From Ancylobacter moscoviensis (lineage in GTDB: Bacteria; Pseudomonadota; Alphaproteobacteria; Rhizobiales; Xanthobacteraceae), in NCBI RefSeq assembly GCF_007559435.1, contig NZ_VMBP01000002.1, forward strand, positions 186,001 through 250,000: DNA of 64,000 nucleotides, given 5' to 3'. Both the position numbers and the translations under genes were made by a program. Shown here piece by piece: positions 1 through 64,000 of this stretch. The notes under the pieces are model-generated. The model had not been told where the DNA came from. It searched no databases and was given only the letters and a program-made list of their open reading frames with translations. Each line of letters begins with the position of its first letter. Positions within the stretch are counted from its first letter, which is position 1.

Positions 1-830
1 AGCCCGAACAGGGTGCCGCGGTCGTAGAGCAGGTTGAACTCGACATAGCGGCCGCGGCGGATGAGCTGTTCCTCACGCTCGGCGTCGGTCCAGGGCTTGT
101 CGAGATTGGCGCGCACGAGGCGCGGGTAGATGTCGAGGAAGGCGAGGCCGACTGCTTTCGTGAAGTGGAAGTCGGCGTCGCGGTCGCCCGAATCCAGCCA
201 GTCGTAGAAGATGCCGCCGATGCCGCGCGGTTCCTTGCGGTGGGGAAGGTAGAAATACTCGTCGCACCACGCCTTGTAGCGGGCATAGTCGACCTGAAGG
301 CGGCCTTCGCAGGCGCCGCGCATGGCGGCGTGGAAGGCGACGGCGTCGGGGTCGTCCTGCGTGCGGCGGGCTTCCAGCACCGGGGTCAGGTCCGCGCCGC
401 CGCCGAACCACGCCTTGGTGGTGACGACGAAGCGCGTGTTCATGTGCACGGCCGGCACATGCGGGTTGGTCATGTGGGCGATGAGCGAGATGCCGGTGGC
501 GTGGAAGCGCGGGTCTTCCTCGGCGCCGGGAATCTGCTTGCGGAATTCCGGGGCGAACTCGCCATGGACCGTCGAGCAGTGGACGCCGACCTTCTCGAAC
601 AGCCGCCCGTGCATGATCGACATGATGCCGCCACCGCCCGGGCCGCCGGTATGGTCGGTGCGCTGCCACGGCGTGCGCACGAAACGGCCGGGCTCGCCGG
701 GATAGAGAGATGCCGGGGCCTCGCGCTCCAGCGCCTCGAACGCGGCGCAGATGCGGTCGCGCAGTTCCTCGAACCAGCCGCGCGCGGCGGCCTTGCGGGC
801 TTCGATGTCGGCGGGGAGAGCGGTCGTCAT
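1..830 (-). CDS. hemF: oxygen-dependent coproporphyrinogen III oxidase (partial, cut by left edge)
   Basis: This enzyme decarboxylates coproporphyrinogen III to protoporphyrinogen IX in aerobic heme synthesis, in the cytosol. About 276 codons are visible from an ATG at 830. The C-terminus lies beyond the window. Recognisable blocks are [14 protein letters not shown] near residue 65, the HFHATG-like RFHATGISL run, the stretch [10 protein letters not shown] followed by [11 protein letters not shown], and [10 protein letters not shown] before GIGGIFYDW. The family is about 300 residues, so only a short tail is missing. The gene is transcribed away from its neighbour, the VIT-family gene at 931-1626, on the same strand. 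Identity is firm from family-wide motifs; nothing is visible about regulation. Confidence 0.95.
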
Positions 831-930
831 GGCGGGTTCTCGATCCTGCGTTGCCGATGGCGCGCCGTGCTTCTAGCCGCTCCGGCCGGTGGCCGGAAGT
901 CCGGGATTCTCAGGACCCGCTACAGGACGT

Positions 931-1626
931 TCACACCACCTGGCCGGACAGCGCGCCGATGGCGGCGGTCGCCGCCATGGCGAGAGCGCCCCAGAAGGTA
1001 ACGCGGATGGCCGCCTTTCGTGCGTCGGCGCCGCCGGCTTTCGCGCCCGCCACGCCAAGAACGGCGAGGAAGACCAGCGAGGCGCCCGAGACGGCGACCG
1101 GCAGGCTGCCGGCGGGCGCGACCAGCACGGTGGCGAGGGGCAGGGCGGCGCCGATGGCGAAGCTCGCCGCCGAGGCCAGCGCCGCCTGCACCGGGCGGGC
1201 GGTGGTGATCTCGGTGATGCCGAGTTCGTCGCGCGCATGGGTTTCCAGCGCGTTCTTCGCCATCAACTGGCGGGCGACCTCGCTGGCCAGGGCGGGATCG
1301 AGACCGCGCTCCTCGTAGATCTGCGCCAGCTCCTCATGCTCGAAGGCGGGATCCGCGGCGAGTTCGGCGGTCTCGCGGGCGAGGTCGGCGCGCTCGGTGT
1401 CCGCCTGCGAGGAGACCGAGACATATTCGCCCGCCGCCATCGACATGGCGCCGGCGACCAGCCCGGCGATGCCGGCCAGCAGCACCGCGCTCCGGTCGGC
1501 ATTCGCCGCCGCGACGCCGACGATCAGGCTCGCCGTCGACAGGATGCCGTCATTGGCGCCGAGCACGGCGGCGCGCAGCCAGCCGGCGCGGCCGACGAAA
1601 TGGTTTTCGGCATGGCGTGGCCGCAT
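931..1626 (-). CDS. VIT1/CCC1-family Fe/Mn transporter
   Basis: Predicted 231-residue inner-membrane protein of the vacuolar-iron-transporter (VIT1/CCC1) family, which moves Fe2+ or Mn2+ out of the cytosol. The family signature AVLGANDGILSTASLIVG forms the first membrane helix near residue 20. A second helix follows, then an acidic soluble insert (residues about 70-140) that in this family carries the metal-binding domain, then three C-terminal helices. I chose the ATG at 1626 over one at 1674 because AGGGAG sits 8 bases upstream of it and the homologous N-terminus begins there. Specificity for iron or manganese cannot be read from sequence. Confidence 0.88.
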   Translation of the reverse strand: MRPRHAENHFVGRAGWLRAAVLGANDGILSTASLIVGVAAANADRSAVLLAGIAGLVAGAMSMAAGEYVSVSSQADTERADLARETAELAADPAFEHEELAQIYEERGLDPALASEVARQLMAKNALETHARDELGITEITTARPVQAALASAASFAIGAALPLATVLVAPAGSLPVAVSGASLVFLAVLGVAGAKAGGADARKAAIRVTFWGALAMAATAAIGALSGQVV

Positions 1627-1698
1627 CGAAATTCTCCCTAGATTCCGTGCTGTCCTGACACACTGGCGCCGCAACGTCGGGGCACAAGCGCAGGTATC

Positions 1699-3558
1699 AT
1701 GATCTCACGCATCTTCGCCTCCTTCGAGAAGCTCGTCGATCCGTTCCGGCCCGTACCCATAACGCGGCCGCCGGAAGGACTCATGACGTTCTACTGGCAC
1801 TTCGTGCGGCAGAGCGGCTGGGTCTTCCTGGCGGCGCTGGGCGCCGCCTTCATCGTCGCCATCGTCGAGGTGTCGCTGTTCCGCTATATCGGGCAGATCG
1901 TCGATCTGCTGCAATCCTCCAGCCCGGTGTCGATCTTCGCCGATCATGGCGGCCTGCTGCTGTGGATGGCCTTCGTCGTGGTGATCGCGCGCCCGGCCTC
2001 GCAGGCGCTGCACGACCTGCTGGTGCGCCAGTCCATCACCGCCAATTTCGGCAGTCTGATCCGCTGGCAATCCTATCGCTGGGTGGTGCGGCAGTCGCTC
2101 GGCTATTTCCAGAGCGATTTCGCTGGGCGCATCGCCACGCGCGTGCTGCAGGCTGGGCCGGCGCTGCGCGGCTCCGTGGTCGAGGTGATCGACGCGCTCT
2201 GGTACGTCACCGTCTATGCGGTGAGCGCGGTGGTGCTGTTCGCGGAGGCGGACTGGCGGCTCGCGGTGCCGATCGTGGCGTGGATCGCGTTCTACATCTT
2301 CGCGCTGACGCGCTTCGTGCCGACCGTGCGGCTGCTCTCCAAGAAGACCTCCGAGAGCAACTCCATGCTCTCCGGCCGCGTGGTCGACAGCTACACCAAC
2401 ATGATGACGGTGAAGCTGTTCGCCCATGGCGACCGCGAGGATTCCTTCGTCGGCGAGGCGATGGCGCAGCACAATGCCGACTTCAAGGAGCAGCAGCGCC
2501 AGATCACCCGCATGGCGCTGACCGTGAGCATGCTGAACAGCCTGATGCTCGGCGGCGTCGGCGGGCTGGGCATCTGGCTGTGGTCGATCGAGGCGATCAA
2601 TCTGGGCGCCATCGCGCTCTCCACCGGCCTCGCCATCCGCATCACCAACATGTCCGGCTGGATCATGTGGGTGGTGACGGGCGTGTTCGAGAACGTCGGC
2701 ACGGTGCAGGAGGCGATCCTCACCATCGCGCGCCCGCACACCGTGACCGACCGCCCGAACGCTCCGGCGCTGAGCGTGCGGCAGGGCGAGATCCGCTTCG
2801 ACGATGTCAGCTTCCACTACGGGCGCGGCTCGGGGGTGATCGATCACCTGAACCTCACCATCCGGCCGGGCGAGCGGGTGGGCCTCGTCGGCCCCTCGGG
2901 CGCGGGCAAGTCGACGCTGATGAGCCTGCTGCTGCGCTTCTACGACCCCGAGGGCGGGCGCGTGCTGATCGACGGGCAGGACGTCTCCACCGTGGCGCAG
3001 GAGACGCTGCGCGCGAAGATCGGCGTCGTCACGCAGGACACCTCGCTGATGCACCGTTCGGTGCGCGACAACATTCGCTACGGCAAGCCCGACGCCGACG
3101 AGGCGGCGATCTGGGAGGCGGCGCGGCGCGCCCACGCCACCGATTTCATCGCCACGCTGACCGACCCGCAGGGCCGCGTCGGGCTGGAGGCGCATGTCGG
3201 CGAGCGCGGTGTGAAGCTCTCCGGCGGCCAGCGCCAACGCATCGCCATCGCCCGCGTGCTGCTGAAGGACGCGCCGATCCTGGTGCTGGACGAGGCCACC
3301 TCGGCGCTCGATTCGGAGGTCGAGGCGGCGATCCAGGCCAATCTCGACACGCTGATGACCGGCAAGACGGTGATCGCCATCGCCCATCGCCTCTCCACCA
3401 TCGCCCGCATGGACCGGCTGGTGGTGATGGAGCACGGGCGGGTCGTGGAGAGCGGCACCCACGCCGAGCTGGTCGCCAAGGGCGGGCTCTACGCCCGGCT
3501 GTGGCACCGCCAGTCCGGCGGCTTCATCGACGCCGACGAACCGGCGGCGGCGGAGTAG
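1699..3558 (+). CDS. ABC exporter, fused permease and ATPase (subfamily B)
   Basis: A 619-residue half-transporter with one six-helix membrane domain (about residues 30-330) and one ATPase domain (about 365-605). The Walker A motif GPSGAGKST starts at residue 398, with K404 as the phosphate-binding lysine. The signature LSGGQ is at 507-511. Walker B ILVLDEATSALDSE places the catalytic pair at D531-E532, and an H-loop AHRLST follows. This is the MsbA/multidrug type of exporter, which works as a homo- or heterodimer. No second half-transporter is adjacent, so a homodimer is likely. The substrate is unknown. The stop codon lies 3 bases from the convergent trmL stop. Confidence 0.9.
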   Translation: MISRIFASFEKLVDPFRPVPITRPPEGLMTFYWHFVRQSGWVFLAALGAAFIVAIVEVSLFRYIGQIVDLLQSSSPVSIFADHGGLLLWMAFVVVIARPASQALHDLLVRQSITANFGSLIRWQSYRWVVRQSLGYFQSDFAGRIATRVLQAGPALRGSVVEVIDALWYVTVYAVSAVVLFAEADWRLAVPIVAWIAFYIFALTRFVPTVRLLSKKTSESNSMLSGRVVDSYTNMMTVKLFAHGDREDSFVGEAMAQHNADFKEQQRQITRMALTVSMLNSLMLGGVGGLGIWLWSIEAINLGAIALSTGLAIRITNMSGWIMWVVTGVFENVGTVQEAILTIARPHTVTDRPNAPALSVRQGEIRFDDVSFHYGRGSGVIDHLNLTIRPGERVGLVGPSGAGKSTLMSLLLRFYDPEGGRVLIDGQDVSTVAQETLRAKIGVVTQDTSLMHRSVRDNIRYGKPDADEAAIWEAARRAHATDFIATLTDPQGRVGLEAHVGERGVKLSGGQRQRIAIARVLLKDAPILVLDEATSALDSEVEAAIQANLDTLMTGKTVIAIAHRLSTIARMDRLVVMEHGRVVESGTHAELVAKGGLYARLWHRQSGGFIDADEPAAAE

Positions 3559-3561
3559 GGA

Positions 3562-4023
3562 TCAGGCGAACCCGCCCGTCTGCCGCAGGGCCTCGCCGAG
3601 AATCATCGCGCCGGCGAGGGCGACGTTGAGGGAGCGCGTGCCTTCCGCGAGGGGGATGACGATTCGCGCGTCCGCCGATCCGTGCACCGCCTCGGGAACG
3701 CCGGCGCTCTCGCGGCCGAGCAGCAGTATGTCCTCCGGAGCGAAGGCGAAGCGGGTATAGGGGCTGGCGCCGCGCGTGGTGCAGAGGACCAGCCGGCGGC
3801 CTTCCTCCCGGCGCCACGCATCGAAGGCGGCGAAGCTCGCGTGGCGCGTGATCGCGGCCCGGTCGAGATAATCCATGCCGGCGCGCCGGAAGCCGGCGTC
3901 GCCGACCGGGAAGCCGGCCGGCTCGATGATGTGCAGGCCGACGCCGAGGCAGGCGCTGGCGCGCGCCAGCGTGCCCGCGTTCTGCGCGATGTCCGGCTCG
4001 TAGAGCGCGAGCGCCAGGGGCAT
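3562..4023 (-). CDS. trmL: tRNA (cytidine/uridine-34 2'-O)-methyltransferase TrmL
   Basis: A 153-residue SPOUT-fold methyltransferase that methylates the ribose of the wobble base in tRNA-Leu isoacceptors, using SAM. The N-terminus LALYEPDIAQNAGTLAR, the central LLLGRESAGVP and the C-terminal IPL...TRSLNVALAGAM are the three SPOUT motifs that form the knotted SAM site. The length matches the minimal TrmL family, with no extra RNA-binding domain. The gene is convergent with the ABC exporter and divergent from petABC. Confidence 0.93.
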   Translation of the reverse strand: MPLALALYEPDIAQNAGTLARASACLGVGLHIIEPAGFPVGDAGFRRAGMDYLDRAAITRHASFAAFDAWRREEGRRLVLCTTRGASPYTRFAFAPEDILLLGRESAGVPEAVHGSADARIVIPLAEGTRSLNVALAGAMILGEALRQTGGFA

Positions 4024-4305
4024 CCGATCCGTTCCTCGTCCGGGGCTTCGATCCTTCCCTAGCCGATGGCCGCGCCGGCGGCGACCGGAGCCGCATGCCG
4101 GGGAGGTGGACAGCCGGGGGCAGGACGGACTGCCGCACTGCGTTCATCTGGACAAGGGACGGTTCGAATGCAATTAGAGGCACTCGAAGGTAGGGTCGAC
4201 CGCGGCCTTGCGTTCGCACGCCTGTTTCGCGCGGGGCGCTCGAATTTCGGGCCGACGCAGGCGTGTCGGGGCAGCGGTCAGGGCATGAGGGGAAAGGAAA
4301 CCATC

Positions 4306-4872
4306 GTGGCATCAACCGAGACGGCGGGAACCACGCGCCGCGACTTCCTCTATCTGGCGACCGGAGCCATGGGCGGCATAGGTGCCGCGGCGCTGGTCTG
4401 GCCCTTCGTTTCCCAGCTTCAGCCCGACGCGTCGGTGCTCGCGCTGTCGTCGACCGAGGTGGATCTGTCGCAGGTCGCCGAGGGTCAGATGATCACGGTG
4501 AAGTGGCGCGGCAAGCCGGTCTTCGTGTGGAACCGCACCCCCGACGACATCGCCAAGTCGAAGGCGACCGAGATTTCGGTCCTGCTCGATCCGGTGGCGC
4601 GCAACGCCAATCTGCCGCTTGACGCGCTGGCGACCGACGAGAACCGCGCCGCCGAAGGCGAGGGCCACGAGAAGTGGCTGGTGGTCATCGGCATCTGCAC
4701 GCATCTGGGCTGCGTGCCGATCGGCCACATGGGCGAATATGACGGCTGGTTCTGCCCCTGCCACGGCTCTGAATACGATTCGGCCGGCCGCGTGCGCCGT
4801 GGACCGGCGCCGGAAAACCTGGCGATCCCGCCCTACCATTTCGTGTCCGACACGAAGATCTCCATCGGCTGA
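4306..4872 (+). CDS. petA: ubiquinol-cytochrome c reductase iron-sulfur (Rieske) subunit
   Basis: The Rieske protein of the bc1 complex passes electrons from ubiquinol to cytochrome c1 on the periplasmic side. It is 188 residues from the GTG at 4306, which has GGAAAGGAAA upstream. An in-frame ATG at 4285 has a poorer context. The N-terminus carries a Tat motif (TRRDFLY) followed by one membrane anchor (about residues 20-40) that is retained. The 2Fe-2S ligands are C131 and H133 in CTHLGC and C150 and H153 in CPCHGS. The disulfide pair is C136/C152. It is the first gene of petABC, 23 bases upstream of petB. Confidence 0.96.
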
Positions 4873-4895
4873 CCGGCGTTCAGGGATACTGACAG

Positions 4896-6170
4896 ATGAG
4901 CGGACACTCCACGTTCGAGCCGAAGAATCCGGCGCTCAAGTGGTTCGAGAGCCGGCTGCCGCTGGTCGGCCTGATCCATTCCTCCTTCGTCGCTTACCCG
5001 ACGCCGCGCAACCTGAACTACTGGTGGACCTTCGGCGGCATCCTGTCGCTGATGCTGGTCTGCCAGATCGTGTCGGGCGTGGTGCTGGTCATGCACTACA
5101 CGCCGCATGTGACGCTGGCGTTCGACTCGGTCGAGCACATCATGCGTGACGTCAGCTGGGGCTGGCTGATCCGCTACATCCACGCCAACGGCGCCTCGAT
5201 GTTCTTCATCGCGGTGTACATCCACATGTTCCGCGGCCTCTACTACGGGTCCTACAAGGCCCCGCGCGAGGTGCTGTGGATCCTCGGCTGCATCATCTAC
5301 CTGCTGATGATGGCCACCGCCTTCATGGGCTACGTGCTGCCGTGGGGCCAGATGAGCTTTTGGGGCGCCACCGTCATCACCAACCTGTTCTCGGCCTTCC
5401 CGGTGGTCGGCCCGACCATCGTCGAGTGGCTGTGGGGCGGCTTCGCGGTCGACAACCCGACGCTCAACCGCTTCTTCTCGCTGCACTACCTGCTGCCCTT
5501 CATGATCGCGGGCGTCGTCGTCCTGCACGTCTGGGCGCTGCACGTCGTCGGCCAGAACAACCCGACCGGCGTCGAACCGAAGAGTGAGAAGGACACCGTG
5601 CCCTTCACGCCCTACGCGACCATCAAGGACGGGTTCGGGATGGTGTGCTTCCTGATCTTCTTCGCGTGGTTCCTGTTCTACATCCCGAACTATCTCGGCC
5701 ACGCCGACAACTACATCCCGGCTAACCCGCTGGTGACGCCGGCCCACATCGTGCCCGAATGGTACTACCTGCCGTTCTACGCGATGCTGCGCGCGGTGCC
5801 GGACAAGCTCGGCGGCGTGCTGACGATGTTCGGCGCGATCATCGTGCTGTTCTTCGTGCCGTGGCTCGACACCTCCAAGGTGCGCTCGGCGGCCTATCGC
5901 CCGCTCTACAAGCAGTTCTTCTGGATCTGGGTGGCGGTGTGCATCGGCCTCGGCTGGCTCGGTTCCAAGCCGGCGGAGGGCGGTTACGTGATCGCCGGCC
6001 GTATCCTGACGATCTACTACTTCGCGCACTTCCTGATCATCCTTCCGCTGCTCGGCCTGTTCGAGAAGCCGAAGGCCATCCCGGCCTCCATCACCGAGGC
6101 CGTGCTGGGCAAGAACAAGGGCGCGGCTCCCGCCTCCGCGGGCGTCTCGGCGCCGCAGACCAAGGGTTGA
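4896..6170 (+). CDS. petB: cytochrome b of the bc1 complex
   Basis: A 424-residue polytopic inner-membrane protein carrying two b hemes and the Qo and Qi quinone sites. The bacterial single-polypeptide form has eight membrane helices. The Qo-site motif PEWY is at residues 287-290, and the early region [16 protein letters not shown] plus HYLLPF carry the heme-ligating helices. The family is about 400-430 residues in alphaproteobacteria, so it is complete. The Ala/Ser-rich C-terminal tail ([11 protein letters not shown]) is poorly conserved in the family. It lies between petA and petC, 10 bases before the petC start, in one operon. Confidence 0.96.
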
Positions 6171-6180
6171 GCGGAACATC

Positions 6181-7032
6181 ATGAGCAACACCATGTCCTT
6201 CCGTTCCTCCCTTCTCCGTCCGCTCGCCGTGGCCTCGCTGGTCATCGGGCTCGCCGTCCCGGCGCTCGCTGCCGAGGGCGCCCCCAAGCCTTCGCGCGAG
6301 GACTGGAGCTTCGCCGGCCCGTTCGGCAAGTTCGACCGGGCGCAGGTCCAGCGCGGCTTCCAGGTGTTCAAGGAAGTCTGCGCCTCCTGCCACTCCGCGC
6401 ACCTCTTGGCGTTCCGCAACCTCGCCCAGCCGGGCGGACCGGAATTCAGCGAGGCGCAGGTCAAGGCCGTGGCCGAGGGCTATCAGGTCCAGGACGGGCC
6501 GAACGACGCCGGCGACATGTTCGACCGTCCCGGCCGCCTGTCGGACCGCTGGCCCTCTCCCTTCCCGAACGAGCAGGCGGCGCGCGCCTCGAACGGCGGC
6601 GCGTTCCCGCCGGACTTCTCGACGCTCGCCAAGGCGCGCACCTATGAGGTGGGCTTCCCCGGCTTCCTGATCGACATCGTGCGCCAGTATCAGGAGCAGG
6701 GGCCGGACTACATCCACGCCCTGCTGAACGGCTACAAGGAGCCGCCGGAGGGCTTCAACCTGCCGGAAGGCGCGCATTACAACGCGTTCTTCCCCGGCCA
6801 CGCCATCAAGATGCCGCAGCCGATCTCGGACGACCAGGTGACCTACACCGACGGCACGCCGCAGACGGTCGACCAGTATTCGCGCGACGTCACCGCCTTC
6901 ATGATGTGGCTCGCCGAGCCGCACCTTGAGACGCGCAAGCGCGTCGGCTTCCAGGTGATGATCTTCCTGATCATCTTCGCGGGCCTGCTCTACTTCACCA
7001 AGAAGAAGGTGTGGAAGAGCGTCGAGCACTGA
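6181..7032 (+). CDS. petC: cytochrome c1 of the bc1 complex
   Basis: A 283-residue c-type cytochrome that receives electrons from the Rieske protein and hands them to soluble cytochrome c. A Sec signal peptide covers residues 1 to about 30, ending at PALAAEG. The covalent heme site CASCH is at C67, C70 and H71. A C-terminal membrane anchor (FQVMIFLIIFAGLLYF) is followed by a positive KKKVWK cytosolic end, which is the normal topology. It is the last gene of petABC and is followed 29 bases later by a strong terminator hairpin. Confidence 0.96.
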   Translation: MSNTMSFRSSLLRPLAVASLVIGLAVPALAAEGAPKPSREDWSFAGPFGKFDRAQVQRGFQVFKEVCASCHSAHLLAFRNLAQPGGPEFSEAQVKAVAEGYQVQDGPNDAGDMFDRPGRLSDRWPSPFPNEQAARASNGGAFPPDFSTLAKARTYEVGFPGFLIDIVRQYQEQGPDYIHALLNGYKEPPEGFNLPEGAHYNAFFPGHAIKMPQPISDDQVTYTDGTPQTVDQYSRDVTAFMMWLAEPHLETRKRVGFQVMIFLIIFAGLLYFTKKKVWKSVEH

Positions 7033-7060
7033 GCGCGACGGCTTCGATCGACGAACCGCG

Positions 7061-7090
7061 AAGGGCCCCGGGAGGGGCCCTTTTCGTTTT
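7061..7090 (+). terminator. rho-independent terminator of petABC
   Basis: A perfect 9-bp stem AAGGGCCCC / GGGGCCCTT with a GGGA loop is followed directly by TTCGTTTT. Its position 29 bases after the petC stop supports it as the end of the pet operon. Confidence 0.9.
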
Positions 7091-7136
7091 GGGCAATGGT
7101 GTAGGCTGGACGGGCACGTCGACAGGAGGAAGACGC

Positions 7137-7874
7137 ATGGGCGCTATCGACATCTCCGGCCATCTGCTGCGGGTCGGGTTTCTGATCGAGCCGCCTTTCG
7201 GCTTCCGCGCGGCGGACGGCGCGGCCGCCGGCTGCGACATCGAGACGGCCGCCCGCGTCGCGCGCGATCTGGGGCTTGCCGGCATCGCGCCTATCGAGGC
7301 CACCTTCGAGGAGCTTCTGCCGGGGCTGGCGGAGTCTCGCTGGGACATGACGGTCGCCCTGTTCGTCACGCCGGAGCGGATGCGGATCGCGGATTTCTGC
7401 CGGCCGATCTGGGCGCTGGGGGATGGGCTCCTGGTGGCGCAGGGCAATCCGCGTCGCATCGTCGGCTACGGCTCGCTGGCGGCGGATGCAGACGCGCGGC
7501 TCGCCGCCATCCACGGGCAGGTCCAGCATCACACCGCACTGAACCACGGCGTGCCGGTCGAGCGCATCGTGCTGTTCGACAGCTATGAAGCCGCCGCCGC
7601 GGCCGTGGCGGAGGGCCGTGTCGATGCCTATGCCAGCGTGGCGATGGCGCATCGCGGCCATCTCGCCCTTCATCCGTCGCTGCCTTGCATGGTGGTGGAC
7701 GTTCCCCCTGCCGAAAGACCGCCATTACGCGGCGCCTTTGCGGTGGCCAAAGGGCGGGATGGGCTTCGCGCCGGGATCGATGCCGCGCTGCTCCGCTTCC
7801 TCGGCACCCCCGAACACGCCGCGCTGATGACGCGCTTCGGCTTCTCGCCGCCGGAAATCGGGCCGTTCGCCTGA
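7137..7874 (+). CDS. substrate-binding-protein-like (SBP family 3) protein without signal peptide
   Basis: A 245-residue protein with the fold signature of family-3 amino-acid/ectoine binding proteins: LRVGFLIEPPFGF near the start, then AGCDIETAARVARDLG, WDMTVALFVTPERMRIADF and EGRVDAYASVAMAHRGHL. I chose the ATG at 7137 because AGGAGGA lies 6 bases upstream. From that start there is no signal peptide or lipobox, and the domain begins almost at residue 10. No ABC permease or ATPase gene is adjacent. It could be a cytosolic or moonlighting derivative, or be exported by an unrecognised route. The ligand is unknown. Confidence 0.75.
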   Translation: MGAIDISGHLLRVGFLIEPPFGFRAADGAAAGCDIETAARVARDLGLAGIAPIEATFEELLPGLAESRWDMTVALFVTPERMRIADFCRPIWALGDGLLVAQGNPRRIVGYGSLAADADARLAAIHGQVQHHTALNHGVPVERIVLFDSYEAAAAAVAEGRVDAYASVAMAHRGHLALHPSLPCMVVDVPPAERPPLRGAFAVAKGRDGLRAGIDAALLRFLGTPEHAALMTRFGFSPPEIGPFA

Positions 7875-7876
7875 GC

Positions 7877-8353
7877 TCACGCCTCCAGCCGCTCGACGAA
7901 GATGCAGTTGGTCAGCTCGAAGACCAGCGTGCCGGCCGGGTCGAGGCCGGTTTCGTGGGTGAAGACGAGCCCCCATTCCGGGCGGCTGGCGCTGCCTTTC
8001 TTGGCCGTCACCTCGCTCTCGAAGGTGAGGGTGTCGCCAGCGCGGACCGGGCGCAGCCAGCGCAGGTTCCTGAAGCCGGGAGAGGGGCCTATGCGCGGCA
8101 CCTTCTTTCCCTCGCGCCGGAGCGTCTCGTGCAGGTGCGCGCAGGCCTGGGCGCGCAGCTTGGCGGCGATGGCGACCGTCTGCCAGCCCGACGCGACGAG
8201 GCTGCCGAAGGGCGTGCGGGCGCCCGCCAGGGGGTCGAGATGGAAGGGCTGCGGATCCCAGGCGCGCGCGAAGGCGACGATCTCCGCCTCGGTGAATGTG
8301 TGCGAGCCCAGTCGCGTGATCTCGCCGATCTCGATGTCCTCGAAGAACAGCAT
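7877..8353 (-). CDS. MaoC-family (hot-dog) hydratase/dehydratase, copy 2
   Basis: A 158-residue single hot-dog domain of the MaoC/R-specific enoyl-CoA hydratase family. The N-terminal FEDIEIGEITRLGSHTFTEAEIVAFARAWDPQPFHLD contains the D-x-x-P-x-H hydratase motif (DPQPFH here). GSLVASGWQT is the conserved helix-cap segment. It lies 9 bases downstream of a second MaoC gene on the same strand and so is co-transcribed with it. The acyl substrate is unknown. Confidence 0.85.
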   Translation of the reverse strand: MLFFEDIEIGEITRLGSHTFTEAEIVAFARAWDPQPFHLDPLAGARTPFGSLVASGWQTVAIAAKLRAQACAHLHETLRREGKKVPRIGPSPGFRNLRWLRPVRAGDTLTFESEVTAKKGSASRPEWGLVFTHETGLDPAGTLVFELTNCIFVERLEA

Positions 8354-8362
8354 GGCGCGCCC

Positions 8363-8821
8363 TCAGATCGGCCGGAAGCCGGGATTGCGCCGGCCGAACA
8401 TGACGGTCCCGACGAGGTCCATCATGACGTTGCCGTCCGTATCCAGCAGCTCGAAGCGGAATTTCACGAGGCCGGTCTCGGGCCGGCTTTTCGAGGAGCG
8501 CGTCTCCAGCACCTCGCGGCGCAGGCTCAGCACGGTGCCGGGGTGCACGGGGCGCAGGAAGCGCACCTCGTCCACGCCGGGCGAGCCGAGGCCGTCGCTG
8601 TTGAGCAGGAAGCCGTCGTCGGCCAGCCGCATCAGGATGCAGCACAAATGCCAGCCGGAGGCGGATAGGCCGCCGAGCCGGGTCGCCTCGGCGGCGGCAT
8701 CGTCCAGATGGATCGGCAGCGGATCGTATTCGCGGGCGAAGGCGATGATCTCCTCGCGCCCGACCACATAGCGGCCGCAGCTCGCCACATGGCCTTCCTG
8801 AAAGTCCTCCCAGAACCACAT
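8363..8821 (-). CDS. MaoC-family (hot-dog) hydratase/dehydratase, copy 1
   Basis: A 152-residue MaoC-like domain, a diverged paralogue of the adjacent downstream gene. The WFWEDFQEGHVASCGRYVV start and the motif DPLPIHLDD match the MaoC hydratase helix, with LPIH in place of QPFH. GLSASGWHLCC aligns with the equivalent GSLVASGWQT of the neighbour. It is the first gene of a two-gene operon. Tandem single-domain MaoC proteins can form heterodimers, which would be worth considering here. The substrate is unknown. Confidence 0.85.
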   Translation of the reverse strand: MWFWEDFQEGHVASCGRYVVGREEIIAFAREYDPLPIHLDDAAAEATRLGGLSASGWHLCCILMRLADDGFLLNSDGLGSPGVDEVRFLRPVHPGTVLSLRREVLETRSSKSRPETGLVKFRFELLDTDGNVMMDLVGTVMFGRRNPGFRPI

Positions 8822-9027
8822 GCACGCTCACCCCGGCCTGCGGCGGCCTGCCGGCTGCCCGTCCGCCTGCTTGTTTCAGGCAGAATGACAGGCGACGTTT
8901 CCCCGGCGGTCAAGCCCTGGCGGGCCGATGCCGCGGCGAGAGGGGGGCTTCGAGGGGTGAATCCGGAGGGCCAGCCCCTCTCATAGGAGCGGGCGGACGG
9001 CAGGTTCGCCCGTGTCCGCCCGTGTCT

Positions 9028-10125
9028 TCAGTTGGCGAAGCGGAAGTGCAGCACGTCGCCGTCGGCGACGACATATTCCTTGCCTTCCAGCCGCAGCCGG
9101 CCGGCATCGCGCGCGCCGGCCTCGCCCTTGCCCTTGACGTAGTCGTCGAAGGCAATGGTCTCGGCGCGGATGAAGCCCTTCTCGAAATCGGTATGGATGA
9201 CGCCTGCCGCGCCCGGCGCCTTGGTGCCGGCGGTGATGGTCCAGGCGCGCGCTTCCTTCGGGCCGACGGTGAAGTAGGTCACGAGCTTCAGCAGCTCGTA
9301 GCCGGCGCGGATGACGCGGTTGAGGCCGGGCTCGTCGAGATCGATGGCCTCAAGATATTCCTTCTGCTCCTCGGGGGGCAGCACGGCGATCTCGCTCTCG
9401 ATCTTGGCGGAGACGACGACCGCCTTGGCGCCTTCCTTCGCCGCCTGCTCGAACACCTGCGCGGAGAGGGCGTTGCCCTCCTTGGCGGAGGCTTCCTCGA
9501 CGTTGCAGACATAGAGCACCGGCTTGGAGGAGAGCAGGCCGAGCATGCGGAAGGGCTTCTCCTCCTCGGGCTTCACCTCGACGAGGCGGGCCGGCTTGCC
9601 CTCGCGCAGCAGCACCAGCGAACGGCTGATGAGGTCGAACAGCTCCTTTGATTCCTTGTCACCGCCCTTGGCCTTCTTCTCCAGCGCCGGGGCGCGCTTC
9701 TCGAGGCTTTCGAGATCGGCGAGCATCAGCTCGGTCTCGATGGTCTCGATGTCGGCGAGCGGGGCGATCTTGCCGTCGACATGGGTGATGTCGCCATCCT
9801 CGAAGCAGCGCACCACATGGGCGATGGCGTCGCATTCGCGGATGTTGGCGAGGAACTGGTTGCCGAGTCCCTCGCCCTTCGAGGCGCCGCGCACCAGGCC
9901 GGCGATGTCGACGAAGGTGAGGCGGGTCGGGATGATCTGCTGCGAGCCGGCGATCTGCGCCAGCGTCTCCAGCCGCGGATCGGGCACGGCGACGTCGCCG
10001 ACATTCGGCTCGATGGTGCAGAACGGATAGTTCGCCGCCTGCGCCGCCGCCGTCTGCGTCAGCGCGTTGAAGAGGGTCGACTTGCCGACGTTCGGCAGGC
10101 CGACGATGCCGCATTTGAAGCCCAT
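9028..10125 (-). CDS. ychF: redox-regulated ATPase YchF (Obg family)
   Basis: A 365-residue P-loop NTPase of the Obg superfamily that binds ribosomes and hydrolyses ATP in preference to GTP. GLPNVGKST (residues 9-17) is the P-loop. VDIAGLVRGASKGEGLGNQF is the switch II region. The G4 motif is replaced by the YchF-specific CNVEE, which explains the loss of guanine specificity. A TGS domain forms the C-terminus (TYFTVGPKEARAW to VVADGDVLHFRF). The start at 10125 gives the standard 363-365 residue length. It sits downstream of pth in a conserved rplY-pth-ychF order. Confidence 0.96.
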   Translation of the reverse strand: MGFKCGIVGLPNVGKSTLFNALTQTAAAQAANYPFCTIEPNVGDVAVPDPRLETLAQIAGSQQIIPTRLTFVDIAGLVRGASKGEGLGNQFLANIRECDAIAHVVRCFEDGDITHVDGKIAPLADIETIETELMLADLESLEKRAPALEKKAKGGDKESKELFDLISRSLVLLREGKPARLVEVKPEEEKPFRMLGLLSSKPVLYVCNVEEASAKEGNALSAQVFEQAAKEGAKAVVVSAKIESEIAVLPPEEQKEYLEAIDLDEPGLNRVIRAGYELLKLVTYFTVGPKEARAWTITAGTKAPGAAGVIHTDFEKGFIRAETIAFDDYVKGKGEAGARDAGRLRLEGKEYVVADGDVLHFRFAN

Positions 10126-10207
10126 GGTGCGATGCTCGGTCGAGAAGGGATGGTTGCCACCGTGGTTAGGCAAGACGGCGGGCGAGTGCAAGCGTGAACG
10201 GCTGGGA

Positions 10208-10837
10208 TCAGCCGGGGCGGCTGGCGGGGGACTTGTTGCCGGCGGGTTTCTCCGGCGTGCCGAAGCCCTGCGCCTCCATGAACAGGTGCAGCCGGTTCTG
10301 GAACTCGTCGAGCCGGTGGGTGGCGAGGAGGCCGGCGAGATCGGCGCAACCGTCGCACACCGCATCCACCCAGCCGCGCTCGGCCTTGGCGAAGTCGCTG
10401 AGCACGTAGTTGTGCACCAGCGCCTTGTCGCCGGGATGGCCGATGCCGAGGCGGATGCGGGCGTAGTCGTTGCCGCAATGAGCGGTGATGGAGCGCAGGC
10501 CGTTGTGCCCGGCATTGCCGCCGCCGACCTTGTAGCGGACCTTGGCCGGGGGCAGGTCGAGCTCGTCATGGAAGACGAACACGTCGCGCAGCTCGATCTT
10601 GTAGAAGCGCTGCGCCTCGGCGACCGCCCGGCCGGATTCGTTCATGTAGGTCTCGGGCAGCAGGGCGAGCACCTTCACGCCCTCGATCTCGCCCTCGCAA
10701 GCCGCGCCCTGGAAGCGCCGGCGCCACGGCGAGAAACGATGCCGGCGGGCGATCGCGTCCACCGCCATGAAGCCGATATTGTGCCGGTTGCCGGCATATT
10801 TCGGCCCGGGATTGCCGAGCCCGGTGAAGAGCAACAC
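10208..10837 (-). CDS. pth: peptidyl-tRNA hydrolase
   Basis: Releases peptides from prematurely dissociated peptidyl-tRNA. The predicted 209-residue form starts at a GTG at 10837, preceded by GAGGAG. It reads [11 protein letters not shown] like other alphaproteobacterial Pth proteins. An ATG at 10852 would add five residues. The catalytic histidine is H19 in NRHNIGFM, and [15 protein letters not shown] plus [13 protein letters not shown] form the conserved tRNA-binding face. The C-terminal tail after about residue 190 ([15 protein letters not shown]) is a basic extension of low conservation. Confidence 0.93.
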
Positions 10838-10884
10838 CGCGCGTCTCCTCATCTGGCGCCACCATGGCGGGCGCCGAAACGGCA

Positions 10885-10910
10885 AGAGCCGGAAGCGGGC
10901 TTCCGGCTCT
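10885..10910 (-). terminator. hairpin after rplY
   Basis: A perfect 11-bp stem AGAGCCGGAAG / CTTCCGGCTCT with a 4-base loop lies 89 bases after the rplY stop, between rplY and pth. Read leftward it is followed by TGCCGTTT, a weak T tract, so it may be an attenuator or processing site and not a full terminator. Confidence 0.55.
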
Positions 10911-10998
10911 CATCGCAGGACCGGCCGGGCGCGGGGCGCGCGGCGCGGTCAGATGCCCGGCGCGATCAGGCTCGAAAGCCGACCGCGCCCGCAGAACA

Positions 10999-11637
10999 TC
11001 ACGCCTTGGGGGCTTCCGTCGCAGCGGCGGCAGCGGCGGTCGCGGCAGCCTCGTCGGCCTCCGCGTCCTTCAGACCCGACGGGGCGACGATGGTGGCGAG
11101 GGTGTCGTCACCATGGCCGGCCCAGGTCACGCCCGCCGGCAGCTTGATCGCCGAGAGGTGGATCGAGTCGCCGAAGCCGTACTTGGTTAGGTCGACCTCG
11201 ATGGCTTCCGGAATGGCGTCCGCCGGAACGTTCAGCGAGACGGTGTGGCTGACGATGTTCAGCGTGCCGCCCTGCTTGAGCGCGGGGGCGGTCTCGGCGT
11301 TCAGGAAGTGCACGGGCACGTCGACCGAAAGGGTCGCGCCGACGGCGACGCGCAGGAAGTCGACATGCAGCGGGAAGTCCTTCACCGGGTCGAGCTGGTA
11401 GTCGCGCGGAATCACGCGGTGCTTCTGGCCGTCGACGTCGACGCTGAACAGCGTGGTGAGGAAGTGGCCCGCATAGATGATCTTGTTGATCTCGATGTGG
11501 TCCAGGGTGATACCGACGGGCGCCTTGCCGTCGCCGTAGATGACGGCGGGCACGCGGCCGGCGCGGCGTTCTGCACGAGCGGCCCCCTTGCCGACCTTCG
11601 TGCGCGCCTGCGCCTTCAGTTCCTTGATGGCGGTCAT
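10999..11637 (-). CDS. rplY: 50S ribosomal protein L25 / general stress protein Ctc
   Basis: A 212-residue 5S-rRNA-binding ribosomal protein of the long (CTC/TL5) form. The N-terminal L25 domain runs from ELKAQARTKVGKGAARAERR to about residue 95. The C-terminal beta domain follows (VDVPVHFLNAETAPALKQGG ... GVTWAGHGDDTLATIVAP). An Ala/Glu-rich tail ends the protein. It is the usual neighbour of pth and ychF in this group of bacteria. Confidence 0.95.
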   Translation of the reverse strand: MTAIKELKAQARTKVGKGAARAERRAGRVPAVIYGDGKAPVGITLDHIEINKIIYAGHFLTTLFSVDVDGQKHRVIPRDYQLDPVKDFPLHVDFLRVAVGATLSVDVPVHFLNAETAPALKQGGTLNIVSHTVSLNVPADAIPEAIEVDLTKYGFGDSIHLSAIKLPAGVTWAGHGDDTLATIVAPSGLKDAEADEAAATAAAAAATEAPKA

Positions 11638-11654
11638 GGCTTGTCCTTACATGG

Positions 11655-11684
11655 TTGCAAAAGGAGAAGGCCGCTCGCGCGGCC
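11655..11684 (-). terminator. probable terminator between the exported-protein gene and rplY
   Basis: A short GC stem (GGCCGC / GCGGCC with a 4-base loop) read leftward is followed by TTCTCCTTTTG. It lies downstream of the exported-protein gene and in the leader of rplY. Confidence 0.5.
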
Positions 11685-11808
11685 CGTTCCTTCAGGCTTG
11701 GTCCGGTTGTGGCCGCGGCGCGCCTCCAGGGGTGCGGAAAGGCCGGGGCCGGGCGGGCTCATAGCAGCAAAAGCCTTGCAGGGCAATGTTCGGCTGCGCG
11801 CCCGGCGC

Positions 11809-12654
11809 TCAGAACTTGCCGAGCACGCCGGCCTTGACGGTGCCGCTGGGGTCCGAATCCGGGCTGATCGAGCGCTGGAACGAAATGAAGCGCTCATAGG
11901 AGCCGGAAGGCGCGCGCAGTTCCACGCCGGTGGTGACGGTCTGGCCGCTGTTCACCTCGACCGTGGCGCCGAGCTTCTCGTCACGGGCGCCGAGCGGCAC
12001 ATGATAGCTGCTGCCGACGGAGAGATTGTCGTAGAGCGAGGCGGAGCGGCCATCGGCGGAGGCGCCGAGGGTGCCGGTGCTGTAGACGCTCAGATTGTCC
12101 TGCTGGAGGCCGACCCGCCCCTTGATCTCGCCGCTGCCGCTGGTGGTGGTCTTGTTGAGCAGGCCCGATACCGGCGCGGTGGCGCTGGCCGAGGAGGAGA
12201 CGGAGAGGCTCGCGGCTCCCTGCTTCACCTCGACATTGGTCGGCAGCTTGGCGCGCTTCGCCTTGGGCGCGGGGCCGGGCACGAGCCAGAGCGGCGGCTC
12301 GTCCTTCTCCTCAGCCTCCACCGGGCGACCGAGGCCGAGCTCGATCGAGTCCCACAGCGACGGCGCCACGGCCATCTCCGCATCGGGGTCGAAGGGCTCG
12401 ACCTGCGCCGGCGGCTCGGCCGGCGCGCCCGTGGCGGGGGCGGCGTCGGCGGCGTGATGCGCGGCCTCGTAGGGCGAGGTGCCGGCCTCGTCCGTCTCTT
12501 CCGGTGGGGTGACGAGAACGGAGATGCCGCTCCAAGGATTGGCGGCATAGCCGGGCAGCGAGCCGTTCGACTGGGCGACGGCCGGGGCGGCGAGGGCGAT
12601 GAAGGTGGCGCTGGCGATGAGCGCACGTGAGCGGCGCGTGGTCATGCGCGTCAT
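11809..12654 (-). CDS. conserved exported protein of unknown function
   Basis: I do not recognise a named family. From the ATG at 12654 the product is 281 residues. It has a Sec signal peptide (RRSRALIASATFIALAAPAVAQS, cut after AVAQ). A Pro/Ala-rich low-complexity region follows (about 60-110). The C-terminal half is rich in Ser, Gly and Thr with alternating hydrophobics (LSVYSTGTLGASADGR, LSVGSSYHVPLG, SGQTVTTGVELR) and ends in GVLGKF. An end in aromatic Phe and the strand-like alternation suggest an outer-membrane or periplasmic beta-rich protein. An ATG three codons later is an equally possible start. Confidence 0.6.
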   Translation of the reverse strand: MTRMTTRRSRALIASATFIALAAPAVAQSNGSLPGYAANPWSGISVLVTPPEETDEAGTSPYEAAHHAADAAPATGAPAEPPAQVEPFDPDAEMAVAPSLWDSIELGLGRPVEAEEKDEPPLWLVPGPAPKAKRAKLPTNVEVKQGAASLSVSSSASATAPVSGLLNKTTTSGSGEIKGRVGLQQDNLSVYSTGTLGASADGRSASLYDNLSVGSSYHVPLGARDEKLGATVEVNSGQTVTTGVELRAPSGSYERFISFQRSISPDSDPSGTVKAGVLGKF

Positions 12655-12788
12655 GGCGTCGTCCGGTTCATACGTGAGCCGGTAGTCTGAGGCCGAACTG
12701 TGGAACGATGATGGCGCAGCGCACAAAAGTGCGGCTTGAGGTCGTCCGGAAAGGCATGGCCGCCATGCGAGGTCGGCGGGCGGGGCGC

Positions 12789-13742
12789 TCAGTCGAAGAG
12801 GCTGGAGACGCTTTCCTCGTGCGCCGTGCGGCCGATGGCTTCGGCAAGCAGGCTGGCGATGGAGACGACGCGGATGTTGCGCGCCACGCGCACCGCCTCG
12901 GTCGGCTGGATCGAGTCGGTGATCACCAGCTCCTTGAGGTTGGAGGCGGTGACGCGCGAAACCGCGCCGCCGGACAGCACGCCATGGGTGATGTAGGCGT
13001 GCACCTCGGTGGCGCCGCGCGCCAGCAGGGCATCGGCCGCATTCACCAGCGTGCCGCCGGAATCGATGATGTCGTCGACGAGGATGCAGCGGCGGCCCTC
13101 GACGTCGCCGATGACGTTCATCACCTCACTCTCGCCCGGCCGCTCGCGGCGCTTGTCGACGATGGCGAGCTGGGCGTCGATGCGCTTGGCCAGCGCACGG
13201 GCGCGCACCACGCCGCCGACGTCCGGCGAGACCACGGTGATGTTGGAGAGATCGAAGCGGGACTTGATGTCGGCGACCATCACCGGGGCGGAGAACAGGT
13301 TGTCGGTAGGGATGTCGAAGAAGCCCTGGATCTGCCCGGCATGCAGGTCGACGGTGAGCACGCGGTCGGCGCCGGCATGGGTGATGAGGTTGGCGACCAG
13401 CTTGGCGGAGATCGGCGTACGGCCGGAGGAGCGGCGGTCCTGCCTGGCATAGCCGAAATAGGGGATGACGGCGGTGATGCGGCGGGCGGAGGAGCGGCGC
13501 AGCGCATCGGTGATGATGAGCAGCTCCATCAGGTGGTCGTTGGTCGGGAAAGAGGTGGACTGGAGGACGAAGACGTCCTTGCCGCGCACGTTCTCCTGGA
13601 TCTCGACGAAGATCTCCATGTCCGCGAAACGGCGGACCACCGCCTTGGTCATCGGCGTCTGGAGGTACGCTCCGATCGCCTCCGCCAGCGGCCGGTTTGC
13701 GTTGCCCGCGACGAGTTTGATCGAACCGTTCTTGTGAGACAT
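12789..13742 (-). CDS. prs: ribose-phosphate pyrophosphokinase (PRPP synthetase)
   Basis: Makes PRPP from ribose 5-phosphate and ATP for nucleotide, His and Trp synthesis. It is 317 residues, standard for class I PRPP synthetases. The flexible-loop and catalytic motifs are present: YARQDRR near residue 100, the histidine of [14 protein letters not shown] near 130, and the PRPP loop [12 protein letters not shown] near 220. The N-terminus [15 protein letters not shown] is the usual one. It is a monocistronic-looking gene on the minus strand. Confidence 0.97.
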
Positions 13743-13924
13743 TTCCGGCGCGCTCCCAGCCGTAATTCTTCCGCCCGACCGTCTTACAACCGTCGCGCAG
13801 CCCTGATAGGCGGGCCGGCCCGCGCTGTAAAGCGGCGAGACCGCGCGTGGAGCGCCTTGTCCCTATGCGTTGCCGTCAGGTCTCACCGGCAGCGGCGTAC
13901 CGGCGCCAGGCTCAACCCACGGTC

Positions 13925-14641
13925 TCAGGGATGGGCGGCGAAGGTCAGCGCGTTGGCGGGGGCGCCGGTCGCTGGCGCCTCGGCCACGGCCTCGCCCGGT
14001 TCCTCCGCAGCGGCCGCATCGGCGACCGCCGGGCCGTCATCCTCGCGCACCGGCGGGGCGTCGGCGGGATCGGGCTGGCGCGCGGCGGCGGCCGGAGTGC
14101 CGCTCGGCGTGCCGCCGTTGAGGCGGGTGGCGATCTCGTCGATGCTCTGCGCAGCGATGCGCTGAAGCATGGCATCGTCGAGCTTGTTCCAGACGTCCTT
14201 GCCGGGCCCGACCTTCTCCACGCCGGAGATGCGCATGATGCGGTCGCGATCGGCGTCGAACACGTCCCAGGCCCAGTCGACCTCGCCCTTGCCGTTCTCG
14301 ACGCTGGCGGCGAGGTAGCCGCGCACGCGATAGGCCGCCTGCCCCTCGCGCGAGACGATGGGCATCTGGCGGGCGGTGGCTTCGCTGGAGAGATTGGCGA
14401 CGAGGCGGTCGAACACCGGCTCGGGCGGGCCGTCGATGGATTCGAAGGCGATGGCCTTGGTTCCGGCCGGAACCTTGGCGGCGACAGGCTTGGAAGAGGC
14501 GATGGAATTAGGAGAGGCGACGGAATTGGTCGCGACCGGCTTATTGCCGTCGGTCTGGCAGGCACCAAGGGCGAGGGCGGCGAGCAGGGCCGCGATCGTC
14601 GGCAGGTGCCGGCCCCGCGGGCGGCGAAGTCGCTCGGTCAT
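13925..14641 (-). CDS. putative lipoprotein of unknown function
   Basis: A 238-residue protein with a lipoprotein signal: basic RLRRPRGRHLPT, a hydrophobic stretch LLAALALGA, and the lipobox LALGAC with the lipidated Cys near residue 26. A Ser/Ala/Val low-complexity linker follows (SVASPNSIASSKPVAAK). The folded part (about residues 65-180) contains ESIDGPPEPVFDRLVANLSSEA and KGEVDWAWDVFDADRDR. The rest is a Pro/Ala-rich tail. I recognise the general type from Hyphomicrobiales genomes but no function is known to me. Confidence 0.7.
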   Translation of the reverse strand: MTERLRRPRGRHLPTIAALLAALALGACQTDGNKPVATNSVASPNSIASSKPVAAKVPAGTKAIAFESIDGPPEPVFDRLVANLSSEATARQMPIVSREGQAAYRVRGYLAASVENGKGEVDWAWDVFDADRDRIMRISGVEKVGPGKDVWNKLDDAMLQRIAAQSIDEIATRLNGGTPSGTPAAAARQPDPADAPPVREDDGPAVADAAAAEEPGEAVAEAPATGAPANALTFAAHP

Positions 14642-14840
14642 AAGCACCCATCCCTGTGAGCCGGTCGCGGCGCGTATCTCCCCGAAGCGGAGTCGCGACC
14701 GTCGCCGACGGACGGGCAATGGTTAAGACCAATTAACGATTAGGTCCAGAGGGGGCGCCGTTCAGACTTCATTAGCGTTAACACGAAAAGGTTCGGCAAA
14801 TGCCCCCGGCGCCGGGCGACGCCCGCCCGCCGATCTTGCG

Positions 14841-15602
14841 TCAGACGAGGGTGATCGCGGCGACCAGCCGGCCGTAGTCGGGCTCGTTGCGGTGGGTGGA
14901 GCGGCGGTAGCTGTAGAACCGCTCTTCGTCCGCATAGGTGTTCAGCCCGAGATCGTCGATGGTGCCGACGCCGAGCCCGGCAAGGCGGGCGGCGATGTAG
15001 CCGGGCAGGTCGAACATCGCGTGGCCGGCCCGGGGCGAGGGCGCCAGAAAGCGGGCATTGACGGCATCCAGCGCGGTAAGGTTCTCCACGAATTCCGGCC
15101 CGACCTCGTAGCTCTCCTGCCGGATCAGCGGCCCGATGGCGGCGACGATGCGCGCGCGCCGGGCCCCGAGCTCCTCCATCCGGGCGAGAGTGCCCTCCAG
15201 CACGCCGCCGACCGCGCCCTTCCAGCCCGCATGGGCGGCACCGACGACGCGGGCCTCGGGATCGGCGAACAGCACCGGGCCGCAATCGGCGATGGAGACG
15301 GCGGCGGCGATGCCGGGCGTCGCGGTGGCGACGGCATCGGCCTTGGGGCGTTCGGCCCACGGCCGGTCGACGACCACGCAATCCGGCGAGTGGATCTGCC
15401 AGGCGGTGAGCAGGTGCCCGGCCGGCACGCCGAGCGCCCCGGCCATGCGGGCGCGGTTTTCCGCCACGCGCGCCGGGTCGTCGCGCGAGCCGGTGCCGCC
15501 GTTGAGCCCGGCATAGATGCCTTCCGAGACGCCGCCCTCGCGGGTGAAGAAGGCATGGCGGATGCCGGGAAGGGCCTTGAGCGCGGCAGATTCGACCTTC
15601 AT
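14841..15602 (-). CDS. pgeF: peptidoglycan editing factor PgeF / multicopper polyphenol oxidoreductase domain
   Basis: A 253-residue protein of the YfiH/DUF152 laccase-domain family. In E. coli the homologue keeps non-canonical Ser out of peptidoglycan precursors, and family members also act on purine nucleosides. Signature segments are HAFFTREGGVSEGIYAGLN, IADCGPVLFAD and AAHAGWKGAVGGVLE. These carry the Cys/His zinc ligands. Its start overlaps the stop of the upstream methyltransferase gene by 4 bases, so the two are translationally coupled downstream of lgt. Confidence 0.93.
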   Translation of the reverse strand: MKVESAALKALPGIRHAFFTREGGVSEGIYAGLNGGTGSRDDPARVAENRARMAGALGVPAGHLLTAWQIHSPDCVVVDRPWAERPKADAVATATPGIAAAVSIADCGPVLFADPEARVVGAAHAGWKGAVGGVLEGTLARMEELGARRARIVAAIGPLIRQESYEVGPEFVENLTALDAVNARFLAPSPRAGHAMFDLPGYIAARLAGLGVGTIDDLGLNTYADEERFYSYRRSTHRNEPDYGRLVAAITLV

Positions 15603-16726
15603 GCGGGTGTCCTCGGAAATTCCTCGTCCGGCGCGAATCCGGCGATGCTGTCGAGTTCAGGATGCACCAGAGCGAGTGCCTTGAAGAGGGTGCCCATCTC
15701 CGCCGCGCCGGTTCCCGCGAGACGCGCGCGCGCCGCGTCGATGGTTGCGCGGGTGGAGGCGTCGGCGTCGCGCTTCAGCCGCTCGGCGCGGGCATCGAGG
15801 CCGAGCCGTTCCAGCAGCGCGCCCTGACCGATGGGCCCGAAGGCACGGGCGCCGGCCGCGGCAGCGGCGCGGGCGAGGGCGGCGAAGTCGACATGGGCGG
15901 TGAGGTCGGCCTCGCCGGGATGGGCGAGCACATCGTCATAGGCGTGGGCGCGCAGCGCCTGCAGCGTGTCTCCGAAGCCGCCGGCCGGCTCCCGCTCGCC
16001 GCGATGGCCGTAGTCGATGAAGAGCGCGGCGCCGCCGGTCGTCGCGAGGCGGGCGCCGAGCTTCTCCGCGATGGCGAGGCCGGCGGGGCAGATCTCTAGC
16101 AGTGCGCCGGACGGGGCCGCGCGCAGCCGCGCCTCGGCATGGGCGTCGAGCCGGGCGCCGGGACGCAGGCCGAAGACGAGCGCGCCATCCTCGCCCCGGC
16201 CCACCATCCGCTCGGCGATGCCTTCCGGCGTGCGGACGAACTGGCGGATCGGCAGGGCGTCGAAGAACTCGTTGGCGAGCAGGATGAGCGGGCCGGCAGG
16301 CAGCTCCTCGACTGAGCCAACCCATTCCGCGCTCTGGCCGTTCAGCTTCTCCGCCTGCTTGTCCCGCAGCCGCGGCGAAGCCTCCACCAGCACGACCCGC
16401 GCGGCCTGGAGGAAGCCGGGAACGACGCGCGCGGCGCGCAGCGCGTCCGCCATCATCGTACCGCGGCCGGGGCCGAGCTCGGCGAGGACGAAGGAGGCGG
16501 GTGTGCCGAGGCGCATCCACGTGTCGGCCGCCCACAGGCCGAGCAGTTCGCCGAACATCTGGCTGATCTCCGGCGCGGTGATGAAATCGCCGGCGGCGCC
16601 GAAGGGGTCGTGCGTCGTGTAGTAGCCGAGCGTGGGATGGAACAGGCACTGCTCCATATAATCGGCGACCGTCATAGGGCCGCCTTCCGCGATCCGCCGC
16701 GCTATGGCTTCGGCCAGCGGGGTCAT
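15599..16726 (-). CDS. SAM-dependent methyltransferase, NDUFAF7 / COG1565 family
   Basis: A 375-residue class I methyltransferase related to mitochondrial NDUFAF7, which dimethylates an arginine of the complex I subunit NDUFS2. The order MTVADYMEQCLFHPTLGYY, GDFITAPEISQMFGELLG and FVLAELGPGRGTMMAD (SAM-binding glycine loop, residues about 85-95) is typical. The later motif LLANEFFDALPIRQFV is specific for this family. Its position between lgt and pgeF is conserved in Hyphomicrobiales. The bacterial substrate is not established, and complex I is an inference from the mitochondrial homologue. Confidence 0.88.
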   Translation of the reverse strand: MTPLAEAIARRIAEGGPMTVADYMEQCLFHPTLGYYTTHDPFGAAGDFITAPEISQMFGELLGLWAADTWMRLGTPASFVLAELGPGRGTMMADALRAARVVPGFLQAARVVLVEASPRLRDKQAEKLNGQSAEWVGSVEELPAGPLILLANEFFDALPIRQFVRTPEGIAERMVGRGEDGALVFGLRPGARLDAHAEARLRAAPSGALLEICPAGLAIAEKLGARLATTGGAALFIDYGHRGEREPAGGFGDTLQALRAHAYDDVLAHPGEADLTAHVDFAALARAAAAAGARAFGPIGQGALLERLGLDARAERLKRDADASTRATIDAARARLAGTGAAEMGTLFKALALVHPELDSIAGFAPDEEFPRTPA

Positions 16727-16736
16727 GCCGGTGCCG

Positions 16737-17588
16737 TCATGCCGGAATATCGGCGCCGAGCGCCGGGCGCCGGCGGGCGCGCAGCATCAGCCAGCTGCCC
16801 AGCGCCAGCATCGGCAGCGAGAGAACCATGCCCATGGTGAGCCAGCCGCCATAGAGATAGCCGAGCTGGGCGTCGGGCTCGCGGAAGAACTCCACGAAGA
16901 TGCGCGCGCAGCCATAGAGGAAGACAAACAGGCCGGCGACCATGCCCGGCCGTGCCAGCGCGCCGGCGCGTATGGCGAGCAGCAGTATGGTGAAGATCGC
17001 CACGCCTTCGAGCCCGGCCTCGTAGAGCTGGCTGGGATGGCGCGGTTCCGGCCCGCCATGGGGAAAGACGAAAGCCCACGGTACGTCGGAGGCACGGCCC
17101 CAGAGCTCACCGTTGATGAAATTGGCGAGGCGGCCAAGGAACAGGCCGACCGGCACCACGGTCGCGGCGATGTCGAGCATCGAGACGAAGGGCAGTCCGC
17201 GCCGGCGGCAGAACAGGTACATCGCGAGGATGGAGCCGAGGAAGCCGCCATGGAAGGCCATGCCGCCGTGCCAGAGCGTCAGCGCTTCCCACGGGTTCGC
17301 CGCGTAATAGGGCAGGTTATAGAACAGCACATAGCCGATGCGCCCGCCGAGGATGACGCCGAGCGCGATCCACACCACCGCGTCGTCGAATTCCTCCGGC
17401 TGGATCGGCGCGCGTCCGCCCCACAGCGCCGGGCTGGAGCACAGCTTCTTGGCCATCCACCAGCCGAACAGCAGGCCGGCGATATAGGCGAGCGCGTACC
17501 AGCGGATCGCGAACGGCCCGAGCTCGATCAGCACCGGATCGATGCTGGGGAAGGGCAGGGCGAACAGCGGCGGGGCGAGCATGGGCAT
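16737..17588 (-). CDS. lgt: prolipoprotein diacylglyceryl transferase
   Basis: Transfers diacylglycerol from phosphatidylglycerol to the lipobox Cys of prolipoproteins in the inner membrane. It is 283 residues with seven hydrophobic segments. The Lgt signature [15 protein letters not shown] is near residue 140. The catalytic-region [13 protein letters not shown] comes before it, and [18 protein letters not shown] follows. The next gene starts 10 bases after its stop, making lgt the first gene of lgt-methyltransferase-pgeF. Confidence 0.95.
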
Positions 17589-17939
17589 GGCGGATCGGGT
17601 GGTTCTGGGCGGGTGGCGGAACGGACGGCGGCGCGGCGCTGCTCTTGCCCGCCCGAGGTGACAGCATCAAGGCGGGTCACTCCTAGCGCCTTATGGTGTA
17701 CCGACCGTTACCACCGCGCATGGCGGCCCGCCGGAACTTGCCTGTTTGCCTGCCTCTTGCGCACCGCAGCACGCGGCCCCATTCTTCTCGCAAAGGCACG
17801 GCATTATACCGGCCCGGAGCTTTTCCCGTTCGAGACGCCGCCTGACCGGCCGGGAAACGTTCCAATTCGTTGAGTTTGGAGCCCTCTGCCCTCCGATGGC
17901 GTTCATCCGCGGAAAGGGGCCCCACGTCGGGAGATGACC
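17589..17939 (+). other. 351-base divergent intergenic region (lgt / ubiK-like)
   Basis: This must hold the promoters of the leftward lgt operon and the rightward ubiK-like gene. I see no credible ORF, RNA gene or strong inverted repeat in it. The last 12 bases carry CGGGAG, the ribosome binding site of the gene that follows. Confidence 0.5.
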
Positions 17940-18227
17940 ATGACCCAGACCACCAGCCGAATCTTCGATGATTTCGCCCGGCTGATGAACGACGCCGCCG
18001 GCATGGCCACGGGCGTGCGCCGCGAGGCGGAGACCGTGATGCGCGCGCAGGCCGAGCGCCTTCTGCGCGAGCTCGACGTCGTGACCCGCGAGGAATTCGA
18101 GACGGTAAAGGAACTCGCCGCCGCCGCCCGCGAGGAGAACGAGCGGCTGGCCGCCCGCATCGCCGCGCTCGAGGCCAAGGAGTCCAAGCTCGAGGCGACG
18201 ATCGATCCGCCGGATTCGCTGGGCTGA
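17940..18227 (+). CDS. UbiK-family accessory factor (BMFP/YqiC domain)
   Basis: A 95-residue coiled-coil protein of the BMFP/DUF526 family. UbiK in enterobacteria is an accessory factor of the ubiquinone-synthesis complex. The N-terminal helix TTSRIFDDFARLMNDAAG is the family signature. A long charged helix follows (EEFETVKELAAAAREENERL) and forms the trimeric coiled coil. I prefer the ATG at 17940 because CGGGAG is 6 bases upstream. The ATG at 17934 would abut the ribosome binding site. Function is by family only. Confidence 0.85.
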   Translation: MTQTTSRIFDDFARLMNDAAGMATGVRREAETVMRAQAERLLRELDVVTREEFETVKELAAAAREENERLAARIAALEAKESKLEATIDPPDSLG

Positions 18228-18475
18228 TCTTTCCCGGACCGACACCCTGTGGACGCATCGCTTCCGCGCTTGCGGGGGTGGGGCGAATCCCCCGACAACT
18301 TTGTCATGAACCCGCCTTTTCCGCGGGTCCTGATCCAACGGTCGTAGCGAGGTACGGATTCAGCGCGATATAGTCGGAGAAACGGTGATTCGTTCGATTC
18401 TCGAACGGGTTGACGGATAAACCGCCGCGTTGATTGCGTTCGACCCCCTCCGCGTCCACCCTCGCGAGGTCGAGC

Positions 18476-18973
18476 ATGACCTATACCGATTTCGAAACGG
18501 ACAGCCGCCTCAATCCGCTCGATCTCGTCGAGCGCATGGCCGCGCTCAACGAATGGTCGTTCGAGCGTTCGGCCGAGGACGAGATCACCATCTCGCTGGA
18601 AGGCCGCTGGACCGACTGCCACGTTTCCTTCCAGTGGATGGACGAGGTGGAGGCACTGCATATCGCCTGCGCCTTCGACCTCAAGGTGCCGGAGAAACGC
18701 AAGACCGAGGTGCTGCGCCTGCTTTCGCTGATCAACGAGCAGATGTGGGTCGGCCATTTCGACCTCTGGTCGAAGGAAGGCGTGATCATGTTCCGCCATG
18801 CCCTACTGCTGGCCGGCGCGGAAGCGACCGACCGCCAGTGCGAGGTGCTGATGGAATGTGCCATCGAGGCGGTGGAACGCTACTTCCCCGCCTTCCAGTT
18901 CGTCGTCTGGGCCGGCAAGTCGGCCCGGGAGGCGATGGACGCCACGCTGTTCGAGACCGTCGGCGAGGCGTGA
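18476..18973 (+). CDS. YbjN domain-containing protein
   Basis: A 165-residue cytosolic protein with a YbjN-type domain, a fold resembling secretion/type III chaperones. Recognisable parts are LNPLDLVERMAALNEWSFER, the strand CHVSFQWMDEVEALHIACAF and INEQMWVGHFDLWSKEGVIMFRH. The start at 18476 is preceded by GAGGT. It lies upstream of proC on the same strand, an arrangement seen in many alphaproteobacteria. The biochemical role is unknown; E. coli YbjN affects motility and stress tolerance. Confidence 0.85.
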   Translation: MTYTDFETDSRLNPLDLVERMAALNEWSFERSAEDEITISLEGRWTDCHVSFQWMDEVEALHIACAFDLKVPEKRKTEVLRLLSLINEQMWVGHFDLWSKEGVIMFRHALLLAGAEATDRQCEVLMECAIEAVERYFPAFQFVVWAGKSAREAMDATLFETVGEA

Positions 18974-19099
18974 GCGGCGGGCGGCCGGGACGCCAATGCT
19001 TCCCGGCCGGCGTGTTTCGAGGCGGCCCGCCGGACGCTTCGGCAGGCCCGTAGGCACGGCGCCGGGCTATCCTTGATTCCCATTGCCAAAGGCGCCGGG

Positions 19100-19125
19100 G
19101 CCCGGCACAAGGCCGGGCATGACGG
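19100..19125. repeat. short GC-rich palindromic repeat (REP-like), copy A
   Basis: GCCCGGCACAAGGCCGGGCATGAC is a 7-bp imperfect palindrome around CACAA. The same element, or a close variant, occurs at 25198-25222, 25266-25292 and 46186-46216, always between genes. Confidence 0.75.
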
Positions 19126-19167
19126 CGCGCCACGGGCGTCGCCGGGGCAGGAATGGGGATCGCGATC

Positions 19168-19992
19168 ATGGCCATACTTTCCGATATTCCCGGCCGGGTG
19201 CTGCTCGTCGGCGCCGGCAAGATGGGCGGCGCCATGCTGGAGGGCTGGATCGGCCTCGGGCTCGATCCGGCACGTGCGGCGGTGATCGACCCCGGCCCGC
19301 CGCCCGAGGTCGCCGCCATGATCGAGGCGCGCGGCGTGGCCCTGAACCCGCTGAACGGCGGCGTTCCGGCCGTCATGCTGCTGGCGGTGAAGCCGCAGGT
19401 GGCGCCCGACGTGCTGGCGAAGGTCGCTCCGCTCGCCGGCCCCGGGACGCTGATCGTCTCGGTCATGGCCGGGCGCACGCTCGCCTTTCTCGAAGCCGCC
19501 TTCGCACCGGGCACCGCGGTGGTGCGCTCCATTCCCAACACGCCGGCGGCGATCGGGCGCGGCGTCACCGTCGCCGTGCCGAACCCGGCGGTGACGCCGG
19601 AGCAGATGAGCATCGCCGATGCGCTGCTGCGCGCCACCGGCGGGGTGGAGTGGGTGGAGGACGAGGCGCTGATCGACGTCGCCACCGCCGTTTCCGGCTC
19701 GGGCCCGGCCTATGTGTTCCTGCTCGCCGAGGCGCTCGCCGCCGCCGGTGCGAAGGCGGGCCTGCCCGCCGACATGGCGGACCGGCTGGCGCGCGCGACC
19801 GTGGCGGGAGCGGGCGAGCTGATGGTGCAGACCGGCATCGACCCCGCACAGCTGCGCAGGAACGTGACCTCGCCGAACGGCACGACGGCGGCGGCGCTGG
19901 CCGTGCTGATGGACGAGGCGAAGGGCTTCGGCCCGCTGCTCGCCGAGGCGGTGGACGCGGCGGCGCGGCGCTCGCGCGAGCTTGCCGGCTGA
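19168..19992 (+). CDS. proC: pyrroline-5-carboxylate reductase
   Basis: Last step of proline synthesis, NAD(P)H-dependent. It is 274 residues from the ATG at 19168, while an in-frame ATG at 19153 abuts AGGA and is less likely. The dinucleotide-binding loop VGAGKMGGAMLEGW is at the N-terminus. The ProC signature SGSGPAYVFLLAEAL lies near residue 175, and NVTSPNGTTAAAL near 225 completes the dimerisation/active-site region. It follows the ybjN-like gene and precedes a TetR-family gene. Confidence 0.95.
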   Translation: MAILSDIPGRVLLVGAGKMGGAMLEGWIGLGLDPARAAVIDPGPPPEVAAMIEARGVALNPLNGGVPAVMLLAVKPQVAPDVLAKVAPLAGPGTLIVSVMAGRTLAFLEAAFAPGTAVVRSIPNTPAAIGRGVTVAVPNPAVTPEQMSIADALLRATGGVEWVEDEALIDVATAVSGSGPAYVFLLAEALAAAGAKAGLPADMADRLARATVAGAGELMVQTGIDPAQLRRNVTSPNGTTAAALAVLMDEAKGFGPLLAEAVDAAARRSRELAG

Positions 19993-20134
19993 CGGAAGGC
20001 CGGATCTCCCGGAAAATTGCGCCGGCGAGGGCACGATTGCGCTGCCGCAAGGCAGGGGAGAGGGCGGTGTGGCCTTCTCCTCGCCGTCCTCGCGCCTTAA
20101 GTTGAAGGGGCGACGTTCAGGACAGGAGGTCACC

Positions 20135-20842
20135 ATGGCACGCTCTCCCGGAACGAAGGCGACGCCTGCCGCCAAGGGGGCCGCCGACCCTCGCGCGGCC
20201 ATTCTCGACAGTTTCCTGGCGCTGCTGGCGCAGAAGCCCTTCGAGCGGATCAGCCTTGGCGACGTGGCGGACCGGGCGGGCCTTTCGCTCGCCGAGCTGC
20301 GCGCCTCCTTCGGCTCGACCTTCGACATGCTCGTCGGCTTCACCCGCGACACCGACCGGCAGGTGCTGGCGACGTCCGGCGACGACATGGACGGCGAGCC
20401 GGCGCGCGACCGGCTGTTCGATGTGCTGATGCGCCGGCTCGACGTGCTGGGTCCGCACAAGGCGGCGGTGCGCTCGCTGGCGGAATCGGCGCGGCGCAAT
20501 CCCTTCTTCGCGCTGGCCCTGAACCGGCTCGCCGTGCGCTCGCAGCAATGGATGCTGGCGGCGGCGAAGATCGACACCGCCGGGTTGAAGGGGGCGGTGC
20601 GCGCGCAGGGGCTGGCGCTCGTCTTCGCCCGCGTGCTGCAGACCTATCTGCGCGACGACGATCCGGGCCTCGCCCGCACCATGGCGGCGCTGGATCGTGA
20701 ACTCGCCCGGGGCGAGCGGGTGCTCGGGCTGGTGGAGGGCGCGGTGAGCCTCGCCACCTGCGGCCGGCGCGGCCGCGCACGCCACGGGGAAAAGAAGCAT
20801 GCGCCGCCGGGCGAGCCGGTGGCGGCGGGAGAGGGAATTTAG
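20135..20842 (+). CDS. TetR/AcrR-family transcriptional regulator
   Basis: A 235-residue regulator. The helix-turn-helix lies at about residues 15-60: AILDSFLALLAQKPFERISLGDVADRAG then LRASFGSTFDMLVGF. The rest is a helical ligand/dimer domain. The start at 20135 has a consensus AGGAGGT four bases upstream. The C-terminus is basic and low in complexity (GRRGRARHGEKK). The gene is followed after 15 bases by the csaA-like gene. The target and ligand are unknown. Confidence 0.85.
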   Translation: MARSPGTKATPAAKGAADPRAAILDSFLALLAQKPFERISLGDVADRAGLSLAELRASFGSTFDMLVGFTRDTDRQVLATSGDDMDGEPARDRLFDVLMRRLDVLGPHKAAVRSLAESARRNPFFALALNRLAVRSQQWMLAAAKIDTAGLKGAVRAQGLALVFARVLQTYLRDDDPGLARTMAALDRELARGERVLGLVEGAVSLATCGRRGRARHGEKKHAPPGEPVAAGEGI

Positions 20843-20857
20843 AGTGAGGAGCGTCCT

Positions 20858-21211
20858 GTGAGCCTTGCGCCGCTCGAACAGATTTCGATCGCCGATTTCC
20901 TCAAGGTGGACATCCGGGCCGGCACGATCATTCAGGCCGAGCCTTTCCCGGAGGCCCGCAAGCCGGCGGTCAAGCTGGTGATCGATTTCGGTCCGCATAT
21001 CGGCTGCCGGAAATCCACGGCGCAGGTCACCGTGCACTATGCGCCGGAGGACCTCGTCGGCCGTCAGGTGGCGGCGGTGGTGAATTTCCCGCCGCGCCAG
21101 ATCGGGCCGGCGATCTCCGAGGTGCTGACCCTCGGCTTCCCGGATGAGGACGGGGCGGTGGTGCTGTTCCAGCCCGACCGCGAGGTGCCGAACGGTGCCC
21201 GGTTGTTCTAG
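20858..21211 (+). CDS. csaA: CsaA-like tRNA-binding protein
   Basis: A 117-residue single EMAP/tRNA-binding OB-fold domain, like Bacillus CsaA, a chaperone-like homodimer. The start is [28 protein letters not shown] and [17 protein letters not shown] are the conserved strands, and the end is NGARLF. A GTG start at 20858 is preceded by GTGAGGAGC. It is downstream of the TetR gene and convergent with the sensor kinase gene. The family annotation is secure; the role is not. Confidence 0.88.
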
Positions 21212-21277
21212 GCGCGGTATCCCGGACAAACTGCACGACATGCGGCGCCGATCCTAGATTTAGGAGAAACGCCACGG

Positions 21278-22681
21278 TCAGACCGGGATGCGCACGGTCG
21301 CCCGCAGACCGCCGAGCGGGCTTTCGCCGAGGACCACGTCGCCGCCATGCGAGCGGGCGGCGTCGCGGGCGATGGTGAGGCCGAGGCCGGAGCCGCCGGC
21401 GTCCTGATTGCGCGCATCGTCGAGGCGGACGAAGGGGCGGAACACGTCCTCGCGCCGCTCGGCCGGGATGCCTGGCCCGTCGTCGTCGACGGTGACGGTG
21501 AGCCAGCGCTCGTCGCGGGTGCCGGCGATCTCGATGCGGGCGCCGTGGCGGCCGGCATTGCCGACCAGATTGGCGAGGCAGCGGCGAAAGGCGTCGAGCC
21601 GGATCATCACCATCGGGTCGCCGGTGAAGCTGGCGCCGACCTTGGCGCCGCGGCGTTCCGCATTGAAGCGGGCGTCGTCGATCAGCTTGCCGACATCGGC
21701 CAGCACCGGAGTCTCCCCGGTGTCGTCACGGGCGAAGGCGAGATAGGCCTCCAGCATGCTCTGCAGCTCGTCGACATCCTTGCGCAGCGCCTCGGTGTCC
21801 GGCGTGTCCCCGATCAGCGCCAGCTCCAGCTTGAAGCGGGTGAGGATGGTGCGCATGTCGTGCGAGACGCCCGCAAGCATGGTGGTGCGCTGCTCGATCT
21901 GCCGCTCGATGCGCCGCTTCATCTCCAGGAAGGCGAGCGCCGCCCCGCGCACCTCACGCGCGCCGCGTGGGCGGAAGCCGGCGACGTCGCGCCCCTTGCC
22001 GAAGGCGATGGCGGCATCGGCCAGGGCCTCGATCGGCTTGATCTGGTTGCGCAGGAACAGGATGGCGACAGTGAGCAGCACCAGCGAGGTGCCGACCATC
22101 CAGACGAGGAAAATGTGCGAGTTCGAGAGATAGGCCTGGCTGCGGCGGGCGAAGACGCGCAACACCCCGCCATCGAGCTGCACCCGCACCTCGATGAGGT
22201 TGGAGTTGCCGACGGTGTCGGTCCAGAACGGCCGCCGCAGACGTTTGCCGAGTTCGCCGGTGAAGGCGGAATCGAGGACGGAGAAGAACGGCTTTGGTCC
22301 CGGCGGCGGCAGGCGCTCGTCCGGCAGGAAGTCGAGCGTGAGCCCCATCGTGTTCTGTGCGATGCGCTTGATCGTCTCCTGATCGGCCGGGGCGGGGAAG
22401 ACGGCCGATAGATCGACCAGCGCGGTGATATCCTGCGACACGGCGGCCGAGAGGCGGCGGGTGACCGTGTTGTAGTGCCGCTCCATGAAGACGAAGGCGA
22501 GCACCGACTGCAGGATCACCATCGGCGTGATGATGATGATGAGCGAGCGGGCGAACAGGCCTTTCGGCATGACCCGGTTGAACCAGGCGCCGAAGCGGGC
22601 ATTGTTCTCGCGCATGCGCTTCTGGGTGAGCCGCAGCCGCTCGCGGGCGGCACCGACCATATCGGTCTCGAGCACGCTCAA
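21278..22681 (-). CDS. EnvZ-type sensor histidine kinase
   Basis: A 467-residue inner-membrane kinase. The first membrane helix is SLIIIITPMVILQSVLAFVF (about 48-67), a periplasmic domain of about 115 residues follows, and the second is IFLVWMVGTSLVLLTVAILF. HAMP comes next. The phospho-acceptor is H274 in VSHDMRTILTRFKLEL. The ATPase domain has LVGNAGRHG (N box), VDDDGPGIP (G1) and GGSGLGLTIARD (G2). Its ATG overlaps the stop of the response-regulator gene by 4 bases, so the pair is coupled. The stimulus is unknown. Confidence 0.93.
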   Translation of the reverse strand: MSVLETDMVGAARERLRLTQKRMRENNARFGAWFNRVMPKGLFARSLIIIITPMVILQSVLAFVFMERHYNTVTRRLSAAVSQDITALVDLSAVFPAPADQETIKRIAQNTMGLTLDFLPDERLPPPGPKPFFSVLDSAFTGELGKRLRRPFWTDTVGNSNLIEVRVQLDGGVLRVFARRSQAYLSNSHIFLVWMVGTSLVLLTVAILFLRNQIKPIEALADAAIAFGKGRDVAGFRPRGAREVRGAALAFLEMKRRIERQIEQRTTMLAGVSHDMRTILTRFKLELALIGDTPDTEALRKDVDELQSMLEAYLAFARDDTGETPVLADVGKLIDDARFNAERRGAKVGASFTGDPMVMIRLDAFRRCLANLVGNAGRHGARIEIAGTRDERWLTVTVDDDGPGIPAERREDVFRPFVRLDDARNQDAGGSGLGLTIARDAARSHGGDVVLGESPLGGLRATVRIPV

Positions 22682-23418
22682 GGCGCCACGACCAGCCGGT
22701 AGCCGACGCCCCGCACGGTCTGGACATAGGCGGGATTGGCGGGATCGCGCTCGATCTTGCGGCGAAGGCGGTTGACCTGCACGTCCACCGCGCGGTCTCC
22801 GGCGGCCACGCCGGGCGCGACGAGGTCCTGACGCGGCACGGTATCGCCCGGCTTCTCGCCGAGCACGCGCAGCATGTCGCGCTCGCGGTCGGTGAGGCGC
22901 ACCGGCTCGCCGTCGCGGGTCAGCTCTCCGCGGGAAAGGTGGAAGACGAACGGCCCGAAGCGGACGGATTCGATGGCCTGTGCCGGGGGAGGCGCCGCGC
23001 GCTTGATGATGTTGCCGATGCGCAGGAGCAGCTCGCGCGGCTCGAACGGCTTGGCGAGATAGTCGTCGGCGCCGATCTCCAGCCCCTCGATGCGGTCGCC
23101 GGTGTCGGAGCGGGCGGTCAGCATGAGGATCGGCACGGAGGAGTTCTCGCGCACCGAACGCGCGAGGTCGAAACCGCTCTCGCCGGGCATCATCACGTCG
23201 AGGATGAGCAGGTCGAAGGTCAGGCCGGCGAGCCGCGCCCGCGCGTCCGCCGCCGATTCCGCCGTGGTGACCCGGTAGCCGTGTTCGCTGAGGAAGCGGG
23301 ACAGCAGGTCGCGAATGCGGCGGTCGTCGTCGACGATGAGAAGGTGGAAGGCGTCGTCGGCGGGCATGGGCCGGCTCGTTCCTGCTTTCCCGGCGGGTGT
23401 GGCGTTGGCGTCGAGCAT
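22678..23418 (-). CDS. OmpR/PhoB-family response regulator (PetR-like)
   Basis: A 246-residue regulator from the ATG at 23418. The receiver has the acidic cluster D30-D32 (LLIVDDDRR), phospho-acceptor D74 (LLILDVMMPG) and a lysine in YLAKPFEPREL. The C-terminal winged helix contains VRLTDRERDMLRVL and VDVQVNRLRRKIERDP ... VRGVGYRLV. It lies 13 bases downstream of a MarR-family gene and overlaps the kinase gene. The MarR-plus-OmpR pairing resembles petP-petR of Rhodobacter capsulatus, which acts on the petABC genes. That parallel is inference here. A GTG at 23451 is an alternative start. Confidence 0.9.
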   Translation of the reverse strand: MLDANATPAGKAGTSRPMPADDAFHLLIVDDDRRIRDLLSRFLSEHGYRVTTAESAADARARLAGLTFDLLILDVMMPGESGFDLARSVRENSSVPILMLTARSDTGDRIEGLEIGADDYLAKPFEPRELLLRIGNIIKRAAPPPAQAIESVRFGPFVFHLSRGELTRDGEPVRLTDRERDMLRVLGEKPGDTVPRQDLVAPGVAAGDRAVDVQVNRLRRKIERDPANPAYVQTVRGVGYRLVVAP

Positions 23419-23431
23419 GGGAATGCCCCCG

Positions 23432-24028
23432 TCAGCCGGCCGAGCGGGCACGGGCCGCGCTGCGCGCCTCCGTCGCCTGGTCGGCGCGGGCGATCAGCTT
23501 CTCGGTCGAGCCGCGATCTTCCGGGTCGATCATGGCGACAAGAAAGCGGCGGACGATCTCGCGCGAATCCGGGCCGCTCTCCTCCAGCGCCCGCCGGACG
23601 CGGTCGGACTGGATGGCGACGAAGTCGCGGCTGAGCGCCTCGCCCTTCGGCGTGAGGTAGAGCAACCGCTGGCGCCGGTCCGAGGCGCCGGCGCGGCTGT
23701 CGATGAAGCCCTGGTCCACCAGCTCGCGCAGCACGCGGCCGAGGCTCTGCTTGGTGATGCGCAGAATGTCGAGGAGGTCCGTGACGCGCATACCAGGGTG
23801 GCGATTTACGAAATGCAGCACCCGGTGATGCGCGCGACCGAAGCCGAAGCCCTGCAGGATCTCATCGGGGTCGCTGACGAAGTTCCTGTAGGCAAAGAAC
23901 AAAAGCTCGATCAGGTCGAGCATCCGCTCGCCCTCGGCACCACTCGCGGGGCGCGCGGTGGCAGCGGATTCTCCCTTGGTCTCGCTCTTGGCGGGGCGCT
24001 GTGTCATCGAGACATTTATGTCAGCCAT
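23432..24028 (-). CDS. MarR-family transcriptional regulator (PetP-like)
   Basis: A 198-residue MarR-type winged-helix regulator. After a low-complexity N-terminus come LIELLFFAYRNFVSDPDEIL, the recognition region GMRVTDLLDILRITKQSLGRVLRELVDQG and the wing SDRRQRLLYLTPKG. The ATG at 24028 is the first plausible start with a homologous N-terminus. It is the first gene of a marR-ompR-envZ operon and divergent from ilvE. Paired MarR/OmpR genes of this kind are called petP/petR in Rhodobacter. The ligand is unknown. Confidence 0.86.
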   Translation of the reverse strand: MADINVSMTQRPAKSETKGESAATARPASGAEGERMLDLIELLFFAYRNFVSDPDEILQGFGFGRAHHRVLHFVNRHPGMRVTDLLDILRITKQSLGRVLRELVDQGFIDSRAGASDRRQRLLYLTPKGEALSRDFVAIQSDRVRRALEESGPDSREIVRRFLVAMIDPEDRGSTEKLIARADQATEARSAARARSAG

Positions 24029-24276
24029 GTTGACTTTTTTCGTTATGATCGTTACCCAGATGTCCCGTTCAACGAAAGGATCGTTCGGCGCGCCGGCCGA
24101 TCCGCCTCGGAACAGGATCATTCCCGCCCGCTCCTCCGGGCGGCGAACGATAACGGGACTTCGGCCGCGAAGCAAAGAAGCGCTCCGCAGGATGGGCCGA
24201 GGCCATAATGTCGAAGGAACAAGTGAGGCGCCGGCGCCAACCATGGCGCGCCGGCCGTCTGTTTGGGAGACTTACC

Positions 24277-25167
24277 ATGGCTAGCGAACCTTTCGACAAA
24301 CGCAGCGGCTGGATCTGGTACGACGGCGCCTTCGTGCCGTGGTCCGATGCCAAGGTCCATGTGCTGACCCACGGGCTGCACTATGGTAGCTGCGTATTCG
24401 AAGGCGAGCGCGCCTATGGCGGCGAGATTTTCAAGCTCGACGAGCACACGGCACGCCTGAAGGAGAGCGCCCGGCTGCTCGACTTCGAGATTCCCTTCAG
24501 CGAGGACGAGATCAACGCGGCATGCCGCGAGGTTCTGGTGCGCCAGAAGTTCAAGGACGCCTATCTGCGCCCGGTCGCCTGGCGCGGCTCGGACATGATG
24601 GGCGTCTCGGCGCAGAACAACCAGATCCACCTCGCCATCGCCGCCTGGGAATGGCCGAGCTATTTCGATCCGGCGCAGCGGCTGAAGGGCATCCGCATCG
24701 GCATGGCGAAGTACCGCCGTCCCGACCCGGCGACCGCGCCTTCGACCTCGAAGGCGGCGGGTCTGTACATGATCTGCACCATCTCCAAGCACGCCGCCGA
24801 GCGCGAGGGCTATGCCGACGCGCTCATGCTGGACTGGCGCGGCCGCGTGGCCGAGTGCACCGGCGCGAACATCTTCTTCGTGAAGGACGGCGTGATCCAC
24901 ACGCCGGATGCCGACGCCTTCCTCAACGGCATCACGCGCCAGACGGTGATCCAGCTCGCCAAGCGCCGCGGCTACGAGGTGCAGGAGCGGGCGATCATGC
25001 CGGAGGAGCTGCCGAGCTTCGACGAGTGCTTCATCACCGGCACCGCCGCCGAGGTGACGCCGGTCTCCGAGATCGCCGGCCAGCACTTCCAGCCCGGCCC
25101 GGTGACGAAGACCTTGTTCGAGGACTACATGGCCGAAGTGCAGCCGAAGAAGGCGGCGGCGGCCTGA
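24277..25167 (+). CDS. ilvE: branched-chain amino acid aminotransferase
   Basis: A class IV PLP-dependent aminotransferase, 296 residues, that interconverts Leu, Ile and Val with their keto acids. The PLP lysine is K159 in PSTSKAAGLYM. HVLTHGLHYGSCVFEGERAY and LDWRGRVAECTGANIFFVKDG are the fold-type signatures, and EVTPVSEIAGQ supports the branched-chain type. The ATG at 24277 is preceded by GGGAGACTTACC. The gene is divergent from the MarR operon and convergent with moaE across two palindromic repeats. Confidence 0.93.
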   Translation: MASEPFDKRSGWIWYDGAFVPWSDAKVHVLTHGLHYGSCVFEGERAYGGEIFKLDEHTARLKESARLLDFEIPFSEDEINAACREVLVRQKFKDAYLRPVAWRGSDMMGVSAQNNQIHLAIAAWEWPSYFDPAQRLKGIRIGMAKYRRPDPATAPSTSKAAGLYMICTISKHAAEREGYADALMLDWRGRVAECTGANIFFVKDGVIHTPDADAFLNGITRQTVIQLAKRRGYEVQERAIMPEELPSFDECFITGTAAEVTPVSEIAGQHFQPGPVTKTLFEDYMAEVQPKKAAAA

Positions 25168-25197
25168 GGTCGTTCGTCGGCTGACATACTAGCGACG

Positions 25198-25222
25198 TCA
25201 TGCCCGGCCTTGTGCCGGGCAT
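25198..25222. repeat. short GC-rich palindromic repeat, copy B
   Basis: TCATGCCCGGCCTTGTGCCG followed by GGCAT. It is an inverted relative of the copy at 19100 and lies in the convergent space between ilvE and moaE, where the hairpin could end transcription. Confidence 0.75.
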
Positions 25223-25265
25223 TCACGTTTTTGGGCGTGCAGCGCCTCTCAAAATGAAAGTCGTG

Positions 25266-25292
25266 GATGGCCGGGCCAAGCCCGGCCATGAC
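25266..25292. repeat. short GC-rich palindromic repeat, copy C
   Basis: ATGGCCGGGCCAAGCCCGGC followed by CATGAC. A perfect stem ATGGCCGGGC / GCCCGGCCAT with a loop of a few bases, 43 bases from copy B. Confidence 0.75.
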
Positions 25293-25325
25293 GATGCTCC
25301 GGATGACGACCTCGGGCGAGGGAAC

Positions 25326-25784
25326 TCACCCCCACCGCCCGGCCGCCTCGTCGTCGCTGTCCTTGGCGGGCACCCAGCTGTTCTCGTCCGCGCGCTCTTC
25401 CAGCTTCCAGAAGGGGGCGTGGGTTTTCAGCCAGTCCATCAGGAACTCGGCTGCCTCGAAGGCGGCGCCGCGATGGGCGGAGGTGGTGACGACGAGCACG
25501 ATGTTGTCGCCCGGCTCCATCCGCCCGAAGCGATGGATGACGGTGGCGCCGAGCAGCGGCCAGCGCGCCCGGGCCTCCTCGATCAGGCGGCCGATCTCCT
25601 CTTCCGCCATGCCGGGATAGTGCTCCAGCGTCAGCGCGATCAGCGGCGCGCCGCCCGGCGCGTCCTGCGCGCGGCAGAGCCCGGTGAAGGTGACGACGGC
25701 GCCGACATCGGTACGCCCGCGCGTCAGGGCCGCGCTTTCGGCGGCGGGGTCGAAATCCTCGGACTGGATGCGGACGGTGAACAT
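25326..25784 (-). CDS. moaE: molybdopterin synthase catalytic subunit
   Basis: The large subunit of molybdopterin synthase, which inserts the dithiolene sulfurs using the MoaD thiocarboxylate. It is 152 residues. GAVVTFTGLCRAQD, LEHYPGMAEEEI, HRFGRMEPGDNIVLVV and APFWKLEE are the MoaE core motifs. In the last, the Lys contributes to catalysis. It follows moaD by 14 bases with GGGAGGGTGGC upstream of its ATG, the final gene of uvrC-pgsA-moaD-moaE. Confidence 0.95.
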   Translation of the reverse strand: MFTVRIQSEDFDPAAESAALTRGRTDVGAVVTFTGLCRAQDAPGGAPLIALTLEHYPGMAEEEIGRLIEEARARWPLLGATVIHRFGRMEPGDNIVLVVTTSAHRGAAFEAAEFLMDWLKTHAPFWKLEERADENSWVPAKDSDDEAAGRWG

Positions 25785-25798
25785 GCCACCCTCCCTTG

Positions 25799-26050
25799 TC
25801 AGCCGCCCGTCATGGGCGGGAAGAAGGCGATCTCGCGGGCCGCGCCGAGCGGCGTGTCGGGCCGGGCATGGCGGCGGTCGAGCGCGGCGCGCACGACGCG
25901 CGGATTCTCGAAGGCGTGGGCGTAGCCTTCGCCGCGCGTCTTCAGGAAGGCGGCGAGATCGGCCACGGTGGACACGCCCTCCGGCAGGGCGATCTCCTCG
26001 GCTTCAAGCCCGATGCGCTCCCGCACCCAGGCGAAATAGAGAATCTTCAA
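25799..26050 (-). CDS. moaD: molybdopterin synthase sulfur-carrier subunit (TTG start)
   Basis: An 83-residue ubiquitin-like sulfur carrier ending in the required Gly-Gly (FFPPMTGG), whose C-terminus is converted to a thiocarboxylate. The N-terminus KILYFAWVRERIG is the usual MoaD start. The only codon giving it is TTG at 26050, which overlaps the pgsA stop in TTGA. No ATG or GTG lies nearby. Translational coupling to pgsA is therefore likely. The length is normal. Confidence 0.92.
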   Translation of the reverse strand: MKILYFAWVRERIGLEAEEIALPEGVSTVADLAAFLKTRGEGYAHAFENPRVVRAALDRRHARPDTPLGAAREIAFFPPMTGG

Positions 26051-26688
26051 CTCTCGTCCTCGATCAGGTGCCGCGCGCCGGCCCGGAAATAGTCCCACCC
26101 CGTATATAGGGTGAGAAGCGCGGCGACCCAGAGCAGCACGAGGCCGACGAAGGTGATGCCCGGCACCAGCTTGTCGGCGGCCGGGCCGGCGAGCAGCACG
26201 CCGACCGCGACGAGCTGCGCCGTGGTCTTCCACTTGGCGAGGCGGGTGACGGGGACGCTGACCCGCAGCTCGGCGAGGAATTCGCGCAGGCCGGAGACCA
26301 GGATCTCACGGCAGAGGATCACGACGGCGGCCCAGAGCGACCAGCCGCGAATGGTGCCGTCCGAGGCCAGCATCAGCAGCGAGGTCGAGACCAGCAGCTT
26401 GTCGGCGATGGGATCGAGCATGCGCCCGATGGCCGATTGCTGCTGCCAGGCGCGGGCGAGGTAGCCATCGAAGAAATCGGTGATGGCGGCGACGGTGTAG
26501 AGGCCGAGCGCCACCCAGCGCAGCCATAGCCCGCCGGCCAGTATGTCGGACCAGAACAGGCAGGCCGCGACCAGCGGCACCGCCACGCAGCGGCCGTAGG
26601 TGAGGAGGTTGGGCAGCGACAGGGCGTGGCCACGCTTCACCTTGCCCGGCTCCCGTACCGTCTGCTGGCTGGTAGTGACATCGACCAT
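26047..26688 (-). CDS. pgsA: CDP-diacylglycerol-glycerol-3-phosphate 3-phosphatidyltransferase
   Basis: Commits CDP-diacylglycerol to phosphatidylglycerol synthesis in the inner membrane. It is 213 residues with four to five membrane helices. The CDP-alcohol phosphotransferase signature D-G-x2-A-R-x8-G-x3-D-x3-D reads here as DGYLARAWQQQSAIGRMLD followed by PIADK near residue 85. The start LSLPNLLTYGR is standard. It is downstream of uvrC and overlaps moaD by 4 bases. Confidence 0.95.
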   Translation of the reverse strand: MVDVTTSQQTVREPGKVKRGHALSLPNLLTYGRCVAVPLVAACLFWSDILAGGLWLRWVALGLYTVAAITDFFDGYLARAWQQQSAIGRMLDPIADKLLVSTSLLMLASDGTIRGWSLWAAVVILCREILVSGLREFLAELRVSVPVTRLAKWKTTAQLVAVGVLLAGPAADKLVPGITFVGLVLLWVAALLTLYTGWDYFRAGARHLIEDES

Positions 26689-26831
26689 GGTTCGCCGGCT
26701 CCCATCACAGGCAGGTAAACACGCTGGCCGGTAACGTCAATCGCATCGCGCGACGATGTTCCGGCGGCGGGGACGGCGACAGGGTGGGGAGCGGCTGTGG
26801 CCGTTGCGTGACGATGGCCGCTCCGGGGCCC

Positions 26832-28976
26832 TCATGCCGGCTTCGAATGGAAGAAATCATAGACGGCCCGGGCGGTCGCCGCGTTCACGCCGGGCACGCC
26901 TTCGAGATCGGCGAGCGAGGCGCGCTCGATGGCCTTCAGCGTGCCGAAATGATGCAGCAGCGCCCGCTTGCGGGTCGGGCCGATGCCAGGGATCTCCTGC
27001 AGGCCGCCCTGCGTGATGTCCTTCTTGCGCCGGGCACGGTGGGAGCCGATGGCGAAGCGGTGCGCCTCGTCGCGCAGGCGCTGCACGAAATAGAGCACCG
27101 GGTCGCGCGGCTCCAGCCGGAACGGCTCGCGGCCCTCGACGTAAAAGGTCTCGCGGCCGGCATCGCGGTCGGGTCCCTTGGCGACGCCGACCATCGGCAC
27201 GTCGGTGACACCGAGGGCGGCGAGGGTTTCACGCGTGGCCTTGAGCTGGCCAGGTCCCCCGTCGATGAGCAGGAGGTCCGGCCAGGCGGAGGAGGTGGCG
27301 TCGGGCGCTGCATCGTCAGCTTCCCTCTCCCCGTCGGGGAGAGGTGGCCCGCGAAGCGGGTCGGTGAGGGGGGAGGCGCTCACAAAGTCGGGCACGGGCT
27401 TCCCCTCACCCCAGCCCTCTCCCCCGCGGGGAGAGGGAGTTGCCTCCCCCGGGGGGCGAGGTGAGATGTCCCGCGGTGCTTCCTTCAGCAGTCTCGAGAA
27501 GCGGCGGGTCAGCACCTCCCGCATCATGCCGTAATCGTCGCCTGGCGTGAGGTCGGTCGAGCGGATGTTGAACTTGCGGTACTGGCTCTTGGCGAAGCCT
27601 TCCGGTCCCGCCACGATCATGCCGCCCACGGCGTTGGTGCCCATGATGTGGCTGTTGTCGTAGACCTCGATGCGCTTCGGCGGCGCCGGCAGGTGGAAGG
27701 CGCGGGCGAGCTCCTCCAGCAGGCGCGCCTGGCTGGCGCTTTCGGCGAGCTTGCGGCCGAGCGCCTCGCGCGCGTTCTGCAGCGCGTGCTCGACCAGCTC
27801 GCGCTTCTCGCCGCGCCGGGGCACGGCGATCTCCACCCGGTGGCCGGCGCGGGTCGCCAGCGCTTCCTCCAGCAGTTCGCGCTCGGCGATGTCGTGGCTG
27901 AGCAGGATGAGGCGCGGGCAGGGCTTGTCCTCGTAGAACTGGGCGAGGAAGGCCTCCAGCACCTCCGCCGGGCCCAGCGCCCGGTCGGCGCGCGGGTAGA
28001 GCGCGTGGTTGCCCCAGTTCTGGCCGGTGCGGAAGAAGAACACCTGCACGCAGGTCGCTCCGCCTTCCTGATGGATGGCGAAGACGTCCGCTTCCTCCAC
28101 CGAGCGCGGGTTGATGCCCTGCGTGCCCTGCACGGCGGAAAGCGCGGCGAGGCGGTCGCGCAGGGCGGCGGCGCGCTCGAACTCCAGCTCCTCGGCGGCC
28201 TCTTCCATCTCGTGGGCGAGCTGTTCCTTCACCGCCTTGCTGCGGCCGGAGAGAAAGTCGCGCGCCTCGTTCACCAGCACGGCATAGTCGGTGTGGCTGA
28301 TCTCGCCGGTGCAGGGGCCGGAGCAGCGCTTGATCTGGAACAGCAGGCAGGGGCGGGTGCGCGCCTCGTAGAAGCTGTCGGAGCAGGAGCGCACGAGGAA
28401 GGCCTTCTGCAGCGCGTTGATCGTGCGGTTGACCGCCCAGACCGAGGCGAAGGGGCCGTAATAATCGCCCGGCCGCGAGCGCGCGCCGCGATGCTTGGTG
28501 ATCTGCGGCGAGACGTGGTCGCGGGTGATGAGGATGTAGGGAAACGACTTGTCGTCGCGCAGCAGCACGTTGAAGCGCGGCCGAAGCTGCTTGATGAGGT
28601 TGGCCTCGAGCAGCAGCGCCTCGGTCTCCGTGCCGGTGGAGACGAATTCCATCTCGGCGGTGGCCGCCACCATGCGCATGATGCGCGCGGTCAGCCCCGC
28701 CGGACGGGTATAGGCGACGATGCGGCGCTTGATGCTCTTGGCCTTGCCGACATAGAGCACGCCGCCGTCCGGCCCGATCATGCGGTAGACGCCCGGCCCG
28801 TTCGGTGCGTGCTTGATGGCGCGCTGGATGGCGGCACGGCCCATGGCGACGGAGCCCGGCGCGGGCTCGGCCTCCTCGGCTTCCTCGGGCAGAAGGGCCA
28901 GTTCCTCGTCCACCTCGGCGACATCGTTGTCGTCGGCCTCGATGTCGGGAGCGTCTCGGTTCGGTCGGGCGATCAT
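26832..28976 (-). CDS. uvrC: excinuclease ABC subunit C, with in-frame palindromic repeat insertion
   Basis: Makes the dual incisions of nucleotide excision repair. It is 714 residues, longer than the usual 600-650. An acidic N-terminal extension precedes the GIY-YIG domain ([22 protein letters not shown]). The Cys-rich segment [13 protein letters not shown] and the UVR helix pair ([17 protein letters not shown]) follow. The RNase H-like nuclease domain has [13 protein letters not shown] and LLIDGGPGQ. Helix-hairpin-helix motifs ([13 protein letters not shown]) end it. Residues about 500-558 are encoded by repeat DNA (see 27324-27460) and sit in a loop before LLIDGG. Reading frame is kept, so the protein is probably functional. 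Confidence 0.93.
27324..27460. repeat. palindromic intergenic-type repeat inside uvrC
   Basis: Two near-perfect palindromes lie in the coding sequence. CCTCTCCCCGTCGGGGAGAG at 27324-27344 has 9-bp arms. CCCTCTCCCC-CGC-GGGGAGAGGG at 27415-27437 has 10-bp arms. Between them lies GGCCCGCGAAGCGGG and TTCCCCTCACCCCAGCC. A CCCCCGGGGG core follows at about 27446-27455. This is the style of the common intergenic palindromic repeats of Hyphomicrobiales. Here it is translated in frame as Pro/Gly/Glu-rich residues of UvrC. Confidence 0.85.
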
Positions 28977-29094
28977 GCCCCCTAGATACGGATTCCCGGC
29001 CGCTGCGAACAGGGGCGGGCTTACAGGGAACGGCCGCCATGCTAGAACGCCGGTAAATTTTGCGGGTCGCAGACCGCGCGGGGGAGGCGCCGTC

Positions 29095-29922
29095 GTGCTC
29101 GGATCACTGAAGACGGGCGCCGCCGCGCGCCTGCCGCGGCTGTTTGCGCTGGCCAGCATTCCGGCGGACTGGCTCGCCGCCTCCAATCCGGCGAGCGAGC
29201 TCAACCTGCTGCCGCTGCTGGTCGGGCGCGGGGACTTCGCCTGCGACATCGGCGCCAATCGCGGGCTCTTCACCTACTGGCTGCTGCGCCTCGGCGTCCG
29301 GGTGGCGGCCTTCGAGCCGAACCCAGAGATGGTGCGCGTGCTCGGCTACCGCTTCCGGCGGGCGGTGGCGGACGGGCGGCTGAGGCTGTCGGCCTGCGCG
29401 CTGAGCGACGGCGATGGCGAGGCGGTGCTGCACATTCCGCACAATCAGGCGGCGCTCGCCACGCTGGATGGCGGGCTCGCCCATGATGGCGGCGTGACGC
29501 AGGACGTCGCCGTGCCGCGCCGCCGGCTCGACGACTGTCTCGACGGTCCGGTCGACTTCATCAAGCTCGACGTCGAAGGGCACGAGGCGCGGGTGCTGGA
29601 AGGCGCGCAGCGCGTGCTCGCGACGTCCCGGCCGACGCTGCTGGTCGAGGCGGAGGAGCGCCACCGGGCCGGCGCGCTTGCCTCGGTGCGCGCATTGCTG
29701 GCGCCGCACGGCTATGCCGGCTTCTTCGCGCAGGCGGACGGGATGCATCCGGTCGAGACTTTCGACCCGTCCGTGCATCAGCGTCTCGACGCCCTGAACG
29801 AGGACGGTTCGGGCGCCCGCGCGCCCTATGTCTATGTGAACAATTTCGTCTTCACGGTGCGGCCCGAGGTGAACGCGCGGCTCGCCGGCTGGCGGCCCGG
29901 CCGGACCCTGCTGCGCGGCTGA
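29095..29922 (+). CDS. FkbM-family SAM-dependent methyltransferase
   Basis: A 275-residue methyltransferase from a GTG at 29095 with GGGGGAGG 8 bases upstream. The SAM loop is [20 protein letters not shown], then [14 protein letters not shown]. The FkbM domain hallmark [19 protein letters not shown] follows near residue 160, then [11 protein letters not shown]. Family members methylate sugar hydroxyls of polysaccharides or secondary metabolites. No glycosyltransferase genes are adjacent, so the substrate is unknown. An upstream ATG at 28813 lies inside uvrC on the other strand and is unlikely. Confidence 0.85.
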
Positions 29923-30030
29923 GGCCGCTTCCCTCCCGCCTGCCGAAAGGTGACGCCGCGCATGGCGGGAGACAGGCATGCGCACCGGCCCGGTGCGCGC
30001 GCGGACGAACGGCGCTATTGGAGGGTGGCC

Positions 30031-30969
30031 ATGTCCAACGCCGCCGATGTCGCTCCACGTCCCGCCCTTCCCCTGACCGGCTACGCGCTCGGCGCCGCGG
30101 GGGCGATCCTGTTCGCCTCCAAGGGCATCATCATCAAGCTCGCCTATGCGGAGGGGATCGATCCCGAGACGCTGCTGGCGCTGCGCATGGCGCTGTCGCT
30201 GCCCTTCTATCTCGTCATCGGCGGGCTGGCGCTCGTGCGCATGCGCGCGAAGGGAGAGGCGTTGCCGGCGGCGAAGGTGGTGGCGCAGTCGGTGTTCGTC
30301 GGCGCGCTGGGCTACTGGTTCTCCAGCTATGCGGACTTCCTCGGGCTGCAATACATCTCCGCCTCGTTCGAGCGGCTGATCCTCTACACCTATCCGTTGT
30401 TCGTGGTGCTGTTCGGCGCGCTGCTGTTCGGCCAGCCGATCCGCATGAAGGCGCTGTGGGCCTTCGCGGTGGCCTATGGCGGGCTGGCGCTGATCTTCGC
30501 CGAGCATTTCTCGACCGACAGCGGGCCCACGGTGAACGGCACGTTCTTCGTCGGCCTGGCGGCGATCAGCTTCGCGCTCTACCAGCTCATGGCCCGCCAG
30601 TTGCTGAAGAACATCGGCTCGGCGCTGTTCACCTGCATCGCCATGATCTCCGCCTCGCTCGTCTCGCTGGCGCAGTTCGTGATGGTGCGGCCGCTGGAGG
30701 CGCTGCACGTCTCGTCGCATGGCTTCGCGCTGGCGGTGATGATCGCCATCGGCGCCACGGTGCTGCCGAGCTTCTTCATGAACGCCGCGCTGAAGCGCAT
30801 CTCGGCGCAGGCGAATTCCATGATCAGCACGGTGAGCCCGGTGGCGACGATGGTGCTCGCCGCGCTTGTCCTGGGCGAGAGCGCGAGCCCGACCGAGCTT
30901 GCCGGCGCCGCGCTGGTGATGGTCAGCATCGGCTGGTTCACCTTCAGCGACAGCCGGCGGCGCGGCTAG
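30031..30969 (+). CDS. EamA-family (DMT superfamily) transporter
   Basis: A 312-residue protein with ten membrane helices in two EamA repeats. The first repeat runs from TGYALGAAGAILFASKGIII to ALIFAEHF, and the second from FFVGLAAISFALYQLMAR to LVMVSIGWFTF. These are drug/metabolite exporters; the substrate is unknown. The ATG at 30031 has GGAGGGTGGCC directly upstream. The stop overlaps the convergent SDR gene by 4 bases. Confidence 0.87.
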   Translation: MSNAADVAPRPALPLTGYALGAAGAILFASKGIIIKLAYAEGIDPETLLALRMALSLPFYLVIGGLALVRMRAKGEALPAAKVVAQSVFVGALGYWFSSYADFLGLQYISASFERLILYTYPLFVVLFGALLFGQPIRMKALWAFAVAYGGLALIFAEHFSTDSGPTVNGTFFVGLAAISFALYQLMARQLLKNIGSALFTCIAMISASLVSLAQFVMVRPLEALHVSSHGFALAVMIAIGATVLPSFFMNAALKRISAQANSMISTVSPVATMVLAALVLGESASPTELAGAALVMVSIGWFTFSDSRRRG

Positions 30970-31805
30970 TCCGCCTCGATATCCGGCGTCCGCCAGGCGA
31001 GATGCTGGCCGCCGTCGACGGCGATCATCTGTCCGGTGATGCTCGGCGTGCGCGCGAGGAAGAAGACGGCCTCGGCGATCTCCTCCGGCGTGGGGCCGCG
31101 CCCCAGCAGGACCGAGGAAGACTGGCGCGCGAAGTCGCCCGGCCTCTGCCGCGCATTGGCGAGCGTCGGGCCGGGGCCGACGCCGTTAACCCGCACCCGT
31201 GGCGCCAGCGACTGGGCGAGCATGCGCGTCGCTGTCCACAGCGCGGACTTGGTGAGGCTGTAGGAGAAGCAGGCCGGGGCCGGCTTCAGCACGCGCTGGT
31301 CGATGATGTTGACCACCGAGCCATGGGCGCCCTCCACCAGCTGCTCGGCGAAGGCTTCGGCGAGGAAGACCGGCGCGCGCAGATTGACGGCGAAATGCCG
31401 GTCCCACAGATCCGGCTCCAGATCGCCGACGGCGTCGTTGTGAAACTCCGACGCATTGTTCACGAGCAGGTCGAGCGGCCCGAGCGCCGCGACGGCCGCC
31501 GGGACAACGCCCTGCACGGCGTCGGCATCGGCAAGCTCGGCCGGGATGATGGCCGCCCGCGCGCCAAGCGCCTCCGCCGCCGAGCGGGTGGCCTCCGCCT
31601 CGGGGCCGGGGCGGCGCACATGAATGGCGACGTCATGGCCTTCCGCCGCGAGGCGCAGCGTGATGGCGCGGCCGATGCGCACCGCGCCTCCGGTGACGAG
31701 GGCGACGGGGCGGCGGGCGGAGCCCGATGCCGGGGCGGACGAAGCGGGGGAGGGGGCGTTGCCGTTCATGCCGTCTTCATGCGCCGCGAAGGCGAGGTCG
31801 TCCAT
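30966..31805 (-). CDS. SDR-family oxidoreductase, FolM/pteridine-reductase-like
   Basis: A 279-residue short-chain dehydrogenase. The NADP loop is VTGGAVRIGRAITLRLA. NNASEFHNDAVGDLE and the catalytic FSYSLTKSALWTAT (Tyr and Lys spaced by three) follow. The end FLARTPSITGQMIAVDGGQHLAW is shared with dihydromonapterin/pteridine reductases, which reduce pterins. The first 30 residues are a low-complexity extension, and the ATG at 31769 is an alternative start. Substrate assignment is a family-level guess. Confidence 0.8.
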   Translation of the reverse strand: MDDLAFAAHEDGMNGNAPSPASSAPASGSARRPVALVTGGAVRIGRAITLRLAAEGHDVAIHVRRPGPEAEATRSAAEALGARAAIIPAELADADAVQGVVPAAVAALGPLDLLVNNASEFHNDAVGDLEPDLWDRHFAVNLRAPVFLAEAFAEQLVEGAHGSVVNIIDQRVLKPAPACFSYSLTKSALWTATRMLAQSLAPRVRVNGVGPGPTLANARQRPGDFARQSSSVLLGRGPTPEEIAEAVFFLARTPSITGQMIAVDGGQHLAWRTPDIEAD

Positions 31806-32151
31806 CTCCGCAGCCGTGATATGCGCGGAAGGCGGTACGCAGGGACGGCCAAGGGGGATGCCGGTTCGCCTCTTCCTGCGAACAGGATACCGGTCCTTAA
31901 CGGACTATTCACCAAAAAACTCTGAATTGGCGAGAAATGTCAATGTCGATATCGAGCGTTGCCGCGCTTTAGGGCGTCCGATGAAACGTATTAACGCATA
32001 CAGAACACGGTAAACCGTCCTTTAAGCATAATACATCCTTTCCAGAACGCCTAAGATTCCGCTCATACATTTATGGGAGCGTCACCCTTATCACGGGCGA
32101 GGAAAGCGCCTGCGCGCCATGCGCCGCCCGGACGTGATTTAGGAGACGACT
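31806..32151. promoter_or_regulatory. 346-base AT-richer divergent promoter region
   Basis: This region separates the leftward SDR gene from the rightward outer-membrane protein gene. From about 31895 to 32060 it is clearly richer in A/T than its surroundings, with runs such as ACCAAAAAACTCTGAATTGG and CCTTTAAGCATAATACATCC. That fits a promoter for the highly expressed porin-like gene. The porin leader ends in TTAGGAGACGACT before its ATG. I see no ORF. Confidence 0.6.
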
Positions 32152-32766
32152 ATGAAGAAGAACATCCTTGCGGGCCTTGGCATGGCTGCCCTGCTGGCCG
32201 CGCCGGCCGCCGCCGCCGACCTCGGATACCGCGCGCCTGCCGCTCCCGCCGCCTATGCGCCCGCGCCGGTCTTCACCTGGACCGGTTTCTACATCGGCGC
32301 CAATGCCGGTTACGGCTGGGGCGAGGCGGACTTCTCGCCGGACATTGACGGCTTCATCGGCGGCCTGCAGGCCGGCTACAACTGGCAGGGCGCCGGTCCG
32401 CTGGTGCTCGGCGTCGAGACCGACATCCAGTACGCCGACGTGTCGAGCTCGGTGTTCACGCTCGACTATTTCGGCACGCTGCGCGCGCGCCTCGGCTTCG
32501 CCGTCGACCAGTTCCTGCTCTACGGCACCGGCGGTCTCGCCTATGGCCGCGGCACCTACGAGGTCATCGGCCTGTCCAACGACAAGAACCACATTGGCTG
32601 GACGGTCGGCGCCGGTGCCGAATACGCCATCGACAACAACTGGAGCGTGAAGGGCGAGTATCTCTATGTCGACCTCGGCGAAGAGAACTACGCGACCTTC
32701 GGCGGCCGTCGCGACGTGGGCATGACCACCAACATCGTCCGCGCGGGCGTCAACTACCGCTTCTGA
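32152..32766 (+). CDS. Omp25/Omp31-like outer-membrane beta-barrel protein, copy 1
   Basis: A 204-residue porin-like protein. A Sec signal peptide ends at PAAAADL (about residue 23). A Pro/Ala-rich linker follows (APAAPAAYAPAP). An eight-stranded barrel then starts at VFTWTGFYIGANAGYGWG and ends in NIVRAGVNYRF, with the C-terminal Phe used for BAM recognition. Glycine/aromatic alternation is clear throughout. It has a close paralogue at 33178-33822. The family gives Brucella Omp25/Omp31 and rhizobial RopB; a structural, membrane-stabilising role is likely. Confidence 0.9.
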   Translation: MKKNILAGLGMAALLAAPAAAADLGYRAPAAPAAYAPAPVFTWTGFYIGANAGYGWGEADFSPDIDGFIGGLQAGYNWQGAGPLVLGVETDIQYADVSSSVFTLDYFGTLRARLGFAVDQFLLYGTGGLAYGRGTYEVIGLSNDKNHIGWTVGAGAEYAIDNNWSVKGEYLYVDLGEENYATFGGRRDVGMTTNIVRAGVNYRF

Positions 32767-33177
32767 GCCTTGCGAAGCGGACCGGAAGCCTGTTCCGACC
32801 CGCTTCCTCCTTTCTGCGGCTTGCCCGGCCGCGTCCGTCCCGCGAGGGGAACGGGCGCGGCCGGTTGCATTCCGGTGCTGGCGTAAGGGAAGTCGAACCG
32901 GATTTTGTGACCTTTGCGCCACAGCATTCGCGGATGTGTTTTCGATCGTGGCGAAATTGGTGCGTAGTACACGGATCCGTGAACGACGCGATTACCTCCA
33001 TGGAGCAAGGATTCGCGGGCGTTTGCGCGGGGAGCGGGTAATCATCGCGGTGGTGTGTGGAGGCGAATTGTGACGAATACGCCCCATTCCGGCCCTCGAC
33101 ATGCCCATGTGGCACTCTACTTCACCCTGCGAACTGAGTTGCGTTCCTGTTCGCAGGTTCTTTCGGAGAGTACCCTT
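32767..33177 (+). promoter_or_regulatory. 411-base spacer between the two Omp25-like genes
   Basis: Besides the terminator at 32774-32810, a second long hairpin lies at 32825-32864 (CCGGCCGCGTCCGTCCC / GGGGAACGGGCGCGGCCGG with a short loop). The remaining 300 bases hold no ORF and presumably carry the promoter of the second gene. The leader just upstream of 33178 reads TTTCGGAGAGTACCCTT, with GGAGAG as ribosome binding site. Confidence 0.55.
32774..32810 (+). terminator. terminator of first Omp25-like gene
   Basis: A nested stem GAAGCGG-AC-CGGAA / TTCCG-AC-CCGCTTC with a GCCTG loop, 8 bases after the stop codon, followed by CTCCTTTCT. Confidence 0.7.
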
Positions 33178-33822
33178 ATGAAGAAGATCATCAGCTCGGG
33201 CGTCGCCGCTGTCGCCCTCCTGGCCGCGGTCCCGGCTTTCGCCGCCGACATCGCGCAGCCTTATCCGACGAAGGCCCCGCCGGTGATCGCCGAGCCGGTC
33301 TTCACCTGGACGGGCTTTTATCTCGGTGCCAACGCCGGTTACGCTTGGGGTTCCGGCGAAGCGGGCGCCGACGTGCTCGGCCTGGATCCGGATGGGTTCC
33401 TCGGTGGTGGCCAGATCGGCGTGAACTACCAGTTCGACAACAACGTCGTTCTGGGCGCCGAGGCTGACTTCCAGGGCTCGGACATCAAGGACGAGCGCTT
33501 CGGCTATTCGTCCAAGATGGACTATTTCGGCACCGTGCGCGCCCGTCTCGGCTACGCCTTCGGCAACGTGCTGCCTTACGTGACCGGCGGTCTCGCCTGG
33601 GGTCACAACGAGGTCAAGGACTCCGTGCTGGGCCTCACCTCCGACAAGACGGCGGTGGGCTGGACGGTCGGCGGCGGCGTCGAGTACGCCTTCACCAACA
33701 ACTGGACCGTCAAGGCCGAGTACCTCTACATGGATCTCGGCGAGGACTACTACAACAGCATCGGCGACAAGAGCGGCCTCACCGCGAACGTCGTCCGCGC
33801 CGGTATCAACTACAAGTTCTGA
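33178..33822 (+). CDS. Omp25/Omp31-like outer-membrane beta-barrel protein, copy 2
   Basis: A 214-residue paralogue of the gene at 32152. The signal peptide ends at VPAFAADI. The linker PYPTKAPPVIAEP leads to VFTWTGFYLGANAGYAWG, nearly identical to the other copy at the barrel start. The end NVVRAGINYKF is the barrel C-terminus. The middle, with DGFLGGGQIGVNYQFDNN and KMDYFGTVRARLGY, is typical. The separate promoter region and own terminator indicate independent expression. The duplication may allow condition-specific surface coats. Confidence 0.9.
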   Translation: MKKIISSGVAAVALLAAVPAFAADIAQPYPTKAPPVIAEPVFTWTGFYLGANAGYAWGSGEAGADVLGLDPDGFLGGGQIGVNYQFDNNVVLGAEADFQGSDIKDERFGYSSKMDYFGTVRARLGYAFGNVLPYVTGGLAWGHNEVKDSVLGLTSDKTAVGWTVGGGVEYAFTNNWTVKAEYLYMDLGEDYYNSIGDKSGLTANVVRAGINYKF

Positions 33823-33852
33823 TGCCTGCCTGAACGGTTCCCGTGCCTGGAC

Positions 33853-33890
33853 AAGGGCTCCGATCCATGTGGTCGGGGCCCTTTTTCTTT
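33853..33890 (+). terminator. terminator of second Omp25-like gene
   Basis: An AAGGGC...CCGA / TCGG...GGCCCTT stem around TCCATGTGG is followed by TTTCTTT, 31 bases after the stop. Confidence 0.8.
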
Positions 33891-33934
33891 GGCTTGATCG
33901 CCGCCGCCGTTCCGCCGCGCCGCCGCCCGGACGT

Positions 33935-34543
33935 TCAGCCCTGCGGGCGGGTTGCCTCGAAAGCAGGCACGCGCGCCGCAAAGCCGTCCAGCCATTCGAC
34001 GAGCGCGGGGTGGTCGGTCCGCCAGCTTCCGGCGAAGCGCAGGTCGAGATAGCCGAGCGCGCAGGCCAGCGCGATCTCGCCGACATGCGCCGCGCCGGTG
34101 ACGCCGCCGGCCGGCGGGGGCGAAGCCTCGAAGGCGGCAAGCCCGCGCGCGACCTTGCCCGCCTGATTGTCGATCCAGGTGGCGCTGCGCCCTTCTTCCG
34201 GCCGGAACCGGGCCTCGTAGACCTGCAGCAGGGCGGCATCCATGATGCCGTCGGCCAGGGCCTGCATCGTCAGCGCGGCAAAGCGCGGCTCCACGCCGGC
34301 GGGAATGATGATCCCGCCGCCGGCAATCGTGTCGAGATAGTCGAGGATGACGCGGGAATCGTAGATCGGGCCGCCTTCCTCGCGCAGCAGCACGGGGATC
34401 TTCCCGAGAGGATTCTGTTCGCGCAGCGTATCGGCCGGGTTGCTGGTATCGGCCGGCACGACATCGAGATGCACGCCGCACAGAACGGCGCCGATCTTGA
34501 CCTTGCGACCGAAGGGGGAGGCGGGGGAAGAACGCAGCTTCAT
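33935..34543 (-). CDS. glutathione S-transferase family protein
   Basis: A 202-residue GST. The N-terminal thioredoxin fold begins LRSSPASPFGRKVKIGAVL with the active-site Ser in the SP-S-PFGRKV turn. It contains NPLGKIPVLLREEGGPIYDSRVILDYLD, whose KIPVL and DSR segments bind glutathione. The helical C-domain holds VGEIALACALGYLDLRF. The start at 34543 begins the fold directly. Substrate and role (detoxification or stress) are not apparent. Confidence 0.87.
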   Translation of the reverse strand: MKLRSSPASPFGRKVKIGAVLCGVHLDVVPADTSNPADTLREQNPLGKIPVLLREEGGPIYDSRVILDYLDTIAGGGIIIPAGVEPRFAALTMQALADGIMDAALLQVYEARFRPEEGRSATWIDNQAGKVARGLAAFEASPPPAGGVTGAAHVGEIALACALGYLDLRFAGSWRTDHPALVEWLDGFAARVPAFEATRPQG

Positions 34544-34643
34544 CGCGGCACGAGACCTTCTGGGGCGATATCGCCCCGCCGGCATTCGTGCCCGCGACGG
34601 CCCGCCCGGCCGGGACGGAGCGCCCGGCTTCGCGGCAGGCTTA

Positions 34644-34859
34644 TCAGTCGGCCGGCTGGAGGTCGATGGCCTTGGGGCCCTTGCCGCGCTTGTCCGGCTC
34701 GACCTCGAAGCTCACCCGCTGGCCCTCGGCGAGCGTGCCGAGCCCCGAGCGGGTAACCGCCGAGACATGCACGAACACGTCGCGCCCGCCGTCATCGGGG
34801 CGAATGAAGCCGTAACCCTTCTCGGTGTTGAAGAACTTGACGGTACCGGTCGTTGCCAT
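34644..34859 (-). CDS. cold-shock-domain protein (CspA family)
   Basis: A 71-residue single cold-shock domain that binds single-stranded RNA/DNA. RNP1 is KGYGFIRP and RNP2 is [22 protein letters not shown] is the classical start. The C-terminus [12 protein letters not shown] is standard. Whether it is cold-induced cannot be told; the 100 bases upstream show no clear cold-box. Confidence 0.95.
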
Positions 34860-34959
34860 ACGCCTGCTCCTTACCCTCGGATGGCCGCACCATCCGCCGG
34901 TTCCTTCGCTGGCGATTGTAAAGCAAGACCGATGCCGGATGATGACGGCGGGCGCCGTT

Positions 34960-35835
34960 TCAGCGTTCCGGCGTGAGCCAGCCGACCCGCACCCGCCCGG
35001 TGCCGTCGGTGGAAAGCGCGGGCGCGAGCGCGCCGAGGATGGTCCGCAGTTCCTCGGCGAGGGTGAAGGGCGGGTTCACCACGATCATGCCGCAGCCGCT
35101 CATCGTGTCGGCCTGGCGCACCGTGCGCAGGTCGAACTGGATGCTGAGCGTCTTGGGAATGCCGGCCCGCTCGATGTCCCGACGGAAGGCATCGACGGCG
35201 CGCACATCCTTGATCGGGTACCAGAGCGCGAAGATGCCGGTGGACCAACGCCGGTGCGCCTCGATGAGGCCCTGCGCCATCCGGTGGAACTCGCCCGCCT
35301 CCTCGAAGGGCGGGTCGACCAGCACAAGGCCGCGCCGCTCCCTGGGCGGCAGATAGGCATGCAACGCCTGCCAGGCGTCCGTCGGCAGCACCTTGGCGCG
35401 GCCGTCGCGGCCGACCGACTCGGTGAGCGCCGCCCGCACGCCGGGCTGCGTCTCGCAGAACAGCAGCCGGTCCTGCGGGCGGGTCAGCGCCTGCGCGATC
35501 AACGGCGAGCCCGGATAGTGGCGCAGATCGCGCGCGAGCGCCTCGTCGTCGGCCGCCGCCGGATTGACCGCGCGCACGGCATCGAGCCAGGGACCGAGCA
35601 GGTCGCGGATCGCCGGCGCGAGGGGCGCCCGCAGCACCGCGCCGATACCGCCTTCCCACTCCCCGGTGCGCCGGGCCTCGTCGCCGGTGAGGTCGTAGAG
35701 CCCCGCCCCGGCATGGGTGTCGATGACGCGGAACGCGGCATCCTTGCGTCCGAGATAGGCAAGGACGCGCGCCAGCACGACATGCTTGACGACATCGGCG
35801 AAATTGCCGGCATGGAAGGCGTGGCGGTAGTTCAT
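34960..35835 (-). CDS. rlmJ: 23S rRNA (adenine-2030 N6)-methyltransferase RlmJ
   Basis: A 291-residue class I methyltransferase (DUF519) that modifies A2030 of 23S rRNA. The signature start [20 protein letters not shown] is diagnostic. [11 protein letters not shown] is the SAM loop. The catalytic N6-adenine motif is [10 protein letters not shown] (DPPY/F type), and [16 protein letters not shown] is the late conserved block. Length is typical. It is divergent from nothing and downstream of an RNase T2 gene's stop. Confidence 0.93.
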
Positions 35836-35842
35836 GGCGGCT

Positions 35843-36526
35843 CTACCAGCCCCGGCCGCTCTCGCGCACGGGCGGCATCACGACGCTGGTCGCGCGGCAG
35901 GCGCGACGGTCCACCTCCGGGCAGGAGGTGAAGCCGAGCTGCCGGTTCATGCAGATGCGCACCTCGGTGAGGCGGCGCTTGTCGCATTCCACCGACATCA
36001 TGTCCGGTGCGAGGCCCGGATTGGCGGCGCGGAAGGCGGCCTCCACCTCGCCGGGCGAGACCATGCGGTAGTCGTCGAGGCGGTGGAAGGGGGCGGGAAT
36101 CGTCACCTTGTCGTAGGCGCGGCGCACCGTCTCGAAATAGCCGGTGGCGGAAAGCCCGGAGCAGGTGCCGTGCTTGCGCCATTCATGCAGCACGAGGCGG
36201 CGGCTCGGCATGATGTCGAGCACGTCGCGCAGCACCGGCTCGGGCACGTAGGGCGCCGGGTTGACGCAGGATTCCGGCCAGCCGCGCGTATATTGCGGCC
36301 ACAGGCCGTGCACCACGAAGGCGAAGGGGCGCACCCGCGAGCATTGCGCCGGCTCGGCACGCTCGCCCATCGCCTCGCAATAGGTCGGCGACCAGGAGAG
36401 GGTGAGCACGTAGTAGTCGAAGCGGCCCGGCTCGCCCTTCTGCTGGGCGAGGGAGGGCGTGGCGCCGAACGCCGCCCCGAGAATCAGCGCGGCCAGCAGC
36501 AGCCGCGCCGCGAAAAGCAGCTTCAC
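35843..36526 (-). CDS. ribonuclease T2 family protein (exported)
   Basis: A 227-residue secreted endoribonuclease. A GTG start at 36526 overlaps the upstream gene's stop (GTGA). The signal peptide is LLFAARLLLAALILGAAFG, cut near ATPSLAQ. Both catalytic blocks are intact: CAS I FVVHGLWPQY and CAS II LHEWRKHGTCS, providing the catalytic His pair, Glu and Lys. Cysteines for family disulfides are present. It probably degrades RNA in the periplasm, like E. coli RNase I. Confidence 0.92.
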   Translation of the reverse strand: MKLLFAARLLLAALILGAAFGATPSLAQQKGEPGRFDYYVLTLSWSPTYCEAMGERAEPAQCSRVRPFAFVVHGLWPQYTRGWPESCVNPAPYVPEPVLRDVLDIMPSRRLVLHEWRKHGTCSGLSATGYFETVRRAYDKVTIPAPFHRLDDYRMVSPGEVEAAFRAANPGLAPDMMSVECDKRRLTEVRICMNRQLGFTSCPEVDRRACRATSVVMPPVRESGRGW

Positions 36527-37080
36527 GGCTGGGCCATCCGGCAGTTCGGGGCGTAGGTCCAGGAGCGGTCGAGGCCGTCGACGCACCATTCGACGCCCCA
36601 GGAGAAGCCGAGGAAGCCGCCATCCTCGATCAGCGAATAGTAGATGCGGTGACGCTTGCCGTGCACCGCCTTCACGCCGCCGATCTTGCCGCCGACATAC
36701 TGGCCGCCCGAATACTGGCCATCGGTGGCGGTGTTGCCGGAAATGACGACATCCGCCGAGCAGTAGCGGCGGGGCATGTACTGCTCGCCCCACGGACGGA
36801 AGGCGACTTCGCGGATGTGGTCGAAGCTTTCGATCTGCAGGGTCGAATCCCAGAAGCGCGATTCGGTGGTGGCGAAGTGGCGCTGGATGCGCGACAGCGC
36901 CGCCGGCGTGTCGCAGGCCGGCACCACGCCGCTGTAGTTCGGGCCGGAGAGCCAGAAGTTCTTCTCGAAGAAGTTCGCGGCTTCGGCGCCGCCGAGCGAG
37001 ACGGCCAGCATGCCGACGGCGGCGAGACCGGAGATGGCCCGCTTGAACAGGCCCGTTGCACCCTTACCTTCGGCTCGCAT
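36523..37080 (-). CDS. exported protein of unknown function, coupled to RNase T2
   Basis: A 185-residue protein, not assigned to a named function. A signal peptide is followed by AANFFEKNFWLSGPNYSG. The mature part has the Cys-containing VPACDTPAALSRIQRHFATTE, an aromatic FRPWGEQYMPRRYCSADVV, and a final YYSLIEDGGFLGFSWGVEWCVDG. A Gly-rich, imperfect repeat QYSGGQYVGGKIGGVKAV interrupts it near residue 125. The ATG at 37080 has GGGGAGA upstream. Its stop overlaps the RNase T2 start, so the two are likely co-translated; a functional link is inferred from this. Confidence 0.7.
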   Translation of the reverse strand: MRAEGKGATGLFKRAISGLAAVGMLAVSLGGAEAANFFEKNFWLSGPNYSGVVPACDTPAALSRIQRHFATTESRFWDSTLQIESFDHIREVAFRPWGEQYMPRRYCSADVVISGNTATDGQYSGGQYVGGKIGGVKAVHGKRHRIYYSLIEDGGFLGFSWGVEWCVDGLDRSWTYAPNCRMAQP

Positions 37081-37185
37081 TGCGCGTCTCCCCAACCTTG
37101 TGCCGGCGAAGATGCGTCGGCCCCGGCGCCGGGTCAATGACGGCGAGGCCACACCCCGCCGGATTCCGGCACCGCCTCCCGCCGC

Positions 37186-37539
37186 TCAGATGAGGCGGAT
37201 GACGTAGAGCTTGCGCGTCGTCTCGACGACTTCCCAGATGCCCTTGAAGCCGGGCCGGATGACGAAATTGTCGCCCGCCTTCAACGTCACCGGCGCCTCG
37301 CCGTCCTCGTGCAGGATGGAGACGCCCTCGGTGATCGAGCAGAACTCCCATTCCTCGTAGTCCACCCGCCAGGCGCCGGGCGAGGATTCCCATATGCCGG
37401 CGAACAGCGCGCCGTCCGGCAGGGTCTCGAAATTCCAGGTGAGGTGACGCGGCGCGCCGGAGACGATGCGCTCGGGCAGCGGTTCGGTCTCCTCGGGAGC
37501 GCCGAGGGCGGAAGGATCGAAGCGGAGCAGGAACGACAT
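37186..37539 (-). CDS. cupin-domain protein (DUF861 type)
   Basis: A 117-residue single cupin. FAGIWESSPGAWRVDYEEWEF opens the barrel. The segments VSILHEDGEAPVTLKAGDNFVIRPGFKGIWEV form the second cupin motif. DUF861 members resemble ureidoglycine aminohydrolase and are often called ethanolamine-utilisation-like cupins. I cannot assign a substrate; the gene is isolated from pathway partners. Confidence 0.82.
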   Translation of the reverse strand: MSFLLRFDPSALGAPEETEPLPERIVSGAPRHLTWNFETLPDGALFAGIWESSPGAWRVDYEEWEFCSITEGVSILHEDGEAPVTLKAGDNFVIRPGFKGIWEVVETTRKLYVIRLI

Positions 37540-37607
37540 GGCGGGTCACGCGGGATGAGGGCGAGGCCGCCGGGGCACGCAGCGCGCCCGGCGGCCTCGC
37601 GGAGGGT

Positions 37608-38111
37608 TCAGGAGAAGAAGCCCTTGATGGTGCCCCAGATGCTCTTGGCGGGCGCTTCGCCCGCGGCGGAGGCTTCCACCGGCCCACTGCCGGGCGTCAG
37701 CTCGGCCTTGGAGACGACGTCGGGGGTAAGCTCCTTGAACAGGGCGAGCTTGGCGAGGGTGGCGGGGCCGGCGAAGCCGTCGGCATCGAGGCCGTTGGCG
37801 GCCTGATAGTCCTTGACCGCCTTGGCGGTGCCGGCGCCGAACTTGCCGTCGGCGGCGATGCCGAGCGCGGTCTGCAGCTTCTTCACCGACTCGCCGGAGG
37901 TGCCGACCTTGAGGAGAATCAGCTCGTACAGGCCGAGGGCCGCGAAGGTGTCGGGGCCGGCGATGCCGTCGACCGAAAGGCCGTGCTCCTTCTGGTAGGC
38001 CTTCAGCGCTTCCTCGGTCTTCGGGCCGAACTGCCCGTCAGCGGGAACGCCGAGCTTTTCCTGAAGGATCTTCACCGGCGCGCCGGCCAGTCCCTTTTTC
38101 AGAATCGACAT
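37608..38111 (-). CDS. peptidoglycan-binding-domain protein with two PG_binding_1 repeats
   Basis: A 167-residue protein from the ATG at 38111 (GGAGAG 8 bases upstream). Two PG_binding_1 domains: [20 protein letters not shown] ... [17 protein letters not shown] and [20 protein letters not shown] ... [16 protein letters not shown]. No signal peptide is seen, although the family is usually extracytoplasmic. A hydrophobic tail ([11 protein letters not shown]) ends it. No catalytic domain is present. It is divergent from uvrB. Confidence 0.83.
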
Positions 38112-38382
38112 TGTCAGGTCTCTCCAACTGCGCGGGACGCCCACCCGTACCGCAACGGATCCACGGGCACAGCGCCCGTCGTCGTGGAACAGAGCACAGC
38201 TTGGCCGACAGGAAAATGAAAGATCGGTGGCGGGCTCCCTTTGTCCAACGCAGCACGCCGCTACCGCCGGCGGGCCACGGCGGTGGATTCGGAGCGGCGC
38301 GGCGGCAGCGGGTGGCAGCGAAGGCTTGCGAGCCCGTGCGTGGCGCCTTTGCGCGAACCGATTCTGCCCCCATATTCCGCGC

Positions 38383-40974
<2,592 letters not shown>

Positions 40975-41081
40975 GGCTGCTGGTCGGCGCCCGCCCCGCC
41001 AATGCCGGCGAGGGAGCGAATTGACAGCTCCGGTGACGGAGCGTCCACTTCCTCCCGCCCGAATCCGGGTGGGGGGAAGTC

Positions 41082-41471
41082 ATGTCCATCACTGAATCGA
41101 TTTCGAGCGTCCTCGGGAAATACGCCACCTTCGCCGGCCGCGCCCCGCGTTCCGAGTACTGGTGGTGGGCGGTATTCCTCGTCATCGTCAACTGGGTGAC
41201 GGGGCTGATCGATTTCGCGATCTTCGGCGAATACGCGATCTACCAGTATGGCGATGCCCGGCTGTTCACGCCGATCACCACGCTGGTCGGCCTCGCGCTC
41301 ACCATTCCCACGCTTGCCGTGGCTGCACGGCGCTTCCACGACATGGACCGCACAGGCTGGTGGCTGCTGATCGGCCTGACCGGCATTGGCGGCCTGGTCA
41401 TCTTCTTCTGGTTCATGTTCAAGGGCACCGAAGGTCCCAACCGTTTCGGGCCGGACCCGCTGGCGACCTGA
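41082..41471 (+). CDS. DUF805-family inner-membrane protein
   Basis: A 129-residue membrane protein of the DUF805 (YhaH/YhaI) type. It opens with KYATFAGRAPRSEYWWW, the family's signature. Helices WAVFLVIVNWVTGLIDFAIF, TTLVGLALTIPTLAVAARRFHD and WLLIGLTGIGGLVIFFWFMF follow, with HDMDRTGWW between the last two. The function of the family is unknown. Its ATG has GGGGGAAGTC upstream and a strong terminator follows. Confidence 0.88.
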   Translation: MSITESISSVLGKYATFAGRAPRSEYWWWAVFLVIVNWVTGLIDFAIFGEYAIYQYGDARLFTPITTLVGLALTIPTLAVAARRFHDMDRTGWWLLIGLTGIGGLVIFFWFMFKGTEGPNRFGPDPLAT

Positions 41472-41480
41472 CGGCAACAA

Positions 41481-41517
41481 AAAAGGGCGGCTCGCGTGCC
41501 GCCCTTTCCGTTTTCAA
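41481..41517. terminator. bidirectional terminator between DUF805 and Tim44-like genes
   Basis: A perfect 10-bp stem AAAGGGCGGC / GCCGCCCTTT with a TCGCGT loop, preceded by AACAAAA and followed by CCGTTTT. It serves the convergent genes on both sides. Confidence 0.88.
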
Positions 41518-41528
41518 TGTGAGCGTAC

Positions 41529-42539
41529 TCAGCCCTGCTGGATCGCGGTGAGCTTCCATTCGCCGCCGGGCGTACGGACGAAGGTCCAGAACTCGACGGC
41601 CTGCTCCTTGCGGTCGGGATCGCCCAGCACGACGCGGCCGGTGGCCTTGTCGAGGGTGACGTCCTTCAGCTCGTAGCGCATGGCGACGGTGGCGTATTCG
41701 CTGCTGCCTTCCGACCAGGCTTCCGAGAGATCTCCCTGCAGGAGCTTCACGTCGGTGACGCGGTTCTCCAGGCCCTCGCGGTCGAGTTCGTCGAGTTCCT
41801 CGCCCATATAGCCGGCCATTTCCGGCGTCAGCAGGCGGAACAGCGTCTCGCGGTCGCCGCGGCCATAGGCGCCCTGCACCTCGCCGAGCAGGCGCTCGAA
41901 GCTGTCGAAGTCGGAGCCCTCGAGCTGGAGCGGCCGGCCGCGCGGGCCGGTGTCGAAGCCGGCGCGGGGCGCTGCCGCGCCGCTCGCGCCATTGCCGCCC
42001 GCCGCACCGCTCGCCATGCCGCCGCCGTTCAGCGCGTCGCGCGCCATCGGGTCGGGGCGTCCGCCGCCGGCATAGGACGGCTGGTTGCGTGAGCGCAGCC
42101 AGCCCATGACCAGACGCACGACGATGAAGATCAGCGCGATCTGCAGGAGCAGGCCGAGCAGGCCGGAAAGGCTGCCGAGGCCGGAGAAGAAGCCGGAGCC
42201 CATCAGCAGGCCGAAGATGCCGGCGCCGAGCAGGCCGCCCATCAGCCCGCCCATGAAGCCGCCGCGGTTGAAGAAACCACCGGGCTGGGCGCCGGGCGCG
42301 CGGGTGGCCGGCGCGCCGAGCTGGTTCTGCGGCGTGGCCGAGCGCTGCATCGGCTGGGCGGAGGGGGCGGTCGGCGTGGGGGCCGGGGTCGACCAGGTGC
42401 GCGAGCCTCGGCTGCCGAAGCTCATGCCGCGGCCGGCGCGAGCCTCCGCGAAGTCAGTGGCGACGAGCACGCCGACGGCGAGGAACAGCGCGCCGAGCAC
42501 GACGCGAAGGGCAGCGGGACGCGGACGCAGGGATCGCAA
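41529..42539 (-). CDS. Tim44-like domain protein
   Basis: A 336-residue protein. The N-terminus holds a hydrophobic signal/anchor (VVLGALFLAVGVLVATDFAEARA). A Pro/Ala/Gln low-complexity part, then FMGGLMGGLLGAGIFGLLMGSGFF and LGLLLQIALIFIVVRLVMGWL form a membrane section. The C-terminal Tim44/TinB-like fold runs from DSFERLLGEVQGAYGRGD to EFWTFVRTPGGEWKL. Related mitochondrial Tim44 anchors Hsp70 at the import channel; the bacterial role is unknown. Confidence 0.85.
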   Translation of the reverse strand: MRSLRPRPAALRVVLGALFLAVGVLVATDFAEARAGRGMSFGSRGSRTWSTPAPTPTAPSAQPMQRSATPQNQLGAPATRAPGAQPGGFFNRGGFMGGLMGGLLGAGIFGLLMGSGFFSGLGSLSGLLGLLLQIALIFIVVRLVMGWLRSRNQPSYAGGGRPDPMARDALNGGGMASGAAGGNGASGAAAPRAGFDTGPRGRPLQLEGSDFDSFERLLGEVQGAYGRGDRETLFRLLTPEMAGYMGEELDELDREGLENRVTDVKLLQGDLSEAWSEGSSEYATVAMRYELKDVTLDKATGRVVLGDPDRKEQAVEFWTFVRTPGGEWKLTAIQQG

Positions 42540-42781
42540 TGGAAGAGCCTCTCTGGATCGTTTCGCGCGACCCGCCTCGTTCGACGTGCCGCAACGTCAT
42601 CCATATGGGGAGAGGCGGGGGGAATGCCACCCCGAAAAATGCCGCGCCGGACAGCGGCCTGCCGCAGCGCTTGAGGAAAAGGCGCGGCGGGCGGTTTCGA
42701 CGGGACACACAATCCCGTGAGGCGCGGCGCGGGTAGCGTCGCGCGAAGGGCGCGCCGGCGGATGGACCGGCGGTCGGAACC

Positions 42782-42967
42782 TCAGAAGCCGAGCTGAGAC
42801 TCGATGGCGGCGATGGAGCCGACCGGGGCGTTGGCGCTCTGGCCCTTCTTCTCGCCGGCATCGGCGGGACGCAGGGCGGCGACGGTGGCGGGATTGGCGA
42901 ACGCACCACGGGTTTGACGCTGGGCGGCGGGGGTCTGAACCTCGCTGCGGTTCATGACGGTAGCCAT
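42782..42967 (-). CDS. small protein of unknown function (61 residues)
   Basis: A 61-residue candidate with ATG at 42967, preceded by AGGAAGGACTTTGAA, a good ribosome binding site. The product is Ala/Gln/Asn-rich (NRSEVQTPAAQRQTRGAFAN, then PATVAALRPADAGEKKGQS) and ends VGSIAAIESQLGF. No family is recognised. An unstructured N-terminus and a short amphipathic C-terminal helix seem likely. Confidence 0.55.
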   Translation of the reverse strand: MATVMNRSEVQTPAAQRQTRGAFANPATVAALRPADAGEKKGQSANAPVGSIAAIESQLGF

Positions 42968-43344
42968 TTCAAAGTCCTTCCTGTTACGCATACGCGTCGT
43001 TCGGTCGAAACCGGCCTTCCGGCCGTTCCTCATCGGCACCGTTCAGGGACGATGCCGCGTGTCTATGGTTATGAACCCGTAACTCTGAATCTTCCCTGAG
43101 CACGCCGTTCATGCTGGCGGGCATTTCGTTCACAATCGGGGCGACCTTGGGGCAATTGCTGAGATTTTCAGGGGCTGTGGCGCGGCGGCCTCACCTGCTC
43201 GGCAGGATATGACGCGCCGGGGCCGGGCGCATGGGCGCAAAAGGCGGCTCCGCCCATGGTCGGTCGGGGATAAAGCGCACGGCATGGGTGTCATCGGCGG
43301 CATGCTAATTGCTAAGTAGTGCCTACGACTAAAGGAGTGTCGCC
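42968..43344 (+). other. 377-base divergent intergenic region upstream of ppc
   Basis: No ORF or RNA gene can be supported here. A small hairpin lies around 43243-43257 (GGCGGCTCCGCC), and the leader of ppc ends with CTAAAGGAGTGTCGCC, a strong ribosome binding site. It should hold the promoters of ppc (rightward) and the small protein gene (leftward). Confidence 0.5.
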
Positions 43345-46137
43345 ATGTCCGTTGCCCTGACCATCGCCTTGCCCGATGCCGAGCTCGAAGCCGATGGCGA
43401 TCTCGACCTGTCGCTGCGCGAGGACATCCGCATGCTCGGCCGGGTGCTGGGCGATACGCTGCGCGACCAGGAAGGCGAGCCGATCTACGAGCTGGTCGAG
43501 CATATCCGCCGCGTTTCCACCCGCTTCCACCGCGAGGAGGACGAGGGCGCGCGCCACGAGCTCGAGGCGATACTGAGCGATCTCGGCGCCGACCAGACGA
43601 TCAGCATCGTGCGCGCCTTCTCCTATTTCTCCCATCTCGCCAATATCGCGGAGGACCAGAACGTCATCCGCCGCATGCGCGCGGCGGCGATGGGCGGGCG
43701 TGCGCCGGGGCCCGGCACGGTGGCGCGGGCGCTGGGGCGTGCCCAGGAGGCCGGCATTTCCCCGGCCGGGCTGCGCAGCTTTTTCGCGACGGCGCTGGCG
43801 AGCCCGGTGCTCACCGCGCATCCGACCGAGGTGCGCCGCCGCTCCACCCTGACGCACGAGATGAGGATCGCCGAACTTCTGGCCGACCGCGCCCGCCTCG
43901 ATCCGACGCCGGAAGAGCAGGAGCTTGCCGCCGACGAGCTGCGCCGGCGGGTGCTGACGCTGTGGCAGACCAATCTGCTGCGCAAGACCAAGCTGACCGT
44001 GCTGGACGAGGTGGCGAACGGCCTCGCCTATTACGACTACACCTTCCTGCGCCAGCTCCCGACGCTCTACGCGGCGCTGGAGGACCGGCTCGCCGCCATG
44101 GAGGGCGGGACGCGCGAGGGGCCGGAGATCGCCTCCTTCCTGCGCATCGGCAGCTGGATCGGCGGCGACCGCGACGGCAATCCCTTCGTCACCGCCGACG
44201 TCACCCGCGAGACGCTGCGCATGCAGAGCGCGCAGGCGGTGCGCTTCTATCTGGAGGAGCTGGACGCGCTCGGCGGCGAGCTGTCGATCAGCACCATCCG
44301 CGTGAAGGTGTCGGACGAATTGCTGGCGCTCGTCGATGCCTCGCCCGACCTCTCTCCGCACCGGCGCAACGAGCCCTACCGCCTCGCCGCCAGCGCCATC
44401 GCCGATCGACTGCGCGCCACCGCCTTCCGGCTGGAGGTGGCCGATCTCGTCGGCATCACCGAGAAGCCGGCGGCGGTCGCCTATGCCTCCGCCGCCGAAC
44501 TGCGGGCCGATCTCGACGTCATCGACAATTCGCTGCGGGCCCACAAGTCGGCCGCCGTCGCGCACGGCAAGCTGCGGGCGCTGCGCCGGGCGGTGGACTG
44601 CTTCGGCTTCCATCTGGCGGTGCTGGATTCGCGCCAGAATTCCGACGTGCACGAGCGTTGCGTCGCCGAGCTGTTCGAGGTCGCCGCGCCCGGCACCAAC
44701 TACAAGGGCCTGCCCGAGGGCACGCGCGTGGCACTGCTGCTGCGCGAACTCACCACCGCCCGCCCGCTCACCTCGCCCTTCGTCGCCTATTCCGACGAGA
44801 CGGTGGGTGAGCTCGCCATGCTGCGCACCTGCGCGCGCATCCACGAGATCTACGGCCGCGAGGCGATCCAGACCTGCATCATCTCCAAGGCCGAAGGGGT
44901 CTCGGACATGCTGGAGCTGGCGCTGCTGCTCAAGGAGGTCGGCCTCGTCGATCCCGCCGGCACGGCGGCGGTGAACATCGTGCCGCTGTTCGAGACCATC
45001 GAGGATTTGCGCAACGCCGCGAAGGTGATGGAGCAGATGTTCCGCCTGCCGGAATACCGCAAGCTGGTGGACAGCCGCGGCGGCGTGCAGGAGGTGATGC
45101 TCGGCTATTCGGACAGCAACAAGGACGGCGGCTTCGTTACCTCCGGCTGGGAACTCTACAAGGCCGAGATCGAGCTGATCGAGGTGTTCAAGCGCCACGG
45201 CGTGCGGCTGCGGCTGTTCCACGGTCGCGGCGGTTCGGTCGGGCGCGGCGGCGGGCCGAGCTACGACGCCATCCTCGCCCAGCCGGGCGGGGCGGTGCAG
45301 GGGCAGATCCGCGTCACCGAGCAGGGCGAGATCATCTCGTCCAAGTACTCCAATCCGGCGGTCGGGCGCGGCAACCTCGAAATCCTCACCGCCGCGACCA
45401 TGGAGGCGACGCTGCTCTCCGGCGACGCGAAGGCGCCGCGCGAGGAGTACCTCACCGTCATGGAGGAGCTGTCGGAGGCGGCGTTCCGTGCCTATCGGGC
45501 ACTGGTCTACGAAACCCCGCGCTTCGAGGACTATTTCTGGGAATCGACCGTCATCAACGAGATCGCGACCCTGAACATCGGCTCGCGTCCGGCCTCGCGC
45601 AAGAAGACGCGGCGGATCGAGGATCTGCGCGCGATCCCATGGGTGTTCTCCTGGGCGCAGTGCCGGCTGATGCTGCCGGGCTGGTACGGCTTCGGCACGG
45701 CGATCCAGTCCTGGCTGCAGCGCCACCCGGATGGGCTGCCGCTGCTTCAGGAGATGTACCGGGAGTGGCCGTTCTTCCGCACCCAGCTCTCCAACATGGA
45801 CATGGTGCTTTCCAAGAGTTCCATCGCCATCGCCTCGCGCTACGCCGCGCTGGTGGAGGATGCGGAGCTGCGCGAGAGCATCTTCGGGCGCATCCGCGCC
45901 GAGCATCACGCATCGATCGACGCCCTGCTGACGATCTCCGAGCAGCCGGGGCTTCTCGGCTCCAATCCGCTGCTCGACCGCTCGATCCGCGCGCGCTTCC
46001 CCTATATCGACCCGCTCAACCACGTGCAGGTCGGCCTGCTGCGCAAGTACCGGGCGAACGACACCGACGAGAAGGTGCTGCAGGGCATCCAGCTCACGAT
46101 CAACGGCATCTCGGCCGGGTTGCGGAACAGCGGGTGA
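43345..46137 (+). CDS. ppc: phosphoenolpyruvate carboxylase
   Basis: Anaplerotic carboxylation of PEP to oxaloacetate; 930 residues, full length. Catalytic blocks: H159 in [28 protein letters not shown]626 in [15 protein letters not shown], and [12 protein letters not shown] with its Arg/Lys loop. SLLL-type allosteric features are less clear. The C-terminus is [11 protein letters not shown], equivalent to the usual AGLRNTG end. The ATG at 43345 is preceded by AAAGGAG. No operon partner is evident. Confidence 0.97.
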
Positions 46138-46602
46138 GGGGGGCGAGCGGCGCCCTGCATCGTCCCGGCTTTCCGACAGGATCACCGTCATGCCCGGCCT
46201 TGGCCCGGCCATGACGTTGCTTTGCTGCGCCGTGCTCCCGGACCGTGGTGGAGCCGGAGAGCCGGGATCGTTTGACGATAGAGAATGGAAGATGATTCCG
46301 GATATTGCCTGACGGCAACTCCGGGATGACGCCGGCGGTGCCGGACTTTCGCCGAAGCCGGACTATGAGCATAATCGATCTCGACCGAGCTTCTCGAAAA
46401 AGCTGTCGCTGCCGCCCGTTCCCTTCTCCCCGTGGTGCAGGATGAAATCGCCCGCTCCACGCTGTTGCTTGCGGAAGAGGAAGCCGAGCTCGTGCCGCCG
46501 CCGGGGAGGCCGCGCGCGGGGCAGGACTGCTGTTCCCCGGCGCCGGCGTTGGATTATGCTGCACGTCGCACCACGCTTCCGCCGTTTCCTTCCGGGTCCG
46601 CC
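46138..46602. other. 465-base intergenic region with palindromic repeat
   Basis: The region between ppc and the paiB-like gene contains REP copy D (46186-46216) and a small inverted repeat TTGCC-TGAC-GGCAA at 46308-46321. I find no credible gene; frames open near 46432 only extend the paiB-like gene upstream without a good start. Confidence 0.5.
46186..46216. repeat. short GC-rich palindromic repeat, copy D
   Basis: CGTCATGCCCGGCCTTGGCC followed by CGGCCATGACG. It is nearly identical to copies B and C, with a stem of about 12 bp, and sits 49 bases after the ppc stop, where it may stabilise or end the transcript. Confidence 0.78.
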
Positions 46603-47235
46603 ATGTATACGCCCCCCGCCTTTCGCGAAGACGACCCCGCCATCCTGCGCCGGATCATGCGCGAGACCCGGCTGGCGACGCTCGTCACCGCCACGGCCGA
46701 CGGGCTGATGGCGACGCCCCTGCCGCTGTTCCTCGACGAAAGCGAGGGGGAGCATGGGGTGCTCTACGGACATCTTGCCAAGGCGAATGCGCAGTGGCGC
46801 ACCCCTGTCGTCGGCGAGGCGCTCGTGCTGTTTTCCGGTGTGGACGCCTACATCACGCCGAGCTGGTACGCGGCCAAGGCCGAGCACGGCAAGGTCGTGC
46901 CGACCTGGAACTATGAGGCCGTGCACGCCTATGGCCCGGCGGAGTTCTTCGACGATCCGGCCCGGCTGCTTGGTGCCGTGACCCGGCTGACCGAGCTTCA
47001 CGAGCAGGCGCGGGCCCTGCCCTGGGTGGTGGGCGACGCGCCGGAAGCCTTCATCGCCGCGCAACTGAAAGGCATTGTCGGCGTGCGGCTGCCGATTTCC
47101 CGCATCGAGGGCAAGCGCAAGATGAGCCAGAACCGCTCGGAAGCCGACCGCGCCGGCGTGGCGGCGGGGCTGGCCGGGAGCGAACGCCCGACCGAGCGGC
47201 AGGTGGCCGGGATGATCCCCACCCAGCGCGACTGA
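46603..47235 (+). CDS. PaiB-family FMN-binding negative transcriptional regulator
   Basis: A 210-residue split-barrel flavin-binding protein like Bacillus PaiB. MYTPPAFREDDPAILRRIMR, LATLVTATADGLMATPLPLFL, GHLAKANAQWR and PSWYAAKAEHGKVVPTWNYEAVHAYG are the conserved blocks. KRKMSQNRSEADRAGV closes the domain, where the KLSQN-like motif is typical. Bacillus PaiB represses sporulation and protease genes; here the target is unknown. Some family members only bind FMN and act as enzymes. Confidence 0.87.
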   Translation: MYTPPAFREDDPAILRRIMRETRLATLVTATADGLMATPLPLFLDESEGEHGVLYGHLAKANAQWRTPVVGEALVLFSGVDAYITPSWYAAKAEHGKVVPTWNYEAVHAYGPAEFFDDPARLLGAVTRLTELHEQARALPWVVGDAPEAFIAAQLKGIVGVRLPISRIEGKRKMSQNRSEADRAGVAAGLAGSERPTERQVAGMIPTQRD

Positions 47236-47276
47236 CGCGGTGCGAGCGAAGACGATCGGCACACGCGGGAGAGCGA

Positions 47277-48035
47277 TCACCCGGTGATCGGCGGCGTCGC
47301 CTCCGGCGGCAGGTTGGGCGGCACGCGGGCAAGGCGCAGGGCGGCCTTGATGAGGGCGGCGTTGTCCGCCGCTTCCTGGCCGTCCGGCAGGTGCTTGCCG
47401 TCTTCCAGTCCGATGCGGCTGTCCAGCTCGCGCATCAGGGCGTCCTGATAGAGCGGCCAGACGGTGGCCTCGTAGCCATGCTGGAGGACCGGGACATCGA
47501 GGCTGGCGCGGGCCAGCACGGTGCGGATGGCGGCGGCGATCGCCAGCCCCTCCGCCTCGTCCTGCTCGTTGATCTCAATGAGGATGCGCAGGCAGCGCCG
47601 GGCCTCGTCGAGCTTCACGAAGCGCTCGGCGTCGGCTTGCGACCACAGGCCGGCTTCCACGCCGATGCCGCGCGACAGGGCGAGCGCGATCATCTCCGGC
47701 GCATCCGCCTCGATCAGGTTCACCGAGACGTAGTCCGGCAGCACGGTCCAGCGCCTCACCGCCTCCAGCCGGCCGAGATCGCCCGACACGATGCCGGCAT
47801 GGGTGGAGAGGCCGATCGGCGTGTCCGGCACGCGGGCGCGGACCGCCTCGAGTGCGGCCGCGACGCTGGTCGGATCGAGCGTCTCGGCGCCCAGCGCGTC
47901 GCGCGGATGCAGGTGCAGCTCGGTGGCGCCGGCCGCGACGACGGCCGCCGCATCCGCCGCGAGCTGGGCGGGGGTGAGGGGTGTCTGGGGATGGAATTCA
48001 CGTGTCCGGGAGCCGTTCAGGCAGGCTTGCAGCAT
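47277..48035 (-). CDS. 3-keto-5-aminohexanoate cleavage enzyme (BKACE/DUF849) homologue
   Basis: A 252-residue TIM-barrel enzyme of the BKACE family, Zn-dependent, which condenses a beta-keto acid with acetyl-CoA and cleaves it to acetoacetate and a CoA-ester. The strand ATELHLHPRDALG contains the metal-binding HLHPRD. VNLIEADAPEMIALALSRGIGVEAGLWS and EINEQDEAEG match barrel strands 4-6. The family is usually 270-310 residues, so this copy is short. Substrate is not predictable; no lysine-fermentation genes are near. Confidence 0.82.
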   Translation of the reverse strand: MLQACLNGSRTREFHPQTPLTPAQLAADAAAVVAAGATELHLHPRDALGAETLDPTSVAAALEAVRARVPDTPIGLSTHAGIVSGDLGRLEAVRRWTVLPDYVSVNLIEADAPEMIALALSRGIGVEAGLWSQADAERFVKLDEARRCLRILIEINEQDEAEGLAIAAAIRTVLARASLDVPVLQHGYEATVWPLYQDALMRELDSRIGLEDGKHLPDGQEAADNAALIKAALRLARVPPNLPPEATPPITG

Positions 48036-48060
48036 TGGCGGTCTCCTGTTCTGCCCGACA

Positions 48061-48534
48061 TCAACCCGCGAGAAAGCCTTTCCGTTTCAGACGCTGCACG
48101 GCGCGTTCCAGCGCCTGGAGAAATTCCGAGCGGTCCCGGGTCGAGAAGGGGCGGGGGCCGCGGGTGATCTCGCCGGCCTCGCGCAGGTCCTGCATCAGGT
48201 TGCGGGTGGCGAGCTGCATGCCGATGCTCGAGGCGGTGAAGGGCTTGCCGGTCGGGCCGATGGCCTCCGCGCCCTTCGCCACCACGCGCGCCGCCAGCGG
48301 CACGTCGGCGGTGACGACGAGGTCGCCCTCTTCCACCCGCTCGGCGATCCAGTCATCCGCCACGTCGAGCCCGGCCGGCACGATGACGCGCTCGACCTCG
48401 GCGTCGCGCGGGACGGCGATGTAGCTGTTGGCGACGAGGAAGACCTTGATCCGGTGGCGGGAGGCGACGCGGTAGGTCTCATCCTTCACCGGGCAGGCAT
48501 CGGCGTCGATATAGATGAGGATCGGCTTCGACAA
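48061..48534 (-). CDS. YaiI/YqxD family (DUF188) protein
   Basis: A 157-residue protein of the UPF0178 family with a PIN-like/NYN nuclease fold. The start [14 protein letters not shown] carries the conserved acidic pair. [20 protein letters not shown] and [21 protein letters not shown] are the other family segments. The start codon is TTG at 48534. Upstream on the same strand lie a small ORF and a hairpin that may regulate it. Function is unknown. Confidence 0.88.
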
Positions 48535-48570
48535 AGTATTCCGTGTTCGGTTGTGGCGACGCCAAGCAAG

Positions 48571-48596
48571 AAGGGCTGCCCTTGCGGGCAGCCCTT
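48571..48596 (-). terminator. strong hairpin (GCAA loop) between small ORF and YaiI-family gene
   Basis: Read leftward, AAGGGCTGCCC-GCAA-GGGCAGCCCTT is a perfect 11-bp stem capped by a GNRA tetraloop, then CTTGCTTGG. There is no clean T tract, so it may be a terminator, an attenuator or a stability element. It lies 37 bases before the YaiI-family start. Confidence 0.65.
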
Positions 48597-48656
48597 CCCA
48601 TGTCAGACCGCGGTCCGGCCCGGTAACTGCCTAGAAAGGCAGCGCGAAGTGTCGCA

Positions 48657-48734
48657 TCACGCGGCACGGACCTCGCAAGAGGCAAGTGTCCAGGTCACGG
48701 ATACCGACGACCGCAGATCAAGACGATCAGACAC
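48657..48734 (-). CDS. candidate 25-residue small protein / leader peptide with extreme ribosome binding site
   Basis: A 25-codon ORF from a GTG at 48734, reading MSDRLDLRSSVSVTWTLASC then EVRAA. Its ribosome binding site is complementary to the whole 3' end of 16S rRNA, so translation initiation should be very efficient. It is followed by two short hairpins (48627-48642 and 48571-48596) and then the YaiI-family gene. It may be a small protein in its own right or a leader peptide. Homology is unknown to me. Confidence 0.5.
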   Translation of the reverse strand: MSDRLDLRSSVSVTWTLASCEVRAA

Positions 48735-48750
48735 TGGATCACCTCCTTTC
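48734..48750 (-). promoter_or_regulatory. full-length Shine-Dalgarno sequence
   Basis: Read leftward, GAAAGGAGGTGATCCAG is a 17-base perfect complement of the 16S rRNA 3' end (CTGGATCACCTCCTTTC). The AGGAGG core is 8 bases from the GTG. This decides the start of the 25-codon ORF. A 5-bp inverted repeat ATTGT-TGACG-ACAAT lies directly upstream at 48752-48766. Confidence 0.85.
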
Positions 48751-48888
48751 GATTGTTGACGACAATTGGAGATTAGACCGATTCGCGCATTCGTCACGCG
48801 TTCATTGCGGTGCGGGAGCCGAATCCGCTGTTCACTTCGCGTTACGGGCGGCAATCTCGGGTGTGCGCCCATGAGGAGAGGAAACGCC

Positions 48889-50679
48889 ATGCGACAGGAA
48901 CGGACCTGGCGGGAACGGGCCCGGTGGCAGCGCGCCGTCATGGCGGCGCCGGCAATCCTGCTGCTCTCCGTCCTGCCGCTGCGCGCGCAGCAGGCCTCCG
49001 ACGCGCCGGCGCCGGAGGCGGCCTCGCCCGTCCTCGCCGGGCAGAAGACGGCGACCGGCCGGAGCTGGATGGTGACGGCGGCCAACCCGCTGGCCGCGCA
49101 GGCCGGCGCGGTGGCGTTGCGGGCGGGCGGCAACGCCATCGACGCGATGGTCGCGACGCAGCTCGTCCTCGGCCTCGTCGAGCCGCAGTCCTCGGGCCTC
49201 GGGGGCGGCGCCTTCCTTGTCTACTGGGACGCGGCGGCGAGGCGGCTCACCACCTTCGACGGGCGCGAGACGGCGCCGCGCGCGGCGACGCCGACGCTGT
49301 TCCAGGACGACAGGGGCGAGCCGCTCGCCTTCCTGCAGGCCATGGTCGGCGGGCGCTCGGTCGGCACGCCCGGCACGCCGCGCCTCATCGAGACCGTGCA
49401 CCGGCGCTATGGAAAGATCGCCTGGGGCCAGCTCTTCCGTCCGGCCATCCGCCTTGCCGAGGAAGGGTTCGACGTCTCCCCGCGTCTGGCTTCCCTGATC
49501 GCCGGCGATGTCGAGACGCTGCGGAGGGATCTCGCGGCCCGCGCCTATTTCCTTGATGCCGACGGCGCTCCGCTCAAGGCCGGCACGCGGCTGAGGAACC
49601 CGGCCTATGCGCGCACGCTGCGGCTGCTCGGCCAGTACGGCGCCGATGCCTTCTATGGCGGCCCGCTGGCGCAGGAGATCGTGCGCGCGGTCCGCGAGGC
49701 CGCCAGTCCCGGCCTTCTGTCGCCGGGCGACCTGCGCGAATATCGGGTGAAGGAGCGCACGCCCGTCTGCGGCGCCTATCGCGGGCTAGACGTGTGCGGC
49801 ATGGGCCCGCCGAGCTCGGGCGGGCTCACGCTCGGGCAGATCCTCGGCATGCTGGAATCCTATGATCTCAAGGCATTGGGCCCGAGCTCGCCGGAGGCGT
49901 GGCGGCTGATCGTCGACGCCTCGCGCCTCGCCTTCGCCGACCGCGAGCGCTACATGGCCGACGAGGACTACGTGCCGATGCCGACGAGGGGCCTGCTGGC
50001 GCGGGATTATCTCGGCGCCCGTGCGAGGTTGCTGGCCGGCGACGACGCGCTGCCGGAGGTCGCGCCGGGCACCCCGAAATGGGACCACGCCATGGCCGGG
50101 CCGCGGGCCGACGGGGCGGCGCCGGAGCTGCCCTCGACCACGCAGATCACCATCGTGGATGCGGACGGCAACGTGGTCTCCATGACCTCGACCATCGAGG
50201 CCGGCTTCGGCTCGCGGCTGATGGTCGGCGGCTTCCTGCTCAACAACGAGCTGACCGATTTCTCCTTCCGCTCGCAGCGCGACGGCGTGCCGGTCGCCAA
50301 CCGGGTCGAGCCGGGCAAGCGGCCGCGCTCGTCCATGACGCCGACCATTGTTCTGCGGGAAGGCCGGCCGGTGCTGGCGCTGGGCTCGCCCGGCGGCAGC
50401 CAGATCATCGGCTATGTCGCCAAGACGCTGATCGCCCATCTCGACTGGGGCCTGAGCCTGCCGGACGCCATCGCCGCGCCGAACGTGCTGGCGCGCTTCG
50501 ATGCGGTGGAGATCGAGCAGGGCAGCGCGGCGCAGGCGCTGGAGCCGGGGCTGCGGGAACTGGGCTTCCCGGTGACGATCGCCCCGATGACGTCCGGCGT
50601 GCAGGCGGTGGCGATCACGCCGGACGGGCTGGTGGGCGCGGCCGATCCGCGTCGCGAGGGCGTGGCGATCGGGGAGTGA
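48889..50679 (+). CDS. ggt: gamma-glutamyltransferase
   Basis: A 596-residue periplasmic Ntn-hydrolase precursor that cleaves gamma-glutamyl bonds such as glutathione and transfers or hydrolyses the glutamyl group. The signal peptide is AVMAAPAILLLSVLPLRAQQ. The autocatalytic cleavage and nucleophile site is T417 in PSTTQITIVDADGN, in a context that usually reads TTHF/Y. GNAIDAMVATQLVLGLVEPQSSGLGGGAF near residue 85 and SMTPTIVLREGRPVLALGSPGGSQI are family signatures. I chose ATG 48889 because AGGAGAGGAAA precedes it; an ATG at 48871 lies within that site. Confidence 0.94.
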   Translation: MRQERTWRERARWQRAVMAAPAILLLSVLPLRAQQASDAPAPEAASPVLAGQKTATGRSWMVTAANPLAAQAGAVALRAGGNAIDAMVATQLVLGLVEPQSSGLGGGAFLVYWDAAARRLTTFDGRETAPRAATPTLFQDDRGEPLAFLQAMVGGRSVGTPGTPRLIETVHRRYGKIAWGQLFRPAIRLAEEGFDVSPRLASLIAGDVETLRRDLAARAYFLDADGAPLKAGTRLRNPAYARTLRLLGQYGADAFYGGPLAQEIVRAVREAASPGLLSPGDLREYRVKERTPVCGAYRGLDVCGMGPPSSGGLTLGQILGMLESYDLKALGPSSPEAWRLIVDASRLAFADRERYMADEDYVPMPTRGLLARDYLGARARLLAGDDALPEVAPGTPKWDHAMAGPRADGAAPELPSTTQITIVDADGNVVSMTSTIEAGFGSRLMVGGFLLNNELTDFSFRSQRDGVPVANRVEPGKRPRSSMTPTIVLREGRPVLALGSPGGSQIIGYVAKTLIAHLDWGLSLPDAIAAPNVLARFDAVEIEQGSAAQALEPGLRELGFPVTIAPMTSGVQAVAITPDGLVGAADPRREGVAIGE

Positions 50680-50721
50680 GGCCCGCGCGGGCGTGTCGAG
50701 GTGCGGCCGGCGCCCGGTTCG

Positions 50722-51087
50722 TCAGTGGCTGATCATCCACGGCCGGGCCGAGGGGAAGCTCTTGGCGCCGGAAGCGGTGGTGGCGGTGCGGTTCTTCTTC
50801 GTGCGGCTCTTCATGCCGGAGCAGCAGGAGCAGCCGGAGGCGTGCCTGGCGCGCTCCTGCTTGGCCTTGTAGGCGTCGACGCTCATCGGCGCGTGGCTCG
50901 ACTGCTCGTTGGTCGCGTGGGCGACCCTGCGTTCGCGCGACATGGAGGAGAAGTGCGGCGCGGTCAGCATCACGCGCGGTGCCATCGCGCCGCAATCCGG
51001 ACAGGGCTGAGGGTCCTGATACTCGCTCATCGGCCGCAGCTCGGTGAAATCGCCGCACGTGTCGCACTGATATTCATAGACGGGCAT
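50722..51087 (-). CDS. fmdB: FmdB-family zinc-ribbon protein
   Basis: A 121-residue small regulator of the FmdB type, first named from the formamidase locus of Methylophilus. The N-terminal zinc ribbon MPVYEYQCDTCGDFTELRPM ... PQPCPDCGA supplies two CxxC knuckles. A further CSCC lies near residue 95. The C-terminal WMISH matches alphaproteobacterial homologues. It follows fmdA on the same strand after three hairpin repeats. The actual role (regulator or maturation factor) is unresolved. Confidence 0.88.
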   Translation of the reverse strand: MPVYEYQCDTCGDFTELRPMSEYQDPQPCPDCGAMAPRVMLTAPHFSSMSRERRVAHATNEQSSHAPMSVDAYKAKQERARHASGCSCCSGMKSRTKKNRTATTASGAKSFPSARPWMISH

Positions 51088-51122
51088 GAGCGTTTCCTTG
51101 GGCGTTTCCACGACGGGGAAAG

Positions 51123-51234
51123 TGCGGGGCGACGCGAGCGTCGCCAAACCTCAGAAGGAAGAATGCGGGGCGACGCTTGGCGTCGCCAAATTCTCAGCAG
51201 GGAAGGATGCGGGGCGACGCAAGCGTCGCCCCGC
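51123..51234. repeat. three tandem palindromic repeats between fmdA and fmdB
   Basis: Copies at 51123-51144, 51165-51187 and 51209-51234 share GCGGGGCGACGC-(loop)-GCGTCGCC and a spacer TCAG-AGGAAG-like segment, repeating about every 43 bases. Each copy is a 7-8 bp palindrome (GGCGACGC / GCGTCGCC). All lie in the fmdA-fmdB intercistronic space. Confidence 0.85.
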
Positions 51235-51254
51235 GGGCCGGACTCAAGCGGGGG

Positions 51255-52493
51255 TCAAAGGTCCGGCGAGATCGGCATGTCGACCGAGCCATCGATGAAC
51301 TTGGTCGGGCCGGCAGCCGAAGGCTTGATGTCGAAGTCGAAGATCTCGGTGGGCAGCCACAGCGTGGCGCAGGAATTGGGAATGTCGACCACGCCCGAGA
51401 GATGGCCCTGCACCGGCGCGACGCCGAGGATGGAGTGCGCCTGCGCGCCCGAATAGCCGAACTTCTTCAGGTATTCGATGGCGTTGAGGCACGCCTGACG
51501 ATAGGCGACGTTGGCGTCGAGATAGTACTGCTTGCCTTCCTCGTCGACCGAGATGCCCTCGAAGATCAGGTAGTCCTTGTAGTTCGGGGTGATCGGCGAC
51601 GGCTTGAAGATCGGGTTCTTGATCCCGTACAGCGCCATGCCGTCCTTGATCAGGTCGACCTTGATGTGCAGCCACGCGCCGAACATCTCGATGGCGCCGC
51701 AGAAGGTGATCTCGCCGTCGCCCTGGGAGAAGTGCATGTCGCCCATGGAGAGGCCGGCGCCGTCGACATAGACGGGGAAGTAGATCTTCGAGCCGCGCGA
51801 CAGGTCCTTGATGTCGCAATTGCCACCATGCTCGCGCGGGGGAACCGTGCGGGCGCCCTCGGCGGCGACCTTGGAATAGGCGTCCGAGCCCTTGGCGAGC
51901 TTGCCCAGATGCGCGGTCTTCGGCGCCGGCGGGTTGGCCAGCGGGGGCACGCGGGTCGGGTTGGTGTCGATCAGCGCCTGCTCGCGCGCGTTCCAGGTGT
52001 CGAGCAGCTTCTGCGAGGGCAGGGTGCCGATCAGGCCGGGATGGATGAGGCCGGCGAAGCCGACGCCCGGCACGTGGCGCGAGCGGGTGAACATGCCCTC
52101 GTAGTGCCAGATCGACTTCTGCGCGAGCGGGAAGTGTTCGGTGAGGAAGCCGCCGCCGTTCTTCTTCGAGAAGAAGCCGTTGAAGCCCCACTCATGGCCC
52201 TTCAGCGTGCCGGCGTCGAGGATGTCGACCACCAGCAGGTCGCCCGGCTTGGCGCCCTTCACGCCGATGGGGCCGGAGAGATAGTGCACCGTCGACAGGT
52301 CGACGTCGCGGATGTCGTCGGCGGAATCGTTGTTGGCGATGGCGCCGCCCGTCCAGTCCACGGTCTCGACGATGAAGTCGGCACCGGGCTCGACCCAGGT
52401 GGCGATCGGAATGTCCGGGTGCCAGCGATTGTGCAGATATTCGTTCTCGGTGGCCGGCTTGGACAGGTCGACCGAAATCAGTGTCTCAGGCAT
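51255..52493 (-). CDS. fmdA: formamidase / acetamidase family amidohydrolase
   Basis: A 412-residue enzyme that hydrolyses formamide, and in some members acetamide or other short amides, to the acid and ammonia. The start PETLISVDLSKPATENEYLHNRWHPDIP, the segment WVEPGADFIVETVDWTGG and GHEWGFNGFFSKKNGGGFLTEHFP are the family core. GDMHFSQGDGEITFCGAIEM and the end FIDGSVDMPISPDL close the fold. It lies 71 bases downstream of urtE and upstream of fmdB. Context supports amide breakdown after uptake. Confidence 0.95.
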   Translation of the reverse strand: MPETLISVDLSKPATENEYLHNRWHPDIPIATWVEPGADFIVETVDWTGGAIANNDSADDIRDVDLSTVHYLSGPIGVKGAKPGDLLVVDILDAGTLKGHEWGFNGFFSKKNGGGFLTEHFPLAQKSIWHYEGMFTRSRHVPGVGFAGLIHPGLIGTLPSQKLLDTWNAREQALIDTNPTRVPPLANPPAPKTAHLGKLAKGSDAYSKVAAEGARTVPPREHGGNCDIKDLSRGSKIYFPVYVDGAGLSMGDMHFSQGDGEITFCGAIEMFGAWLHIKVDLIKDGMALYGIKNPIFKPSPITPNYKDYLIFEGISVDEEGKQYYLDANVAYRQACLNAIEYLKKFGYSGAQAHSILGVAPVQGHLSGVVDIPNSCATLWLPTEIFDFDIKPSAAGPTKFIDGSVDMPISPDL

Positions 52494-52539
52494 GGCGAAC
52501 TCCGTTCCCCTTGGGCTGCATGCGGTAGGTCGGAAGGGG

Positions 52540-52555
52540 CCGGCCCGGGGGCCGG
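52540..52555. other. small hairpin between urtE and fmdA
   Basis: CCGGCC-CGGG-GGCCGG, a perfect 6-bp stem in the 71-base intercistronic gap. It may be a processing or stability element; evidence is weak. Confidence 0.4.
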
Positions 52556-52564
52556 ACCCGGGTC

Positions 52565-53254
52565 TCAGACGGACAGGAACCGGGCGACCTTCGCCTCGTC
52601 GACGTCGGCGCGCTGGTTCTCGTGCACGATCTCGCCGTTCTCGATGACGAGCACGCGGTCGGCGATGTCGAGGGCGAAAGAGAGCACCTGCTCGGAGACC
52701 ACGATGGACAGGCCGCGCTCGTCGCGGATGCGCTTCAGCGTGCGCGCCATCTCGCGGATGATCGAGGGCTGAATGCCTTCGGTCGGTTCGTCGAGCAGCA
52801 GCACCTTGGGCGCGGTGGCGAGGGCGCGGGCGATGGCGAGCTGCTGCTGCTGGCCGCCGGAGAGGTTGCCGCCGCGCCGGCCCTTCATCTCCAGCAGCAC
52901 CGGAAACAGCTCGTAGATGTCCGGCGGCACCTTGCTCTCGCCGCGCGGGATGAGGCCGGTCTCGATGTTCTCCTGCACCGTCATGGTGGAGAAGATCATG
53001 CGGCCCTGCGGCACATAGGCGACGCCGTTGGCGACGCGCTCATAGCTCTTGAGCCGGGTGATGTCGGTCGGGCCGACAGAGACCGAGCCGCTCTTGGTCG
53101 GCACGATGCCCATGAGCGACTTCATGAGCGTGGTCTTGCCCATGCCGTTGCGGCCCATGATGGCGATGATCTCGTTGGGCGCGACGTTGAAGTTCAGCCC
53201 GTGCAGCACTTCGCTCTCGCCGTAGGAGACGTGGAGGTTCGAAACGTTCAGCAT
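52565..53254 (-). CDS. urtE: urea/short-chain-amide ABC transporter ATPase UrtE-type
   Basis: A 229-residue LivF-type ATPase. GRNGMGKTT (Walker A), NLSGGQQQQLAIARAL (signature) and LLLDEPTEGIQPSII (Walker B) are clear. It pairs with UrtD to power import through UrtB and UrtC. It is 10 bases downstream of urtD. The family handles urea or short amides such as formamide and acetamide (FmdDEF in Methylophilus); the neighbouring fmdA favours amides. Confidence 0.93.
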   Translation of the reverse strand: MLNVSNLHVSYGESEVLHGLNFNVAPNEIIAIMGRNGMGKTTLMKSLMGIVPTKSGSVSVGPTDITRLKSYERVANGVAYVPQGRMIFSTMTVQENIETGLIPRGESKVPPDIYELFPVLLEMKGRRGGNLSGGQQQQLAIARALATAPKVLLLDEPTEGIQPSIIREMARTLKRIRDERGLSIVVSEQVLSFALDIADRVLVIENGEIVHENQRADVDEAKVARFLSV

Positions 53255-53264
53255 CCTCGCCTCC

Positions 53265-54032
53265 TCAATGGCCGAGATAGACTTCGATGACCTTGGGGTC
53301 CGCCTGGACCTTGGCCATCGAGCCTTCCGACAGGATCTTGCCCTGGTGCAGCACCGTGACCTTGTGGGCGATGTCCTCGACGAACTTCATGTCGTGCTCG
53401 ATCACGATCACCGAGCGGTTCTTGATGATGGTGTTGAGCAGTTCGGCGGTCTTCTTGCGCTCGGACACGCTCATGCCGGCGACGGGCTCGTCGAGCATGA
53501 GGAGTTCCGGGTCCTGGATGAGCAGCATGCCGATCTCCAGCCACTGCTTCTGGCCGTGCGAGAGATATTCGGCGCGCTGGTCGAGCTGGTCGGCGAGGAA
53601 GATGGTCTCGGCGATCTCCTGCACCCGCTCCTTCACCGCGGCGTCGCGGCGAAAGGTGAGGGCGCCCGGCACCGAGCGGCCCTTGGGGTAGGAGATTTCC
53701 AGGTTCTCGAAGACGGTCAGGTCCTCGTAGATCGACGGGTTCTGGAACTTGCGCCCGACGCCGGCGCGCACGATCTCGTGCTCCTTCATCTTCGTCAGCT
53801 CGCGGTCCTTGAAGCGGATCGAGCCGGTGGTCGCCTTGGTGCGGCCGCAGATGAGATCGAGCACCGTCGTCTTGCCGGCGCCGTTGGGGCCGATGATCAC
53901 GCGGATCTCGTTCTCGTCGACATAGAAGGACAGGTCGTTGACCGCCTTGAAGCCGTCGAAGGAGACGGTCAGCCCTTCCACCGCCAGGACGAAGTCCTTG
54001 TTCATGGCATCGGTGATGACAGAGGTGTTCAT
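53265..54032 (-). CDS. urtD: urea/short-chain-amide ABC transporter ATPase UrtD-type
   Basis: A 255-residue LivG-type ATPase. Walker A is GPNGAGKTT. The signature segment reads LSHGQKQWLEIGMLL, with the UrtD-typical SHGQK in place of SGGQ. Walker B is LLMLDEPVAGMS. The ATG at 54032 begins NTSVITDAMNKDFVLAVEGL. It overlaps nothing and lies 15 bases after urtC. It forms the heterodimeric ATPase with UrtE. Confidence 0.93.
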   Translation of the reverse strand: MNTSVITDAMNKDFVLAVEGLTVSFDGFKAVNDLSFYVDENEIRVIIGPNGAGKTTVLDLICGRTKATTGSIRFKDRELTKMKEHEIVRAGVGRKFQNPSIYEDLTVFENLEISYPKGRSVPGALTFRRDAAVKERVQEIAETIFLADQLDQRAEYLSHGQKQWLEIGMLLIQDPELLMLDEPVAGMSVSERKKTAELLNTIIKNRSVIVIEHDMKFVEDIAHKVTVLHQGKILSEGSMAKVQADPKVIEVYLGH

Positions 54033-54046
54033 GGCACCGGCTCCTC

Positions 54047-55255
54047 TCACTCGGCGGCGGCGGGGGCGGCCGTCCCGGAGGGCGGCGCGGCGGGAGGCGT
54101 CGGAGTGGGCGGAGTGGCGGCCGGCGGCGTGGCGGCGGGAGGCGTCGCCGTGCGCTTGGCGGCGCCGCCGAACAGCGGGCCGAGATGCGGGGCGACGTAG
54201 GTCTGCCACAGGCCGGCGATGCCGTTCGGGAAGGCCAGCACCACGGCGATGAACAGGCCGCCGAGGCCGAACAGCCAGAGTTCCGGGAAGCTCTCCGAGA
54301 AGGAGGTCTTGGCCCAGTTCACCAGCAGCGTGCCGTAGACGGCTCCGAGGATGGACAGGCGCCCGCCGACGGCGGTGTAGATGACCATCTCGATGGAGGG
54401 CACGATGCCGACGAAGGAGGGCGACATGAAGCCGACCTGCAGCGTGAACATCGCCCCGCCGATGGCCGAGAGCGACGCGGCCAGGCAGAACACGAACACC
54501 TTGAAGCTGGCGACGTCGTAGCCGGAGAAGCGCACCCGGTCCTCCTTGTCGCGCATGGCGACGAGGATGCGGCCGAGCTTCGAGGACTTCACGAAATAGG
54601 CGACGAGGATGCAGGCCAGCAGCAGGCCGACGCACACGAAGTAGAGGACCGTCTTGGCGCTGTCGGTGCGGATGTCCCAGCCGTTCAGCGTGCGCAGGTC
54701 GGTGATGCCGTTGATGCCGCCGGTATAGCCTTGCTGACCGATGATCAGGATGGTCATGATCGCGGCGAGCGCCTGGGTGATGATGGCGAAGTACACGCCG
54801 CCCACGCGCCGCTTGAACATGGCGAAGCCGACGATGAAGGCGAAGAGGGCCGGCACCAGGATCACCGCGAGGGCGGTGAAGCCGAGATTGTGGAACGGCT
54901 CCCAGAACCAGGGCAGCGCGGTGATCTGGTTCCAGTCCATGAAGTCCGGAATGCCCGGCGTGGTCTGGATCTTGGTGTTCTCGACGCTGGAGGCTTCCAG
55001 CTTGAGGAACATCGCCATGCAGTAGCCGCCGAGCCCGAAGAACACGCCCTGGCCGAGCGAGAGAATGCCGGCATAGCCCCAGCACAGCACGAGGCCGAGC
55101 GCCACGAAGGCGTAGGTGAGGTACTTGCCGACGAACTGCAGGCGGAAATTGTCCAGCGCCAGCGGCAGGACGACGACGAGGACGAAGGCCAGGACGATGA
55201 TGCCGATGATGTCCTGAGGTCGCAGGAAGAAGGTGCGGCCGGATGATTTGCTCAT
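54047..55255 (-). CDS. urtC: urea/short-chain-amide ABC transporter permease UrtC-type
   Basis: A 402-residue LivM-type permease with about ten membrane helices (IIGIIVLAFVLVVVLPLAL to GLGGLFIAVVLAFPNGIAG). GLGGYCMAMFLKLEASS and GYTGGINGITDLRTLNGW are family segments. The C-terminal 35 residues are a Thr/Pro/Ala repeat (AATPPAATPPAATPPT and onward) not needed for transport and unusual in the family. It is 10 bases downstream of urtB. Confidence 0.92.
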   Translation of the reverse strand: MSKSSGRTFFLRPQDIIGIIVLAFVLVVVLPLALDNFRLQFVGKYLTYAFVALGLVLCWGYAGILSLGQGVFFGLGGYCMAMFLKLEASSVENTKIQTTPGIPDFMDWNQITALPWFWEPFHNLGFTALAVILVPALFAFIVGFAMFKRRVGGVYFAIITQALAAIMTILIIGQQGYTGGINGITDLRTLNGWDIRTDSAKTVLYFVCVGLLLACILVAYFVKSSKLGRILVAMRDKEDRVRFSGYDVASFKVFVFCLAASLSAIGGAMFTLQVGFMSPSFVGIVPSIEMVIYTAVGGRLSILGAVYGTLLVNWAKTSFSESFPELWLFGLGGLFIAVVLAFPNGIAGLWQTYVAPHLGPLFGGAAKRTATPPAATPPAATPPTPTPPAAPPSGTAAPAAAE

Positions 55256-55265
55256 GTGCGCCTCC

Positions 55266-56192
55266 TCAGCGACGGACCTTGATGACGAACAGGCCCTGGG
55301 GCCGCAGCATCAGGATGATGACCACGCCGAGCAGCGTGAGGACCTTGGCCATCGAGCCGGAGAGGAAGAACTCCAGGGTCGACTGGGCCTGCGAGATGGT
55401 GAAGGCGGAGGCGATGGTGCCGAGCAGGCTCTGCGCGCCGCCGAAGACGACGACCAGGAAGGTGTCGACGATGTAGAGCTGGCCGGAGGTCGGGCCGGTC
55501 GATCCGATCATGGTGAAGGCCGAGCCGGCGACGCCGGCGATGCCGCAGCCGAGGCCGAAGGTGTAGCGGTCCACCTTCTCGGTATTGATGCCGACGGCGC
55601 CGGCCATGACGCGGTTCTGCACCACGGCGCGGACCTGCTTGCCCCAGGCCGACTTGTACATCAGCAGGGCCACGGCGACGGTGATGGCGATGGTGAGGCC
55701 CATGACGAACAGGCCGTTGATCTGCACCTCGACCACGTCGGTGACGGGCAGCGATCCCATCATCCAGCCCGGCAGCTCGACGCCGACCTCGCGGGGGCCG
55801 AAAACGGAGCGATAGACCTGCTGGAGAATGAGGCTGAGGCCCCAGGTGGCGAGCAGAGTGTCGAGCGGGCGCTTGTAGAGGCGCCGGATCATCAGCCATT
55901 CCACCGCCATTCCGAGCGCGCCGGAGGCGAAGAAGGCCAATATCATCGCGATGAAGAAGTAGATGCCGAACAGGGCGGGAATATAATTCAGAAAGAACTG
56001 AGATGTGAAATAGGTGACATAGGCGCCGAGGATCATGAACTCGCCGTGCGCCATGTTGATGACGCCCATCTGGCCGAAGATGATGGCCAGACCCAGCGCC
56101 ATGAGCACGAAGACCGAAAACAGGATAAGGCCGGCGAAGCCTTGCATCAGGAAGATGGAGCTGAGTTCGCTCAGCGAATATTCGGCAAACAT
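55266..56192 (-). CDS. urtB: urea/short-chain-amide ABC transporter permease UrtB-type
   Basis: A 308-residue LivH-type permease with eight membrane helices. GQMGVINMAHGEFMILGAYV is the first conserved block. EWLMIRRLYKRPLDTLLATWGLSL and VVFGGAQSLLGTIASAF follow. Some UrtB proteins carry a large N-terminal extracytoplasmic domain; this one lacks it, resembling the amide-type permeases. It follows urtA across a strong hairpin. Confidence 0.93.
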   Translation of the reverse strand: MFAEYSLSELSSIFLMQGFAGLILFSVFVLMALGLAIIFGQMGVINMAHGEFMILGAYVTYFTSQFFLNYIPALFGIYFFIAMILAFFASGALGMAVEWLMIRRLYKRPLDTLLATWGLSLILQQVYRSVFGPREVGVELPGWMMGSLPVTDVVEVQINGLFVMGLTIAITVAVALLMYKSAWGKQVRAVVQNRVMAGAVGINTEKVDRYTFGLGCGIAGVAGSAFTMIGSTGPTSGQLYIVDTFLVVVFGGAQSLLGTIASAFTISQAQSTLEFFLSGSMAKVLTLLGVVIILMLRPQGLFVIKVRR

Positions 56193-56247
56193 TCAGGAAT
56201 CCCCCGGCGTGCGCGCGTGCGGCGCGGTCTCCGTCAACGGAAAGAGC

Positions 56248-56273
56248 CCCGGAGAGGGCGAACCCTCTCCGGG
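56248..56273. other. intercistronic hairpin between urtA and urtB
   Basis: CCCGGAGAGGG-CGAA-CCCTCTCCGGG is a perfect 11-bp stem 17 bases after the urtA stop. Read leftward it is followed by GCTCTTTCC. Such hairpins after binding-protein genes commonly give partial termination or 3' protection, raising UrtA over the membrane subunits. Confidence 0.75.
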
Positions 56274-56289
56274 TGGGAGCTTCAGGCGA

Positions 56290-57570
56290 TCACTGGTAGC
56301 CCTTCGGGAACGGATCGGGCTCGATGAGGTCGGCGGTCTCGTGAACCAGCTTGAACTGGCCGTCGGCCTGGGCCTGGCCGATACGGGCCTTGGACCACAG
56401 GTGATGGTTCGGGTGGATCTTGACGTAACCTTCCGGCGCCTTGGCGAACTCGACATCCACCGATGCTTCGGCAACCTTGTCCACGTCGAAGGACTTGGCC
56501 TTCTCCACCGCGGCTTTCCACAGCCAGGGGCCGAGATAGGCAGCCTGGGTGACGTCGCCGATCACCGTCTTGTCGCCCCACATCTTCTTGAATTCGGCGA
56601 CGAATTCCTTGTTGTTCGGGTTGTCGAGAGACTGGAAGTACTTCATCGAGGAGTAGGCGCCAGCGATGTTCTCGCCGCCGATGCCGTCGATCTCGTCCTC
56701 GGTCACCGATATGGTCAGCAGGTTCTGCTTGGAGAGGTCGATGCCGGCGGCCTTCAACTGCTTGTAGAACGCGACGTTCGAGCCGCCGACGACCGCGGCG
56801 TAGATCACGTCCGGCTTGGTCAGCTTGATCTTGTTGATCACCGAGTTGAACTGGGTGTGGCCGAGCGGGAAGTATTCCTCGCCCACGACCTTGCCACCCA
56901 GCTTGTTTTCGATGTGCTTGCGCGCGATCTTCATCGAGGTGCGCGGCCAGATGTAGTCCGAGCCGATCAGATAGAAGCTCTTGGCGCCCTTCTCCTTGTT
57001 GACCCAGTCGAGACCGGCGAGGATCTGCTGGGTTGCTTCCTGGCCGGTGTAGATGACGTTCTTGGACTGTTCGAGGCCCTCATAGAAGGTCGGGTAATAG
57101 AGAATGCCGTTATACTGCTCGAACACCGGCAGAACCGCCTTGCGCGAGGCCGAGGTCCAGCAGCCGAACACGGCAGCGACCTTGTCGTTGACGAGCAGCT
57201 TCTTGGCCTTTTCGGCGAAGGTCGGCCAGTCGGACGCGCCGTCTTCCTGAATGTACTTGATCTGACGGCCGAGTACGCCACCCGACTTGTTGATCTGGTC
57301 GATGGCGAGCTTCTCGGCCTGCACCGAGCCGGTTTCCGAAATCGCCATGGTGCCGGTGACGGAATGCAGGATGCCGACCGTGACGTCCGTGTCGGTGACA
57401 GCGAGGCCGGTGGTGTTCACGGCCGACGTCGCGAGCGCCTGGGCGAAGGCGGGCGAGGAAAACAGGCCGGAAGATGCCAGAAGAGGCGCCGCCGGAAGCG
57501 CCGCCATTCCCATCAGAAGCTTGCGGCGCGTGCTGGAAAACTTATGAGAATTATCGTTATTCGAAGACAT
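56290..57570 (-). CDS. urtA: urea/short-chain-amide ABC transporter substrate-binding protein UrtA-type
   Basis: A 426-residue periplasmic binding protein. The N-terminus has a Tat-like signal SSTRRKLLMGMAALPAAPLL ending at SPAFAQA. VGILHSVTGTMAISETGS opens the mature ligand fold. GCWTSASRKAVLPVFEQYNGILYYPTFYEG is the UrtA/FmdD-type ligand region. The end HNHHLWSKARIGQAQADGQF is typical of this family. It is the first gene of the operon, divergent from the hybrid sensor kinase. Ligand (urea or amide) is not settled by sequence. Confidence 0.94.
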   Translation of the reverse strand: MSSNNDNSHKFSSTRRKLLMGMAALPAAPLLASSGLFSSPAFAQALATSAVNTTGLAVTDTDVTVGILHSVTGTMAISETGSVQAEKLAIDQINKSGGVLGRQIKYIQEDGASDWPTFAEKAKKLLVNDKVAAVFGCWTSASRKAVLPVFEQYNGILYYPTFYEGLEQSKNVIYTGQEATQQILAGLDWVNKEKGAKSFYLIGSDYIWPRTSMKIARKHIENKLGGKVVGEEYFPLGHTQFNSVINKIKLTKPDVIYAAVVGGSNVAFYKQLKAAGIDLSKQNLLTISVTEDEIDGIGGENIAGAYSSMKYFQSLDNPNNKEFVAEFKKMWGDKTVIGDVTQAAYLGPWLWKAAVEKAKSFDVDKVAEASVDVEFAKAPEGYVKIHPNHHLWSKARIGQAQADGQFKLVHETADLIEPDPFPKGYQ

Positions 57571-57662
57571 GCGATCCCCTCCACGGGTTTGACGTGGCCT
57601 CAACAAGCTTAGCGATGTGCTTGCATTGTCAGGATCGTGGTCGGCGATGACGCGATGCAGCA

Positions 57663-57680
57663 ATACGTCGATTGACGTAT
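57663..57680. promoter_or_regulatory. perfect inverted repeat IR1, candidate operator
   Basis: ATACGTC-GATT-GACGTAT, 7-bp arms and 4-base centre, 93-110 bases upstream of the urtA ATG. The dyad size suits a LuxR-type response-regulator dimer such as the one encoded at 61437-62366. Confidence 0.6.
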
Positions 57681-57697
57681 AGGGGTTTCGGGGGCGC

Positions 57698-57720
57698 TCC
57701 TACACAGTGACGTCGTAGGA
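57698..57720. promoter_or_regulatory. inverted repeat IR2
   Basis: TCCTAC-N11-GTAGGA with an internal TGACGTC that shares TGACGT with IR1. Confidence 0.5.
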
Positions 57721-57771
57721 TGGGAGGCGCGTGTGCGCGCTTCCCACGTATGTTTTCGCGCGCGCGCGGAA
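57721..57771. promoter_or_regulatory. inverted repeats IR3 and IR4
   Basis: TGGGAGGCGCG-TGTG-CGCGCTTCCCA (57721-57746) forms an 11-bp stem with one G-T wobble. TTTTC-(GC)5G-GAAAA (57753-57772, approximate) follows. It has an alternating GC core that could adopt Z-form or bind a regulator. Confidence 0.5.
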
Positions 57772-58024
57772 AATAATTACTTTGGTATGCCGGTGTTACC
57801 GATGGACGTCCGCTGCCTGAATTGCGCTCATCTGGGCATTTTTTCATCGTCGGCACGCAAACGCCCGAACTTATACAAGAATCGTTTCGTGTCGTTTGGC
57901 CCGTTCGGTGCGCGGTCGACTTGACTGGAACGATTTGTGCTTGATGCACGCCGAGGCGCCGCGGGGGCGGGGCCGTTGGTGCAACGAAAACCAGAAAGTG
58001 CCCCGGGAGGGTAAGCGCGAAAGC

Positions 58025-61000
58025 ATGTCAGGCGTCGGCTCGGCGAGGCGGAACCCTATGGCGGCGGAACAAAAGATCGTTCGCGTTCGACGCCGTTACA
58101 ACCAGTGGGTCGTCAACGAGACGCTGGAAGACTATGCGCTGCGCTTCACGGCCAAGAGCGCGCGCCGCTGGTCGGCGCTGCGGGTGGCCAATACCGCGCT
58201 GGGGGCGGTGTCCTTCCTGGCGCTGGAGGCCATCGGCGGGGCCATCACGCTGGCCTACGGCTTCCAGAACGCGGTGGCGGCGATTCTCGTCGTGTGCGCC
58301 ATCATCTTCGCCGCCGGCCTGCCGATCAGCTATTACGCCGCCAAGTTCGGCGTCGATATCGACCTGCTGACCCGGGGCGCCGGCTTCGGTTATATCGGCT
58401 CCACTGTCACCTCGCTGATCTACGCCTCCTTCACCTATCTGTTCTTCGCCATCGAGGCGGCGATCATGGCGCTGGCGCTGGAGATGTGCTTCGGCGTGCC
58501 GCTGATGGTCGGCTATTTCATCAGCGCGCTGGTGGTGATCCCGCTGGTGACGCACGGCATCACCTTCATCAGCCGCTTCCAGCTCTGGACCCAGCCGGTC
58601 TGGCTGCTGCTGAACCTCATCCCCTTCGTCTTCATCTTCGCGCTCAAGGACGATCCGCTCGCCGGCTGGGTGTCCTATACCGGCCGCTACGGCGCGCCGG
58701 ACGGCTCCTTCGACTTCGTGCTGTTCGGGGCCGCCACCACGGTGGTCTTCGCGCTGGTGGCGCAGATCGGCGAGCAGGTGGACTTCCTGCGCTTCCTGCC
58801 GCGCCGCGCGCCGGGGCGCAGCGAGACGGCGCGCAATATGCTGTGGTGGGTGGCGCTGCTGAGCGCCGGGCCGGGCTGGATCATCCCCGGCGGCATCAAG
58901 ATGCTGGCCGGCTCCTTCCTCGCCTATTTCGCGCTCACGCAGGGCGTGCCTTTCCTGCACGCGGCCGAGCCGACCCAGATGTACCTGCTGGCGTTCAAGA
59001 CGGTCTTCACGCCGGAGGTGGCGCTGGCCTTCACCGGCGTCTTCGTCATCCTCGCCCAGCTCAAGATCAACGTGACGAACTCCTATGCGGGCTCGATCGC
59101 CTGGTCGAACTTCTTCTCCCGGCTCACCCACAGCCACCCCGGCCGGGTGGTCTGGCTGGTGTTCAACGTCACCATCGCGCTGATGCTGATGGCGCTCGGC
59201 ATCTACAAGGTGCTGGAGCAGATACTCGGCCTCTACGCCATCGTCGCGGTCGCCTGGGTGGCGGCGCTGGTGGCGGACCTCGTGGTCAACAAGCCGATGG
59301 GCTGGAGCCCGCCGGGAATCGAGTTCAAGCGGGCGCATCTCTACGACATCAACCCGGTGGGCGTCGGCGCGGTGCTGGCGGGCACGCTGATCGGCGTCAT
59401 CGCTTTCTCCGGCTTCTTCGGGCCGACGGTGAAGGTGTTCGCGCCCTTCGTGGCGCTGGGCGTGTCCTTCGTGGCGGCGGCGGGCATCGCCTTCGCCACG
59501 CAGGGCCGCTACTACATCGCCCGGCGCACCAACAAGAACTGGGACAGCCGCCACACGCTCAAGTGCTGCATCTGCGAACACAAGTTCGAGCCGGAGGACA
59601 TGGCGCATTGTCCGGTCTATGCCGGGCCGATCTGCTCGCTGTGCTGCTCGCTCGACGCGCGCTGCCATGACCGCTGCAAGGAGGATGCGCGCTTTCCCGA
59701 CCAGATACTGGCGGCCCTGCGCGCCACCCTGCCGACCTGGATGGTGGCGCAGATCAATTCGCGCATCGGCCATTACATCGGCGTGCTCTCGCTGCTGGCG
59801 CTGGTGATCGGCGGCATATTGGGCGTCATCTATTTCCAGGCGACCTTCGCACCGGCGGCCGAGCGCGAGGCGGTCGGCAGCGTGCTGTTCACGCTCTACT
59901 TCATCCTGCTCATCATCGCCGGCGTTGCCGCCTGGCTGTTCGTGCTGGCGCAGGAGAGCCGGCGCGTCGCGCAGGAGGAGAGCAACCGTCAGACCGCGCT
60001 GCTGATGCGCGAGATCGAGGCGCACAAGCGCACCGACGCCAAGCTGCAGAAGGCGAAGGAGGCGGCCGAGGCGGCGAACCTCGCCAAGAGCCGCTACGTC
60101 GTCGGCATCAGCCACGAGCTGCGCACGCCACTCAACGCTATCCTCGGCTACGCCCAGCTACTGGAGCGCGACACTTCCATCCCGCCCCACCGCCGCGACG
60201 CCATCCGGGTGGTCCGCCGCTCCGCCGAACACTTGTCCGGCCTCATCGACGGGCTGCTGGACATCTCCAAGATCGAGGCCGGGCGCCTGCACCTCACCCG
60301 CGACGAGGTGCGCATCGGCGACTTCCTCGACCAGCTCGTCGACATGTTCCGCCTTCAGGCGACCGCCAAGGGCATCGACTTCGTCTATGTGCGGCCCGAG
60401 CGGCTGCCGGCGGTGGTCTATACCGACGAAAAGCGCCTGCGGCAGATCCTCATCAACCTGCTATCCAATGCGATCAAGTTCACCAGTAGCGGACGGGTAG
60501 CGCTACGCGTTGGCTACAAGAGCCAGGTGGCCGAATTCGAGATCGAAGACAGCGGCATCGGCATTCCGGCGGCGGACCACAAGCGCATCTTCGAGCCCTT
60601 CGAACGGGGTGAGCGGGCGGGCACCTATTCGACCGCCGGCATCGGTCTCGGGTTGACCATCACCAAGCTGCTCACCGAGATCATGGGCGGGGAAATCTCT
60701 CTGTCCTCAACGCCTGGCGAGGGGAGCATCTTCCGCGTGAAGATGATGCTGTCGGAGGTGACCAACCCCTCCCGCCTCGGCCCGATCCAGCACCGCAACA
60801 TCGCCGGCTACACCGGCCCGCGCCGCACCGTGCTGGTCGCCGACGACGACGCCGCCCATCGCGACCTGATGCACGAACTGCTCGTTCCGCTCGGTTTCAC
60901 CGTGCTCGCCGCTACCGATGGGATACAGGCGCTCGACATGGTCCGCGAATGGACCCCCGATCTTTTGCTGCTCGACATTTCGATGCCGGGGCTTAGTGGC

Positions 61001-61447
61001 TGGGAGGTAGCGCGACAGTTGCGCGACGAGGGTTTCGCCAAGTTGCGCATCATCATGATCTCCGCCAATGCCGGGGAAATCCACGGCGACGGGCTTGCCC
61101 AGCATGACGATCATCTGGTGAAGCCGGTGCATCTGCGCACGCTGCTGGAGAAGATGGCGGCGCTGCTCGATCTCGAATGGGTCGGCGAGGCGGAACTCGT
61201 GGCGCGGGCGGTGGAGGAGGCGGTGCCGGCGGGTGCCCTGCGCGCGCCCTCGGGCGTCCATATCGACGATCTCGTGAAGCTCGGCGAGATCGGCTATGTG
61301 CGCGGAATCCAGGCCAAGCTGACCGAGATCGAGGGCGCCTCGCCCGACAACAAGGCGTTCGTCTCGCACATGCGCGACCTGATGGAAACCTTCGACCTGA
61401 AACAATACATGGCTGTCCTGGAGGCGTTGCGCAGCAATGATGCATAG
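58025..61447 (+). CDS. NCS1-permease-like hybrid sensor histidine kinase with receiver
   Basis: A 1140-residue membrane kinase. Residues about 20-500 are an NCS1 (purine/cytosine/allantoin permease) transporter fold with about 12 helices, starting FTAKSARRWSALRVANTALG. A Cys-rich module (C514, C515, C517, C529, C537, C540, C541, C547, C551) follows. Two more helices (about 580-640) and a coiled coil lead to the phospho-acceptor H697 in ISHELRTPLNAIL. NLLSNAIKF, DSGIGIP and GIGLGLTI are N, G1 and G2 boxes. A receiver with D984 (LLLLDISMPG) is fused. CbrA-type transporter-kinases are the known parallel. The ATG at 58058 is an alternative start. Confidence 0.92.
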   Translation: MSGVGSARRNPMAAEQKIVRVRRRYNQWVVNETLEDYALRFTAKSARRWSALRVANTALGAVSFLALEAIGGAITLAYGFQNAVAAILVVCAIIFAAGLPISYYAAKFGVDIDLLTRGAGFGYIGSTVTSLIYASFTYLFFAIEAAIMALALEMCFGVPLMVGYFISALVVIPLVTHGITFISRFQLWTQPVWLLLNLIPFVFIFALKDDPLAGWVSYTGRYGAPDGSFDFVLFGAATTVVFALVAQIGEQVDFLRFLPRRAPGRSETARNMLWWVALLSAGPGWIIPGGIKMLAGSFLAYFALTQGVPFLHAAEPTQMYLLAFKTVFTPEVALAFTGVFVILAQLKINVTNSYAGSIAWSNFFSRLTHSHPGRVVWLVFNVTIALMLMALGIYKVLEQILGLYAIVAVAWVAALVADLVVNKPMGWSPPGIEFKRAHLYDINPVGVGAVLAGTLIGVIAFSGFFGPTVKVFAPFVALGVSFVAAAGIAFATQGRYYIARRTNKNWDSRHTLKCCICEHKFEPEDMAHCPVYAGPICSLCCSLDARCHDRCKEDARFPDQILAALRATLPTWMVAQINSRIGHYIGVLSLLALVIGGILGVIYFQATFAPAAEREAVGSVLFTLYFILLIIAGVAAWLFVLAQESRRVAQEESNRQTALLMREIEAHKRTDAKLQKAKEAAEAANLAKSRYVVGISHELRTPLNAILGYAQLLERDTSIPPHRRDAIRVVRRSAEHLSGLIDGLLDISKIEAGRLHLTRDEVRIGDFLDQLVDMFRLQATAKGIDFVYVRPERLPAVVYTDEKRLRQILINLLSNAIKFTSSGRVALRVGYKSQVAEFEIEDSGIGIPAADHKRIFEPFERGERAGTYSTAGIGLGLTITKLLTEIMGGEISLSSTPGEGSIFRVKMMLSEVTNPSRLGPIQHRNIAGYTGPRRTVLVADDDAAHRDLMHELLVPLGFTVLAATDGIQALDMVREWTPDLLLLDISMPGLSGWEVARQLRDEGFAKLRIIMISANAGEIHGDGLAQHDDHLVKPVHLRTLLEKMAALLDLEWVGEAELVARAVEEAVPAGALRAPSGVHIDDLVKLGEIGYVRGIQAKLTEIEGASPDNKAFVSHMRDLMETFDLKQYMAVLEALRSNDA

Positions 61448-62366
61448 CGTGGAGCGCCGAGACATCGTCCTCGTGGTGGACGATTCGCCGGAGACCCTCA
61501 GTCTCCTCACCGATGCGCTGGAGGCGGCCGGCGCCACGGTACTGGTCGCGGTGGAGGGGGCCAACGCCCTCGCTCTCGTCGAGCGCATCACCCCGGACGT
61601 GATCCTGATGGACGCGGTCATGCCCGGCATGGACGGCTTCGAGACCTGCCGCCTGCTGAAGCGCAACAAGTCGGTCGCCCATGTGCCGGTGATCTTCATG
61701 ACCGGCCTGTCGGAGACCGAACAGATCGTGAAGGGGCTGGAGGCGGGCGGCGTCGACTATGTGACGAAGCCGATCTCGCCGGACGAGCTGATCGCCCGCA
61801 TCCGGGTGCATCTCGCCAATGCGCGCCAGACCCACAGTGCCCGGGCGGCGCTCGACGCGGCGGGCCGCTACCTGCTCTCCGCGACGCGCGAGGGGAAGGT
61901 GTTGTGGTCGACGCCGCAGGCGACGGCGCTGCTGACCTCGATCACCGTCTCGCCGCCTGGCGACAGCCTGGTGCTGCCGGAGCCTGTGCAGCGCTGGCTG
62001 GAGGGGCGCAAGGGCGAGGCCGTCTCGGCGCCGGATACCATCGAGCTCCCGGTGGAGGGCACGCCGCGCCGGCTCAAGCTCTCCTATGTCGGCCAGATTG
62101 GCCCCGAGGAACTGCTGCTGCGCATCGTCGAGGACGAGGGGCTGTCGCCCGAGCAGGTGCTGAAAGCCAAGCTCAACCTTACCGTGCGTGAGGCGGAGGT
62201 CCTGATGTGGCTGGCACGGGGCAAGGCGAACCGCGACATCGGCGAGATCCTCGGCCTCTCACCGCGCACGGTGAACAAGCATCTGGAGCAGGTCTACGCC
62301 AAGATCGGCGTGGAGAACCGCGCGGCTGCGACCGCGCTGGCGGTGACGGCGCTCACCTCGAAATAG
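61437..62366 (+). CDS. LuxR-type response regulator with central PAS-like segment
   Basis: A 309-residue regulator overlapping the hybrid kinase by 11 bases. Receiver: VLVVDDSPE, phospho-acceptor D59 (VILMDAVMPG) and K111 (YVTKPISP). Residues about 140-235 resemble a PAS-like domain (AALDAAGRYLLSATREGKVL, then STPQATALL) that is rare between receiver and HTH. The LuxR HTH spans about 245-305 (LTVREAEVLMWLARGKANRD and LGLSPRTVNKHLEQVYAKI). It is the obvious partner of the kinase and the likely binder of the inverted repeats upstream of urtA. Confidence 0.92.
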   Translation: MMHSVERRDIVLVVDDSPETLSLLTDALEAAGATVLVAVEGANALALVERITPDVILMDAVMPGMDGFETCRLLKRNKSVAHVPVIFMTGLSETEQIVKGLEAGGVDYVTKPISPDELIARIRVHLANARQTHSARAALDAAGRYLLSATREGKVLWSTPQATALLTSITVSPPGDSLVLPEPVQRWLEGRKGEAVSAPDTIELPVEGTPRRLKLSYVGQIGPEELLLRIVEDEGLSPEQVLKAKLNLTVREAEVLMWLARGKANRDIGEILGLSPRTVNKHLEQVYAKIGVENRAAATALAVTALTSK

Positions 62367-62394
62367 CCCAGCCCTTCATAGAACCTCACGTGAG

Positions 62395-62432
62395 CGAAGG
62401 GTGGCGTGGTCCGTGGATCACGCCACCCTTCG
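62395..62432 (+). terminator. long perfect hairpin after the response regulator gene
   Basis: CGAAGGGTGGCGTG / CACGCCACCCTTCG, 14 bp with a 10-base loop, 28 bases after the stop. No T tract follows (TCATGTCG), so it is terminator-like but not canonical. Confidence 0.55.
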
Positions 62433-62615
62433 TCATGTCGTGGCGCGCGTCGCGCCCATATCCGGAAACCAGCACCGGGGCTGAGGCGCGCGCAATTCAT
62501 GACAAGATAATAATATTTTGAAAGTGACATCAAAAAGATATGAAAAAATTTCAAATTTCTTGCTTTATGGGTAACGGAGTCTAAATTCCCCCGCCAATCC
62601 GCGTCAGACGGGGGA

Positions 62616-62951
62616 ATGAAGATGACGATTCGGAAACGTGTTCTGGTGGGGTGTGCTGGCCTCCTGGCGGGGACTGTTTTGCTGGGCAGCCTGGCCGTTG
62701 CGCAGCCGCGCTGGGCAGGCAGCGATCTGCAGGGGGCAGTCGACCGCACCTGCATTGTGGAGATCGGCGCCTCGGCTGGCCGGCTCGAACTGCAGAACCT
62801 CTGCTACAACCCCAGGGCGGTGCGCATCAGCTGGGGCGACGGGCGCTTCGTCGACTATTGCTTCAACAGCAGCGGTGATGTGCGCTTCGTGGCCAAGCTG
62901 TCCGACAGCTACCGGCTCGTGCGCGAGCAGGACATTCTGCTCTGCCAGTGA
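62616..62951 (+). CDS. small exported protein of unknown function
   Basis: A 111-residue product with a Sec signal peptide (RKRVLVGCAGLLAGTVLLGS ending LAVAQ). The mature 80 residues contain four Cys (RTCIVEIG, LQNLCYNP, VDYCFNSS, ILLCQ), suggesting two disulfides. RISWGDGRFVDYCFN and VRFVAKLSDSYRLV look like beta strands. No family is recognised. The 110 bases upstream are strikingly A/T-rich against the genome background. Confidence 0.65.
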   Translation: MKMTIRKRVLVGCAGLLAGTVLLGSLAVAQPRWAGSDLQGAVDRTCIVEIGASAGRLELQNLCYNPRAVRISWGDGRFVDYCFNSSGDVRFVAKLSDSYRLVREQDILLCQ

Positions 62952-63035
62952 CATGTGCCCGTCGCCGACGGGACCCATCGATGAACGATAGACCGCCATC
63001 CGCCTGACCGCGGGTGACGGTTTCCGTTTTGACGC

Positions 63036-63455
63036 TCAGTCCGCCGGGCCCTCGCCGGTCGGGACGAGCCGATCGAGCTCGTCATCGGTGAAGAGACGAG
63101 AGCGGGTGAGAAACCGCACGTCGCGCCCGTTCTCGAGGCTGAACATGCCGCCGCGTCCTGGCACGACATCGATGATCAGCTGGGTGTGCTTCCAGTAATC
63201 GAACTGCGACGGGCTCATGTAGAACGGCGCGCCGCCGATCTCGCCCATCCGCACGTCTCGATCGCCGACGATGTAGTCGCCCTGCGGGTAGCACATGGGC
63301 GAGGAGCCGTCGCAGCAGCCGCCGGACTGATGGAACAGCAGCGGGCCGTAATCGGCGGTGAGCGTGGCGATCAGCTTCAGCGCCGCGTCGGTCGCGAGAA
63401 CACGGGGAACGGTGCCGATGGCAGCGTGGGGATCGGCCGTGATGACGTCGGTCAT
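63036..63455 (-). CDS. DUF779 domain-containing protein
   Basis: A 139-residue protein of the DUF779 family, usually encoded beside aldehyde or alcohol dehydrogenases. LTADYGPLLFHQSGGCCDGSSPMCYP carries the conserved Cys cluster. IGGAPFYMSPSQFDYWKHTQLIIDVVPGRGG is the other signature block. The ATG at 63455 has GGGAGGACCCC upstream. It is downstream of an alcohol dehydrogenase gene on the same strand, which fits the family's context. Its biochemical role is unknown. Confidence 0.9.
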   Translation of the reverse strand: MTDVITADPHAAIGTVPRVLATDAALKLIATLTADYGPLLFHQSGGCCDGSSPMCYPQGDYIVGDRDVRMGEIGGAPFYMSPSQFDYWKHTQLIIDVVPGRGGMFSLENGRDVRFLTRSRLFTDDELDRLVPTGEGPAD

Positions 63456-63608
63456 GGGGTCCTCCCGGGAGGCGCCGCGCCGCCGGGTATCCCGGCGTTT
63501 CGGCATATGGCGGTTGGGCCGTTCTGATGCGGCCTTGTGCTTGCGAAGATGTGCCGCGCCGTCCCGGTGATCAAGGCCGGAAGGCGCGGCACGCTTTCGT
63601 TCCGCCGG

Positions 63609-64000
63609 TCAGGCGGCGATGTCGAGCACGATGCGGCCGTCGATCTTGCCGGCATGCATGCGCGCGAAGATGTCGTTGATGTCTTCGAGCTTGCCCCGCT
63701 CGACGGTAGCCTGAACCTTGCCGTCGGCAGCGAAGTCGAGCGACTCCTGCAGGTCCAGCCGCGTGCCGACGATGGAGCCGCGCACCGTGGTGCCGTTCAG
63801 CACCATGTCGAAGATCGGCAGCTCGAAGGCGCCGGGCGGCAGCCCGTTCGCCACCAGCGTGCCGCCACGGCGCATCATGCCGAGCGCCTGCTCGAAGGCC
63901 TTGGGCGAGACGGCGGTGACGAGCACTCCATGGGCGCCGCCGATTTCCTTCTTCAGCACCGCGACCGGATCCTGCTCGCGCACATTGACGGTGATGCTGG
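63609..64000 (-). CDS. adhP: zinc-dependent alcohol dehydrogenase, C-terminal part (cut by right edge)
   Basis: The last about 129 residues of a medium-chain alcohol dehydrogenase of the AdhP type. Segments DPVAVLKKEIGGAHGVLVTAVSPKAFEQA, LVANGLPPGAFELPIFDMVLNGTTVRGSIVGTRLDLQESLDFAADGKVQ and FARMHAGKIDGRIVLDI are typical. The Rossmann and catalytic zinc parts lie beyond the window. It converts primary alcohols to aldehydes with NAD. It is upstream of the DUF779 gene. Confidence 0.9.
   Translation of the reverse strand, partial: SITVNVREQDPVAVLKKEIGGAHGVLVTAVSPKAFEQALGMMRRGGTLVANGLPPGAFELPIFDMVLNGTTVRGSIVGTRLDLQESLDFAADGKVQATVERGKLEDINDIFARMHAGKIDGRIVLDIAA

Follow-up and report, generated by a model that had tools for sequence, protein, structure and literature searches.

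Organization of the locus

The window is a 64,000-nucleotide stretch of the Ancylobacter moscoviensis genome (contig NZ_VMBP01000002.1, positions 186,001 to 250,000), and all coordinates below count from its first letter. It carries a gene for a long fusion protein, followed by a response regulator gene; this kinase–regulator pair is transcribed divergently from a urt-fmdAB operon, with a palindrome in the region between urtA and the sensor. The features are:

50722..51147, − strand, fmdB, zinc-ribbon protein (TIGR02605, 54.4 bits; NF053663, 151.8 bits)
51255..52493, − strand, fmdA, formamidase (NF045496, 728.4 bits)
52565..53254, − strand, urtE (TIGR03410, 333 bits)
53265..54047, − strand, urtD (TIGR03411, 384.5 bits)
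54047..55255, − strand, urtC (TIGR03408, 444.8 bits)
55266..56192, − strand, urtB (TIGR03409, 392.6 bits)
56290..57570, − strand, urtA, substrate-binding protein (TIGR03407, 554 bits)
57663..57680, no strand assigned, palindrome ATACGTCGATTGACGTAT, candidate operator in the divergent urtA–sensor region
58025..61447, + strand, permease/eight-cysteine/histidine kinase/receiver fusion, intact ORF of 1140 aa (ATG 58025 to TAG 61445-61447)
58082..59524, + strand, NCS1-like permease domain, residues ~20-500, ~12 hydrophobic helices (hhalign and hydropathy)
59564..59677, + strand, cysteine domain, residues 514-551 (alignment rows)
59771..59947, + strand, two further hydrophobic helices, residues ~583-605 and ~618-641 (mean hydropathy over 61 sequences)
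60086..60283, + strand, HisKA, residues 688-753, phospho-acceptor His697 (PF00512, 64.9 bits)
60422..60748, + strand, HATPase_c, residues 800-908 (PF02518, 93.0 bits)
60830..61153, + strand, receiver domain, residues 936-1043, phospho-acceptor Asp984, with Lys1033 (PF00072, 69.3 bits)
61437..62366, + strand, LuxR-type response regulator (receiver and HTH), 309 aa (PF00072, 102 bits; PF00196, 62.7 bits)

The initial annotation had placed an amide/urea importer beside the fusion gene and had read kinase and receiver modules in the same 1140-residue polypeptide. Both descriptions hold, as urtABCDE are followed by fmdA and fmdB, and HisKA, HATPase_c and Response_reg all score above the Pfam cut-off. 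Three features had been overlooked: the eight-cysteine domain, the additional pair of hydrophobic helices, and the response-regulator gene that overlaps the fusion gene. For the fusion protein, an alternative start is ATG 58058, corresponding to Met12, which is invariant in 20 aligned rows, while the residues upstream of it show no conservation in that alignment. The urtA frame is open to 57663, with a likely ATG at 57570 behind GGAGGGG.

The kinase has the features of a hybrid histidine kinase (HisKA, HATPase_c and receiver), with all catalytic residues in place: H697, N815, D842, D984 and K1033 are found in 59 of 59 relatives and D940 in 58. The regulator gene overlaps the 3' end of the kinase gene and follows it on the same strand in 80 of 82 loci, or in 78 of 80 once the duplicates L138 and L148 are dropped; in L106, L109, L111 and L113 the gene caller missed the regulator, which tblastn recovers there. 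Between permease and kinase, no Pfam family scores above the cut-off; a weak DUF6526 match lies at residues 584-667 (best E 0.0028, 18 of 20 members).

The N-terminal domain is a divergent NCS1 permease

Family models are largely silent on the N-terminal half. None of 18 family N-termini matched PF02133 at E ≤ 10, and residues 1-510 of the window protein had no NCBIfam match at E ≤ 10; the NCBIfam CodB 'cytosine permease' model was matched by 6 of the 18 relatives (best E 1.4e-7). Profile comparison gave a different picture. Aligned by hhalign with seven proteins that pass the PF02133 cut-off, the 18 relatives reached 97.0% (E 1.2e-10, 383 columns), rising to 98.9% (E 2.4e-17, 384 columns) when Mhp1, CodB and L066, a standalone NCS1 protein that itself passes the PF02133 cut-off, were added to the NCS1 set. 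Against Mhp1 and CodB alone the value was 90.9% (E 1.2e-6). Controls remained low, at 0.8% and 0.7% for SLC5/SSF, 0.3% for UrtB, 0.2% for UrtC and 0.2% for reversed NCS1. A two-sequence BLASTP comparison linked the window protein directly to L066 (24% identity, 427 columns, E 6e-11). Where annotated NCS1 proteins have the motif D-x-x-R-F, the aligned sensor segment reads VDFLRF.

Judged by these alignments, the permease domain is a real but divergent NCS1 member. The initial annotation's NCS1 assignment thus stands as similarity over residues ~20-500, found by hhalign and BLASTP alike, but not as a Pfam or NCBIfam call for the window protein. We did not take the silence of Pfam as disproof, since the profile comparison and the direct BLASTP link overrule it. 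An SLC5 origin of the membrane part was rejected on the 0.8% and 0.7% hhalign values. A recent fusion was likewise discarded: L066 is the sole standalone permease matched in 385 genomes and is 24% identical, and the fusion turns up at full length repeatedly in the phylum sample. Querying PDB sequences with the family profile and inspecting the genomic context of L066 yielded no lead.

Putative ligand and ion sites, and the cysteine domain

The initial annotation had asked whether the substrate residues of the permease are kept, and they are in part. Mhp1 N318, which we take to be the ligand Asn in TM8, is aligned with N352, an Asn in 61 of 61 rows. Mhp1 S312 and T313, presumably the Na-site Ser/Thr of TM8, align with L346 and K347, with Lys347 present in all 61 rows, although the TM8 register may be off by one. 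A lysine at the Na-site position makes ordinary Na-coupled transport unlikely; the standalone L066 also has Lys at the place aligned with Lys347. Mhp1 W117 and W220, which we assume to be the aromatic pair holding hydantoin, are replaced in the sensor family, the first place being held by Phe or Leu and the second mostly by Val, Ala, Leu, Ile or Gly. Such an altered clamp would fit a small ligand better than a ring. Thus, the sensor resembles Mhp1 and CodB in being alignable with them as a profile over 384 columns and in keeping the TM8 Asn of Mhp1, and differs from them in the Lys at the Na-site Ser/Thr, the changed aromatic clamp and the fused kinase. Six charged residues of the permease domain (E68, E144, E250, D253, K292 and K347) are invariant in 59 relatives.

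An attempt to read the ligand from residues was abandoned. Comparing formamidase-linked with urea-linked members, no position carried a different residue in each group at 85% conservation or more, and sequence therefore does not reveal the ligand. On a quick tree built with no bootstrap, the formamidase/urea labels require six changes. The family may respond to one common signal, or to a signal that is not an amide.

The eight cysteines C514, C517, C529, C537, C540, C541, C547 and C551 are each kept in 61 of 61 rows, and the domain is probably a zinc-binding module. When 299 genomes were searched for this domain, all 42 matches fell in long frames (894-1247 aa) at known loci of the sensor family; as the best 20 candidates or fewer were scored per genome, weak relatives elsewhere may escape.

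Conserved linkage and a candidate operator

Gene neighbourhoods were surveyed in 60 loci retrieved via the kinase, not via its neighbours (L014-L019 and L093-L148, minus L138 and L148; the remaining 20 of the L001-L026 series, which are mostly from Ancylobacter, were set aside). Genes for urt, fmdA, amidase or urease lie within ~10 kb on either side in 58 of them, the exceptions being L140 and L146. Counted per gene, fmdA occurs in 35 loci, urt with a urtA at least 55% identical to that of the window in 35, other urt in 14, urease in 10 and aliphatic amidase in 11. A plasmid copy in Azospirillum lipoferum has no neighbours of the urt, amide or urease type.

The palindrome at 57663..57680 precedes the likely urtA ATG (57570, − strand) by 93 bp. 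Its consensus, ATACGTC-N4-GACGTAT, occurs with at most two mismatches in 49 of 65 urtA–sensor regions, compared with 0.05 expected from shuffles, and the half-sites covary (ATACGTC..GACGTAT, ATACGCA..TGCGTAT). Outside the divergent gap, the motif is found 96-112 bp before urtA (L097, L100, L124), before fmdA (L096, L102) or before a porin-like gene heading the urt operon (L143, L144). In three named records not used for motif discovery, the palindrome lies between urtA and the sensor in the two with urt genes (Sinorhizobium meliloti pSymB and a Klebsiella pneumoniae plasmid) and is absent from the third, which has none. In the A. moscoviensis genome only the exact copy stands out; with up to two mismatches the motif is found at 3 places and its backwards control at 4. 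A looser word, TACGY-N6-RCGTA, is missing in 24 of 60 loci, including all 7 urease-only loci; of its 46 hits, 9 fall at other positions. Scanning 57500-58100 for a sigma-70 promoter gave no match. Taken together, kinase, regulator, target and operator-like site are conserved as a linked set; urease-only loci are without that site. The 58 of 60 linkage and the operator-like palindrome back, though they do not prove, the initial annotation's suggestion of a sensor for the nitrogen source that the adjacent importer handles.

Proposed function and competing explanations

We consider it likely that the protein is a sensor descended from a transporter: it would detect urea or short amides and, acting with its regulator, govern the uptake and hydrolysis operon next to it. 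The NCS1-derived permease domain would bind urea or a short amide such as formamide, with no Na-coupled uptake of the ordinary kind, and the resulting change in permease conformation would be relayed to the kinase by the cysteine module and the extra helices. His697 would then be autophosphorylated and the phosphate transferred to the fused receiver (Asp984), the partner regulator or both, with the phosphorylated regulator binding ATACGTC-N4-GACGTAT and switching on urtABCDE-fmdAB. In relatives, this kinase–regulator pair is found next to other urt operons and to urease genes.

The substrates of NCS1 relatives are nucleobases, hydantoin or allantoin, which lends some weight to a kinase that senses another signal, be it nitrogen status in general, a nucleobase or ureide, pH, or zinc via the cysteine domain, and merely co-regulates amide and urea use. 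The eight cysteines kept in every row agree with this, and the failure of any position to separate formamidase- from urea-linked members fits one common signal. We nevertheless regard it as rather unlikely, because the genes linked to the kinase are specific ones for uptake and hydrolysis, and the replacement of the Mhp1 aromatic pair suits a small ligand better than a ring. Sensing might instead reside in the cysteine domain or in a partner, for example UrtA, leaving the permease as a vestigial membrane anchor; residues 1-510 of the window protein are indeed unrecognised as NCS1 by Pfam or NCBIfam, but a mere anchor would not need the six invariant charged residues, making this highly improbable.

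The permease domain could also be a working transporter that reports flux, the initial annotation's alternative, importing its ligand while the kinase monitors the cycle of transport. This mechanism has been proposed for CbrA, whose SLC5 domain is reported to form a functional histidine transporter (PMC13022988). The full permease length and N352 are kept, and coupling to protons would be compatible with the shared lysine of L066. Against it stand Lys347 at the Na-site place in every row, making Na coupling unlikely, and the ABC importer encoded next door; we judge it unlikely.

If the sensor of urea or short amides is accepted, it may, as a tentative step beyond it, represent a new class of bacterial transceptor spread through Pseudomonadota, in which an NCS1 permease that lost Na-coupled transport serves as a dedicated urea/short-amide receptor with a private eight-cysteine, probably zinc-binding, relay. 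Such a transceptor would be the inducer sensor still missing for urt-urease and urt-formamidase operons.

Relation to known systems and distribution

Transporter–kinase fusions are already known from CbrA and CrbS (SLC5) and from Ks-Amt5 (PMC13022988, PMC9100948, PMC5764959), and no NCS1–kinase fusion sensor was described in the literature searched. The comparison with CbrA drawn in the initial annotation is apt for the way the protein may work but not as kinship. The SLC5/STAC kinases CbrA, CrbS and RpuS share with the sensor a transporter domain fused to a kinase, whereas the sensor permease is NCS1 (98.9% in hhalign) and not SLC5 (at most 0.8%), its linker appears to consist of the eight-cysteine domain and two helices in place of STAC and PAS, and its neighbours point to nitrogen compounds rather than acetate, pyruvate or histidine. 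CrbS and RpuS are reported as hybrid kinases with a LuxR-family regulator, and CrbR as requiring an inverted repeat in target promoters (PMC9100948, PMC5715377). Ks-Amt5, an Amt–histidine kinase of an anammox bacterium, is described as binding its ligand without efficient translocation (PMC5764959); it is likewise a nitrogen-compound transporter turned sensor with a fused kinase, but is built on Amt instead of NCS1, and the available portion of that report mentions neither a cysteine domain nor a fused receiver.

Two published loci may contain the same system. For Dechloromonas aromatica, Table 4 of PMC2907700 lists 'Histidine kinase 1131 aa / Che-Y like receiver 308 aa' beside UrtA; by description alone, VIMSS583663, 583664 and 583666 match in size and position, and in the available part of the source these entries have no function given and no mention of a permease domain. 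In Ectopseudomonas guguanensis G3, a LuxR-type regulator and a hybrid kinase are annotated beside urt operon III (PMC13296017), a gene set equal by description, as annotation only, to the sensor locus.

Counting the own genome each time, the sensor was found in 26 of 385 sampled genomes of the class and in 53 of 398 sampled from the phylum. It is also present in 506 of 72,556 plasmid records (338 from Klebsiella and 77 from Sinorhizobium), and the model strain S. meliloti 1021 has a copy on pSymB. Annotations among the matches listed read 'ATP-binding protein', 'response regulator', 'hybrid sensor histidine kinase/response regulator', 'ArcB' or nothing. The sensor is a candidate explanation for the way in which many soil and plant-associated bacteria might detect urea, a main fertiliser, or formamide. 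Transporters turned receptors are described as rare in bacteria (PMC13022988), whereas the NCS1-type sensor is common.

Domain architecture of the sensor

The sensor frame is intact over 1140 residues, from window position 58025 to the stop codon at 61445–61447; an alternative start may lie at Met12 (58058), a residue kept in 20 of 20 aligned rows. Named close kin of the genome that holds the window are Ancylobacter and further Xanthobacteraceae. The initial annotation had placed kinase and receiver modules in one polypeptide with the permease part, and this is borne out by three Pfam domains over cut-off in that single frame:

residues 688–753, HisKA
residues 800–908, HATPase_c
residues 936–1043, receiver

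The catalytic residues of kinase and receiver are invariant across 59 relatives, with D940 present in 58. About 60 residues C-terminal of the receiver (window 61247–61423, + strand) are conserved in the family and carry a LGEIGYVRGIQAKL motif, with no Pfam match. Residues 1–680 likewise lack a Pfam match over cut-off, the best weak one being DUF6526 at 584–667 (18 of 20 members, best E 0.0028); hydropathy fits approximately 12 helices in the permease part and two more beyond residue 583.

The linker from permease to kinase contains eight cysteines (514, 517, 529, 537, 540, 541, 547 and 551), each present in 61 of 61 rows, including the paralogues L128 and L129, which have all eight. A profile of this stretch gave 42 matches in 299 genomes, all at places of the sensor family among the best 20 or fewer candidates per genome. 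Judging from these cysteines, the linker may constitute a zinc-binding relay module.

Relationship to NCS1 permeases

The curated model PF02133 matched none of 18 family N-termini at E ≤ 10, no NCS1 structure appeared among the PDB matches to the family profiles, and the NCBIfam CodB model matched 6 of 18 members (best 1.4e-7), the window protein not among them. With residues 1–562 as query, a single standalone protein was matched in 385 genomes, L066 (E 8e-8), which Pfam assigns to Transp_cyt_pur (36.7 bits) and which BLASTP aligns with sensor residues 23–424 at 24% identity. Comparison by hhalign of the 18 members with seven proteins over the PF02133 cut-off gave 97.0% (E 1.2e-10), with 98.9% (E 2.4e-17, 384 columns) after adding Mhp1, CodB and L066, and 90.9% (E 1.2e-6) against only Mhp1 and CodB, versus 0.2–0.8% for control profiles of SLC5, UrtB, UrtC and reversed NCS1. 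At the level of sequence, these values establish the family as homologous to NCS1 permeases, upholding the earlier reading of the N-terminal half. The standalone gene (L066:1492–2916, + strand), the only such match, has neighbours uninformative on substrate.

Site residues were read from the hhalign alignment including Mhp1, CodB and L066, in which the TM8 register is possibly one off. We take Mhp1 N318, Q121, W117, W220 and S312/T313 to serve in the ligand site, ring clamp and Na site. Sensor N352 aligns with N318 (Asn in 61 of 61) and E144 with Q121 (Glu in 61 of 61); F140 aligns with W117 (Phe 48/57, Leu 9/57), and the W220 place is variable, mostly small or aliphatic. The Na-site pair S312/T313 aligns with L346 and K347, the latter Lys in 61 of 61. 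Read cautiously, the ligand site appears retained, the ring clamp changed and the Na site provided with a fixed positive charge, and transport may have been lost. Because L066 has the same Lys, in a TM8 Lys-x-x-x-x-Asn pattern common to both, this residue would be older than the fusion, or shared.

Partner regulator, distribution and gene neighbourhood

The last part of the kinase gene overlaps the start of a gene for a 309-residue LuxR-type regulator. Of 82 loci, gathered by the kinase only and not by neighbours, 80 have this regulator gene downstream of the kinase gene and on its strand. The exceptions are the paralogues L128 (7998–10655) and L129 (8162–10846), both on the – strand, which combine permease and Cys domain as in the sensor with a receiver-less kinase end beside fmdA. 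That fmdA is 66–68% identical, and a separate signalling gene also adjoins; at L128, a receiver-plus-ATPase gene comes next. Their hosts are one same-genus and one same-order genome.

The family occurs in 26 of 385 class genomes, the window's own counted (27 matches minus L066; one member, L065, is a fragment), in 53 of 398 phylum genomes at E ≤ 1e-150, and in 506 of 72,556 plasmid records, 338 of them from Klebsiella. On pSymB of S. meliloti 1021 the sensor accompanies regulator and urt operon. An IncFIB plasmid from Klebsiella pneumoniae has it together with the regulator, urt and a gene annotated as formamidase, which tblastn did not match to the window fmdA. Among 5,426 E. coli genomes, four carry at least 80% of the Klebsiella version and two carry part. 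A K. pneumoniae plasmid locus (NZ_OM489434.1 61863–85186) holds sensor, regulator, urtABCDE and annotated formamidase flanked by insertion sequences.

Neighbours were compared in 60 loci (L014–L019 and L093–L148 minus two duplicates), some sharing a genome or being near kin, with clusters identified from one representative each. Formamidase (fmdA) is present in 35, a urt operon resembling that of the window (urtA at least 55% identical) in 35, another urt type (urtA 36–43%) in 14, urease in 10 and aliphatic amidase in 11; one sample of the other urt type, L143, matched the NCBIfam UrtA and UrtB models over cut-off. At least one of urt, fmdA, amidase or urease accompanies the sensor in 58 of 60 loci, and L140 and L146 have none of these among their neighbours. 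Formamidase-linked and urea-linked contexts require six changes on a quick 61-row tree. No permease position tells them apart at 85%, pointing to a signal common to both or to a permissive site. Beyond the regulator, the window contains:

62616–62951, + strand, small protein with no Pfam match
63036–63506, – strand, DUF779 gene
63609–63998, zinc-type dehydrogenase adjoining the DUF779 gene

Candidate operator

Among gapped palindromes in 65 divergent urtA–sensor regions, ATACG-N8-CGTAT was the most frequent, occurring in 40; in each of three shuffles the top word reached 2–3 regions. The extended form ATACGTC-N4-GACGTAT occurs exactly in 26 of 65 regions and with up to two mismatches in 49, versus 0.05 in shuffles; when 20 Ancylobacter-group loci, the window and one duplicate are set aside, it is found in 27 of 43. 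Its half-sites co-vary (GTC/GAC, GCA/TGC). The window's own genome has one exact copy, at window 57663–57680, and at up to two mismatches three places versus four for the backwards control.

A looser word, TACGY-N6-RCGTA, gave 46 hits over the 60 loci versus 1.6 in shuffles, 37 near urtA, a porin-like gene, the sensor pair, fmdA or urease genes and nine elsewhere. It is missing from 24 of 60 loci, including all seven urease-only loci, which is a gap in the palindrome model. Where urtA sits apart from the kinase (L097, L100, L124), the motif is still upstream of urtA. Among records outside the motif-finding set, those of pSymB and Klebsiella each have one copy, between urtA and sensor, and the Azospirillum record, which has no urt, has none. 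Also upstream of the sensor gene in the window's divergent region, an 11-pair hairpin followed by CGTATGTTTT (57721–57746, + strand) could be a terminator-like or leader element; two hairpins of this kind were found versus 0.9 expected.

Proposed mechanism and known analogues

We consider it likely that the sensor is an NCS1-permease-derived receptor that would report urea or short amides to the LuxR-type regulator, presumably by phosphotransfer, and that the regulator would drive the adjacent urt-fmd operon, elsewhere urt or urease, through the palindrome. The system is widespread and, as far as the literature searched shows, unstudied: no description of an NCS1-kinase sensor was found in the result listings, in the papers cited here or in PMC11109136, subscription journals being poorly covered. 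In the portions available, what appears to be the same gene pair is listed, with no function given, for Dechloromonas aromatica (Table 4; PMC2907700) and Ectopseudomonas guguanensis (PMC13296017). A urt operon adjoining formamidase has been suggested as a formamide importer in another report (PMC13209695), which fits the formamidase-linked context. Transporter–kinase fusions of other families are already known, with analogues in the SLC5/STAC kinases (PMC13022988, PMC9100948, PMC5715377) and Ks-Amt5 (PMC5764959). In the window's bacterial family, L083 (a 952-residue part of a 1171-residue frame, G757) is a PAS-containing histidine kinase and perhaps an SLC5-kinase, the full frame giving a weak match to PF00474 (23.1 bits) that is unlisted when the 952-residue part is scanned.
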